From: Citrus sinensis
Lineage: Eukaryota > Streptophyta > Magnoliopsida > Sapindales > Rutaceae
Direction: 5' to 3'
Length of the DNA stretch: 64,000 bases
NCBI RefSeq assembly: GCF_022201045.2
Contig: NC_068559.1
Span: 28,465,501 to 28,529,500 of the forward strand
Under the pieces are notes generated by a model. That model made no database searches. It was not told the origin of the DNA and was given only the letters and a program-made list of their open reading frames with translations. The number at the start of each line of letters is the position of its first letter. The first letter of the stretch is position 1. The position numbers were made by a program, and so were the translations under genes. Shown in pieces: positions 1 to 64,000 of the stretch.

Positions 1-2246
1 GTTACTCGGACACCACCACAAACTGCAAAGGTGTCCCAAGTAGGGCTGCAATTCACGTGACCTGAAAAACCACTCTCTTTTGAGCCGTTTCTTTAACTCT
101 TAAAATGATTATAAAAAAAAAAAAAGAAATAAATTCAGAAACCCTGAAGAATGAAACACGCCATGCTGCGTCAGCCCTAGAATGAGTTACTTCTACTCTG
201 TTGTTATTTATTTGTTTGTTTGCGTTTTTTTTGCATGCAAAGGTTTCGTGTGAGAGATGGGGATCTCCATCTCATCATTACTTTTTTCTCGTTCAAGCCT
301 TTTGTTATAATTTCTTCAGTTATATGAGGCAAGATGTATGGACAAAAAATATGACCTATTAACAGCAATGATTTGTTGCTATTCCTTTTTTTTGTTCTTA
401 TTATATGAATGGTTACTTCTTTTCGAATGCTAGCTAGGTGGAGTCTGAAGATCTTGCCAGATTCATGGCCCTCGCTCAAGAAGAGTCTTGATCGTTTCAT
501 TTCTTTCATGTGTATTAAAACGACACGGAAACCTTAATTTATTGGTAGAACCTTAACGTTTGAAGGGTAAACACTAAACAAGCAAAGTAACCATCTTTTA
601 GTTTAGACCATCGCGGTTAACAACGCATATCCAACAATCCGTGGCTCTTTTCGAAAATCCAATCTCACCACTGCATAGATCGCAAAATAAATTTTTGAAA
701 AAATTTCAAGAGTATGTTCAATTTTTTAAAAGGAAGAATTCTAACAACAAGGGGTTAGCGTAGCTACTTCTAAGACGTCGAGGGTGTATCTACAATTAAG
801 TTAATCTCCAGTGTCAATTTCCATCAATCAAATGATTTGGTCTTTCCCATTTCATGGAAAGACAATATTGCAGCAAGCCAGCAACGCACCTCAGCCACAT
901 TCAGATTTTGTAGGCTAAATTTGTTGCGTCCATAAATAATTATTTTCTTTTTCTGGGTTATCAGTTTATCATGATAAATATGAGAAAAGGTGGAGATCTC
1001 TTTCAGTTGGTTAATTTTAGATTTCTCTGCTCTCTGACATGAGTTACTGACACGAGTTACGGCTATAGTTATATAATAGGTGATTAATCATTCATCCTAG
1101 AATCCCACTATCGCAATCGATTTTAAGATAATCATAAGGTAATTCATGGTTTAAATAAAAAAAATGGTTAATCAACAGCGCTTTTGGTCCATTGAATGAT
1201 GAAATCGATGGCTACTGTACTGGAAATGATACCAATCAACCTGTACCTGCATGAAAGATACTGCTCGCAATGATATGAATACTGCTGGGGTTTGCATCAT
1301 TGATCGACATTTAAATCATGAATATCTTTTGTAGTAGTATCAAACATCAGCCGGAAGCGTAACGCGTGTCGACATTTATTATATTGATGTGAAAACATCT
1401 CCTATAATTGAGGCGATATTCCAGTTGTAGCTGGCGATTCAGATCAGAGCAACAGTGCTTATGAATTCTCATCATTAAATTTGAGTCAAAGACAAATCGA
1501 TATTCGATTAGTGGCTACAATATTTTAGTGTCCCTCCCTCATATTTTGAGCCACTTCACCATTAATTCATCATTGAGAGAATGAGAAGGTGGTGGGGCAA
1601 AACATGACAACGACGAGAATTAATTTTATACATTTAGAAAAAGATTAATTAATCAAGCTACCACAATTTTACAATTAAAACATGCCAATTTTCACGATAA
1701 ACATGCAGAAATCCTGTGTTTAAATTTGATTGAGAATCTTGTCATGAAGTGTACAAATGCATGCATAGATTAAAGGTATCGATGATGGCTTAATGCTTTG
1801 ATTACGTGCAAGGTGGAGGACTTGATTTCAGCTTAATTTGTGCAAACTTTTAATACGTTTCGTCCATGACACATCATTCTTTGTGATAGGTTAACGTAAC
1901 TAGTAAAGTGAATGAATAATTGATCATTCGAGGTCATCAAAGAAATAAGAAATTGCCATTGAAGTGAAAGCTGTGTACCCCACCCTAATCATCTACCTAG
2001 TAAGCTTCCGTACACTGCACACAACTCTCTCTTTCAATCATTTGCAAAGTGATAAGCTTCTTATTCAATCTTCTACCAAACATATCACCCAATTGCATTC
2101 ATCATTTAATTGGGGAAAGAACGAGCATCCGCTGGACGGCCAAAATGGAATGGAGTGTTGGCATGAGGTTTCGGCAATTTGAATTCTATTTTAAGTCAAT
2201 TTCAACCCACAGATATTTATAAAAAACATTAATATTAACAAATATT
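1..2246. other. Intergenic AT-rich DNA, no gene seen
   Basis: I found no supported coding frame, RNA gene or clear repeat here. The open frames are short, low in complexity and lack splice-compatible neighbours. The stretch probably contains the distal promoter of the genes that follow. Confidence 0.6.
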
Positions 2247-2318
2247 GGTTCTATGGTGTAGTGGTTAGCACTCTGGACTTTGAATCCAGCGACCTGGGTT
2301 CGACTCCCGGTAGGACCT
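2247..2318 (+). tRNA. tRNA-Gln (anticodon UUG)
   Basis: A full cloverleaf can be drawn. The acceptor stem GGTTCTA pairs with TAGGACC through one G-T pair. The anticodon stem CTGGA/TCCAG encloses the loop CTTTGAA, whose anticodon TTG reads CAA (Gln). The T arm contains the B-box GGTTCGACTCC. The A-box region GTGTAGTGGTTAGC is intact. There is no intron, and the CCA end is not encoded, as expected for a eukaryotic tRNA gene. A TTTT run at the 3' end and a longer T run at 2327-2337 would terminate RNA polymerase III. Confidence 0.96.
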
Positions 2319-2326
2319 TTTAGTAG

Positions 2327-2337
2327 TTTTTTTTTTT
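2327..2337 (+). terminator. Pol III terminator (oligo-T) of tRNA-Gln
   Basis: An 11-base T run begins 9 bases after the tRNA 3' end and backs up the TTTT at 2318-2321. RNA polymerase III stops at runs of four or more T. Confidence 0.75.
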
Positions 2338-2418
2338 ATCCTTAAATTTGAATTTCATGTGTTATTAGACTCCCCATTTTCATTCAGTTTTCTTGCCTTT
2401 TTCACATCAGCCAAACAG

Positions 2419-3244
2419 ATGGAAGAGAGTTACAAATCGATAAAAATCGAGGGAAAAACTCCAAATTCTCGAGTCATTTATCTGTATCTTAACCGTCCAT
2501 CGCAACGCAACGCACTATCACGTGAATTCTTCACTGAATTCCCTAAGGCGTTATCTTCCCTCGACCAAAATCCTAACGTCCACGTCATCGTCCTCTCAGG
2601 CACCGGCGACCACTTCTGCTCCGGAATCGATCTGAAAACACTAAGTTCCGTCACCGACCATTCCACTTCCACCGACCGCGGCCGCTTCTCCGAGAAGTTC
2701 CGGCGAGATATCAGGTTCTTGCAGGATGCGGTAACTGCCATCGAGCGATGTCGGAAGCCCGTCATCGCTTCTATCCGCGGGGCGTGTATCGGAGGCGGCG
2801 TCGATATTGTCACTGCCTGTGATATTCGGTTCTGTTCAAAAGATGCTTTTTTTTCGGTCAAAGAGGTTGACTTGGCTATCACGGCAGATCTCGGGACTTT
2901 ACAGAGGCTTCCGGCGATTGTCGGGTATGGTAACGCGATGGAATTGGCGTTGACGGGTCGTAGGTTTTGGGGTTTGGAGGCTAAGGAGTTGGGTCTGGTT
3001 TCTCGGGTTTTCGGGTCAAGTTATGAATTGGATCAGGGTGTCAGGCTTGTTGCTGAGGGTAAGTTGGTATTTTTCAGCTCTTTGTTTTATTTATATATTT
3101 TTTTTAATCAGTATTTTGGAATTCCTGTCCTGTGCGAATGGTTATTACTTATAACATTTCTACTCTATTTAAGGATTTCAATTGAACAATAACTTTAAGT
3201 TGAAAAAAAAGAAAACTAAGGATAGTTTGTTTGTTCTGCAAAAT

Positions 3245-3294
<50 letters not shown>

Positions 3295-3706
3295 ATATAG
3301 ATAGATAGATAGGTAAATAATAGTTGTAAACAAGTAGCATAGCATTTTATTTCCAATATTTGTCCGGGTGGCAATGAAGTGTGTGTGCGGACAGTCAATT
3401 TTAAGTTGCCAATGTAATAATAAGACTGCTCAACAAACATTTTATAATTTTATTGGAGAGTTCATAACTCCTCACTAGTCAATTTGTGCTGAGCTGAGAG
3501 ACTGCTGTTTGATAGGAATTGCTGAAAAATCTCCTCTTGCCGTCACCGGGACAAAAGCGGTTTTACTGAGAAGCCGAGAGCTCACTGTGGAACAAGGGTT
3601 AGATTACGTGGCAACTTGGAACTCCGGTATGCTTCTGTCCGATGATTTGAAGGAGGCAATGTCTTCAAATATCCAGAAGAGGAAGCCTGTTTTTGCCAAG
3701 CTCTGA
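2419..3706 (+). CDS. DCI1: Delta(3,5)-Delta(2,4)-dienoyl-CoA isomerase, peroxisomal (DCI1-like)
   Basis: This is an enoyl-CoA hydratase/isomerase (crotonase) family enzyme. It moves double bonds in dienoyl-CoA intermediates so that unsaturated fatty acids can enter peroxisomal beta-oxidation. Exons are 2419-3058 and 3516-3706 (GT-AG, phase 1), giving 276 residues, the normal family length. Visible motifs are the oxyanion-hole segments SGTGDHFCSGIDL (about residues 60-72) and IRGACIGGGVDIVTACDIRF, and the acidic segment KEVDLAITADLGTLQRLP. The protein ends in AKL, a type 1 peroxisomal targeting signal. The order and wording match Arabidopsis DCI1 (At5g43280) as I remember it. An in-frame ATG at 2359 would add 20 hydrophobic residues. 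I prefer 2419 because the homologue starts there. The tRNA-Gln gene lies just upstream on the same strand. The intron carries a long CT microsatellite. Confidence 0.93.
3248..3311. repeat. CT microsatellite followed by (TAGA)n, inside the DCI1 intron
   Basis: About 20 CT units are followed by TTCTCTC and then by TATAGATAGATAGATAGG. The tract lies within the only intron of the isomerase gene and is likely polymorphic. Confidence 0.9.
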
Positions 3707-3767
3707 TGTTATTATTACCCCTTTCTTCTTTCATTCATACTTGGGATTGGCCTTTTGGAAGGTGCTT

Positions 3768-3998
3768 TTGAAATTGAGGTGTCGTATTTTTTAAGTTACA
3801 TCTGCTGTGGAAAAAAAAAATTATAATTATAAATAATAATTTTGATGAAATTATTAAAGATATAATAGATTTTTTATTATAGAAGTAAAAAATTATATCA
3901 ACATATTTTTCAAGTTACAGCAGTTAGTGTTTACCAAATATTTTGGTACTGTAGTTTTTAAGTTACAGCTGTCCAACTTTAATTCCAAACGCACCCTT
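3768..3998. mobile_element. MITE-like segment, family D copy 1
   Basis: The segment contains two AAGTTACA(T/G)CTG blocks and ends in TTCCAAACGCACCCTTAA. Read on the opposite strand it resembles 6851-7045, which begins GTGCGTTTGGGATTGAGATT and ends AAGTTATAACACCTCAATTC. I could not define target duplications, so boundaries are approximate. Related segments may lie near 26770-27005 and 40545-40800. Confidence 0.35.
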
Positions 3999-4286
3999 AA
4001 TTAGATAATATTGCGTCTTTGAGAAACACCTCTATGTCATCAAATCTTGTATCTTTTGCCCAATAATTAGATTTATAGTGCGTGTGATTACCAATCTATA
4101 GTCAGAATGGGCTAGAATGAGAATGGATTAGAATCGAAGTGGGAAATGAGAGTCGAAATAAATTATTTACTTTAGTTGTATGAATCTAAATTAGAATGAA
4201 CTATATTGTCATTGATATGTTTATTTTATCTTAAAATTAGAATGAATTATTACAAATTCTTAAAATGACCTTAATTGATTTATTTC

Positions 4287-4404
4287 ATTATTTCTTATAA
4301 TAATAATAATAATAATTATTATTATTATTAATTTCACTTCTGTCCTCAAATAAAATAACAACAATAATAATAATAATATTATTATTATTATTAACAACAA
4401 CAAT

Positions 4405-4441
<37 letters not shown>

Positions 4442-4480
4442 GTTATTTTATTTGAGGACAGAAGTGAAATTATAAAATTG
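4287..4480. repeat. Long near-perfect palindrome built on ATT/AAT repeats
   Basis: The block TTCACTTCTGTCCTCAAATA (from about 4332), followed by AAATAACAAC, recurs as its reverse complement (TATTTGAGGACAGAAGTGAA, about 4449-4468). The arms are joined by ATT/AAT trinucleotide runs that also pair with each other. The whole could fold into a hairpin with arms of about 90 bases. It sits in MITE-like surroundings. Confidence 0.8.
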
Positions 4481-6850
4481 GGTGGGAAAAATGAGAAGTT
4501 CAAATAATAGGAAGTTGATTCCTTACCCTTTCATTGGAATCAAGTTTTCATTCTTTAATTTCAAAAACATGTGAATTTTATATATTTTACTCTCTTTCCT
4601 ATCTCTATTTTAGTAAATAAACACCATCAATCATTTTCACTTTAAATTTTGATTCTCTAGTCCGTTAAGTAATCGCATCATTAAAATCTTTTGCTCTTTC
4701 TGCACTTCCTCGTTTTGGGAAAGGGCACAATCAAATAATGCTCGTTCTTTTTCTTTTATTTATTTTGGTGCTCCTAGCCCATTGGGCCGATCTTACTCAT
4801 TGTTTTTTAGGTTTGTTGGACATTAAACAAGGCCCTGGCAACAAAACTTCTTATGGCCCGTGGGCTTTGCTCATTTTGCAGAGCAAGCATCTACAGCGGT
4901 GAAAATTTTGTCAAGAGGTGCCGACGACGACAAGTCAAAAAACTGTCACCTCAGCTCCAAAAGAGCATGAAGCCACGAACCATCTAAAATCTCAAATGTG
5001 AATATGTAATAGTTTTTTCTAAGCAATAATTTTTGTTATGTTTTTGTTCCTTTAAAATTTTTCCTTTTTTTAATTGTTAAAAAAAAAAAAAAAGCTGGCC
5101 AACAACAACGTCAGAACGCCGACATACCACAATTAGAATTTAGAAAGTAATAAAAATACTTTTATCTTTTTGTCAATATTTTTATTTTTTTTTAAACTGA
5201 TTTTTAAAGTTTTCTTTTAAAAAAAAAATTGCTCACCATTATCTACACCTTTTGCATCAAACTCAATGGGAGATATTTTAATACCCAATCACCATACTCT
5301 CTATTCAGTAACGTATATCCGATAACTCGTGATTTCATTTCACATACTGTGAATTTAAAGATTAGAACTTTATTGAGTAAATGGTAAGCTGGTTTTGAAT
5401 CAAATGAGAATATAGAATATGATAGCTTATGAACAGAATGTTGAGGGACCAATAAATGTGAAAACTAGATTTGTAATCTATCAATTGAATTCGAGGCTGA
5501 AAATTAAGGGGAGCTTTTCTGCTCATATGCAATTGAACGTGTTGCTAAAAAAAGGGCATCGAATGAGATCTTTCAAATTTAAACCTTAACATCCAATTTC
5601 AGCTGTGACCACGCAAAGTATCTGTTCCCGTTTTATTTATTAATCTCAGTTGACATATCAAATTCACGATCTCTCGAAAAATCTACAAGTTCTGTTGCAA
5701 GGCACTACCCGACCAAACATTGTAGCAGCAGCAGTCTGCTTTCGGCGGAAGCGGAAAGGAATCGTCTAATGGACTTTAAAGTCTAACAGAAGAAGAAAAA
5801 GCAGTCATTCCACTACGCTCACCGTCGCTAATTAATTAATGATGAAATTGAGAATGCCCATCCCAGGAATGGACTAGCACTTTCCTGCTGGCTGTTGTTG
5901 ATGAGTTTTAAATATTGTGTTCGATTATTTAATTTTTTTTATTTTTTAATTTTCACTCTCTCTCGATCTGGAAACTTCTTCGTTGTTGCTTTCGATGATC
6001 TCCCTGTTTCTGGAAAAATCTATCACATTTGTAACATATAACAGTTTCGCCCTTTTATGTGTATAAATCCTTTCTGCTTGCAGGTTAAAGTTTGTCTTAT
6101 ATTAAATTCATTTCTACGATGGTCTAGAAGATTCAACCATGAATGCCTCAACCGTTGAATTAAAATCTTCCTCGTCAACCATCACTGCACGGTCCAAAAA
6201 ATTCTCAAGAATAAGAATCTTCACGGTCCCAAACATCATTAATAGAAAGAAAAAAAATTAAACTATGTACAGTCTTTTGACCTGTAGCCCCAAACACGCC
6301 TTCCATTCCATTTACTAGCAAATCCAACGTTCTATCGCATGGTTGTTTCACCCGCATTTTGTGTTTATTATAGAAATTTGTCTTTTGACATGATATGTCA
6401 TAACAACTTTAGTAATAAAATAATAATATCCTTAAAATAAATAAATAAAATTTTCCCATGTCACATGCTTTAATAAAATATATTCATATTACGTTGATTC
6501 AAAGTAATATAATGTATCATATTCAATAAAAAAAATTTAAAAAAAGTTCTATAATGTCTCAGTCACAATGCTAAAAAAATTTACAGTATTTATAGGTACC
6601 ATTAAATTCACAATCAAATTTTATTATGTCATGTGTCTAACATCGCTAAAATAATAAAAGAGTACATAAGGAATTAAGGAAAAGCGAATTAGAAAGGATC
6701 CTATATAGAGGGATGATATCAAGAAAAAAAAAAAGTATGCTAACTATAATCATATATTTTTATATCACTCGTCTCTCTACTTTGCGAGGAGGTTAAAGCA
6801 TTCTTTAAGATGAAAAATAGAGAGATCTAATGCTCTTCCGGATTACTGAG

Positions 6851-7045
6851 AGTGCGTTTGGGATTGAGATTAGGTAGCTGTAACTGTAGCTTAAAAGATA
6901 TTGCACTAAAATGTTCAGTAAACACTAATTGTTGTAACTTGAAAGCTATATTAATATGATTTTTTTACTTGTATGATAAAAAATCTATTATATCTTTAAT
7001 AATTCTATTTAAGTTATAACACCTCAATTCTAAATACGACTTAAT
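6851..7045. mobile_element. MITE-like segment, family D copy 2
   Basis: It starts with GTGCGTTTGGGATTGAGATT, contains GTAGCTGTAACTGTAGCTT, and ends AACACCTCAATTCTAAATAC. It is an inverted relative of 3768-3998. Non-autonomous elements opening GTGCGTTTGG are common in plants. Boundaries are approximate. Confidence 0.35.
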
Positions 7046-7608
7046 ACTCTCTTAGTGCTTTTATAATTTTTTTTTTTAACAACTAAAAAGCAAAACTCGG
7101 AGTTTTAGAAATCAAGAATGAGTTCAAATCCAACAACTGCAAGTACGAAGAAAACTGAGCTTCTTCAATATTGTTAATCCAATATTAGTTGAATAGTTGC
7201 ACAAAATAAATCAGAAAAGGAAGCGGAAATTTTGGGGAAAGAAAAATGAAGATAAGAAAGGTGGTGTGGCAGTGGCACATGTTAATTAAAACCAAATACG
7301 ACACGTAACGCGGACACGCTTCCAGATATTGAAGGCCATACGTTGTTATTATTACTGAACTGGAAAGGCCCAAAACCGAAACCCATTCACTTCAAGTTTT
7401 GCAAAAACTAAAAAAAAAGAAAACAAAAGTTTAAAAAAAGTTAAAAAGCCAAGGGAATATTCGATTAAAAATTCGAAACCAACACTTTAAATGCGGCCTT
7501 TTGTGTGTCACGTTCTAGCCAAGCTCCAAATTCACGTCGCGTATTTTCTTATATTTCCCTTATCCTTTTCTTGAGTTCTTGCAAAAGCCAAAAATTAAAA
7601 TAAAAGAA

Positions 7609-10100
7609 ATGGCTCTCAAAGCCGTTCATGTCTCTGACGTTCCCAATCTTGATCAAGTTCCCGGAAATGTTACATTGAATTATCTCCACTCACCCCGCGT
7701 CTGCAAAGGTCAGTTTCTTTTATTAATTAATCCACAGGTTATTTATTTTCAAGTTCTTTAATGTTTTTGTAAATATAGAGAGGTCGCGTTAATTGATTTA
7801 AGTTTTTGGTTCCGAATGGGATTATATTAAAACACAGGGGTTAATGAGGATGGTGATGAGACAAAGAGTGGATATAAGTTTCCAAAATTTGTGGTGATGG
7901 GCCACAGAGGGAGTGGGATGAACATGTTACAGTCGTCCGATCAAAGAATGAAATCAATGAAAGAAAATACAATTCTCTCTTTCAATGCAGCCGCTCGTCA
8001 CCCTCTCGACTTCATTGAATTCGACGTTCAGGTGAGCCTAAATCTTTTTCTCCGGCGAATCATTTTTTTCCTTTTTTTTTTTTCTTTTTTCTTGGGGGGG
8101 GGGGGGTTAGTGGCGGCAAAATGGCATCCGACCGAGCCCCGTTTGTTTAGGGGATCGATTGCATGTGACTTCAGCTCGGTTCTTTCGCAGATTTATTGGA
8201 TACACGTGTCTGGTCAACTCATACGTGTACTTTAAAAACAAAGTCTAATAAAGTAGCCGGTCAATTATCTCCAATCCAAATAATGGATTAATTGGTCGTT
8301 TATTTTGTTGTCACGGTCAGGCTCTTTATCCCCAATCCAAAAAACCGTGCTTGCTTTCTCTTCTGTTTCCCAGAATCCAAATATATTTAATAAATAATTA
8401 ATGGGGACCGAATTTAGTTTCTGTGTAATTACTGTTAAATTTTAATCTCAATACAATACAAGGGTACTGATCTTGTTTACTTCCGTTCGTGTATCTTTGT
8501 TGCGCCAAGAACATGTTTGTCATGAACGAAACAAAAATATTTCTTGTAGGTGACGAGAGATGGCTGTCCGGTTATTTTCCATGATAATTTCATCTTCACC
8601 AAGGACGAGGTTACCTTTTGTTCAAACTTGACTGAGGATTTATTATTATTATTATTATTTGTAAACTTGATTTATGCTGATTAATTGTTTTCCTAATATT
8701 GGTGTTTAATTTAGGGTGAAATAATTGAGAAAAGGGTTACGGACATTACTTTAGCTGAATTTCTTTCCTATGGACCGCAGAATGACCCTGAAAATGTAAG
8801 TGTCATTTGGCTACTGGACTACCGGCTGCTACCTCCCTGTGCATAATTAATTATGTTCTATTCTAATTAAAATTAATGATGTATTGATTCTAATGGTTAA
8901 TTAATGAACTTAATTCAGGTGGGGAAGCCTATGCTTAGAAAAACAAAAGATGGGAGAATATTTGAGTGGAAGGTTGAAAAGGACACTCCTCTATGTACAT
9001 TGCAAGAGGCTTTTGAGAAAGTTGATCAATCCGTGGGTTTTAATGTTGAATTAAAGTTTGATGATCAATTAGTTTACACGGAGGAAGAACTCACGCATGC
9101 CCTTGAAGCTATCTTGAAGGTACACTTACAATTTCTTTGCATCAAACACTATTTGGTTAAATTCTAGCCATTGGGGTTATAATATAAATGTGTTAAATTC
9201 TGTGGAGCAGGTGGTGTTTGAACATGCCCAGGGCAGACCGATCATGTTCTCTAGCTTTCAACCTGATGCAGCGCTGTTGATTAGGAAACTCCAGAGCACC
9301 TACCCTGTAAGATTCAACCTCTCCTCTGCAGTTGCTTCTTGTCTATGAAATAATCTAATAATTTACATTTAAGTAACATGACATTGGCAATTGGACTTGC
9401 GATTTGGGTCATATTCGAAATCAATGATAGCCCTGTGAATCATAGAGCATACTAATTACTGAATACTTTTGAGTTACGCGCCCACCAAATTCAAAAGTAT
9501 AGCATAGTGTCTTATGATTCTCTTGTGTAATAACCCGGATGCACTGATGTTATTGATCTAATATTGAGATTCAGATCAAAAACCAAATTAGTTATTTGAA
9601 TTATATCTGAAGGTGCTTGCTAATGATGTTGCGGCTGCAATACAGGTGTTCTTCTTAACAAATGGAGGTGCCCAAACTTACACGGACGTAAGAAGGAGCT
9701 CCTTGGATGAGGCCATTAAGGTGTGCTTGGCAGGCGAATTGCAAGGAATTGTCTCTGAAGTGAGAGCTATCTTTAAAAATCCTGGAGCAATAAAAAAAAT
9801 CAAGGAGGCCAAGCTTTGTCTTGTATCATACGGGGAACTGAAGTAAGCTGCACATTTTGCACTTTGATTTTGAAGCAGTTGCGGAGTTTTAATCTTGGTT
9901 TCTGAATTTGCAGCAATGTGCCAGAGGTGGTGTACATGCAACGTTTCATGGGCATCGAAGGGGTCATCGTTGATCTTGTTAGCGAGATTACTGAGGCAGT
10001 CTCGGATTTCATTAAGAATGAGGAGGAGATTAAAGAAGAGATCGTCTTTGCTGAGGATGGGAAGCTCCTAGTCAAAAACAAATCCCCAATTCTCAAATGA
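7609..10100 (+). CDS. GDPD1: Glycerophosphodiester phosphodiesterase (GDPD1-like)
   Basis: The enzyme hydrolyses glycerophosphodiesters, left when phospholipids are deacylated, to glycerol-3-phosphate and an alcohol. In plants this supports phosphate scavenging. Exons are 7609-7708, 7838-8031, 8550-8609, 8715-8795, 8919-9119, 9211-9306, 9646-9842 and 9914-10100. They join in frame to 371 residues, the length of plant GDPD1-3. The catalytic GDPD signature is complete: MGHRGSGMN (H56, R57), DFIEFDV (E94, D96), then VTRDGCPVIFHD (H109). The conserved ELKFD motif and the C-terminal GIEGVIVD motif are also present. The opening MALKAVHVSDVPNLD resembles Arabidopsis GDPD1 (At3g02040), which is reported in plastids. 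An in-frame ATG at 7579 is possible but less likely. The segment after the stop is duplicated downstream. Confidence 0.93.
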
Positions 10101-10197
10101 GGAAATCTCATTCTTACTCAAGCTTATTACCGAACTCATACACCATTAACAGTGTAAAATGATGAAGACTCTTAGGCCCTCTTGTTGCCCCTCCGTA

Positions 10198-10885
10198 CAA
10201 CATTTAATTTGTTGTTTATGGTGAGTGGTAATTACCTTTTCTCTTGTATCATTTTGTACCAATTATGTATTTCTCAACTTTGTTGATTCGGAGAAGCTTA
10301 AAATTTGTAATCTTTGGACACAGAAGGAAAAAAAAGAAAAGAAAAGAAAAGTAATACATTAGTGAAATCGTTTTCGAGTAATGATTTCAAATTGAGTAGC
10401 TATGAATTCATCATTTTAGTCAGTACATTCAAATTGGAGAGACAGAGAGAATGGCGAAGTTATAATTAGAAGTCACAGGACCCGCCATCAACTACTTCGC
10501 GTTAAAAGTGTTTGGTGCCTGATAGAATTTTTCTCTTGTCATTTTGAACGTGAGGCAGATAATTTTTCCTGTGTCCGATGTTCTTCACTCCCGAAATTGT
10601 TCTCAACTTTCTCAAGAATTTTACTACTTCCCTCGATCCCTTGAATACCGAACAGAGCCTTAATGGCTTTAAGCCCATTCAAATTTTCAGCCCAATCTTC
10701 TCCCAGGAAAAATGAAAATTTTGAGCTCCAAGCCAACCAAACCATAATGGCCCAGAAATTTGGACAAGGCAAATTAAAACAAAAGGCCCAAAACACAGAT
10801 TTTTTTGCCACTCTAATAAGATCGGTCATGTTTTCACACACACACTGCGTAACAAACAGGACCAATTTCTAAGACCTTCACGTCA
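10198..10885. repeat. Tandem duplication unit 1 (includes GDPD1 3' flank)
   Basis: It begins CAACATTTAATTTGTTGTTT. The order of recognisable blocks (CATTTTGTAC, TAATACATTAGTGAAAT, TTTTCGAGTAATGATTTCAA, AAGTTATAATTAGAAGTCAC, ATGGCTTTAAGCCCATTCAA) is repeated in 10893-11632. The copies are clearly diverged by substitutions and small indels. The 69-codon frame at 10663 is not preserved in the other copy, so I treat it as noncoding. Confidence 0.88.
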
Positions 10886-10892
10886 AACAAAA

Positions 10893-11632
10893 CAACATTT
10901 AATTCGTTGTTTACGGTGAGTGAGAGTGACCTTTTCCCTTGCATCATTTTGTACTAATTATGTCTTAGCTTTGTCAATTAGTAGAAGCTTAAAAGTTGTA
11001 ATTTTTGGACAGAAAAGCAAAAAAATAAAAATAAAAACTTTTAAAAAAAAAAAGGAAAGGAAGTGTAATACATTAGTGAAATGGTTTTCGAGTAATGATT
11101 TCAATTTGAGTAAGTTACTAATTCATCATTTTAGTCAGTAGATTCAAGTTGGATAGAGAGAGATTGGGGAAGTTATAATTAGAAGTCACATGACCCGCCA
11201 ACAACTACTTCACGTCAAAAGTGAAAAGTGTTTGGTGCTTTACAGATTTTTCTCTCGTCATTTTGAATGTGAAGCGGGTAAATTTTCCTCTGTCAGATGT
11301 TCTTCAATTCCGGAATTGATCAACTTTCTCAAGAATTTTGCTACTTCCCCGAGATCCCTTGAACACCAAACAGAGCCTTAGCTACCTTGGGATTGAAACA
11401 ATGGCTTTAAGCCCATTCAAATTTTCAACCCAGTCTCTCTCCGGTCAGGAAAAGTAATTTTTTTTTAGCTCAAGCCTCTACCATAGTGGCCCAGAAATTT
11501 GGTCAAAGCAAATTAAAACGAAAGGCCCAAAACACCGGTATCTGCCATTCTATCAAGAACTGCCGTGTTATCGCACACAAAGTGGGTAACAAAACAGGAC
11601 CTATTTGGCTATTTCCAAGATGTTCACGTTAA
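10893..11632. repeat. Tandem duplication unit 2
   Basis: This copy begins CAACATTTAATTCGTTGTTT and follows the same block order as unit 1. It has an extra A-rich insertion near 11015-11060 and a small insertion near 11380. It ends near GTTCACGTTAAAGCG, matching CTTCACGTCAAACAA at the end of unit 1. Confidence 0.88.
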
Positions 11633-14600
11633 AGCGTTTGCTACTCGAAAATTCATAAAGAGTTATGATTAACACTCATCCAGTGACCGGTGAGTGGTTC
11701 CCTGAATTATTAGTGTTTCGAGTGAGAAGATCTTCGGAGTTGCTTTTTGAAAAGCAAAGTTGTGAAAGCAAAAGTGCTTTATGAATGCACGCACATAGGA
11801 GTTGGAACCGAATCAAGTTAAAAGAATGACAGCACTTGGCTTCCGGTACTGGAATTTGTACCTTGTAAGTTTCGAAGAACATGTCAATACACGATTTGTG
11901 TAACTAAGTTACAATGCTACGTGAATTATGACGTCACACATGCATGTTTTTTCCTAAGACTCTTTGGCCCCTTTTTTTTTTTCTTTTTTAACGAAGTTTC
12001 TGTGAAGGACGGCTTTCAGATTCGAAGCTCTGAAAGCAACTTTTTTTTTTTTTTTCTCTCTTTAACTTTTTGCTTTTGTTTTTGGAACATTTAAGTGCTT
12101 CTTGTTCATCACAACATGTACGTCTAAGCATCAAATCAAGTGACAAATTATACGAAATATTTTATCAGCTTATGTTCAAATTGATAATCATTAATTTGAA
12201 ACTGATTAAAATCCATTCCAACCATTTTCCCTTTTTTAGCCACCCTGCAGGTTCATTAATTTTAACAATATCACGCGCATTCATCTTCTTTTTTTTTTTA
12301 CCCAACTTCCTGTTGCCAAGCTAAATAATTATTCAATGACTTCCATACAATTGTCTCCTGTAAGCTTTGGCCTACACTAAATAAATTTTTATCAAGTGAC
12401 ACATCCATAATTTATGATAATATGTAGATTTATACATAACACAGCTGCTAACTAAGTCCACATACCCAAATCGCAATTAGTTTGGGGGAAAGAAAATTCT
12501 GTGGTACTAGTCTATTAGTAGGATTTTGTCATATAGTAAAATAATGGGTATGATATTTTTACTATTTAATCTATTCTGTCACGCGATAGAATACTATTAA
12601 ATTGTCTGATATATGTCCTTATCTAAGTTTAGATTTTTGTGTGGTTTAAAGCACGAACAAAACTATAAAAACTCTTAAGTTGACATTTTTAGGTTCAAAA
12701 CAATCTTAAAGGGCAGATCGGCATTTTAAGAAGTGAAAGCATGCGTTGATGCGAGGATGGTTAATTAAGTAATTTATTTCCTAATCAAATGGTTGGCAAG
12801 TTGCTGGGTTGCATCCGACAGTTGGCAATTTGGATGCAACACAATGCTGTTAAGTGTTAAGCTTGCGGGCACGGGTCCGCTTCAAAGTTTACGTAGTAAA
12901 ATTGAGAAGGCCGGGGCTAGCTATTCAGCTTTAGCTAATTTGCTACTTATTCTGCAAGTTTGGGGTCTTGGTTCAACTTTAATGATGATTATATTTTGTC
13001 TCAAAATTCTATCTTTCCTGTAACCGAAGAAATTAAGGCAGCCATCTTCTTATCTGCTTTTTGTATGTTGCTTTGCATATATTCTTTTGGAAAATTATCA
13101 GCCGTCTTTCTTCTTCTTGTGGGTTGACAATTTTTTGCTTGAATCTGAAGAAATTGGGCCAAAAATTTCCGTGATAAAGTTGTCTCTTTTGAAAGCCGTT
13201 TACATCATGACATATATGTAATGATGTGTACATATGTACATATATGGGTCAACTTTGAAATCAATTGCCACTTTTGAATTTTTCTCCACCTTTGTTCTAG
13301 AAATTGTTCCAATTGGATTTAAAATAAGAGATAGAAAATTGATTCATGCATTGATGTATATGTGGGTATTTAAAATTTGTATTATATGATTGCTTGTGGC
13401 GTATATTTTATTGAATAAAATCAATTTATTTTTGTATATTTGTTGGAACAAGATGAGATCGAGTTACGACTTCAATATATATATATACATGAGAATAATT
13501 TTAGAATATGAATTGTTTATGTCAAAATCAGTGTCATAGTGATGAAGGAACCACTTTAAAAACATGGCACATGATGCCCAAAGAAAAAAAGCAGAAAAAT
13601 AAAGGGTATAATACATTAATGATTGACGTAAAGGATTAAGAATTATTCCAATACCGGCTTCCTGTTCACCAATAGCACCTCTTTTCACTTAATAATTAGA
13701 TGTAAATTAAAGATTGGCTAATTATGTTCTTGGATTAATTATTTAGTATTCTTGTATGTCGTAAAGGCAATATTAATAATGCTTCTTTCTTTTTTTTTAT
13801 CAATTACAGATTGACTAGAAAAGCTAATGAAAGGCCGCTCCTTCAAATTAAAGTAAAATTAATTCTTGTGCTGATAAGGATACCCATAATGATTTATTAG
13901 GCTAGTTTAAAAGTCTTTTGCGATAAATGATTCCAAAAAAATATTGAGTAATATACGAATTAACCCAAGCATTTTTCGCACAAAATCTCCTTTACGGAGA
14001 AAAAAAAAAAAAAGGAATTTTAAAAACTAATAAATTAAAAGGAAACCAAAAACTTGTTTTAAATTCTACAGGACTTTTTTCATTTATTCAAATTAAACTA
14101 AAAATAGGGATTTTAAAAAATGTTTTTGATGGTTTTTGTTTTTTTCAAAAACACCACCAAATATCTCTTAGTTCTTACATGGGCACATCAACATTTTACA
14201 AAATACAAATAGGGGCAATATAATATTATGTAATTATACACAATTAGAATGTATTGCTCCAATTTACATTTTAAAGATTTTCAATTATTTAAACTATGAG
14301 TCCCACTCTGCATTATTTTTTACCAAATATCAACCACCCGTCTAAGTTAAAGCATAATAATTAATAAACCCCTCACCGCTCCTTCAAAACTCTTTTCTTT
14401 GTATTACAATGTGAACACGTAAGAAGTTGCCGGGTGTGACTCCAGTCCATGGAATTCAAATGCTTCTGGGAAGGGCAATCTCAAAAAGGTGTGCCTCACT
14501 TCAAATTACCAAAGTGGCCTCACTTCAAATGAAAAGACGAGCCGAGGGGGAAAGCAACCCAGACCCATCGGCATCGCCATTCGCCAGCACAAAGACAGCT

Positions 14601-17600
14601 TATTAATAATACTTGTAAATTATAGACTATTATTATAAGTCGAAGCACACAAAGATTAGACAGCTTCCGCTCGGCAGCATATTTTTCTCAAAACCCAATA
14701 ATTGTAGCCTTTGACGTTTCTCTCTTTACTCCCTAAAACCCTCTTCAACACCCACACGCAAACTCCTTTTGACTCACAGAACAACAACAAAAAAAAAAAG
14801 AAAAAAGGATTAAAAAGAGAAATTGTATTAAAATTAATTTAAAACAATAAAATAAAATCCAAAAGGTGGGCCAAAAAAATCAGAGCCGCAATTTGGCTTA
14901 CGAAAGCCTACTTTTCTCCTGTGCATACTCTATTTCAGTCCAAGTGGGCGTGAGAGCATTTGCTTTGGTGGGAATCTCTTCTTTTTTATTTTTTTTATTT
15001 AAAAAATTTAATTCATTGATTTTTTTTTTTATAAAAAAAATTATCCCTTCAGATTTTTTTATTTTTTTGTAAATGAATTTGTGGAAAAGGAGTTTCCCTT
15101 CTCTTTACGGTGTTGGGCTTCTTCTTTTGTCAATGTTTGAGGCTCCCCGTTTAACTAAATCTCAACTGTCCCACGTTACCTCTACTTCATTTCTTTAATC
15201 CCCTAACTACCCTTGCTGTGAGCGTAAAACTACAATACAGCCATTGGCTTTTGAGTTGTTTTGAAGACAAAATGTTATCTAACGTTTCTTATTCTGCTAA
15301 TGTGATGCTAGGATCATGAATAATGTTAATTTAAATCTAATTGCGGGAATCAAATACTTGGATAAAAACACATATATGAATTATCGATTTTTTTAATAAT
15401 TTTGTATTTCCAATCGATTTCTACATGTTCTTATAAATTTATTATAAAAAATTTCACAGGATCCTTGAATTATTGATTTGCTAAATGTTTATTTATAATT
15501 TTTTAAAAAAATTTTTCATTAAAATATTCTCCGATGGATCAGTATAAAAATGACAGTTTGTATAACTTGGCAGGAGCAGAAAAGTGCAATTTTACAACTT
15601 ATTTGAAAGAGAAATTAGTGTTAATACAACCAAAAATTGTGTAAAAAATCAAACTAGCAAAAGTCTTCGTAGGGCATATTTGTCTTTTCCTGCAAGAGAG
15701 ACTCTTGTAGACGATTTCTCCTAAAATTTCCAGCTGATTCAATCAAAAATGGCGAGACAAGAAGATTGCGAAAATCTTGAGATGGGGCATCATTTGAAGG
15801 TGGCAGTTTTGTCAGCTACCCTAAATCCGACGTGGGTGCCCGTCGTTTTGGAGGCAAGTAGGCCCCTTATCTTTATTCCCTCAACTACTTCCCACGAGGC
15901 CACGCCTCGTCCAAATGATGTAAATGCCCTTCTACCCCCAAAATGATTCTTTCTATGTGCTCTTAGATAAGCTTATGAACAACAACTACTTAAAAGATAA
16001 AAGAGAGGATGCCCTTTTCTCAAATGAGTTGTCAATTTCGATGACCCCCCGAAGCATCAAATATAATTTATTAGTTTCTACGAAATAATTAGTTGAGTTT
16101 AACACGCATCTTAATGCGTGTATAATAAAATGTAATTAACTAATTAATCCCATTTTTTTCAATATTAATCCCATGTTATTGGCATCACTAAAATAAGTAA
16201 AAAAAAAATACCAATTTGCGTTAGGATTGTCTTGGTTGATTTAATTTTTTTTTTTTTTAACAAGCAAACTTTGCCGACTGATTGAAGATATGAAATTGCA
16301 CTTTATATGTGCTCGTGTTAGGATGTTGCTAGAGTTTAAGAATGAAAATGCTTTAGAAAGTTATTTAAGATTTTTTTATGTTTGATTGAATTTTTTATTT
16401 TTTATTTTTGGGAGGGGGTTCTTATATCTTTTCGAAGTAAAAATACAATTTCATATACATACATACACACACGCGCGCGCTAGTTGTGGCGCTTTTTTTT
16501 TTTTTTTCATATGGATCCATTAATAAGCAATATGACTTTATAGTTGATTGAATGTTGATTCTATTAAACTACATGACTTACTAATAAATTAAATCACTGA
16601 GTCCATTAAACCATATAATTTAATAGCATGTTTGTATAAAAAAAAATGAGGGCGCCCACATGAGAAAATAACTATATATAAATATATAGATGAAAATATC
16701 AATTGTTATTTGGACATTAATAAAATAACATTTATCCTTACCTAATTTTGTACCAAGATCTTATTTACCAAAACTCAATGAATTAATAATATCTAACTAA
16801 TATCACAAGTCAAGGTCTAACGATATTTTGAGGGATACTACAAGTATTATGTTCTATTGATCTTCTTGATCCATGCTTATGTTAGAACAACAAAATTATT
16901 GTTATATATGTTGTGACATATAATATATAATTCATGAAAGACGAAAAAGCTTTTATTGGACTACTTAGATTTTATAATTACACCAAAGAATTCTATGCTT
17001 TTTACTTCCAATTTTCATACTCCTGTCTCCATCAAGTTCCGTGAATATTAATTAAAGAAGACCTTTTCATTTTTTTAATTATATTTACATGTTATTAAAC
17101 TTAAAGAAAAGAAAACTAAAGTTTTCAATTGTTTTTAACCAAATGCATATTTTGATAACGTAGATTATAATTTAGAATGTATTAGAGGTAGAATAATTAA
17201 GAGTGTGTTAATTTATATAGGGTGCGTTTGGTACCCTTGTAAATAATTAATAATTGTATTATATTATAATAATAAATATATGAAAATTAATTATTATTTA
17301 ATAATTTAAATATAACTAATAATAATTAATTAATTAATTTAAATAATATTAATTTAAAATTAATAATAATATAAATAATGATAAAAAAAATTATCACATA
17401 TGCTACAATTTATATAGCACCAAATATGATATACATATACCATAATGCAATGCAGGCAGCAAACGCGCCCATAAATCTCGAAGAGAATTGAGACAGTGCG
17501 GCGAGTGTGTATGCAATGGCTGGGGCTGCTGCACATTTAAATGGCAAGGCTCGTTCTCATTTGATGCAAAAATATATGAACCTTTTGATTTCGGTTCGGG

Positions 17601-18988
17601 TTTTAGAAAATGATAAGAAACTATTTGAACCAGCTCGATGATTGCCCCACCCCGACAATGACAAAGACAGATCTCTAAATAACTAAATTAGACGATTAAA
17701 AAAAAAACACCTCATTAAAAAATTAAAAAAAAAAATCAAGATTCCTATTTCCAAGGCACAAGTAGGAAGCATAAATGCTGCTTTTGCTTGCAAGACTACG
17801 AGTCTTTGAAATTTTTTTTTAAAAAAAAAAAAACAATTTTTTTATAAGAAAAAGAAAATGAAACGGACATTTCGTGGGGGTGTTTTTTTGATTCCGAAAA
17901 CCAACTAAACAGCCAGCCAACAGTAATTTGTTCCCCGCGGGATCAGCAGCGCCTTACCGCAACGATATGTATAATTGTAAAGACTTAAGAGGGCGGGCCC
18001 CTGAGGCTCACCCCTGACCCTCGTATTTGCCGTGGGGCTACTTTTGTACTTTCACCTTTCACGCCATTAAAAGCTTTTGGTGTTCGACAGCTGTTAGCAT
18101 GACATCAGGTGACTTCACCCTCACGAGGCGTTGGCTCTCCTCAGTCACCCTTTTTATGTAAATTACCTAAATTACCCCACTTCCCCCCTTCCCTTATTCC
18201 AGTTGCGGCTGGGCAAAGAGAACCCCAAGTTGCGCGCCAGGACTAAACTGCCCCCACCACCGTCCAAAAATTTCTTAAACATTTATACAAAAGAAAACAA
18301 TTTTTTTTTTTTTAAAATACGTTAGACGGTCAATATTTATATTCTATATAAGATATACCCAGAACATCTAAACCCATAACTTATCTGTTTCGTACACATA
18401 CAATGTCTCACATGTCGAACACATTCTGATTTATAATAATAATAATAATAATAATAATTCATCTTATATGCGTGTTCAATTTTATAGCTGTTATCAAATG
18501 TAATGGGAATTGGTATAATTTCGTGAGTGGTTGAAAAATGTTAGTTGGCATGTAAAGGTGGATGTTTAAGATATATTTTAATTATTGTGCTTTCAAAATT
18601 GATTACAAATGGAAAAAAGAAAAGAAAAGGTGATTTAGAGCAAAAGACAGAGAAAGAAGTAATAAAGAAAGAGGAATTATGGAAGCAAAAGAAAACGTTG
18701 AAAAGCGCTTTAACAGCATCGGTTATTCCCACACACAAAGGTCGAAACAGAAGTATAGGAACAAAGCTACAGACACAAAGCAATAGAAGGAATCGTGGGG
18801 GGGTTTCGTTCAAATAAAAAATTTTAGCCTTTTCGTATAGACCCAAAATTAATTAACTGCGCTTAAATCTTAAATGTTGTTGGCTTCAAAAGAAAAAAAA
18901 AAAAAAAACAGAAAAGAAAGAGCTTGAGTCTTGTTTACGCCAAAATGGGTCGCCCTTATTTATTCCCCTGTTCCTCTTCTTAACAATC
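11633..18988. other. Long intergenic AT-rich region, no gene seen
   Basis: The longest open frames (near 12793, 14866, 15749 and 18131) have no recognisable domain and no splice partners. Poly-A, poly-T and (AAT)n tracts are common. One MITE-like element (17220-17470) is present. Genes made only of very short exons could be missed by eye. Confidence 0.55.
17220..17470. mobile_element. Small TIR element (MITE-like), about 250 bp
   Basis: The left end reads GGGTGCGTTTGGTACC. The right end, read on the minus strand, is GGGCGCGTTTGCTGCC, an imperfect 16-bp terminal inverted repeat. The inside is almost pure A/T with no coding potential. I could not identify a clear target-site duplication. Confidence 0.5.
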
Positions 18989-18994
18989 TATAAA
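18989..18994 (+). promoter_or_regulatory. TATA box of the NAC gene
   Basis: TATAAA within CAATCTATAAAGAAGCC lies about 180 bases before the NAC start codon. It would give a transcription start near 19020 and a 5' leader of about 150 bases. Confidence 0.55.
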
Positions 18995-19169
18995 GAAGCC
19001 TCGCTTTTCCAGCCCCCTCTCTCAATTTACCCAGCCGAGGCCAACCCGTTCCCGTTCTTTTCATGTTCCTCAGTCTTTCACTAAATTTGATGGGTTTTTA
19101 ACAAAGTTTGCTCTGAGCTGAGTTTTGGGCTTTGCAAAGACTTTTCGGTTACAGTGAAGATTAAGATTA

Positions 19170-20106
19170 ATGGAGAAGATCAATTTTATGAAGAATGGTG
19201 TGCTGAGACTGCCTCCGGGATTCCGGTTTCATCCTACGGACGAAGAACTTGTTGTTCAGTACTTGAAGCGCAAGATTTTTGCCTGCCCCTTGCCCGCTTC
19301 CATAATTCCAGAAGTTGATGTTTGCAAGTCTGATCCTTGGGATTTGCCAGGTATGTGTACATGTTACCTTGCAATTGCGTGCGAACAAACACAACTGTCG
19401 CTGGCGCGTCATCAAATTGTTTTGGGTGATTTTTTTTTTTAGGTGATGTGGCGCAAGAGAGGTATTTTTTCAGCACAAGGGAAGCTAAGTACCCAAACGG
19501 GAACAGATCGAACAGGGCCACGGGGTCTGGTTATTGGAAGGCAACTGGGCTTGACAAGCAAATTGCGACTTCCAGGGGCAACCAAATCGTGGGAATGAAA
19601 AAAACTCTCGTTTTTTATAGAGGCAAGCCACCACACGGCTCTAGGACTGATTGGATCATGCATGAATACCGCCTTGTTACTGCTGCCAATGCCCCTCAAA
19701 AGAAAAACTTTGCCCAGGTAAAATTATACTTTCATTCTCATAGCAATTGCTGGGATTCCCAATTCATCAGACATTGTCTTGCAATTAATTATCAACTGTT
19801 TTACTCGTGAAGACCCCAGCTGTGGCAACGGACAATTGGGTTCTATGCCGCATCTTTTTGAAGAAAAGAGGAGCCAAGAGTGAGGATGAGGAAACGTGCA
19901 CCGAAATTGGAGGAACCAGGGCTAACGGGCCCAAGCCGGTTTTTTATGATTTTATGAGAAAGGAGGAAAGGGCTGACTTGAACCTTGTTCCAACTTCATC
20001 TTCCTCAGGCTCAAGTGGAGTCACTGAAGTTTCTTCAAATGAATCAGACGATCATGAAGAGAGTAGTTGCAATAGCTTCCCTTACTTTAGAAGAAAACAG
20101 CAGTAA
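19170..20106 (+). CDS. NAC083: NAC-domain transcription factor, NAC083/VNI2-like
   Basis: This is a plant-specific DNA-binding regulator. The Arabidopsis relative NAC083/VNI2 represses xylem-vessel genes and links ABA to leaf ageing. Exons are 19170-19350, 19443-19717 and 19813-20106, giving 249 residues, with introns at the usual NAC-gene positions. All NAC subdomains are visible: A ([15 protein letters not shown], residues 14-28), B (DPWDLPG), C ([20 protein letters not shown] then GYWKATG), D ([28 protein letters not shown]) and E ([11 protein letters not shown]). The C-terminus has [18 protein letters not shown], then a Ser/Glu-rich stretch and [14 protein letters not shown], which matches the VNI2 tail pattern as I remember it. 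A 'G/TPAV' junction at 19813 keeps the frame. An alternative AG at 19819 would break it. Confidence 0.93.
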
Positions 20107-23100
20107 ACATTTTCAATAATTTCTCTCTTTTTAATTAGTGTTCTGTACAAGTAATTGGCGTTTCTGATTAGAAAAATCAGAATACCCAATTATCCATCAT
20201 CATCAAGTAATCTAATGTTTGGTCGTTTAGTCTTTTGCAACTCTTGTCCCGTGATGATCATCGACTTTTACAAGAAAAAGAGATATCAAACAGAGAGGGG
20301 GAAAAAAAAAAATCGGCGTTAGTTTTAATTAATTGCAAAATCTCCTTATCTCTGTGATTAATTTAACTATCCTTTTTTTCTTGTGCATGTAAAAACTTTA
20401 TTTGGGTTACCACGCAGAGCCAATTTCTTTACTAAAAGGCAAATGATTTTCAGGGGAATAGAATTGAAAAAAAGTCAGAAAAGAGACAGCATATATATCT
20501 ATATGTATGCCGTATGAACTTTGCCAAAAGAAAGACTCTTTTTGATGGAGAACAAGAATAAGCATTTGATCTTTTGCAATCTCGTGATTCAATGGAGAAC
20601 CCAATTCTTCGATATTGAAAAGGGATTCTCAGCCCGAACCCAAAAATCACAATCTTCAAACACGCTCTAATTCAATCTATGCAATTCTAAAATGGGTTCA
20701 ACAGGAACAGACATTCTTGACATTTTTTCTACAACATTTGTTACAATTGTCAAGCACAAAAAGGTAGGTATGTTGCTGTAGGGAACATGTGGCTAACTAA
20801 ATTTTGAAATTATAAGACCAGTTGGTGGATGTAGTAAGCTACAAGTTACATGAATTTCTTGAGCGAGGACGGTTAGCATTTTGAAAATAAGCTGAGCTCC
20901 TGGGGTCCCAATGGTCCGAAAATTTTGATTCTACGACTTTCAAGTGCCGATAAATAAGTGATTGCTTGCACAATCCAGCAAAGGTTTCAGTTCCAATGTA
21001 ATAATAATAATTGGACAGTTTTTTAAGTTTCTTGTACATACAAGTTTCCAGTTTACTTTAATTTACAATTAAAAATATCGTGTTTGAAAACGCTGCAAAT
21101 TAAACAACCGATATCAAATAGGATTAGAATTCTCTCATACCAGCACATGAAACAATGTAATCCACTGTGAGATCGTCCCCACTATTTCCCAACAAATTCT
21201 CCAACTTTGACTCTGTGTTCCATCTAATGTATTGTATGTAGGATGTAGTATTATACATTTAATAAACATGTAATCAAAAGAAATTAGTAACTGTCTTCAC
21301 TGCATGTGTCGACACGTGTCGTACATGCAATGGCCAGGACCTAGTTATTATAGTTGACCGAGACAACATGGAATCGTAGAATAAGATGAATTGCAACTTA
21401 TCGAACGATAATTAACAATAATTATTCATTCAGGTAGTTGTAAAATATATCAAATACAAAACTTGTAAGTTAGGTTGTGTCACCCCACAGATATAAATGA
21501 TATCATAATCATATTATGCAAGATAGTTGGGTCACAAGCCCTTTATGTGAATGACAGGTGGCCACCCGACAGACACGGGACGGCTTATAATAAAGCTTGA
21601 TTATGAGCTTAATAGTTCATTAATCGGGGTTATTGGCTTAGACCCATTTCATTAAAACCCAGAAAGGATTAAAAAAAATAAGCCGACTAGAACAGAAAGC
21701 TTTCTTGTGACAATGGGATAGAGTTAGATTTTAGAAAAGCATAGGCCTGGCTCTGGCTGTTGGAGTTCTTCACGTCACTATATATATATATTTTACTTTT
21801 CTTTTCTTTTTTTTTTTCTATAATTCAATATTTCATTTTCATGACAAAAAGGATTGGATTGAATTGAGATTGTGAATTGCTGACTTGGGCTAAGACATTT
21901 TTGTCAAATCACGTGGGCAGGCCGTCTTGGTAGACCACACAATAAATTTTTTTGATTGTCAGCCACTTAGCCTCACCTGATCGTGATTAGGTCAATTTCA
22001 TAAAGGAAGACAAGCCTTAGCCGTTGTCGTTACGGCCTTATGTCCTGCTTGGAATTATTTTGAGGAAGTTAAAAAGAAATTTAAAAAAATTAAAAGTTAA
22101 TTTTAATATTTTGTAAATTTTTTATAAATTATTTCTAATAAAATTATTATATTTTAAAACAGATTTTAAAAAATAAGGAAGTCGTAGTTTTTCAAATTAT
22201 GATTTTGAGAATTTATTTTATACTTAATAGTTAATACAAATCCATATATATTATAAAAAAAACTAAGATTATGCTTATTAACTAGGAAATAAAATCACTA
22301 ACTTTAAAGAGATGATTATTTTTATGAATTGGTTTGAGATAACAAAATAAAAAAAATAAAATTAACAATAAAATATTTATTTTAATTATCAATGATTGTA
22401 TATACACTATAACAAATACTCTCACTCTCTCTCTTTCTCAATTCAATTATATATAAAAGAAATTTTATTCAACATTATATTTAATTTAATTATTTACATT
22501 CTTACAGTAATTTAACAATAAGACTTATTAAACATATATAACTATTTTAAAGCTCATATCACTTTTTAATGAAAGTTTACCAAATGTTTAACCGATCTGC
22601 TATAACACAACTAACAGTAATTTTTACAGCATTATCAAATTGAACTTTACTCTCGTACGTCTTAGAAATTAATTATACAATAAATAAGGGTCATTTTCAT
22701 TAGTGGGCAATTTTGACATTTTACATGTAATGCCTTGCAGACAGGGAATGTATAATCAATTATGTAAGTTGACCATTTCCAAACCAACCACTTTTCTATG
22801 CTGCTTGTTTGGACAAATTTAAGTTAAAAGGGGTTGCTTGGTATCTCTGCAACAATGACACCTCCGATATTATTATTTTTTTTTTTAAAAATTTTAATTA
22901 CCTTCAAATAATAGTAATATGTTTTAAATCAGATAATTAAGCATCATGGGGTCCCCTTCATTCAACCTCAACTAAAAGATCCCTCTCCGCAACAACCAGC
23001 ACGGCAAATGTGCTTATCATCAATCTTTTAAATCTATATCTCATTTCCATTTCAATTTCATTTTATCATTAAAAGGGATCCAAAGCTTTTGAAAGTCTCG

Positions 23101-24458
23101 AGCAATCTAGACAAGAATAGTCTATTGTTTTACAACTTTGGCTATTACTAAGAAGCTAAAACATTAGGTGGGTAAAGTTGCCTGTAACAAGGCATCTTGA
23201 GTTTAAAGGGTGAATGATATTTCTGGCAATTTGCTTTTGCTTTGCCTATTTGCAACAACCACCTACGTTGTATATGTGGGTCAGCTCTCGGCTGCATGTT
23301 CATGCCGTAATTGCAGCCAAAAGACAACTTGTGCAATCTTGAATATTTTCAGCCACAGGCCGTGCACTATCAGCTGTTACACTAAAGGACGTAAAGTACT
23401 TGAGAATACTTTCCACAGAACCAACCACACCCATTAGAGAGAGTTGCGTGTAAGAATACGAACTTGCGCAAGGAGGGAACTAGATGACCGTGAGGATTAC
23501 TAAAATGTAACAGTTATAAAGGGACACTCATTAAGGTTCGTCTAAACATTTTCGATGTCAAAATCATGTTTCTGGGCTGGAGAAGGAGACTAAAGCCAAG
23601 GGCGAAAGATTTCAACTTCTCTTTCCGCGGATTTCTTGTTCATGTTACCATCGAACCACGTTATCTCTACGAAAGATTCACTGTTATCCCACCTATGACT
23701 TTATGATAGAGAAAATATTCCATCAAAACTTTCAACAAAAGTGACCTAAACATGGCAATGACACCAATACATGCTGTAAAAACAACTGATCATCTATTCA
23801 ATCAAATGTATGAAAGCAAAATCAGCATATCCTTTCACAACCCTGTTAACACTTCCATAACTGAACAAACAACTGCCAGGTGAACTTTCAAAGCAAAGTG
23901 CAAAAACACAATGGACTCTTTTCACTGTCTCAAACCAGGTTTCCTAAGCAAATATGCAACTGAAATGTTTGTGCCCATGTCAGATCAAATATAATTACAG
24001 AAGACCAGAAAGAACAACTAAGAAACAAGAGCCATAGATTACAAGTTCCACAGTCTCTTACAAGTCAGGCAGCCAGTCAAAGACTTGTGTCACTATCATG
24101 AGCATTCAAACTTTTTTAATATTCACCTTGATTATTCACTTCGGCAGTGGCCGAGTCATAAGAGATTATAACTGCATTTCGTACAAAAAGGAATAAGCCG
24201 CCATCCAATTCCATGCCTGAGACTTTTCATGCCATAAATTAATATTTTAATCCTCATCAAGATCAGGAGAGTGGCCAGTTACAACATTTGACTATGTTTT
24301 AATATGAAAACATAACAAAAAGTTTGGTATCATGAAGCCACCGATCACCAAAAACACCTATCTTTAAGGGTCCGTCTATACTTTTTTCAGTCATTTTGTC
24401 ATCATGAAGCCACCGATCACCAAAAACACCTATCTTTAAGGGTCCGTCTATACTTTTT
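20107..24458. other. Intergenic region; 3' flank of NAC083 and of the small gene on the minus strand
   Basis: No gene is supported. A 46-codon ATG frame at 23566-23706 and a cysteine-rich frame near 23210 (no ATG) were examined and not accepted. The minus-strand small gene's 3' UTR probably occupies the last few hundred bases. Confidence 0.5.
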
Positions 24459-24472
24459 TCAGTCATTTTGTC
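24329..24472. repeat. Perfect 72-bp tandem duplication over the stop codon of the small gene
   Basis: Units 24329-24400 and 24401-24472 read identically, each starting ATCATGAAGCCACCGATCAC and ending TCAGTCATTTTGTC. The stop codon of the minus-strand gene (24461-24459) lies in the right-hand unit, so the left-hand unit extends the 3' UTR and carries a second copy of the coding tail and stop. Confidence 0.93.
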
Positions 24473-26236
24473 CCTTAGCCTGGCTGCCTCCACTATCTCC
24501 CTGACCTCCTCCATCAGCACTAAACTCCGAAGTTTTTGAAGGTGGTGGCTCAGAACATGCCCTTAGGACAGCCTCGTTCTGCAAGGAGGGGGCAATTTAC
24601 ACAGCTTCAAATTTTGACCAATTGCACCAACATCATACACTAAGAACGCAGTTAAAAGTAGCATAGCCTAAATTATGTTGGTAGATGCACACAAAGGAAT
24701 ATATGATGAAATCAGATAGTTACAAATGAAAATATGGAAGCCAAAAAAACAAATTCATTTCACAGGTTGAGTTATTCTTGAGGCCTTTCGATTTCTGGGA
24801 TCCCTGGACTAGGGAAGGCACATGAATAAGATAGGTGGCCAGCAATCATGGCTGCACTGCTCGACTTACATAAACTTGGTTATACAATTTTTACCGAAAT
24901 CAACTGGAACTCATCTGATTTGTACTTGAGTGATCTTTGCCCAAACCATTACTTCATTTGAAACTGCACACATGAAATAATAGGTACATTGCTGACAGCC
25001 TTCTCTGTGCATATATCATAAGATTTATGACTAATTGGATCCTGGCAAAAGAGAAGAAGCAAAGAAGAAACAGAGAAGGCAGATTCATTCCTTATCAACT
25101 TGATGCTGGCATTACAACAGTTGATGGCAATCAGTCAAATTAGTGTGATAAATCTTGCTACAATGAGCGGAGCATAAACAGTATTCCTTCTAACTTAATA
25201 TATGCCTACAGCACTAGCAAGTAGCATCCCACACATACACTAAGGCTCCGTTTGGTATAACTTATCAAGTAGAGCTTTTGATAATAGAGCTTTTACATAA
25301 TAAAAAGTTAGTTGTTTGCTTATCAATAAGAGCTTTTATTAAAAATCTATGAAATTACTTTAATAGGCAAGTTTTTTTAAGTTATGTTATGAAAAGAATA
25401 AAATAAGATTGTCAAATAAGTAGAGAATATTTTGGATACTTTAACATTTAAAAGGAACTTTTCAACCTCTACTCCCAAAAGCCCAAAATTTGAGCTTTTG
25501 TTAGTAGAGACAAAATAACTTATTTAAGCTCCAAAAACTCTACTAAAAAAGCAACCAAACAATAACAAAAATTATGATAAGAGCTTACGGGATTAAATAA
25601 GCACTTATAGCTATTAGATACGTCATACCAAATAGGCATTAACTCATAAGTTATATCAAATGTCATTGAGACAGGCAAATTTTAAGCCCTGCAAGATTAT
25701 GTTGGTATGCCAGCCCCTGACCCTGAGTTCTATACAAATGTTAACTTAACCAAACGGACCCAGATACTAACAACCTTCCCTAATAATAGTCCTTCAGAAG
25801 AAACCAAATCAGAACCTCGATTCTCATGAGTTGAGATATTTTTATTGTTACACAAGCACCCATTCTTGTCCAACATTCAGGCATAGAGTGCATCTTACAA
25901 AACCGGCTAAGATATTACTGATTCTAAGACAGTATTCATATGGACAAATCAAATGTCAGGATCACAATTTTGCAGCCGAGAAAAGTACTCGTATCAGAAT
26001 CAGATTTCAAGAGAGAATCCTGATGATAAACCCAGTAACTATACATCCTAGATGATCCAATGCTTAGGGTTTAAGGAAGAAGAAGGGGATACCTGCCAGA
26101 CTCGGAGGAGACGCTTCTTAGCGTTGGCTTTACGAGTAGTCGTCAGCTTTATTCTCTTCCAAACGAGCCCTCCAGAGTCATGTTTTTTCACAATCTCCAT
26201 TACTCTTGTCCCCCAAAATGCTCCTCCCATATTCAT
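24459..26236 (-). CDS. Small conserved basic plant protein (87 residues), function unknown
   Basis: The two exons are 26236-26093 and 24578-24459 on the minus strand. The junction is phase 0 (GGCAG/GTATCC ... TTGCAG/AACGAG) and the intron is 1,514 bp. The N-terminal half is strongly basic and helical in character (GTRVMEIVKKHDSGGLVWKR, then a KANAKKRLLRVW stretch). The C-terminal half is Ser/Gly/Gln-rich and ends GQND. I recall a plant protein family with this arrangement and a continuing NEAVLRAC motif, which is why I accept the pairing. I cannot name a function. The basic, short N-terminus would fit an organellar or ribosome-associated protein, but this is speculative. The start could be 26230 (second Met). 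The intron holds a TIR element, and the stop lies in a tandem duplication. Confidence 0.8.
25244..25639. mobile_element. Tourist-like MITE in the intron of the small gene
   Basis: It is flanked by TAA on both sides (25241-25243 and 25640-25642). The left end reads GGCTCCGTTTGGTATAACTT. The right end on the minus strand reads ATGCCTATTTGGTATGACGT, an imperfect inverted repeat. The inside repeats GAGCTTTTNNTAATAGAG-like blocks and has no coding frame. A relative lies at 27760-28157. A 3-bp TAA/TTA duplication is typical of PIF/Harbinger-type elements. Confidence 0.6.
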
Positions 26237-27435
26237 TCTATCTCCCTCTCCCGACTTTTCAGTTTCCGCTTTCCAATCCCACTCTCTACTTTGGTTTTCT
26301 ATGGAATTAGGTTTTGCCGCCGTTGGGCTAATCTTGGCAACTGCTCATTTTGGGCCTCATTTTTATTCTTGGGCCTCCTGAAAGAAGCAAATTACACAGA
26401 ACAGAAGTGAATTATGGAGTTGAGCTTAAAGCTATTTATTAGTAGGATCAGGCTACGGTGCAACTGTGGCACGGTGCCACAGTTGTACCTAAAGTTCCCT
26501 ATATTAATTTCATTATGTATTTAAAAGTTTTATTTCTTACGAAGATAAAATGAATATTGAGATAGAATTGATTAGTGAGACCAGACAAGGGATAAAATCT
26601 CACAACTCTTTACATCAACAACTACCTTTTTTAAATTAATTTAATTTATTCTAAAAATATCTTTTCATAAATAAAATTAAATAAATTTTATTTTTTATCT
26701 TGTTCTCTAATTATCTGCACTCTCTCTCTCTCTCTCAAACATTACCATGACAACCACCGCTTGTCTTTGATCCTGTTCGGGATTGACGTTGGTTAGTTGT
26801 AAACTACAATACTCTAAAGTGTTTGATAAACACAAATCATTGTAGGTTGGAAGGTAAGTTAATTTAATTTTACATTTGCGTGGTAAAAAATATATTATAT
26901 CTTTATCAATTTTATTAAAAATATTATTTTAAAATTATATCTACTATATACCATTAATTTTTATTTTATAATTACAATTTATAGTAACTGTAGAGCTTAA
27001 TGCCAAAGAAGGCTTTCGTCATGAGTCGCCACAAAATCCATTATCATCAACCATTACCATCGCCACAAAACTTTTAAAAACAGAAACGAAAATTTGAAAA
27101 TACCGGTAAAAAAAACCATAGATTCATCTTCATTATTCTCCACACCTCCTTCCCTTTGTTTTGCATCTTGATTTTACATAAACGATTTTCCACCACGCCT
27201 TGATTGAATCACTCAAATCCCAATCTCATGATCCTACTCCCCATCATGGATTCGTAATCATGTGCAGAGCTTCCCGGTCATTAATGGAGGACTTCGAAAA
27301 ATGGATTGGTGACTTTGTTTCCCCAAGACTTGTCGTGCAAAGTTTCACGTTCTTGGCAATAATCATTCATCTCTGTCAATATTGCTTCGGTCATCCATGC
27401 AGAGGAAACGGAAAAGTTAACTGAACCCTTCATTA

Positions 27436-27436
27436 C

Positions 27437-27472
<36 letters not shown>
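27436..27472. repeat. (AT)n(GT)n microsatellite
   Basis: An ATATAT run changes directly to GTGTGT, a compound dinucleotide repeat. Confidence 0.9.
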
Positions 27473-27473
<1 letters not shown>

Positions 27474-27759
27474 GAAATTTTAGAAATTTATAGAGTTAAT
27501 TACCAAAATAAAGGTGATGAGATAAAGTGATGGATCAAATATTTTACTAGTCCACTCTACCACTAAAGTGTTTTGATGATGTTTCTTTACGGTGAAGCAG
27601 CTGCTTGAAGGTGTTTTGACAATGTTTCTTTACGATGAAGCACTTCTTGGATTGAAACAGGCTTTCCGACATTGAAGTGGAACTGTTCCTAATATATATA
27701 TATATAAAACCTGTGATTAGATAGTGATTAAAAAAATAAATATATTGTTTTGACTCTTA

Positions 27760-28157
27760 GGCTTCATTTGGTGTAACTTTTCAAATAGAGCTTATTTAAG
27801 CATCATTTTTTTTATAGAACTTTTACCCCAAAAAAATTTTAATTGTTTCGTTATCAATGAAAAATTTTATTAAAAATTATAAAATTACTTTAATAGATAA
27901 TTTTTTTAAAATTTATATTATGAAAAGAATAAAATAAATAAGAAAATGATATTTTAGATATTTTAACATTAAAAAAACTTTTTTTACCTTCACTCTCAAA
28001 AGCCCAAAATTTGAGATTTCTAGTAGAGACAAAATAACATTTTTAATCTTTAAAAACACTACTAAAAAATGACCAAATAATAACAAAAATTTTAATAAGA
28101 GCACATGAGATCAAATAAACATTTATGATCATTAGAAAAGTTATACTAAGCAGACAC
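27760..28157. mobile_element. Tourist-like MITE, relative of 25244-25639
   Basis: It is flanked by TTA on both sides (27757-27759 and 28158-28160). The left end GGCTTCATTTGGTGTAACTT and the inverted right end (GTGTCTGCTTAGTATAACTT) match imperfectly. The inside shares phrases with the copy at 25244-25639, such as AGCCCAAAATTTGAG and TAGTAGAGACAAAATAAC, in the same orientation. Confidence 0.65.
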
Positions 28158-28666
28158 TTAAAGTAATAGTCCATTTTATTCTTGTTTTTTAAAAATAGTC
28201 TAAAACATCCTTCGTTAATTTATCATTAGTTTATTGAGGACAAAATATAATTTTCAATTAAGAAGTCACAAAATATTTTAGAATGAAATTTGTAAACACA
28301 ATTAAATAGCATTTGATTTCTATATATAACTTAATAAATCAACAATAGTAGCACTAAATAATATGTAAAATATATATTTAGGACAAAAATAGAAAACATA
28401 GATTTCACAAGCACTAGAGTGTGTTTTTTTTCTTTTTGTATATTTTAACTTGTCCTTAACTTTATTATAGTTAAGATAAATAAATAAATAATCAATCAAT
28501 ACATTTATTTTATCAAAAGTAAATACAAACACCTTCATTTATGTTAAAATAAACACAGTAAAGAAACAAAAACATTCATTTAATACACTACGAAAATAAA
28601 ATACAGTGTGTTAGAGTGTGGTGCTTTTTTTTTTTTAGCTCATGCTTAGTTTTAATATGGTTGGTG

Positions 28667-28714
28667 AGAAGAAGAAGAAGAAGAAGAAGAAGAAGTGTGT
28701 GTGTGTGTGTGTGT
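28667..28714. repeat. (GAA)n(GT)n compound microsatellite
   Basis: About nine GAA units are followed directly by about nine GT units. Confidence 0.9.
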
Positions 28715-30846
28715 ATGCATATTGAGTTATTTTTGTTTTATTAAGTTATACTTAAATTTTAAATTTATATAGAAAGTCAAATTTTATTTAAATTGTGATT
28801 GAGATTTTTACTTTAAATGATTTATATAATCATTGTTTTCCCTTCAATAAACGAAAGGGTATTTTGAATTATTATTTGAAAAGTAAGAATAAAATAAATT
28901 ATCATTTAAAGAGTAATGATAAAATATATTATTATACCAAACCCAAAGTTTAAAAGGGACTTTTTTTAAAGAGAAAAAGAAGTGCATAAATAATTTATAG
29001 CAGTCGTAACTTGGTTGTATTATGTAACCTGCTAGTACTGCAATATGTCTCTATATGTGGATGAGGCTAAGCGCAAAATGTAAAGACTTGAGAGCAATCA
29101 TAAACGGAACAAAATTTTCGTCCGACCTTTATTTTTATTTTTTTTCAAATATTAAAAAAATAAAAACAAAAAAAACTTAAGAAAAATTTTAAAATACATT
29201 TGATATATTACAATGAATTAATATATGTATAACATATATAATTATATTATAATTAATTGATACATACATAACATATATAATTAAATTTAATATAATTATT
29301 ATTTATATGATTTTTTTAAAATAAATACATATTTCATAATATTATTTTATTATTATTATACAATTGATATATTCTAAAATTTCGTTAAATGTAGGACATC
29401 ACCCCCTCGCCTTTATTCCACGCGTCAAGTTTTTCTTTTTATTCTCTGCTGCCTTAAAAAAAGTGTAAATATAACTGTAATTTTACAAAACTCCACTTGT
29501 ATTAGTGCATTATGGATGATGGTTTCTTCATTGCAGGGGACAGGACGCCACTTGGCGGGTGCGTAACAGAATAACTGGCGCGGACAAAACCCCAAAACGA
29601 TTGTGAGCCATAAGAAATTTCCAAACCGACGTACGTGTCGTCTCCCAAAATTAGCTACTGAGAGAGAGGTTCAGGTTGAAACCTCTTCATCTGGCCCGAA
29701 TCTGGACACATATAGATATGCACACATGTCGCTCTATCCAGGTGGTTGCGTATCGGCGGATGTTGTCTTTTTATTTCCTTTTTCTACAATTCCAACGAAC
29801 AGCCCACTTGGTCCCGTTTGATTATTATATTATTTTTTGCCGTTTGCCTTTGTGTTTTCCGATTCTTCTTATCGGCCAAATGAATCATTATGCTATAAAA
29901 AGAGCAATACTCACACTCCACTCATTTTTGTGTCTTGTGTTGTTGGTATTTTGAGACTAATTTTTTATTTTTTTAAAAGTTAAATTGGTGAAGTTATGAT
30001 AAGAGTAAGGATTGAGGCGCACCCCAGCGTGGAACCATCAAAAGTTGTGATTACAGTTAGAGCAATGGGTGATGGTGCCACGCTGTGTGCGTCTTGAATG
30101 CTTATTCTTTGCGCTAGACAAGCAAAGCAACCCCGGCTGCGTGCCCTTTTTTGGACTCTTTTTTTTTTTTTTTTTCTTTCTTTCAATCACTCCATTTTTT
30201 TATTTTTTTATTTTTTTTGGGGTTTGTGTTGGTGTGTTTCAGTGCCGCTGTATATTGTTTTATTTGTTTCATGTTTTATCTTATCTTTCAGGGGCAGTGA
30301 AATTGAGGATGGTTTGAAGCGAGCAGCGAGGGCAAACGTGCAATATTTGAGTGGGTAAAGAGCTCAAGTATTCAGTTGATGGTTCAGTTGCGTTCATCTG
30401 GGCTTCTTGTTGTTTTGCCAATTTCAGGCACGTGAGAGCTTGGCTCATCTTCTTATAGATCATATACCTGTGCCATGCCATCATTACCCACCAACGACAT
30501 TCGAATCGGAACTCTAAAACTCTGTGGTGCGGTGTTCATTATTATTATTATTATTTTCCCTTTACTGTTTCAGCGCATCAGGTTTGAATCTGGCTATTAG
30601 GTGAAGATGAATGTTTCCTCCTAAAATACAACCCAACATCCCTGTCCATTTTTTTCCTTCCACACCATGTAAGTAAAACACTAGTGGTTCGTTTACTTTT
30701 TCTTAAATTACTAATTTATTTATTTTTAATTTTTAGAGATCACAATGAGAATAATAATTAAAATAATTTGTTTACTGTACCTTATAATTTATTATAAATT
30801 ATCAAAATGTTCTTAATCACAATTTTGTATCAACATCTGTTGACTA

Positions 30847-30855
30847 TTGAAGTAA
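30847..30855. repeat. Target-site duplication of the MULE (left)
   Basis: TTGAAGTAA lies directly before the left terminal repeat and recurs exactly at 39109-39117 directly after the right terminal repeat. A 9-bp duplication is characteristic of Mutator-like insertions. Confidence 0.95.
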
Positions 30856-30935
30856 GGGAAATTTACAAAACAAGCCAAAAAAAGAAGGCATTTTTCAACT
30901 TTAACCCTTCAAATTTTTTTCTTTCAACATTAGTC
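30856..30935 (+). repeat. Left terminal inverted repeat of the MULE
   Basis: The block AGGCATTTTTCAACTTTAAC, followed by CC(T/C)(T/C)TCAAATTTTTTTC, occurs in the same place in the inverted right end. Similarity is strong for about 75 to 80 bases and fades over a further 40. Confidence 0.93.
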
Positions 30936-31155
30936 AAATCACCAAATTGTGAACGAAATTACCCTCCTCATTCTCACGTTTTCCTCAAGCAAATTCCTTC
31001 CTCTCTCATCAAAATCTCATCACCGAAAGTTTTATAGATTGTCGGCGGCAGCGTACATCGGCAGCGGAGGAAGTTGTTGGCACTTGAAAGAAGCTAAATC
31101 ACATTGAAAATCTTCGGAGATCTCCAAAATCAAAGAAAAAAATTGAAAACCCTAG

Positions 31156-32051
31156 GTGAGTTGTTATTGCCGTTTTTCTTGTTGTTGTTTGGGTTGCTGT
31201 TGTTGTTTGGGATGTTGTTGTTGTTTGGGTTGTTGTTGTTGTTTGGGATGTTGTTGTTGTTGGTGGTGTTTTAATGGCGGTGCTGGTGAGATGCATGTGG
31301 GAAAGGGAAGAGAAGAGAAAGGGGGGAAGCCAACTCGCGCTGCGTCGCACGCGAGATGCGCGCGGCGTGCGCACCTCGCGCGCGCGAGATGGGCGTGTCG
31401 CGCGCATCTCGCATGCGACATGCGCATGTCGTGCGCACGAGGTACGCACGCCGCACGCATCTCGTGTGCGACGCAGCGCATGTCGCACGCGAGATGCGCA
31501 CTGCACGCCCATCTCGCGCGCGCGAGGTGCGCACGACGCCCGCATCTCGCGTGCAACAGGCGCATGTCGCGCGCGTGAGGTGCGAACGCCGTGCGTGACA
31601 TGCGCATGTCGCACGCAAGATGGGCGCGACACGCCCATCTCGCGCGCGCGACATGCGCGACATGCGCATGTCGCACGCAAGATGGGCGCGACACGCCCAT
31701 CTCGCGCGCGCGACATGCGCGTGTCGCACGCGAGATGCGCGCGGCACACCCATCTCGCGCGCGCGAGGTGTGCACGCCGCGCGCATCTCGTGTGCGACAG
31801 GCGCTGCGTCACACTCGAGATGCGCACGTTGCGCCCATCTCGTGCGCGAGGGCGCGGCCTCGCGTGAGCGAGTTGCGCTAGGCTCGCGCGAGGGAAGCCA
31901 AGCGCGCGCGAGTTGCGTGCAGGCAAGCAGCTCGCGTGCTTGGCTTCCCTCGCGCGAGCCTGTCGCACCAAGAGGCAGTGCGCAGTGTTGACTTAATTTT
32001 TTTTCTTTTGTTCATAATTTTTTAATGTGTGATACTTTTAACTTGTACCAG
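31156..32051 (+). other. Predicted 5'-UTR intron of the MULE Ulp1 gene
   Basis: A strong donor, CCCTAG/GTGAGT, occurs at 31156. A good acceptor, TTGTACCAG/ATAAATG, lies four bases before the start codon at 32056. Nothing between them is a credible coding sequence. The intron would contain the entire GC-rich palindrome array. Confidence 0.6.
31330..31960. repeat. GC-rich palindrome array (MULE left subterminal region)
   Basis: About 630 bases of very CpG-rich sequence in an otherwise AT-rich window. It is built from short inverted units such as GACATGCGCATGTC (exact at 31417-31430, 31597-31610 and 31659-31672; one mismatch at 31712-31725) and GATGGGCGCGACACGCCCATC. A unit of about 62 bases is repeated directly at 31598-31659 and 31660-31721. 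The long open frames on both strands here are a by-product of stop-poor GC repeats and share no codon logic, so I do not call them genes. Confidence 0.93.
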
Positions 32052-32055
32052 ATAA

Positions 32056-35000
32056 ATGGGCAAATCAAAATTTGCATTGCATAACCCATCCGGACCGATT
32101 AAAGAACCGGGAATGATGAAGATACCTTGTGTTGATCACTTCCCTGGGCGTATCACGAGTATGTGCAAATTAGATGTCGTTGTTAATGCCATCCGGGAAA
32201 AATTAACAAGGCAACAGTTAAAGCTATTCAAAGACGATATATTTGGGCATTTCCTACAGTGCCGGAGCTATCCGTTCAGTGGCGTGATTGTGCACAATAT
32301 ATTGCTTCGGCAAGTGTCACATGGCGATGGAAATGACAAAGATGAGTTATGGTTTCAAGTTGGCGACCATTTGATACGGCTATCGATTGGAGAGTGGTGC
32401 CTAGTAACGGGACTTTGCTATGGCGAAAAAGTATTCCTGACGAAGCATAAAACAAATCATAGGTTACTTAATAAGTACTTTGGAGGCAGGATTCGCGATA
32501 TAAATCTTGGCCAGTTCGAGGAAATATTTATGAACTTACGCTTCAAGACTATGAATGACACTGATGCGCTAAAAATTGTCATGTTTTACTTTGCTGATAG
32601 AGTGCTACACGGAAGAAAGGATCATTGTCAAATCAATTTCAATTTACTTAATGAGGTAGATGACATAAATCATTTTCGAAGTATTTCGTGGGGTCATTTG
32701 TCATGGGAAACAATATATAAAAGCATTGATAATGTATTGAACGGCAAAGCCAAAAAATTTAAGAAGGCAAGCGCAGAAAATCCATTGCATAGAATTGAGA
32801 AATACAACTTTTATGGCTTTACGTCGGCAGTGCATGTGAGTGAAGAAGTTTTTTTTATAACTTGGTTTTGTTATAATAAATATTTAATGACACATTTTTT
32901 TACTTCATATCTTTCCTTGTTGAAGGCATGGATTTTTGAAGCGATCGAAGGACTACCATTAGAGTGGGTGGAGAAAATTAAGAGGAAGGGTGCTCGGATC
33001 GTGCGATGGAAGCCTGTGGCTTCTTCAAATATTAACTTCGGCGAAGTGTATTCATACCTGAACGAGCATCTTGTAAGTCATTTATATGTATGTTTGTATA
33101 TAAGTATTACATAATATATGGTTATACTAATTGGAAATTTGGTAATCTTTACGACAGGATGACACCATTTTCCAAACCCTGAAACCGGATGCAAAGGAGA
33201 GAGCCACAAATTATTGGAAGAGTGTCGAGGATTACGTGCCATATTTGCCAAGTTGGGTCCGTAATGTGGGTATCATCTATAATATCATTGAAAATCGGAT
33301 GCAAAGTCATTTATATGTTTGTTTTTTTGGTATTTACTGTTTTCTGTTTTACTTGGTGCAGCACCAGCCTTCAATCAATGCGCCATCCAGTACAAGGCCA
33401 AACGAGGTGGATCCTGACCCCACGAGCCCAATAGGACTGGAGCATAGTCCTGTTGAGGATGCCGGTGCTACCGACGACCATTATGAATCCGCACATGATT
33501 CAGATGACAGAAATGAGCCAGAGGTAACTTCTGTCGTCCTGAACATTTACAATGCACATATACATATCCGATATTTTGTCATTACTTTCTTATTTGTGTA
33601 AATTATAGGCAAAGACTAAGTTCCGCAATGATTATTTCGTTGGACGACTGGATAAAATAAAGTCTTCCATTCACGAGTTGAGGTCGGAACTTCAGACTGG
33701 ACACAGTTCCATTAACGAACTGAGGTCAGAACTTATGGCGGAACGCAGAGAAGCACAACAATATAGAGCAGCGGCCATGGGGTTTATGGCTTCGTTTGGC
33801 GCGGGTGCTTTAAAGGGCGCGTACGATGATTCTTTGTTTGGTCCCGCACCCTCGGTGAGCAAGTTTCGTATGTTTTCGTTATGTTATTATGATTTCAAAC
33901 CCGAAATTATGTTAATATGTTCATCTCCTCGAAACAACAGGCCCCAGATTGCTATGGTCCGAACGTTGATGCTGGCTATGGTACGCATACTGATGCTGGT
34001 AATAACGACGAGCACACCCCTATGTCCTTGTACAATCTACATGGGGACATATGTGATAACGGTGTACAGATATTCACGGAGGCACCTCCCGGTGTTAGTA
34101 AGTTTGGGCGTCCGTACCGACCGTCGTATATATTTGGCAGTCCTTACTTTATTCCTCCTTTCAAGAGAGTTAGGAATGTCAGGGCTTTACCCGCACTCAA
34201 CATTACGGACTATGAAATTGATGAAAGATCGAGTGTGGATATGAATCCGCTTAGGGGACTAGAAGACTCAAGACTATGTGAGGAGTTTGATCAGTGGTTT
34301 GCCGGCAACATTTCCGTGGATCGACTCGTCCAACAGTCTCGAAATTTCTTTGAAATACTCATGGGCAATGCTTCGATGAGGTGGCTTGGTGACGAAGTAA
34401 GCGTGTTTAATGGTCAGTACATTACAATACACAATAATATTTCTGCTGGCATGGATATTGATATAAATTTACTTGGTATAATCCCTTCACAGCATATTCA
34501 CACGTATTACCGCTTGATCAGCGAGAAGCAACTGCGGTTTCCAAATGCACTACCACAACGCGTCACGCATACAGATACATACTTTTGGGCTTGTTTTCAA
34601 ATTTTATAATCATTAATTATAATTTCGATGTTTTAAATATCTCGAAATGTTATTAATTTTCTACTCATCGTGTAATAGGTGTTTCTAAAGCAATTATGGA
34701 ATAATGGTAGTTGTGATGTCAATTCATTACAATATGGCAACAACTTGAGCAGCTATATGGATGGGCAGGAAGATCTCATGTCCAAACCGTTTACGGATGT
34801 CAATATGGTAAGAATTGTCACTCAATCTTATGGTAATTGTGTATAAAATATACTAATTTATTTATGTAGATATTCATCCCTGTGAATTTGGGCGGCGATC
34901 ATTGGGTACTAGCTCGAGCGGACCTTCGCGCAAGGAGGATGCAGATTTACGACTTGTTGGTTACCTTTCGCGAGGACAAAACATATTTGCGTAAATTCAA

Positions 35001-35268
35001 ACCTCTTCAGGTCGTCTTCCCTCAATGGCTTCAAGATGTTGGATTCTACAATATTCGATCTGAGCTGCAGAGTACCGACCCTTGGAAAGTAAGAATCGTT
35101 AAGGATGTGCCCCAACAATCACCTGGAAGTGGTGATTGCGGTGTATTTATGTTGATGTTTACAATGTATTTGATGTTCGGGCTAAAATTTGATTTTGATA
35201 GTAGCCACGGGCATTACTTCAGGAAGAAAATTGCTGTAGATATATTCACTGGCGATATTGCCTTGTAA
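32056..35268 (+). CDS. MULE-borne DUF1985 / Ulp1-type cysteine protease
   Basis: This is a transposon gene of the Ulp1 (C48) SUMO-protease fold. Cellular Ulp1 enzymes remove SUMO from proteins; the role of the transposon version is unknown. Predicted exons are 32056-32835, 32926-33072, 33158-33265, 33362-33523, 33609-33854, 33941-34396, 34493-34588, 34679-34807 and 34870-35268. All are phase 0 and give 840 residues. The N-terminal part matches DUF1985 (FPFSG-like YPFSGVIVHNILLRQV, then LWFQVGDHLIRLSIGEWCLVTGLCYG). A short helical stretch with repeated ELRSEL lies near the middle (exon 5). The protease core holds GGDHWV (H719), IYD (D736), Q791 and GSGDCGVF (C798), a complete His-Asp-Gln-Cys set. 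The exon 7 donor must be GC (TTTTGG/GCTTGT) or undefined. There is no in-frame stop in the model. It converges on the transposase gene, 214 bases apart. Confidence 0.83.
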
Positions 35269-35481
35269 GTCGTATTGTATTAAGACTTGATGTATGGATG
35301 TAGATTGTTTTTTTAATAGATATAAACTTTTGATATATTCATATATTTAGCTATAAGTAATTATTGATCAACTTTAGTACTCATCATGCAAATGAACATA
35401 ACATAATATACCTCATTACATATAATTGTAATATAAATTATAATAAGAGTTCATAATTCATAATTAGTTACAACGACACAG

Positions 35482-38103
35482 TCAGTTTGGATTCGACACA
35501 ATGGGATTTTTACATCTCTTGCGGTTATGACCTGGTTGGTTGCATTGACCACATCTCACAGTTCTTCGGTTAACATCCTCATCGATAGAAGGAATTCTTA
35601 ACTCTGGACGACGACCAGGTGGTGGTGCTTCGATCGGTGGGTTAACTTTAATTTCCTGAATTTCTTCTGGAATGTCCCAATCTGTCATGTCCCCAACCGG
35701 CTCTACTAGTTCTGCATATACCATGACCAATGAATCTTTAGAGTAATAATCAGAGCAAAGACTTATGTAATCCACACGGACGATCAGACAAGCAGCAATT
35801 GCATGCGCACAAACAAGCTGATCGAGTTGGAATACTCTACAGGAGCAAGTTCTTTCATGAATGTCAACTATCCCTTCCTTCATACCACCACCCAAAACAT
35901 GAAATCGATGCTGAGACACTGGCCGAACGGTCATTCTTTCGGCCAAAATTCTCCTTTCGCCGACTATCTCATCTGCCCACGTCGTTAGACGAGTGCTCAT
36001 CAATTCAGCGACAATTTTCCTGTCATAAAACCATTGCTGTAATGTTTTTCTAAAGTGATCAACAAGATAAGTAACAGGAAATTTTCGCGGTTCCCTCATT
36101 AAAGAATTCACGCTTTCTGCAATGTTGGTGGTAAGTATGCTGTATCTCCTACCTTCAAATTCGGACCTTGCCCAATTACACGTGCCCACATTATTCTCTA
36201 AGTAATCAGCCGCGGCCGAGTGGAGCATCCACAACCCTTCAAGTTGTCTTTTAAATTCTTCGTGTCCATATGCCTTTGCTGCATTAATAAAAGCTGGCTC
36301 GAATTGATCCCAAATAGCTTTGGACATCCTGAATTTAGACTTAATGTTGCCTTTGACATGATAAAAACAAACTCCATGACTAGCAGTGTGAAATGCTTTT
36401 AAAACGGCTCGCTTGATGGCAGTGCATCGATCAGAGATAAATACTAACTCTGGCCTATCGCCAATCACTCCGTGTAACTTCGTCATAAACCATTCCCAAG
36501 CATCATTGTTTTCTGAATCCATGACCCCAATAGCTAACGGATACAGTTGATTATTACCATCCAGACATGTTGCTACAAACATGCTTCCACGATATAGCCC
36601 CTTCAAATGAGTGCCATCTACAGCGATCACAGGCCTTATGTACTGTGTGAAGCCCTTAATGGAAGATCCAAGCGCAACAAAGTAGTATAAGAAATTATCA
36701 TCTCCATCTCGCTGGAGGTGTGTCACTGTGCCCTCATTCGCTTTGGTCAAAACGTGAGAGTATTTGGGAAGTAAGTTGTATGACTCTGCAGGGTTCCCTC
36801 GTACTATTTCAAGACCGACTTCTTTAGCCCGATATGCTTGCTAATATGTTAACTGGACCCCGTATTCTTGCTGCATGTCTGCTCTAATGTCATTCGGCGT
36901 GTATATCCGTTTATCCTGAATAAATTTATCTGCAATAAGATGGCCAACAACCCGACTCCTAACTTGGCGGAGGCCACTAGGCAAAACCTCATTAGAGCAC
37001 GTATGAACATTGTCAACTCTTCTCACTACCCAAGGAACATTATGCTCATCCGAACCTCTTGTTGTGCGAAGACGCCAATTACATGATTCCGAAGAACAAT
37101 GAGCCTCAAAGCGTGTCGTTGTGGACCGTGCAATCTTGAAATCAAACTTTTCCCGCAAGGCCACTTTGCGCAATTCCAGTATTAACTCATTCTTCTCAAT
37201 GAACAACTTTCCCACACCAATGTCGGCAGAATTACAGCTTCTAACTAAGTCTGGAGCAACCAAGTTTGAAGGCAAAACTGGAGCAAGACTCACCAGGTGA
37301 TCAACTGTTGTCCTCCTCCTCGAACGGGCTATCGGAGGAATAGGTCTATTCTCTCTATTGTTAATAGGAATATCATACTGATGCTCATCCTCATTATTGA
37401 TAGGAATATCGGAATGACCAGTGTCCCTATCATCAACTTCAGTATTAGAGTTCATGCCTTGCACATTATCAGCTTCTGTGTTGTTGGTGTTATAACCAGG
37501 ATCATCATAACTGCGGAACTCATTATTTTGAAATGGAGAGTAATGTTGCCCTAACGATGTCCCTAATGGTAACACATTATCTTCAACATCCGCTATCGTG
37601 ATGCCATTATCATCAATAGTGTCATTGTTTTCGTTGACTGGTGAGTAATGTTGTTGGAACGACATTTGTTGTGGTAACACCTCTTCCTCAATATCAGGGA
37701 CAGACTCGTTTGCTCTAAGCGAACTTTCACTTTCCACAAGTGGCTCAGGATTTTCGGCCAGAACTCGAGGATGTGTGGTGACAAATATAGGGATGCATCC
37801 ATAATTGACCACATCAGAGGCCATGTGCAGCACAACATTAACCATTTCATCATTAAATATATCCATAGGTAGTGAACATGCACGATACATTGTGTTACTA
37901 GATCTCAAAGTTGTCTTCATCGACAAACTATATTCAATATGATTTATCTGTAAAACTTCATACACCCTTGCCATAAATTGCTCAAACGTACAATCTTTCC
38001 GAACTAAAAATGTTGTATTCTTCGCATTCACGTATTCCGTACGGCCATCTGCTAATGTCTCCCACCAACCGTCATAACATAATTGAAGTACAACGGAATC
38101 CAT
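35482..38103 (-). pseudogene. MULE mudrA-type transposase, interrupted by one in-frame TAG
   Basis: One reading frame runs from ATG 38103 to the stop at 35482 (874 codons) and is broken only by TAG at 36843-36841. Before the stop (420 residues): a PB1-like acidic N-terminus with a duplicated QHYSP segment, and a MuDR/WRKY-GCM1-type zinc region (C336-X4-C341 ... H367-X-C369). After it: the DDE transposase core (D496 in AVDGTH, D558 in FISDR, E663 in TTNIAESVN), a SWIM finger (CSC ... CAH) and a C-terminal CCHC knuckle (CGQCNQPGHNRKRC). The stop lies just after YGVQLTY and before QAYRAKE, where the family usually has one further residue, often Trp, so a TGG-to-TAG change is the simplest cause. 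All catalytic residues are present. A splice acceptor (TAG/GTTTAATG) immediately precedes the start codon. Confidence 0.92.
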
Positions 38104-38108
38104 TAAAC

Positions 38109-38806
38109 CTAAAAAAAAAACAAAAGAGATAAGATTTCACGCTACAAAACCTAGTAAAAATGAATATGCAGTACATTTATGTGGATAAAATGAAGTATAC
38201 AATTTTTGATTTACTTCGTCTCATCGTAAGCTTCGAAATGATATATTATACGCCTAAAACGGACACATGTAGCCCAAGTTATTACTTTCGGAAAATAACT
38301 TAAATTTAGTGAGACAGGCAGTGGGACAGGTGCATGTCTCACATAAAACCAGTAAATTTATGTGAGACAGGCGCCTGTCCCACTTGCCTGTCTCACATAA
38401 AACCAGTGGTAACAAGTGAGACAGGCGCCTGTCTCACACGCCTGTCTCACACGCCTGTCTCACACGCCTGTCCCACTTGCCTGTCCCACTTGCCTGTCCC
38501 ACTTGCCTGTCGCACATATTTTGGTGAGACAGGCAAGTGAGACAGGTGCCTGTCTCACATAAAACCAGTAGATTTATGTGAGACAGGTGCCTGTCTCACT
38601 TGTTCTGGGTTTTTGTTTTACTCGATTTTTCAGGGGTTTCAATGATTGATTTTCATTTCTCAACTCAAACTAACTACTTTAACAAGTCACATTGTTTTGT
38701 TAATGAAAAATAACAACATTTGCAATAAAAACTCACTTCAATTTCGAACTCAAATGATAAAATCAATAGATTAAAAGTTTAGGTTATGGTAAGAGTATAA
38801 ACTAAC
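38109..38806 (-). other. Predicted 5'-UTR intron of the MULE transposase gene
   Basis: On the minus strand a donor CTTAAG/GTTAGT (38806) and an acceptor TTTTTTTAG/GTTTAATG (38109) bracket 698 noncoding bases that contain the right palindrome array. A TATAAA at 38980-38975 upstream gives a plausible transcription start near 38950. Confidence 0.55.
38310..38602. repeat. GTGAGACAGGCGCCTGTCTCAC palindrome array (MULE right subterminal region)
   Basis: Many copies of GTGAGACAGG and its complement CCTGTCTCAC, often meeting head to head as GACAGGCGCCTGTC (38366-38379, 38420-38433) or as GACAGGTGCCTGTC (near 38539 and 38582). Single CCTGTCTCACA or CCTGTCCCACTTG units occur in tandem between 38435 and 38515. 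The spacer ATAAAACCAGTA recurs between blocks. Confidence 0.93.
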
Positions 38807-38974
38807 CTTAAGAAGCTCTTCAATTGATAATTATATCTTCAATTATGTAATACTTGTTTGATGAAATTTGCTAATTTATTGAGAGTAATGGAGTTTGTTG
38901 AGTGATGAAATTTGTTAAGTTGAAAAGGGAAAAGTGGTGGAAGTGCTGGACTTGATAAGGGAAAGTGGCATGCC

Positions 38975-38980
38975 TTTATA
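38975..38980 (-). promoter_or_regulatory. TATA box candidate of the MULE transposase gene
   Basis: TATAAA on the minus strand within AAATTTATAAAGGCATG lies about 170 bases upstream of the predicted first splice donor and just inside the right terminal repeat. Confidence 0.45.
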
Positions 38981-39028
38981 AATTTGATGAAAATGATGAG
39001 GATAATGTAGTCCAAAAATAGGGTGTTT

Positions 39029-39108
39029 GGCTAATTATGATAGAAAAAAATTTGAGGGGTTAAAGTTGAAAAATGCCTAATTTTTTTGACTATTTTTATA
39101 AATTTCCC
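39029..39108 (-). repeat. Right terminal inverted repeat of the MULE
   Basis: Read on the minus strand it begins GGGAAATTTATAAAAATAG and contains AGGCATTTTTCAACTTTAAC at the same distance from the end as the left repeat. Confidence 0.93.
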
Positions 39109-39117
39109 TTGAAGTAA
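39109..39117. repeat. Target-site duplication of the MULE (right)
   Basis: TTGAAGTAA, identical to 30847-30855. Confidence 0.95.
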
Positions 39118-39902
39118 AGGGTTAATATTTAAAACAAAAAATATTATTATTTTTTAATTGATTAGATAATTTCAATTAAACGTGGATTTAACAAAGAATT
39201 GAGAAGAATGTCAGAGGTTCTACTCTTCCCAAAAGCATCGGCTGCAGCTGCACAAAATTCGTGGGATTCGTGTGGGCTTTTCAAGGTCCAGATGACCAAG
39301 CCCATGTGTTTTATACAATTTGGTCTTGGGGCGCTAAAATTGAAGAACAACGTTTGGCACGAATTGGTCGTACACATAATTATCATTGAATATTTGATAG
39401 ATTATTACAACAGAGCAAAATATCCAACATAAAATACCAAAAAAGAATTTTAGCAAACATAAAACAGCAAAATATCGGGAAATAAGATATTTTCAAATGG
39501 AGATGTTGTCCGGATAAAAATTTTATAATGCTGTAATTAAAAATCTATCTATCTATTTATATGTATTTATATATCTATATAAAGTTGAGACTATTGATGT
39601 GGCATCAATATTTTTTATTTTCGTACATTATTTATTATTTAATAAATAAAGAATTTTTTTTAAAATTTAACTTTTCATCTTCTTATAATTAATTTGATTG
39701 TTATTAGATAATTAATATATAATAGTTCATCAAAAGATTTATTATCTTCTCTAATTGAAACATTCTTATCATAAATTAAGCAATAATTTATAAATATTTT
39801 TAATTACTCTTTTCCTCTGTCTTACCTTAATTGATAAGCAGCGACAAAAAATATGATATCTCACGTAAATATAAACACGACATAAAAGAAAAAAAAGTAA
39901 CA
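39118..39902. other. Intergenic AT-rich DNA, nothing recognised
   Basis: This is the flank between the MULE and the EC1-like relic. It is low-complexity A/T sequence with no accepted gene. Confidence 0.6.
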
Positions 39903-40305
39903 ATGACTCTAAAATATGTGTTTTTTTATTTTATTTTAGCTCTCACTTGCCTAATCATGACAAATATTGTAAATGCACCTAGCATGATTGATCGCCTTAA
40001 CAATAATATGAAATCATGTTATGATCTTGCAACAATACTTGAAGTTAGCGGAGGCCTAACGAGTGCTGGAACGCGTTAATGGTGCTGAAATTATGTTCAA
40101 ATGAGGTTGTTATATTCTTCCTTAATAGCCAGGCTGATATGGGCCCTGACTGTTGCGCGCTATTGATATCATCATCCGTAATTGCTGGCCTGTAATATTC
40201 ACCTCTCTCGGATTCACTGCCGAAGAAAAGAACAAACTGAGAGGCTACTGTGATGCATCTGCTCTTCATTCTCTAGGTGGCCTCGCGATTATATATCAAC
40301 TTTAG
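39903..40305 (+). pseudogene. Egg-cell-secreted EC1/ECA1-type (prolamin-like) gene relic
   Basis: EC1 proteins are small secreted cysteine-rich proteins of the plant egg cell needed for sperm activation. The first frame starts MTLKYVFFYFILALTCLIMT, a signal peptide, and continues through SCYDLATILEVSGGLTS. The family motif CWNAL then continues in the next frame (with SNEVVIFFLNSQAD and GPDCC), and the final part (RNCWPVIFTSLGFTAEE, then GYCDA) in a third. Two single-base losses, at about 40067 and 40161, explain both shifts. The gene family is intronless, and this copy keeps that form. The original conserved cysteine positions remain visible across the three frames. It ends in TAG at 40305. 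I identify the family from the CWNAL, GPDCC and LGFT(A/P)EE-GYCDA motifs; copy number elsewhere is unknown. Confidence 0.85.
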
Positions 40306-42697
40306 ATTTCTAAGGTTTTGGCTTAGACAAGGTGCATTTATGACACTTCTATTTTTGTGGTGTTAATTTAGCTAATGTAATTTTAAATAATTAAAAAAGT
40401 ATTTTTGGTTTTAGTTTTGTTTTATTTTTTCATTTTTTTTAAGTCTTGCCTCTTAATCAAATAGAATAAATCGTTAAAAGTAGAATAAGAAAAAAATGAT
40501 AATACTAATTTTTTTTTTCAAAACCACATAAAATGCGGTTCTATTTCCAAGTTATAAATAAGGGTCATCTTATAAAATAAATTACGTGTAGTAAATATGA
40601 TTTTTAAATAATAATTTTGATAAAAATATGAATTTAAAATATTAAATATTATAAATTTTTTATCATATAAGTATGAGATTTAATGTAGTATAAAAATATG
40701 TGATAAAATCAATTTAATTTTAAAATCATAACAGTTAGGGTTTATTAAATATTTTAATTCTATAATTTTTAAACTATGGCTATGGGAACTCAATAATAAA
40801 CAAGACTGAAAAAGTTTATTCACTAAGTGATGATTAAAAGAGATGCAGAGAGTCAGGAGATAACAATTTATTGTCAGCAACAAAATTGTATTAATCATTG
40901 GACGCAAATTAAAGTAGTTCATTTATGGGCATTATCATCTTCGAACGACGTTGAGTTCTTTTACAAGCCTACCACATTTCACAGGATGCCACCAATAAAA
41001 TTTGACTTAAAAACTTTTTTTGTAAAACACATTATCATTATAATTTTTCATACAGTATTTTGAAGAATCCAAATCTCCGATCAAATTTTCATTTATAAGA
41101 AAAGACTTTCAGATCCTGATATTAAAATGAATTACTAGTCATCTAGTGAACCTTTTAATGACAGGACATTTGAAAAATGATAATAGCTTTTTCTATAGAA
41201 GTGAAAAAAATAAATAATATTAGAAAATACACAATGCTAAATTTGCACTGTCAAAGCGGCAGCAATACCATGTAAGTTGAATTGTGCAAAAATATTCGAC
41301 GTGGAACAAACACGATACATACAACACATTTACAGCTACACTAATGCAATCGAACAGCAACAGACGAAGTGGGGTTCGTAGTGAAAACCTATTAGATTAT
41401 TTTATTTCTCTGGTACATTAATTATTGTGGAATATTTCATGAATTGGTAGTTAAATGAACACTATCTGACGATCCGTACCTACTGCCTTATTCATACTTT
41501 TTTTTTTTTTTTTTTTGCGGAGAACGACTATTAGTGGGTACCATACGCTAATTTTGTTATAATATTAAGATTTAATATGCTATTATTATCTGTAAGGTGT
41601 TTATTCATATTACTAATAGTTAATAAAACTTAGACCTATTGATGGGTTGGTAATGGAGAAAAAGAAATAGAGAAGAAATAGAAAAAACAAAAGGACGGAA
41701 TCAAAAGCGACAAAAATAAAGAGAATCTTCATTAAAATTAATTTAAAGCATGGACTTTCGATTTTGCCCCTTACCGTTAAATTTAACTGAGAAAATTACG
41801 AAATTAGGCTGTGTACATTGCTGTACAACGAGTAAATTTTATTAGATGCGCTCTGTAAAATGTCAATTCATTGCGGGAGTAGGTAGAAAATTACGTTATT
41901 GCATTAGCGCCCGCCAACGGCTCTTCAACTCCTCAAGCGACACACGATCCCAGATTCCGGTATAGTTATGTTGGGCTCCCCGCAATATATCCTCGCGTGT
42001 AATGACCATCGTATCCCTACAGGCACCCCCGTCAAGGATATTTATCAAAGTCCCGTGGATCCAATAACCCCCAGCCACGACAACTAGCATTTAAGCATTC
42101 AGCTCAGCATAAGGACTACGATCCTCTACAGCGGATTCATTAACTAAGATTGGTACCCGCAGTGGTTTATCAAGTGATTGGATTCTCTCGTGACCACCTG
42201 ATCATCAAAAGCAGTCTAACGTGACCAAAAAAAGTGCCATGTATATGTACATCATACCGCATTCAATTCTAACCCGAAGAGGAAAATTTTGAAAATTCGT
42301 CTAAATGAAAATACCATAATAAATAAATACAAAACTGTTTTATATTAGAATATTCGTGCTCTTCGTGTGGGCTGTGCGTTGCAACTTTCAACCTATTTCC
42401 CTCTCCACGGCGATCGGATCGCTGATAACTTTCACTTCTGGTAATCTCGGTGCGTCTTTTTTTTCAAATCTCATTTTCTTAATTGCTATTGGTCTTATCA
42501 TAAACACGATTTTATTGTCTAATAACTGATTATAGCCTTCGATTTGCATTCACTTCCATACGATACGATTGTGTATCCTCTTTTTTTTTTTTTTTTTGCC
42601 CTTCCTTTTGCTATTCGCTGATTGTGTTATCTATGGTGCTGTTATTGGCGGTTAATATGGTGACTAGGGCAGGATTTTCATTGAAACAGAGTTGAAG
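40306..42697. other. Intergenic region before PDH E1 beta
   Basis: It contains AT-rich DNA, a possible MITE-like stretch near 40545-40800, the unassigned minus-strand segment 41896-42201, and from about 42390 the likely promoter and leader of the pyruvate dehydrogenase gene. Confidence 0.5.
41896..42201 (-). pseudogene. Unassigned minus-strand open segment with one internal stop
   Basis: The frame runs from 42201 to a stop near 41896, with a TAA at 42093-42091 directly before an ATG at 42090. The two halves (36 and 64 residues) are in the same frame and both look protein-like. Examples are PLRVPILVNESAVEDRSPY upstream, and GGYWIHGTLINILDGGACRD and WDRVSLEELKSRWRALMQ downstream. Base composition is richer in G and C than the surroundings. 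I do not recognise the family. It could be a decayed exon, an organelle- or virus-derived insertion, or chance. No splice signals link it to other frames. Confidence 0.35.
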
Positions 42698-45600
42698 ATG
42701 TGGGGAATTATTAGGCAGAAAGTGGCTGCTGGAGGAGGTTCTCCTGTTGCGGTACTTCAAAATAGTATTCATCATGCTTCTTTTTTTAAACTGTTGACTG
42801 TTGTCTTATTGCGCATGCGATTTTTATTCCAGAGAATTCGCCCTGTGGTATCCAATTTGAGAAACTACTCATCTGCAGTTAAACAGGTAATTGTGCCTTT
42901 TATGACTTATTACTTGCAATGCGTTGATTTTGGCTGTATGATGCTTGTATTCTATCTATCTATCTGTATAGGCTTGCCTTCTATTTAAGTATTTACTTTT
43001 TCTAAGTTCATTATAGTTTTTTCTTTTCAGAGAGTTAATGGTATGAGAAATTACACATTTAATATTTATTTAAGGTAGCAATTTCTAGTTTGCGGCACAT
43101 TGTTTGGGAATTCATTTTTCCAAAGTTATTTTGTCTACTACTGAGCTTAAGATGTTGTCGAATGCACAGATGATGGTGAGAGAGGCTTTAAACTCTGCTC
43201 TTGATGAGGAGATGTCTGCTGATCCTAAAGTTTTCTTGATGGGAGAAGAGGTTGGGAAAATTGATTTGGGATTTTCTTTTTCCTGGTCTGAACCTTAACC
43301 TTTCTTTTCTTGGTTAACGTGCGTTCATTCTATGTCTTTTGAGTGCAGGTTGGGGAATATCAGGGTGCTTACAAGGTTAGTTTTATTGTTGGAGATATTC
43401 ACTCTGGTTCTTTTGTGTTTCTTGAAGGTCTTACAAGTATGTTTACGTTTTTCTAACTACTGGATTTTTATTTGCTGTTTTGTTTAGATATCCAAAGGGC
43501 TATTGGAGAAATATGGCCCTGAGAGAGTTCTTGATACCCCGATCACTGAGGTTATTGCTTTTACTTTATTTGAACAACTTTGTTGTTCCCCCCCCCCCCC
43601 CCTCTTTTTTTAAAAACCTAATTCTTTTTGTTAGTTAATAAAAAATTTTATGGATTCTCTTTCTTTCTCTCGATTTCTAACTATCTATTTACCTATCTTG
43701 TATGCAAGTTTATATTAGTTATCGACCAATGAATCTTCTTGTTTTATTCTTGGCGATAGCTGTCTGCCCATAATAATTTGTGTCTTGCATGTTTGGCAGG
43801 CTGGTTTTACTGGGATTGGAGTTGGTGCTGCATACTATGGTTTGAAGCCTGTTGTGGAATTCATGACATTTAACTTCTCTATGCAGGTCAAGAGGGTTCA
43901 TACTTTGCTTATATTAGTTGATTGAAGTGCTAGATTTTGTTCATGAACGTTAGAATCATATTTGATCAATTAAAGATTTTTACTGAAAAGAAGAGCCACA
44001 TTCTTGAAACACAAGAGTTTATATTGAAGTGCTAGTCTCTCTTCATTAATGCTAGAATCATATTTGATGAGTGAAAGAATTTTACTTGTTAGAAGAGCCA
44101 CTTTGTTAAAACACAATGGTGGATAGTTGGCAGTGAAATTTTAGCAAATTGCGAGGGGAATGAGATCATATCTCTGATAATTCAGTTCAGAGCATACAAT
44201 TGAAAAAGGACTTATATTCTTAAATCAGAAAAGATGGTACTTGTGTTTAAATGATCTTATTCTTGTTGGTTATGAAATCTATTCAAAACGCTATATGGGC
44301 CTACCAAACCCTTTCATGTTGACATAGACATGGTGTGTTCTTATAATTGCAGCATTAGAGGTGGGAATCCTCATAATTTCACTGCTAGTTTGTGTTATTC
44401 TCTTACCATGGCAGTTTAGGAATATCATGCTTGTTCAATATGATTTTCATTATAGGAATTTGTTAGTCAGATTTCTTCCAATGAGTACTTCTTGTTAATC
44501 TCTGTTGTGGTTTTTGTTGCAGGCAATTGATCACATCATTAATTCTGCTGCAAAATCAAATTACATGTCTTCTGGCCAAATATCGGTTCCTATCGTCTTC
44601 AGAGGGCCTAATGGTGCTGCTGCCGGAGTGGGTGCCCAACACTCTCAAGTATGGATCCCCAGTCTCTTCCATACCGTTCATCTTAATTGTCAGCTTTTAG
44701 TTTCTTCCTCTCCAAAATTATGCCAATTTGATTATCGTGGACAATTTATGCATTGTTTTCACACTTAACTTCTGATATCTTCAAATGTATCTTTGGTTCT
44801 TCAAAAATTTGTGAGCTAATATTTGACGACACTGCTTTTGTGTTCCTTGTAGTGTTATGCAGCATGGTATGCCTCAGTCCCTGGGTTGAAAGTACTGAGC
44901 CCATACAGTTCTGAAGATGCTCGTGGACTGCTAAAAGCTGCTATAAGGGATCCGGATCCTGTTGTTTTTCTTGAAAATGAGTTGTTGTAAGTAGTTTTGT
45001 GCAGTTTGATTCTGATATACTATTAGAATTTATCATCGGTTAACAAAAGTTAATGTTAACTTGAAATTTGTGCCTCAGATATGGTGAGTCATTCCCGGTA
45101 TCAGCTGAAGTTCTTGATTCCAGTTTTTGCCTTCCAATTGGGAAAGCTAAAGTAATGGTCTTTTACCTTTGAAACTTGCTTGTTCTTTGATTGTCTTATT
45201 CACTCTTACTGCATAATACTGTCTTATCATCCGTTTACATTGCGATTATTTATTTCTAACAGATTGAGAGAGAAGGAAAGGATGTAACTATTACAGCTTT
45301 CTCAAAAATTGTGGGCCTTTCACTCAAGGTTTGTAACAGAGGGAGCTCCTCTTGATTTCTTTGAAATGTTTCCTTCTGAAAGTAATATAGTTGTTCCAAA
45401 CAAGTCTTCCTAATCATATATCTAAATGAACGTTGCTTGGTTTTCAGGCGGCTGAGATACTTGCAAAGGAAGGAATAAGTGCTGAGGTAAATTGATGCTG
45501 GCATAAAGAACAATGTGTAGTTTCAAATGGTTCAGTCTTTTTCTTGCTGGACTCAGTTGCTGTCTCTTTTAAAACAGGTTATCAATCTGCGGTCAATTAG

Positions 45601-46189
45601 GCCACTAGATAGATCCACAATCAATGCTTCTGTCAGGAAAACTAACAGACTGGTAACAGTCGAAGAAGGGTTCCCTCAGCATGGAGTTGGTGCCGAAATC
45701 TGGTGTGCTTTCTTTCCACCAGCATGGTTAATCTCTAGTAATAAGTTATGAGACACTCTGGCATACATACTGACTCTGCTATTCCTTCCAAACAGTGCAT
45801 CCGTTATTGAGGAAAGCTTCGGTTATCTTGATGCACCAGTTGAGAGAATTGCTGGAGCTGATGTTCCAATGCCATATGCAGCCAATCTTGAGAGAATGGC
45901 TGTCCCACAGGTCTTGTGTTTCTTATATGATTCTTTGATTGATGGCTGTTACAAGTTTCTTGTGTATTAAGGCACTTTGTGGGATATCTACCCTTGATCT
46001 GTGAAATGGCTAAATTGTAAATGTAGTCATTGTCCAATGGAACTGTACTATCAAATGCTTGTAAATGCTAGTTATTGTTTTCTTAGAGCCTTATGATCTT
46101 GGTTAATGGGTTTTGTACAGGTTGAAGATATTGTCCGAGCTGCCAAGAGAGCATGCTACAGATCTGTGCCAATGGCTGCTGCAGCATAA
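42698..46189 (+). CDS. PDB1: Pyruvate dehydrogenase E1 component subunit beta, mitochondrial
   Basis: It forms the E1 alpha2-beta2 tetramer that decarboxylates pyruvate with thiamine diphosphate in the mitochondrial pyruvate dehydrogenase complex. Exons: 42698-42751, 42833-42886, 43170-43250, 43349-43375, 43488-43550, 43800-43886, 44523-44648, 44853-44986, 45079-45151, 45263-45328, 45448-45486, 45578-45702, 45796-45910, 46121-46189. They join in frame to 370 residues, close to the 363 of Arabidopsis PDB1. Residues 1-33 look like a mitochondrial presequence (basic, Ser-rich). The transketolase-like pyrimidine domain contains [35 protein letters not shown] and [20 protein letters not shown]. 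The C-terminal domain contains [10 protein letters not shown]-like and [10 protein letters not shown] segments and [14 protein letters not shown]. The mitochondrial (not plastid) form is indicated by [21 protein letters not shown]. Exon 3's donor is weak (GAGAAGAG/GTTGGG). Confidence 0.95.
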
Positions 46190-49100
46190 ATGAACTGATT
46201 CTGCCCTGAAGCTTTGTCAGATCCTGGTTGGTTTTATTTGCACAAACTATTGTCTATTTATTAGTTTTATAAGGCTTTTTTTTCAGCTGGTGGCTTAAGG
46301 TCAATGCTATGGTTCTGAGTTTCAATTTGCCTATTTATTTAACGACTATTGGATCCTTTCCAGGAACAATAGAGGGATTGTACATTTTCCCCGTTCTCAA
46401 CACTTTTTTGGGGGAATTGATCATGAAATAATTGGAGATTGTTGATGACAGCAGGAAATTTTGTGGCTTAGTTTTCTCTTGTTAATGTGGAAAATCAACA
46501 AGAAACCAGAGTTTTATTGTTTGATTATCAATGTACTGCTACAAGTTTTGTCAGTTACATGATATTTCATTAAATGGTGCGTGAATCTGAGTCGTTTGAA
46601 TTCTTTCTTCGGATTTTTGATAATTGTATTGTCACTGTGAGAAAAGAGAAGGTGATGTGGGATTACAGAAATAATAAATTTGATGCATTGCCAACAATCC
46701 CTCCCTACATATTTTTCATTAAGTATCGTGCGTAATAGCAATAATAGAAACATGCTGTGTTTCGGGCCCCATTTTCTTTCAACGAAGGAAGAGCCGATTC
46801 AGGGGCCTAGTGTTTGTGACTTGAACAGGGTTTTTGTACCGCCGAAACTCAAAGGCTAGCTTTTCTTACGTGAGATGGTTATTCTCACGAGTCATTAAAC
46901 ACTGGTAAAGGGGGCCTAGGAGTATCTGTTCTATTGCGCGACAGAAACAACCGAATTAACAAATAAACCTAAACTCGCCGAGCCGGAAGAATGTACAACC
47001 CACCGGAGTTAGCTGAACTGAAATACACAAGTGGCTAAGAAGTTGACTTGCTGGTGAAAGTGAAACCAAAGCTTTTGTTAGTAAGTATCATGATTCATGA
47101 TTAATGCAAGAAGAGCATATGTAATTTCAATTTTCAATGCTACAAACCACACAATAATAATTTTACATCTGTCCGGTTTAAGTTTTAATTTCTAAACTTT
47201 CTTTTTGTTAAACACTAATTTATATGGTAAAACTTACATAAATTAACAGTATTGGTATCAAGAATTTTTTTTTTTTAGTTAAGCGAATATTAAGTAATTG
47301 AATTATAATTTAGCAAGTTGACCCCAGTGGGGATTGGAAAAACTTATTGTTTAAGTGATGTTTTAATTTATTGAGATTCTACTGTATATTACAATCAAAA
47401 TTCTACAGATATTTACAATTAAAAATTTAATGAGACAATATAAATCAAGTTTGTTATACACACAATTCATATTTTTATCCTCACAAATATTGGAAGAAAA
47501 TATACTCCACTCACATGCTTGTAGATATAATTACCTCGATTCAGTTCTGAAATTGAGAGGGAAATGGAGTAACAACCAATGATAACACAACAAGAAAATC
47601 TTTTATAAATTTATTCGTTTACAAAGAGATGTGGTTTAAATTTATTGATTGGATAAAAATACAAAATAATAAAAATAAATCTTTTAAAATGAGATTTATC
47701 TAATCCAATCAATTAAATTATGATATATTAATTTGTATAAGAGTTTATAACTCTTGTCTTGTTATAATCACTAACATGTTCTGAGACTTCAACTCCCACC
47801 ATAAAGTTGTTTAAGGGCATGAGTTAACAACAGAGCGCATTAGCTAAGTTATAAACTTAACCATGAGTCAAAGATAAGACAACATAATTCAAACATCCCT
47901 ACTGCGAAACAGCGAAAGGCTGGGGTTGAACCTTCTAGGAATAGGAATATGATAGTTTTACTGGAACACTATTCTACAAAATGGGCGGTTCCAGCATTTC
48001 AACCGAAAATATATCGGAAACATCAAACGAGACGGGGCCTCAAACTGAGCCTTTTTTTTTCAATTTTTATTCTTTTCCCTTTCCAGAGTTTTCTAGAAAG
48101 AGAAGTTAACATCCGGTAGTGAAATTGCAGAGAGGCTAGCAAATCCTTGTGCTCTACGAAACACGTTTCCTTGACCAAAGAAAGTATCAGGTCTTCGCCC
48201 TAATGATTCCATTTCCATCCCCCGTGTTCTTTCAGTGTCCAATGTTCGCCAAATGCAATTTGGGATGGGTCTGGGTCTGTGACTTTTGATTTTGAGACTT
48301 TCAACTCAACTGCAATACATTCCAAAACGCAAATAAAAATTACCCCTGGTTTGTCGTCAGCTCGCCTATCCTAAACCCTCTTGTCTCTTCTGGTGTTGAC
48401 TGATTTTTTTATTTCTTTAAAAACAGCAGTAATATGAATATAAATTATTCCACGACGCGGCCCCGCGCCGCGCACTAATGGTCAAAAGTTAGTTCTTGAC
48501 CAGCTGAAACGTGCAATCCAATTACCGCTTTCCGATATTTTGGTCTATATTGGCTGCAACATTGATTTGGGCCTCTTTTTTTGGGCATGGTTGTATCTCG
48601 TATGTGCTGAATCATTATTGTTGTAGTTAGAACTCGCAACGACATCCCTGTGTATTATTATAAATATAACCTGTACAATTATGGGGTATATAACAATTTG
48701 AATGTCAAGTTTTGCATCAAAAGCACGACCCCTAAATCAAATGTACATTATTGGTAGGAGCAGAGTGCCCTGCACAATTGGTCAAACGATTCAATATTTG
48801 CTTTACAACACACGCATGGCATGTGTACATAGTTACAGTTAAATAATGCATGCGCTTGATGGTGGTGGACCGGTCAGAGAACATTAGGTGAGTATAGTTA
48901 ACTTTATTTGGTACAAGAAGTGCTTCGATTGAATAAATTTAACTTATTGCTCTATTAATGTAACAAGCTGACGGACAACTGTTAACCCGTTTACCTGTGA
49001 AACTTACCATTAACAATAATAATTAAATCGTACAGAAGGAGAAGTAGTCAAGAAGACAAGAAGGAATAAATAAAAATCTATTTCAACATCGATTTTTTGT

Positions 49101-49282
49101 TTTCTTAATCATGGGTGACGTAATGATGCAGGCAGTGCAGTTGAATTCCGGAGAAGAATGATTGTATTTCACTTTGAATTTCAGAGCTAACAGATAATAG
49201 GAGAATTATATTCGAGACTTGAGAGAGGATTTCATTTTTCATTTCCATTTCGTGAGGATACGAAAAAGGTTAAAAATCGAAA
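46190..49282. other. Intergenic region between PDB1 and the BAR-domain gene
   Basis: The first 250 to 300 bases are probably the PDB1 3' UTR. No gene or RNA is recognised in the rest. A short GC-rich patch (about 48450-48476) stands out but has no feature I can name. Confidence 0.55.
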
Positions 49283-52200
49283 ATGAAGACGTCGCTGAGA
49301 CGATGGCGAGGATTCACACTCCACAAGCACGGCGATTCCAAGGACCGGCGAGATCTTCGGCCTCTGGCTCAATTGGACGAGCTCGCTCAGGCTTCTCAGG
49401 TACGCCGCTGTTGCTGTTTTTCTGTTTCGTGAGATTTTAACAGAACGACTCTTTCGAGTTTTTTGAACGTGGCGTTAGGTTTCTCTGTAGTGGATGTTAT
49501 GTTGGGTAATTCAATTGTCCCCCTTTTCTTTCTTTTTTTTTTTTAAAAAAAATAAACATAGTTTTGGATCCAGACTTAATGTGTAAATTGCTTAAAAGTT
49601 TGATTTACATACATAGCAAAAGTGAGACTTTTTGAAATTAAAAAAAAAAAAATCAACTGATTTATAGGGAGAATGTAAGTAATATATAAAGTTATCGCCT
49701 TTTCTGGCTGAATTAGTATGTTTTTTTTTTTTCCTTTTTAACAGGACATGCAGGACATGAGGGGCTGTTATGATAGCTTACTTTCAGCAGCTGCAGCGAC
49801 TGCTAATAGTGCTTATGGTACCTCATTGATGCGGTTTTTTTTTCTTTAATTAAATTTTCTCATATTCTTTCTCATGAATGTTCTATTATAATCATAATAT
49901 CTACATTATTGGCCGCGAATATGTAAGCATTTCTGCGATGTTAACGAATCCCGCATATAGTGATTAGTTGGAATATCAAACAAATGCAACTACTTTTTGC
50001 AAAACTAAGACGGGACTAGTTTAGTTTATCGTATGTCACTTCTTGATTTTGTAATCTATTTTGTTTATTTTTTGAGTGTATTCCCATTTTCTCTCAGAAT
50101 TCTCCGAGTCATTACAGGAACTGGGTGCCTGTCTTCTTGAGAAAACTGCACTGAATGATAATGAAGAAAGTGGTAAGTCAACATACTTTCTCTTCTGCCT
50201 TGTTCTTTTGTACCTTTTTTTTTTGTTAACATAGATTTGGCAAGTATTGTTTGAAACATGTCTTAATTTTACTAATCCACTGTAATGGCTCTGCCAGTAA
50301 AATATTATTCAAAGGCGATGTTGAGCTTAATGTTTTGGCCATTGTTTCATTCTTCAAATCTTATGAATAGAAGAATAATTGAAACTCAAATTTGAAGAAT
50401 TATTTGGGCATAGTATGGTACCAATGTGCTTCCCAGTTTTGCTTAAAGGTGTAGTTTGCCACCGTATTTATCCTGATTTTTTTTTTTTTAATATTTCACT
50501 CACTATTGTTGATCTGTCAATTCTTGCTTTTGTAAAAATTGAATTGAACATTTGTTGTATAACTTTATCCAAGTTTGTTAATAGTTTCTTGTTCTTGTGA
50601 GTGCTAAAATTATGGTCAGTGCTCAGTCTTATACACCCAAAATAAGTCAGTTTTGCCTTCAGTTAATTAATTCTTTTTTTTTTCCCCCTTAGAGATGCAT
50701 GGTCAGTGACGTGTGTTTTTTCCCCATTCTAGAGAGGGGCAAAAAGAAAAATATTAAGTTGTTTTAGTTCCTGTGCAGGCAAAGTCTTGTTAATGCTGGG
50801 AAAAGTGCAGTTTGAACTTCAGAAACTTGTTGATGCATACGTGAGTGCTTATTCTTGTCTGTAAGCTGTCACAAAATTGTACATCTTGCCCTGCCCCATT
50901 AATAAATTTCTCTTCATATTGCAGCGCTCTCACATTTTCCAGACAATCACAATTCCATCAGAATCTCTTCTTAATGAGCTTCAGACTGTTGAGGTTAATT
51001 TCATGTGCACTCTTTAATTTTCTTAATAAAATTTTTCCTTCTGAGACACTTTCGTCTTTCAATAATTTGGTTTCAGTTACCATTTTCTAATTACTCACTG
51101 TTTCTATTGGTGAATTTTCTCTGCACAGTTTCTGCTTTTGTTTGTACATCTAATTTTTTTTTTTTTAACATTTTGATGCAGGAGATGAAGCAACAATGTG
51201 ATGAAAAAAGGTACAGAATCAATTTTTAAGACACACTGCAGACACAGAAATTGAATGTCATTTGAGCCTTTGAGATAATTAATTTTTCATTTTGGTGCAT
51301 GATCTGCAGAAACGTATGTGAGTACATGTTGATGAGGCAGAGAGAAAAAGGGAGGTCAAAAAATGGGAAAGGAGAAACATTTTCGCTGCAGCAGTTGCAA
51401 GAAGCTCATGATGAGTATGATCAGGAGGCAACCTTATTTGTTTTTCGTTTGAAATCTCTGAAGCAAGGACAATCACGAAGTCTTCTTACACAGGCAGCTC
51501 GGCACCATGCTGCTCAGGTTTATCGTTTTTCTCTATTGTTTTGTCTAATGTTCTTGTCCTTCTGCTGGATAATTTATTGATTGGTTTACTTTTCTGTGCT
51601 TGAAAACAGTTGAGCTTTGTCAAGAAGGCTCTTAAGTCTCTTGAGGCAGTAGATCCGCACGTAAAAATGGTTGCAGAGCAGCAGCACATTGATTATCAGT
51701 TCAGAGGACTTGAAGATGATGATATGGATGATGGTGACGATGACGACAATGGCTCAGATTCGCGTGGTGATGGGGAGTTAAGTTTTGACTATAGACAAAA
51801 TGAGCAGGAGCAAGATGCTGTTTCTTCATCAAGAAAATCAATGGAGGTGAGAACATAATGCTGGGATGTTATTTTATGGTGCTTTAGCATTTTTGCATTG
51901 TAGTTATGGTACTATATTTGTTCAAATATCACAGAGCTAAGAATCTTCGAAGTTCTGTCCTGCCAAATGCTTTATTTTACAGCAAACAAAAGATTCTAGA
52001 TGTACATGTAAGATAAGCCATATATGAAAAGCACAATCATGCCATATTGTTGGATCATTGATCTGCTTTACTTCTAAGTTAGGAATGTATTGCATTTTAA
52101 TGTTGCATTCCATTTGACTCTGTGAATTGGCTATTACAAATGTTTGTGCAGTTGGATCAGCCAGACATTACATTTTCCCAAGTTGCAAGACTGGAGACTT

Positions 52201-54770
52201 CAAAGGTAAATGACCTGCTGTAGTTTCAATTTATATGTTCTTAGTGAACAGGTTATGAATTGAAATCCATTTAATGAGCATAGGCTGGTTGGAGGATTAA
52301 ATCATGATTGTGATTGAATCTATTTCTCTTAGTTTTTCTAAGAAGTTGCAATCTTATCTTATTTAGCAAATCTTATATGGTAATCTAATAAAAACAAATT
52401 AATCTGACTGTAGGGGACTTTTATCAAGCTATAAGATTTTAGCCATTTGTTATCCAATTGTTAACAAATGATTGGAATTCAAGTTTATTCAAAAGTCAGT
52501 GGACCTGAATTGAATCATGACTATATAAGCTATTCTGATATTAAGATTCGATATAGATGAAATCGTGGAAGCGGACCTTTGATTTCCTTGGACCACGCAG
52601 GAGTTAAGTGGAAAACCCTTCCTAGTGAATTCTCATTTTAATTTGATTAATTGATTGATGAGACCAAATGGACCGCTCTTGAACAAAGGACGAAGGACTC
52701 CTCCCGTACCCATTTCAACTTCACTAGGGACCTCAAATGATTGGAATTTAAGTTTAGTAGATATATTGTCATATACAGAGAGATACAATCAATTCATTTA
52801 CTGGAAATGGTTGACTCAAAGAAGTGGATTGCGGACCTTGTACTGTGCCAAACACAGGACAAGTTGTATCTCCCTGTGTGCAGCTTTAAAACTAAATATT
52901 GTATCACATTTATATATCTCATTTTCATGTTTTCTCTATATGATTTTTAGAGGTGCAGCAAACATCTATTTCATGCTCTGCACGAGTTTTATTCTTGTCT
53001 TTTGGTGTATTTGCAGGAAACTTTAGATAGAAACTACAGGAAATCTCTTTCCTTTAGTAGGGAGGTCAGGTTTAGCAGCCAATCAGCTCCACTTTTTATG
53101 GATAATAAATCTGATCTCGATGATAGAAGGAAACAGATGCGACAGTCATCCACGAGAAAGTTCAATACTTATGTATTACCAACACCAGGTGATACAAAGA
53201 GTTCTCATTCTCCAGGACCAGGTAGTCCGGTTCCTAGTGCATTAAGGCCAAGTTTGGGTGGACAGACTTATAATTTGCGGCATGAATCTCCCCTGGACAT
53301 GTTGAAGTTTGATAAAAGTTTGGGAGGTGATAAAACTTCCAAAGATACTGCACAGTCAATACTTAGAGAGAGCAACAATAATACTGCATCCATTCAACTG
53401 CCACCTCCTCCCCCTGCTGATGGTTTTTTACTTTCACGGCTTGATCCTCGTGGTGCTTCTGTTCCTAAGAAAGTCAAAAGACAATCCTTCTCTGGTCCGT
53501 TGACAGGTCCGCGGCCTGCAAAACCTGTCTTGAAGGAACACCAGCAGTTGTTATCCGGACCTCTTTTAAGAAATCCAATGCCTCAACCGCCAAGCTCATC
53601 TCCAAAAGTATCTCCAAGCACTTCCCCTACGTTTGTGTCCTCGCCTAAGATCAGTGAGCTTCATGAGCTTCCAAGACCTCCGGGCAGATTAAACTTGAAC
53701 TCAGCAAGGCCAATGGGTTTGGTTGGTCATTCGGCCCCCTTGTTGCCCAAAGGTCAAGTGCTTTCTGCTCCCAGTAAATCAGCAATGGAGAATGTAGCAT
53801 CTCCACTGCCAAAGCCTCCTCAGACTATTACGCGTAGTTTTTCCATTCCTTCAAGCAGTCATGAAATGGAAACTGCTCACAATTTAGAGATGGCCTCACC
53901 TCCGCTTACTCCAATATCTTTAACTACCAAGAATCCATCATCAGCTGTTTCTGAACCTGTTGTTCAAACTGTTGAAATCAGAGGTAATTCAGAAGCATGT
54001 GCTGTTTTTTCTCTAGTTAATTTAACTATTTCTTCTAAACAAAATGACTCAAGTTCATAGGTATCAGTTTGGCAGTGGTTTCATTGATTAGTCATCAATT
54101 TCATCAGCATATTAAGAAATAATAAGACTCTGATACTAACTGAAATGTTATCATGCTTCATAGACTGTTTGCTCTTAGTCAAAACAACTTTATGGTGTGA
54201 AGTTGATGATGAAGCTAGAATCCAATTGACGAAGTGTTTTAAGAGAATTTGAACTGTTATTGTTGGTTATTGAAATGTTTGTTACAATTCTTCGTGTCTT
54301 GAACTTGGTAAACTGTATTGTTTCACTGATGGCTCCTATCCGGTAGGAAAGATATACTAACTGAAATGTTATCATGTTTCATAGACTGTTTGCTCTTAGT
54401 CAAAACAACTTTATGGTGTGAAGTTGATGATGAAGCTAGAATCCAATTGACAAAGTGTTTTAAGAGAATTTGAACTGTTAGTGTTGGTTATTGAAATGTT
54501 TGTTACAATTCTTCGTGACTTGAACTTGGTAAACTGTATTGTTTCACTGATGGCTCCTATCCGGTGGGAAAGATATCACTTGAGACCTCTGTATGGTTGT
54601 CTCAATTAACTTATGGCTATAAATGACGTAATCCATGTTGGTATTCATTGTTGTATGTATGCCTGTGTTATCTGCAAAGAAGTATTTTTGGTATCCATAA
54701 TTTTTGCTGATATTGGTTGAATTTTATGTTCCTAACTGTTGTGATAATTATGCACACAGGTGCAGAGTAA
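49283..54770 (+). CDS. BAR-domain, proline-rich protein (At2g33490-like)
   Basis: Exons: 49283-49399, 49745-49817, 50098-50172, 50779-50840, 50925-50993, 51182-51210, 51310-51517, 51610-51846, 52152-52205, 53017-53983 and 54760-54770. They join in frame to 633 residues. Residues 1 to about 240 are mostly helical and match the BAR-like N-terminus of the plant 'hydroxyproline-rich glycoprotein' family (KHGDSKDRRDLRPLAQLDEL, then YDSLLSAAAATANSAYEFSE). BAR domains dimerise and bind curved membranes. An acidic run (DDDMDDGDDDDN, about residues 265-280) and a long Pro/Ser-rich tail (LPPPPPADGF, SGPLTGPRPAKP, repeated SP motifs, RSFSIPSSSHE) follow. The last coding exon adds only GAE after VEIRG. 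No signal peptide is seen, so I infer a cytosolic, membrane-associated protein despite the historic family name. Confidence 0.87.
54133..54574. repeat. Tandem duplication, 2 x 221 bp, in the last intron of the BAR-domain gene
   Basis: Units 54133-54353 and 54354-54574 both start ATACTAACTGAAATGTTATC and end CGGT(A/G)GGAAAGAT. I count about five differences over 221 bases, so the duplication is fairly recent. Confidence 0.93.
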
Positions 54771-56322
54771 ATTTTTGGTTAGCAGGAGTTTCCAGGCCTG
54801 GCAGAAAATTCTTGAGGTGGAGATCATCCACACCATTTCGTACAGTTGCGGATGTATATATATTTCCCCATTAATCATTTTGATTCGTCGTATCCACTCC
54901 TATACTCCTTATTTATAAATGGATGAGCTCTTGGCGAAGTAAAGGTCAATTAAATAATCGCTCATGTGCTCCATCACTTGTGGAGGAATTTTTGTATCTT
55001 TTGCTAGGAATGAGTTCCCTAATTTTCCTCAACAATTCGTCGCTGGCTTATAACTTCTTCTGATCTTTTGGTGTAGTACTAATGGAAGAATTAAGACAAT
55101 GCTGATTCATTGAAAAAACTTGTGGTTCCCATTATCAATTCTTTCGAGTTGTATTATACAAACCAGTAATTCTTCTGTTTTAAGGACAGGCTGCTTCAAT
55201 TGCCAAAATTTTGCTAATTTTCTGATCTGTGGCTGTGGGTGGGCTGGTGGCATGGGTCCCTCCGAACCAATTTGGGTTCTGGGATTTCTGGAAAATTCAG
55301 CCAAGGGATGATGGTTCTATTTGTTGTTACAAGTATGATTCTATTTACGGTGTTCATAATTCAATCCGTTTTGTTTAATCTATCTGTTCCGTAAAAATTC
55401 AATCCGTGGACTTATGGATTGAATTGAATTAAAAATTTAAAAATATATTTTTAGTGTATTGAATATGAATTTACTTATGTAAATATATAAAAATTATAAA
55501 AAAATAAAAAAATTTATTTAATAAAAAAATTAAACTTATAAATATGACATTATATTTACTAATAAATAAATAAGTAAAAATATGATTACATTAATATCAT
55601 ATTGTATCTTATCCGATAATAATATAAAATAAAATTAATTACATAAAAAATATAATTTCTTAAACAGTTAATTTTCATATACTGATCTAAACAAATGATA
55701 TTTTTTTTGGCATATTATATTTTAAAACTTTAAATGTATTTTCTAACTTTATTTAAATAATAAATTTATTTAAATCTAATTTAATTTTAAATTTGATTGC
55801 TAGTAAAATTATTTTTATATTAAATTTTTATTTAATTAATTTGTAGATAGAAAATGGTTACAAAAATTTTAGCCTGCAAACCAGTCCACAAAATGATGAA
55901 TTAGGTCAAATATGCATCCGAACTGCAGACATATAGATTAAATTTTATATTTGAATTAAATTTCATCAATTCATAAATTAGATTAAATTAAAAATTTATA
56001 ATTCATAAAATTATAAATCGAATACGAATTAATGTTCAATCCGCAAAATCCGATTTGGATCATTGAAGAGCAGAGCATATGTATCATCTATATAGTACAT
56101 ACTATAATATATATTGGAGCAAAAGCAAAATTACAGGTGACTGAAACTTAAATGTCACAAGCGTGGAGATTAGAATTATCTCCGCTTAATATAGGATCAG
56201 TTTCATGGTATCATATGCTAACGAACAACTATATTAATATATATATATATGCAAAAACCACTTCCATACAAAGTGACGTTGTAAGGATCTGGGGGCACAC
56301 GATTGTTTCTTCTTTGGTTTTG
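54771..56322. other. Intergenic region, convergent 3' flanks
   Basis: It contains the BAR-domain gene's 3' UTR and a very AT-rich block (about 55380-56060). I see no gene. It separates two converging genes. Confidence 0.6.
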
Positions 56323-58050
56323 TCATTTACAGTCTCCAACATCATATCTCACAAAGCCCATCAGTTCTGGTCCCTCTAGCCTTGGATTGTTCATAAAACT
56401 GCAGCAACGAATCAACCCAAAAAAAGAAAAAGAAAAAAGAAAAAAAAAAGACGCATTTACGATTTGAACTGCTGTTAATGAATTCTTAGCATTGGATGAA
56501 GAACAATCTGTCACCTAACCTTTCCTCTGAGAACTTTGAGAACGAACCGGCGGTCGGAATTGTGCCACACAAATCGTTGTTTGACACGTCACTGCCAAAG
56601 GAAAAAAATCAGATTAATTAGCTCAATGTCGGGGAAAAAAGTAAAAAATTAGAAGGATTTAAAGTTGCTCTTGAGATTATGATTATAAGAAGTTACAACT
56701 CACAGGATCTTGAGGTTTCCAAGTTTGGTTAGTTCTCTTGGTATCTTTCCAGTGAGCTTGTTACCGTTAAGTCTCCTGCATTATGAACTAGCCATCAATG
56801 ATTCTTGACGCCAGAGGAAAAATGAAATGCTTAATCGAATTTGTTTTCTTGATGCTTACAGGAATTTGAGATTAGAGAGCCTGGAGAGTGAAGGAGGAAT
56901 TGGGCCGGTGAGGTTATTATGGTAGAGATCCAAGCTGATAAGGCTCTTCAATTGTCCAAGTTCCTTAGGAATTTGACCCGCCAAATTGTTCATGTAGAGT
57001 TCCCTGTAAGGCCAGCCAACACACACCAACCAATTAAATGCTTTGTAATTTGCATGCTTGGGTGCTTCATCAGTCATGATGATGACGATTCATTTAAAGA
57101 TCCAAATCTACCACTCTATGATCAACGAATCAGTCAATCAGACGGTGATGGCCGCCCAAGAGAAAAACTGACATCAATAATGGCTCAAACTTAACATATC
57201 CTTTCTGTAATTAATTAAATAATTAAATTGGTCGACTTTGATGGCTTTGTGTTCTTGTCTCTGATAAAATGAACCAAGTAAAGTAACAATAATTGATGAA
57301 TAAAATAATAACGAAAATTTAAACCACACTTACAGGTATTGAAGACGTTCAAGCTTCCCCAACTCGGGAACCAAATTTCCGGACAGCTTACCATTTCCAA
57401 GGTCCCTGCACGTTTCAAATCTACTCATTAATTAATTCCGCACATTCACAGTGAGACGACGCCAAAATATAAAACTTTGATTATGTAAATGGTTACAGTT
57501 CAGTTCACACTAATTTGACAATAAATTTCAAGTTTGGTTCTGCTCTCATTAATTACATACGTGTATTTTGCTTGACAGAAGCTCGGATCCAGAGTAAAAA
57601 ATCCTGATTTGAAATTTCACTCACATCAACTAACCACTCTAGGTCACATCTCAGTAGGTATTTGATTATCATTTTACGCTGTTGTATACAGAGGAAAAAA
57701 AAAAGGAGTATAGAAAATTTACAGTCGAGTGACACGATTATCGGCATCACAAGTGACATGAAACCAAGTGCAAGGATCAACTAGAGTCGGATCCCAGCTT
57801 TGAAGAACGCCTTGCGGGTCTTTAACAGCTCTCCTCAACGCAAATAGAGCATCCCCTTTTCACAATTAATACCATCAAAATTTGATCAACCAAATAAGAA
57901 GTAATCACTTTTAACAGGTGGGAAAATGAATTTTTTTTTTTTTTAAAAAAAAAAACCTGTACCTTCTACGTTCGCATTTGAGGTTGCTATGGTGTTTGAT
58001 AAGACCAATGCAACAAGAAGATGAAACAGGCCACTCCTGCAGATCGCCAT
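56323..58050 (-). CDS. Short secreted leucine-rich-repeat protein (LRR1-like, At5g21090 type)
   Basis: Minus-strand exons: 58050-57963, 57855-57723, 57405-57334, 57003-56860, 56775-56704, 56591-56520 and 56398-56323, giving 218 residues, the usual family length. Residues 1-27 form a signal peptide ([20 protein letters not shown]...). An LRRNT cap follows ([19 protein letters not shown], then CTWFHVTCD with its cysteine pair), then about five LxxLxLxxNxLxGxIPxxL repeats, and a C-terminal cap with LCGTIP and ending [14 protein letters not shown]. The 72-bp (or 2 x 72) exons in phase 2, one LRR each, are the pattern of SERK-type receptor ectodomains; this protein lacks a membrane segment and kinase. 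It should act in the apoplast or secretory pathway, probably with receptor kinases. The last exon is easily missed because a frame continues past its donor at 56520. Confidence 0.93.
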
Positions 58051-58255
58051 TGGCAAAGAAAAAAAAGACTTTGAAGGTTGTGTGGATATGCACACACTCT
58101 CTCTCAGAGCAGCGACTTTAAAAGAGTCAAGATGCTAATGGGGTTTTCTTTTTCTTTTTTTATAAGAGAAAGTAGTGTGTGACTGTGCGTGTCTCGTTTG
58201 GTTTTGTTTGTTTAAAGCAAGCAAGGAATCAAAGCCATAGTTGTTTGCAGGGGAA

Positions 58256-58261
58256 TTTATA
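58256..58261 (-). promoter_or_regulatory. TATA box of the LRR1-like gene
   Basis: TATAAA on the minus strand, in CTCTATAAATTCCCC, lies about 206 bases upstream of the start codon. Confidence 0.6.
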
Positions 58262-58887
58262 GAGCCCCATACAAATTAAGAACGGATTTACTTTTTTTTT
58301 TTTTTAATTTTAAAGAATAATTATGACAAAGTTTCAAACTTTTAATGCGGTAGGTCTCCCCCAACTCCTGCTCGGCTATCCTTTGTTTAGTTGTTTTCAT
58401 TTCCAGAGCCGCGTGTCCAATAATATACCCTTATTCTTTAACCTATAATATCATAAATATTAAAGTTGGTTTTGTCCTTGTTGCTTCCATGAGCATCTTT
58501 AAAGTTCAGCCCCAATGCTATTGCCTGTTATATATTTATATTGCTAGGCTGGTTGTTTTTTTTTTTTTTTTTTTTTTAATTATATTACAATCTATCAAAA
58601 TTATATAACAAAGGGTACTTCGAGTTAGACGGTAACTCATCTCCTCTATGCCATATGAAGCGAGGAAGATTCTTAGCATTCGGTAATTATCATGGGTGGC
58701 TAGCCTAGTTGTGTTAGGAGCTTGGAAATGGTAACCTGGAGTTGATGACCGGACATAAAATAAATTCTAGTGGGCTAAATTTTCGGAAATTAAGCTTAGG
58801 ACCACAATGTTCCTGATTTGCCCTGTTACATTACATCAACAGTAATTCCACTGAGGAACAAACAAATTTGGAACTTCAAATGCTAGA

Positions 58888-58891
<4 letters not shown>

Positions 58892-58925
<34 letters not shown>
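58892..58925. repeat. (TA)n microsatellite
   Basis: An uninterrupted TA run of about 17 units, bordered by CTTT and AAAAG, which also pair to make a hairpin. Confidence 0.92.
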
Positions 58926-58929
<4 letters not shown>

Positions 58930-61566
58930 TATGCACACACATATATATGAATTTGTAGACGTGGATGTCCTTACTTTTTTTAGTATAAACACGTTATTAA
59001 ATTATATAATTTAATATAATCAATATTTAATTTATTATAAAATTAAATTATATAATTTAATAACATGTCTCTACTCTTGCATGAAAGGAAAAAAATAATG
59101 ACCCCTACATGAGAGGTGAACACCATATATACGTCCATGCATGAACTTCATAACATTTTCTCAGCATAATGTTATAAAATAAGCACCATTTTATTTGTTT
59201 ATTTATTTTCTACCCTCTCCTATTCTCAATTTATTTTAATGGATCGATTTACGAATTAACAATTGAATAGCAGATATATTGTAGCTTTAGACCTCTTGTC
59301 AGCATTGGAAATGAAAAGGAGTTATAGGGTTTGTGAAAAACCAGGCAAATCTTTTGAACTCTGTCGGAGCCAAAACATTGATATGCATGCAACAGAATAA
59401 TGTAATAATGTAGACCGAGCATGTGCGCACTGACGTCTGTTCGTGTTTACAGTCTTTATATTTTCTAATTTTTTTTTTCAATTCAAGTGTTTGTATTTTG
59501 AAATTTGGAGTGTTATTGATAGGCGTAAAGAGCTAGGCAATAGGCATAAGATAAGAGTTCACTGTGACTTTGGCAACGTGTGGTGGTCGGGCAGACGTGT
59601 CAATGGCTTTCAAAATTATAATGATTTCTCATTTATTTATTTTTTTTGTCACGAGTGTGTTACAACTATGGGAGATACCTTTAAACCCGTACCACAACTT
59701 AGATTAATTCCCGTTCGTACCGGGTCGACCTGTAAGGGATAAAATGCTTACCAAAGTGGTGACTTCATACAAGAGCGGGACTTGGATCCCTGACATCTCT
59801 TAAAGAGTCAGAGTGCCGAACCACTCACACTAACCAACTTTAATTAATTTCTCATTTATTTTCAGTATTGCCTCCGGTAAATAAATTTCTTTATGTGGAA
59901 ACTCTACTTATCCCTCTAATCGGGTTGTGCATTAATAAATATTTTTTTTTATACAAACACACCATTTAATTATGCGACTTAATAAAATTAATAAAAATAT
60001 ATTATTAAAACACATAATTTAAGAGTATATTTACATTAATAAAAAAAAAAAGACATCAACGCCTGAAAATAATTATATATATACATGCACGTTATATTCT
60101 GATTCGGAAGTCCAAGATTAAAGATAACAAATTGGTTCAAGAAGTCAACCAAATTGCTCAAAGGAATTTGCTTTTGCTGAAGGACCAATTCCTCTTCTTC
60201 AAAAAAAGCTAGTAAAGAATTAGTTGATTTATTCTAATCTTTTCAATGACAAGACAATTTTTTTCAGAAAAGCATTTCTGTTAATGATCGAATAGAAGTT
60301 TTGACATTCCTTAAAAATTCTATTCCTAATAACATTTTCTATTCGACAGAAAGCTCGGCGAAATGTTGAAGGCTGAGTTGCTCCAAATTCACTAAATAAT
60401 TGGTGATCATATGAATTGGGATATAAACTAAATTATTCAAATAAATATTCTTGACGTAAAATATATTGCCAAACTCTTCTATTTTTTTATTTTATTTTCG
60501 TTTGGTGTTTAAAACACTTGGCGGTTTTAGTTTGGTAGCATAGTTGCCAAATAGTAGAACTTAAAAGAGCCCAAATGAGCAGTTAGATGTTAATTATAAT
60601 TGATGAGTAGTTGATTAATATCAACTGCCAAATACAAAATCAAAAACTAAGCAATGATAAACATAGTGTCGAACTTTTCAGGGGAGGAGCTAATTTCTTG
60701 CTCAGTTTTTCTTCATTTCGCATTCAAGTTTACGGTCCAAAGTTGACGGGTATTTTTGCTTGAAAGTGGAGCTGCAGCTAGGCAAGAAACTGATCTCATG
60801 AAAAGAAAAATGGACATAATTATTTAGCAAGCTGGGAAAAACTAGTGATTGTTGCCATGTGATACTCGTCTTTTAATGTTATTGATGTAATTGCCCTGGG
60901 GGTCCATTTTCCCGCCATGTTTGTTTGACTTCACGTTTAGATGATCCGCCTGTACCTCTTAATTTTAATTTCTTCTGCTAATTAAGATCTTGTGGGGGGA
61001 ACGAAACAAGGAAATAAAAATATTCTTTTGTTTTGTATCTTGGATTTTTTTGACATTATGATAAGCTTTCTCCTCAAAAGCTGTGACTTGACTAAGCCAA
61101 AGCATTACGGTTCCCTCATCATTTTCCTTTTTCTTTCTCTTCAATGGTAATTAATATTTGAGAAAGTAAAAGCAAAACCGAAAAGGTCATGTTCTTCAAA
61201 GAGAAAAGCTTTCCATACGGACCATTGATTGTACAATCACTACCACACGAATTCTTTTCAATTTTAATTTATTTTTTAAATCATGAAAGGAGTCAATTGT
61301 TGACCATTAATCTCTTTCATTTTGCTTTTGGGACAAAAAAAAAAAAAATCAAATAATCCATACAATTAGGGTTCGCATACTTAAAATTATCGGCGCCATT
61401 TAGATATAATTTAGTCAATCCAATTAAAGACTTACTCGCAAGAAGTTAGTTGTAAGATTAGAGTGGTTACTCATAATTTACTTCCATCAGAATTAAAGTT
61501 CCGAGTCTTTATTGATATCTCTCTTTTAAATAAAAATAAATTTTATTAACTGAAAGTGCATTAAGT

Positions 61567-63230
61567 TAGCGTTTATTTTTTGGATTGAAGTGAGAATCCT
61601 ATGATTGGGAGTGTGGAGTGGGAGTGGGAGTAGGTTGTTTACTTACACTGGAATTGAAGCATGAAATGGAGATCAGAATCCAATTTATGTGTTTACTTTG
61701 TCTTGGATTGGGAGTAAATAGTTTCAAATTATAATTTTATCCTTATTTAAAGAATTATAGTTTTTAATTACAAAACTAATAAAAAATATATTTAATGAAT
61801 AAATTTTTTTTATTATATTTGTAAATTTATAATAATTATTAATATTCTTAATTATGAACATCACATTTTTTTATTAATTTTAATTTTAATATAAAATGAA
61901 ACATTATTTTATTTAATATGATTATATTAAATTTAAATATAATTATATTAAATTTATTATTATATAAAATAATAATATAATATTATTTAGTACAAAATTA
62001 ATATTTTCTTAGAAAAAACTATTTATTATTATTAATTATTAATATTAAATAAATATAGTACTATTATTTTTAAAATAAATATAATAATATTATATTTATT
62101 AATTATCTATTAATATAATGATATTATTTTTAAATAATTTTAACTTAGAATCAAATTATTATTTAGTTAAATATAATAATATTATTCAAATAAATATAAT
62201 ATTATTTTTATTTTATTTTATTAATTATAAAATATTAAATTAAATTAAATTATTAAAAAAAATAGAAAACATTAAATCCACTCCCACTCCCCACTCCAAA
62301 AATAGGTGGGGCCTACGGAGTGAGATTCCCAATCCCTCCCCAATTTAATAAAGTAAGGTAGCGTTTACTTTTTGGATTGGATTATGAATACTGAGGAGTG
62401 GGAATCCTAGGATTGGGAGTGTGGAGTGGGAGTGGGAGTGGGAGTAGGTTGTTTACTTACACTGGAATGGAAGCATGGATTAGAGATCAGAATCCAATTT
62501 ATGTGTTTACTTTGTCTTGGATTGGGAGTAAATAGTTTCAAATTATAATTTTATCCTTATTTAAAGAATTATAGTTTTTAATTACAAAACTAATAAAAAA
62601 TATATTTAATGAATAATATTTATTTTATTATATTTGTAAATTTATTATAATTATTAATATTCTTAATTATGAACAATAAATTATTAATTTTAATACAAAA
62701 TGAAACCTTATTTTATTTTATTTAATATAATTATATTAAATTTATTATTATATAAAATAATAAAATAATATTATTTAGTACAAAATTAATATTTTCTTAG
62801 AATAAACTATTTATTATTATTAATATTAAATAAATATATTACTATTATTTTTAAAATAAATATAATAATATTACATTTATTAATTCTCTATTAATATAAT
62901 AATATTATTTTAAAATAATTTTAACTTAGAATCAATGCAACTTATTATTTAGTTAAATATAATATTATTATTCAAATAAATATAATAATATTTATTTTAT
63001 TTTATTAATTATAAAATATTAAATTAAATTAAATTAAAAAAAATAAAAGGGTAAAAAAGGGAGAGGTGGGAGTGGGATTTCCACTCCCTTCCCATTTAGA
63101 GGAAGTAAACGCTGGAGTGGGAAGAATCAACACTCCTCACTCTCACTCCAGCAAGTAAACACAACATAAACACTGAAGTGGGAAGAATCCACACTACTCA
63201 CTCCCACGCCAAAAAATAAACACAGCATAA
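61567..63230. mobile_element. Tandem pair of related AT-rich TIR elements (about 790 and 870 bp)
   Basis: Two copies start near 61567 (GCGTTTATTTTTTGGATTGA) and 62361 (GCGTTTACTTTTTGGATTGG). Both continue with GATTGGGAGTGTGGAGTGGG, GTTGTTTACTTACACTGGAA and TGTGTTTACTTTGTCTTGGA, then a long A/T-only interior and an end rich in CCACTCCCACTCC. The right border (CACTCCCACGCCAAAAAATA then AACAC) is the inverse of the left start, and an inner inverted end (AAGTAAACGCT) lies near 63112. No protein frame is present. I infer non-autonomous transposons inserted side by side or duplicated in tandem. Confidence 0.7.
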
Positions 63231-63912
63231 GAGTTTGACTCAAAATTAATCGCAAGTATTTGGACTACACCCATAAATTAGGATACTTAGAGGGAGAGGG
63301 AGAGACTAGTAGATTTAACCTGTCACTTGGAAAAGTAAAGATGATTAAAGCAGAAAGCTTGTTGGACAAAAAATATCACTATGATGAGATTGATAAAGCT
63401 TGCAAGTAAAAAGGGTCAAAAAGACCTTTTTAGTTTGAATAATGCAAACTGACCATCATGTTAACCATGAACGTAGCAATATCCTGTAGCTTTTCCTCCG
63501 GTTTGAAATTAAATCTGTCTTTAAAGAAAGACTCGGCTGGTTGATTGGGATGGGGGCGTCCAAAGTAACATCTTCAATCAACACAACTAATCAACTAAAA
63601 TAATATGATTTCTCTCAATACATGTTGATCAAATTCATCATTACTTCCTTGACCAAACCATATATATGAGTTGTTGAGCTATTTGATTCCAGATGCAATT
63701 TTGATTTTGCTTCCTTCTAGATTCTTAACGTTAAAAAGGGGAAGAGGAAAAAAAAGAAAAAGAAAAAGAAAAAGGGAGTTGGGTTTTAGAGACAGAGCAT
63801 GTGGAAAAATTTGTATTCTTATTATGAAAGAAAAATGGAGCTTCCAAATTACTTTATTATATCTCTGTTTAACATAACAGTGCAACAGATGAAAGTTGGA
63901 GTTCATTTACTT

Positions 63913-63966
63913 TTACTTAATACTTTCGAGCTCTTGGGTCTTGTATGACGCTTGTGATGGCATATC
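63913..63966 (-). CDS. Possible terminal exon of a gene extending beyond the right edge
   Basis: On the minus strand, TTTGTGCAG at 63967-63975 is a good acceptor preceded by a pyrimidine-rich tract. It is followed by 17 codons (DMPSQASYKTQELESIK) and TAA. The upstream exons would lie outside the window, so nothing else supports it. Confidence 0.2.
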   Translation of the reverse strand, partial: DMPSQASYKTQELESIK

Positions 63967-64000
63967 CTGCACAAAGAAAAATACAAAACATAGTTGGTGA

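Follow-up and report, generated by a model that had tools for sequence, protein, structure and literature searches.

The window, the whole stretch of 64,000 nucleotides of Citrus sinensis DNA analysed here, contains a MULE with terminal inverted repeats (TIRs) at 30856-39108. It is flanked on each side by a 9-bp target-site duplication, TTGAAGTAA, located at 30847-30855 and repeated with the same letters at 39109-39117. The left TIR (30856-30976, + strand) begins with GGGAAATTTA and the right TIR (38988-39108, − strand) ends with TAAATTTCCC; the inverted-repeat arms, at 30854-30976 and 38988-39110, are 123 nt long and 81% complementary. Among 26 paired copies of the element, a perfect 9-bp duplication was observed in 22 and one with a single mismatch in 2 more. 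The transposase domain, the TIRs and the duplication of about 9 bp place the element among the MULEs with TIRs, and a Peptidase_C48 (Ulp1) gene on the (+) strand beside the transposase on the (−) strand makes it an Ulp1-carrying MULE. It is not a VANDAL proper, that is, a non-TIR MULE, because the TIR arms are present.

The (+) gene (32056-35268) consists of several exons and encodes, in line and on the same strand, a DUF1985 domain in its first open stretch (PF09331, E 1.3e-17) and a Peptidase_C48 domain at 34870-35268 (PF02902, E 1.3e-19). The transposase (35482-38136, − strand) matches PF10551 (E 8.1e-20), PF00872, PF04434 and PF03108. An in-frame stop splits it into two open stretches in the window copy (35482-36840 and 36841-38136), and a single frame of 884-918 aa was found in many related copies. 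A profile of nine DUF1985 sequences from the same genome matched Arabidopsis VANC21 (PDB 9lnj) with an E value of 4.6e-14, against only 0.009 for the DUF1985 exon of the window alone, and this profile match makes the DUF1985 part a homologue of VANC21. Between families, DUF1985 was 57-59% identical over the longest pieces, versus about 80-86% for the transposase. The structure predicted from the sequence of the DUF1985 exon alone had a mean pLDDT of 34.6 and was unusable.

One repeat array lies upstream of each of the two genes. The CpG-rich left array (31330-31975) is located in the stretch that separates the left TIR from the DUF1985 start codon, and the right array (38300-38600) in the one that separates the right TIR from the start of the transposase; they lie about 350 bp and 390 bp, respectively, from the inner edge of the TIR. 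As an earlier note on this DNA had claimed, a palindrome is common to both arrays. The left core, GACATGCGCATGTC, was found exact at 31417, 31597 and 31659, with near-copies at 31712 (GACATGCGCGTGTC, one mismatch) and 31555 (AACAGGCGCATGTC). The right core, GACAGGCGCCTGTC, was exact at 38366 and 38420, with variants at 38325 (GACAGGTGCATGTC) and at 38541 and 38582 (GACAGGTGCCTGTC); these copy numbers bear out the three exact copies and one single-mismatch copy reported for the left array and the two exact copies plus variants reported for the right. The span given in that note ended at 38433 and thereby missed the sites at 38541 and 38582. With up to two mismatches on both strands, 26 matches were found in the window, compared with a mean of 3.2 and a maximum of 10 in 100 dinucleotide shuffles. 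The description of the arrays as otherwise unrelated was too strong, since the flanks of the core agree between the ends (G at −4, T or C at −3 and G at −2 before GACA) and the left array also holds CTGTCGCACCAA at 31960, a half-site of the unit that related families carry.

Strict half-sites numbered 10 in the left array (between 31479 and 31959) and 19 in the right array (between 38309 and 38590), so that the element's own non-coding tandem repeats carry a dense short motif. One more was found elsewhere in the window and none in 32056-38136, which covers the genes, introns and intervening stretch; the half-site is near-absent from flanks and gene bodies. In the right array, inverted half-site pairs are mixed with seven 13-bp units that run in a single orientation (38426-38516). 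The CpG observed/expected ratio was 1.61 in the left array and 0.32 in the right, and CpG content was dropped as a sign of hypomethylation because the signal is mixed.

Comparison of copies across the genome, which holds about 40 of them, showed that the pattern GACANGYGCNTGTC matched 50 times in 30 left-end copies (at least once in 23 of the 30) and 162 times in 30 right-end copies (at least once in all 30), with 0.01-0.015 matches expected from shuffles, and the symmetric site is thus clustered near both ends of related full-length copies, as had been suggested from the window. Genome-wide, the core pattern gave 501 forward and 489 reverse matches, and the pattern read backwards gave 5 and 6. 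Among palindromic classes of the form xxxx-N-xx in the array regions of these 30 left and 30 right copies, only GACA-N-GC was common to both ends, and the commonest class of the left arrays was CTCG-N-GC (70 in 24/30 loci, GACA 50 in 23/30). The earlier note held that loss of the core from an end of related elements would count against a shared site. When both ends were available (26 copies), the core was present at the right end in all 26 and at both ends in 20; it was missing from the left end in 6, yet half-sites were kept there. The half-site G(Y)G(C/A)GACA(G/T)G was present in 30/30 left and 30/30 right loci, and the 7 of 30 left loci that lack the core (these 6 two-ended copies and one more) hold 2 to 9 half-sites each. 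Inverted pairs of the form GACA-N6-TGTC numbered 52 at the left and 171 at the right ends (30 copies per end). The pair TGCGACAGG...CCTGTCGCA, with 0-10 bases allowed between its arms, was found 366 times genome-wide against 0 for the reversed control, with a spacer of 1, 2, 3 or 6 bases among the matches listed. Because the spacer varies and half-sites persist in all seven coreless left loci, the 14-bp palindrome with a fixed 6-bp GCGC centre was given up as the conserved unit. The symmetric site is real, but what is conserved is a longer half-site, often in inverted pairs with a variable spacer.

The half-site was found at both ends in 8 of the 10 related elements examined, and the two arrays therefore seem to have diverged from a single ancestral repeat. 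Related families carry one 30-34-bp unit at both ends, and the two arrays of the window copy are different derivatives. A second DUF1985 lineage (L082), with a DUF1985 30% identical and a transposase 4-7 kb away that is 43% identical, has another palindrome, GTGTAAAGAATTCTTTACAC, within repeats of 30 bp before its DUF1985 gene (repeat unit GTGTAAAG). This word occurs at 9 places genome-wide, 7 of them within 0.7 kb of a DUF1985 domain among the matches listed.

Taken together with what is known of VANC proteins, it is somewhat probable that the arrays are clustered recognition sites of the element's own DUF1985-Ulp1 protein, a relative of VANC, which is an anti-silencing factor in Arabidopsis. 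The protein would load onto the non-coding stretch ahead of each gene, probably as a dimer, as was earlier proposed for the palindrome, at inverted half-sites in which GTG(C/A)GACA(G/T)GC faces GC(C/A)TGTC(G/T)CAC; GTGCGACAGG and GTGAGACAGG are its predicted target words. Local DNA methylation and silent chromatin would be lost after loading, the DUF1985 gene and the transposase could then both be expressed, and the SUMO-protease activity of Ulp1 at the arrays may help. As described in PMC5735166, VANC21 and VANC6 act via short motifs in tandem repeats of non-coding regions of transposable elements, and these motifs diverge between related elements. The VANDAL elements of Arabidopsis resemble the citrus element, in the accounts of PMC5735166 and PMC10398659, in having a DUF1985 protein beside a MULE transposase, a short motif that is dense in non-coding tandem repeats and changes between related families, and a DUF1985 protein (VANC) more divergent than the transposase (VANA). 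They differ in being non-TIR MULEs (PMC13317346), and the window protein differs from VANC21 and VANC6 in carrying an Ulp1 domain. VANC21 sites, as PMC5735166 describes them, also lie in introns and intergenic sequence, and its motif, YAGTATTAY, is non-palindromic and in one orientation; by contrast, the window element has two promoter-side arrays, no strict half-site in its genes, its introns or the stretch separating the genes, and a mixed orientation with many inverted pairs besides the seven-unit run. Also against anti-silencing targets, among 15 left ends from related DUF1985 genes, 5 lacked a strict half-site (L085, L087, L092, L097 and L098; 1.9-2 kb each), the CpG-poor right array gives no sign of CpG protection, and on C1 and C2 no more than 9 of the 43 site clusters had a listed DUF1985 domain within 9 kb; that list covers 150 of the 332 candidates, and non-autonomous elements are to be expected. 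Conversely, when C1 and C2 were covered up to 28.96 Mb, a site lay within 9 kb of 9 of the 20 DUF1985 domains listed there, and 1.5% of the span is that close.

MULEs with Ulp1 are known from melon, rice and grapevine (reportedly van Leeuwen 2007; PMC2528002). They likewise have an Ulp1 region within a MULE, in some families opposite to the transposase, and the main text of the grapevine paper (PMC2528002) contains no occurrence of "subterminal", "tandem" or "palindrom". VANC genes with an Ulp1 domain (KIU, Kaonashi) in eudicot MULEs have sequence-specific anti-silencing according to a review (PMC13317346), which describes these MULEs as non-TIR, unlike the window element. In a non-exhaustive literature search that covered titles and the openings of abstracts, no description was found of a palindromic half-site common to both ends of Ulp1-carrying TIR-MULEs.

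In En/Spm (CACTA) elements, the two end regions hold clusters of short TNPA sites, some direct and some inverted. It is rather unlikely that the half-sites are, similarly, sites of the MULE transposase that help to pair the ends, a reading suggested by their position at both ends inside the TIRs and by internally deleted copies, which keep both arrays (3 left and 8 right cores in a 3108-bp copy). The Muta1-type MULEs of Aedes also have 8-9 bp duplications, long TIRs and short subterminal tandem repeats, but these repeats are 9-15 bp and inside the TIR, and the part of PMC5225508 consulted does not mention a DUF1985-Ulp1 gene. En/Spm belongs to a different superfamily, and the window sites stand ahead of both start codons, well inside the TIR inner edges. 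In addition, unit and spacer turn over among families whose transposases remain as similar as noted above, and in the part of C1 and C2 covered (up to 28.96 Mb) no site lay within 9 kb of any of the 28 top-scoring PF10551 transposases listed for other MULEs, although these may use other sites; of 13 window-like transposases in the C1/C2 count, 4 had one, which weakens the case for DUF1985. Motif lineage tracks transposase lineage too, so co-variation does not single out DUF1985. Because the DUF1985-Ulp1 protein is a homologue of VANC21, it is at least as good a candidate binder as the transposase, and the reading of the arrays as anti-silencing targets of the VANC kind is preferred here to that of transposase sites.

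It is improbable that the arrays are only recent tandem expansions of an ancestral palindromic promoter repeat, alike by descent and turnover without selection for binding and possibly forming hairpins or giving rise to small RNAs. The unit shared by both ends in related families, the different derivatives in the window, the strong variation of array copy number between element copies and the presence of several palindromes besides GACA in the left array agree with such expansion. However, in the window's own family the two ends differ in the unit that surrounds the half-site while GACA-G and the preceding G, T/C and G stay, pair spacing changes with the half-site unchanged, and two DUF1985-element lineages have palindromic arrays of different words. 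Host auxin response factors (ARFs) driving both genes through TGTC cores (TGTCTC right, TGTCGC left) are a very improbable explanation: TGTCNN elements are ARF-bound, also as repeats (PMC10690724), and A precedes GACA in 76% of right-array arms, giving with the preceding G TGTCTC on the opposite strand, but the conservation exceeds TGTCNN (outward G, T/C, G at −4 to −2; inward G/T-G-C) and the preferred TGTCGG is not the form found, though other TGTCNN are also bound.

If the arrays are anti-silencing targets, VANC-type sequence-specific anti-silencing would extend to TIR-MULEs carrying a DUF1985-Ulp1 gene, and the target word could be predicted from sequence alone. More tentatively, it is possible that the TIR-MULEs here run a VANC-like code, in which DUF1985-Ulp1 reads half-sites, largely inverted, before both genes, the half-site persists as unit, spacer and flanks change, the second lineage reads its own palindrome, and Ulp1 locally de-SUMOylates silencing factors. 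Because one genome has at least two lineages with different palindromes beside homologous DUF1985 genes, these would provide matched protein-word pairs for DNA choice by DUF1985, which could be compared with the solved structure of VANC21 (PDB 9lnj, 9lnk), and the palindromic words might serve to steer demethylation.

Work by Sasaki in 2022 (EMBO J) reportedly points to a role of helical periodicity in VANC motifs. The distinct spacings of pair centres favoured a phase of 10.5 bp (mean cosine 0.33; uncorrected P 0.0034, the spacings not being independent), and a scan of periods 7 to 14 had its maxima at 10.25 and 10.5. This phasing is suggestive only; the test took pair centres only, and the 13-bp run of the right array is out of 10.5-bp phase, which counts against the VANC-like reading. 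Separately, some motif matches fall outside these elements: L001-L003 were observed to have a single match each in apparently ordinary sequence, and L076 resembles another repeat.

Both arrays lie within a single transposon of 8253 bp (window positions 30856-39108), which is flanked on either side by the 9-bp target-site duplication TTGAAGTAA and terminates in inverted repeats (TIRs) of about 123 bp that are 81% complementary. From left to right, the element contains the TIR, the left array (~31330-31975), a plus-strand DUF1985-Ulp1 gene whose first open stretch encodes DUF1985 and whose last encodes Peptidase_C48 (Ulp1), a minus-strand MULE transposase (PF03108, PF10551 and SWIM), the right array (38300-38600) and the other TIR, so that each array sits between one TIR and one gene start. 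The window copy is probably not autonomous, because a stop at 36841-36843 breaks its transposase frame; many relatives have one long frame. An 18-bp tandem repeat, TTGTTGTTGTTTGGGATG, was also observed between the left TIR and the left array (31179-31261).

We searched the 300-Mb genome (11 contigs) for related copies. For the left end, 223 candidates yielded 40 scored matches; for the right end, 490 candidates yielded 42, of which two are partial. The array counts rest on 30 loci for each end. Twenty-six of the 30 left loci could be paired with an examined right locus, and the 9-bp duplication was perfect in 22 of these pairs and had one mismatch in 2 more. The palindrome GACA-N-GCGC-N-TGTC, whose copies listed in the earlier note are present in the window, was counted at the left from 300 bp inside the end up to the start codon or the end of the available sequence, and at the right between 450 and 1000 bp inward of the end. 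We found 50 left sites, with 7 loci having none (shuffle mean 0.01), and 162 right sites, with no locus lacking them (0.015; 200 dinucleotide shuffles each). By these counts, base composition does not explain the arrays; independence of each site does not follow, since neither tandem duplication nor common descent is reproduced by the shuffles. Matches to GACANGYGCNTGTC numbered 501 + 489 genome-wide, and the reversed pattern 5 + 6. The proposed sharing of the core by both ends held in 20 of the 26 paired copies but not in the other 6. In nine copies with no listed transposase or DUF1985 domain, right cores were kept in all nine and left cores in six. Separately, right-type sites had a near-symmetric layout of ~1 kb at C2:2140150-2141250, like a foldback or MITE-like derivative, and their spacing was similar at C2:3538713-3539571.

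A survey of palindromic 14-mers of the form xxxx-N-xx in the same 30 + 30 loci found GACA-N-GC to be the sole class in the right regions (29/30 loci). The left regions contained four frequent classes, CTCG-N-GC (24 loci), GACA-N-GC (23), TTGC-N-TG (21) and GAGG-N-CG (19), plus rarer ones. As GACA-N-GC was the only class common to both, the sharing between the ends is real, yet this palindrome is one among several in the left array.

Alignment of both arms of all GACA...TGTC pairs revealed that the similarity extends past the 14-mer. Before GACA, position -4 is G, -3 is T or C and -2 is G; after GACA come G or T, a G and usually C. The base just before GACA was mostly C in the left array and in other families, or A in the right array. 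The half-site G.G.GACA(G/T)G was present in all 30 left and all 30 right loci, including the 7 left loci that lack a core, with totals of 243 and 490 (2.4 and 0.6 in mononucleotide shuffles); in the 1.5-kb flanks outside the elements it occurred in 2/30 left and 0/30 right loci. The window has 10 half-sites in the left array, 19 in the right and one elsewhere (29725), with none in 32056-38136. Many half-sites form inverted pairs. Across the genome the pair TGCGACAGG...CCTGTCGCA has 366 occurrences and its reversed control 0; the spacers are 1, 2, 3 or 6 bases long among the places listed, which run as far as C2. In the right array, seven 13-bp units (38426-38516) also follow one another in a single orientation, and the left array has CTGTCGCACCAA at 31960, a kind of half-site found in 26/30 left loci. 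The earlier view of a palindrome shared by otherwise unrelated arrays stands as to the sharing, but both ends are better described as carrying a single half-site repeat, mostly arranged as inverted pairs, that diverged differently in the window's family. A sequence at C1:13964400-13964800, GACAAGTGCTTGTC within GGGCGACAAGTGCTTGTCTCCC, appears to be a different repeat with no relation to the MULE arrays.

Relatives were located by way of DUF1985 matches, which were 57-59% identical to the window's domain over the longest pieces and 57-67% over shorter ones; transposase matches were 77 to 100% identical (93 scored of 1016 candidates). Several relatives carried 30-34-bp repeats of the TTGGTGCGACAGGC...GCCTGTCGCACCAA type at both ends, as in the end pairs L106/L107 and L104/L105. 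Among ten related elements with both ends read, strict half-sites were found at the right in 10/10 and at the left in 8/10; four of their twenty loci (L072, L081, L109, L110) were positioned by motif, and two elements (C1:9548024, C2:10319805) were selected because a site lay close by. Among the seven selected by DUF1985 or transposase position alone, the half-site was present at the right in 7/7 and at the left in 5/7. Left ends of related DUF1985 genes had the strict half-site in 10/15 cases, three of them (L079, L110, L111) picked near sites, and none in 5/15. In the diverged relative L080, the CpG-rich repeat and TTGGTGCGACAGG units occurred together in one left array. The simplest history would be that both ends once carried a common ancestral inverted repeat, which in the window's family then changed in a different way at each end.

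A second DUF1985 lineage has a different array. At L082, whose DUF1985 gene is 30% identical to the window's, and at L089 and L090, 30-bp repeats around GTGTAAAGAATTCTTTACAC precede the DUF1985 gene. Genome-wide this palindrome was found at 9 places, against 0 for its reversed control, and at 7 of the 9 a listed DUF1985 domain lies no more than 0.7 kb away. A MULE transposase with 43% identity to the window's lies 4 to 7 kb past the L082 domain in convergent orientation; past the transposase start is a 26-bp palindrome whose GTCGTGTA half-sites are arranged the opposite way. We infer that these form one element, whose ends were not found. The sequence (C)TGTCG(T/A)GTAAAG, that of several L082 half-sites, has TGTCG in common with GCCTGTCGCACC, and TGTC also lies within AGTTGTCC, the word in the targets of Arabidopsis VANC6; as a lead, the words of the two lineages may not be wholly unlike. 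Four other DUF1985 loci (L083, L084, L088, L091) had no comparable array within the 1.9-2 kb read.

Domains near sites were counted along C1 and C2 to 28.96 Mb, using 150 of 332 DUF1985 candidates and 150 of 899 PF10551 candidates; the listed GACANGYGCNTGTC matches reach 8.87 Mb on C2. Among those listed, 9/20 DUF1985 domains and 0/28 top-scoring PF10551 transposases lay within 9 kb of a site, neighbourhoods that make up 1.5% of the span, and 9/43 site clusters had a listed DUF1985 domain near. The counts tie the word to the window's MULE lineage. Window-like transposases were near sites in 4/13 cases, and proximity alone does not tell whether the DUF1985 protein or the transposase of this lineage would be the binder. 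A profile of nine DUF1985 sequences from this genome matched VANC21 in PDB (9lnj, 9lnk; E 4.6e-14), the window exon alone giving just E 0.009, and PMC5735166 shows VANC proteins with DUF1985 among their domains. We slightly favor the DUF1985-Ulp1 protein as the predicted binder; binding by the MULE transposase appears rather improbable. A recount of the numbers left this preference unaltered.

Overall, the element resembles a VANC anti-silencing system. PMC5735166 gives YAGTATTAY as the VANC21 binding motif and reports AGTTGTCC/AGTTGTAC in VANC6 targets, both motifs lying in non-coding tandem repeats and differing between families, and, according to a review, Ulp1-carrying VANC genes also act on their own elements' motifs (PMC13317346). 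The element departs from it in having TIRs and an Ulp1 domain, and in that many of its motifs are inverted rather than all in one orientation.

Three further arrangements were observed. At C3:40820500-40822500, a 22-bp array, CGCGCGCGACGAGTGCTTGTCG, with TGTCG/CGACA palindromes stands in front of a DUF1985 gene that shares 60% identity with the window's across 120 residues; no strict half-site was found in this array region. At C1:5.20, 21.51 and 10.88 Mb, a TIR and a GTGCGACAGGCACC array are followed by similar sequence at all three loci, continuing at the first into a frame beginning MLGGLYGDLPPPSDEDKP (read by eye) that resembles the plant splicing factor DRT111; this looks like gene capture by an array-bearing MULE. 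Finally, seven DUF1985 domains in a row at C4:19391872-19401900, 1607 bp apart and each match with one internal TAA, look like tandem amplification of a DUF1985 gene.
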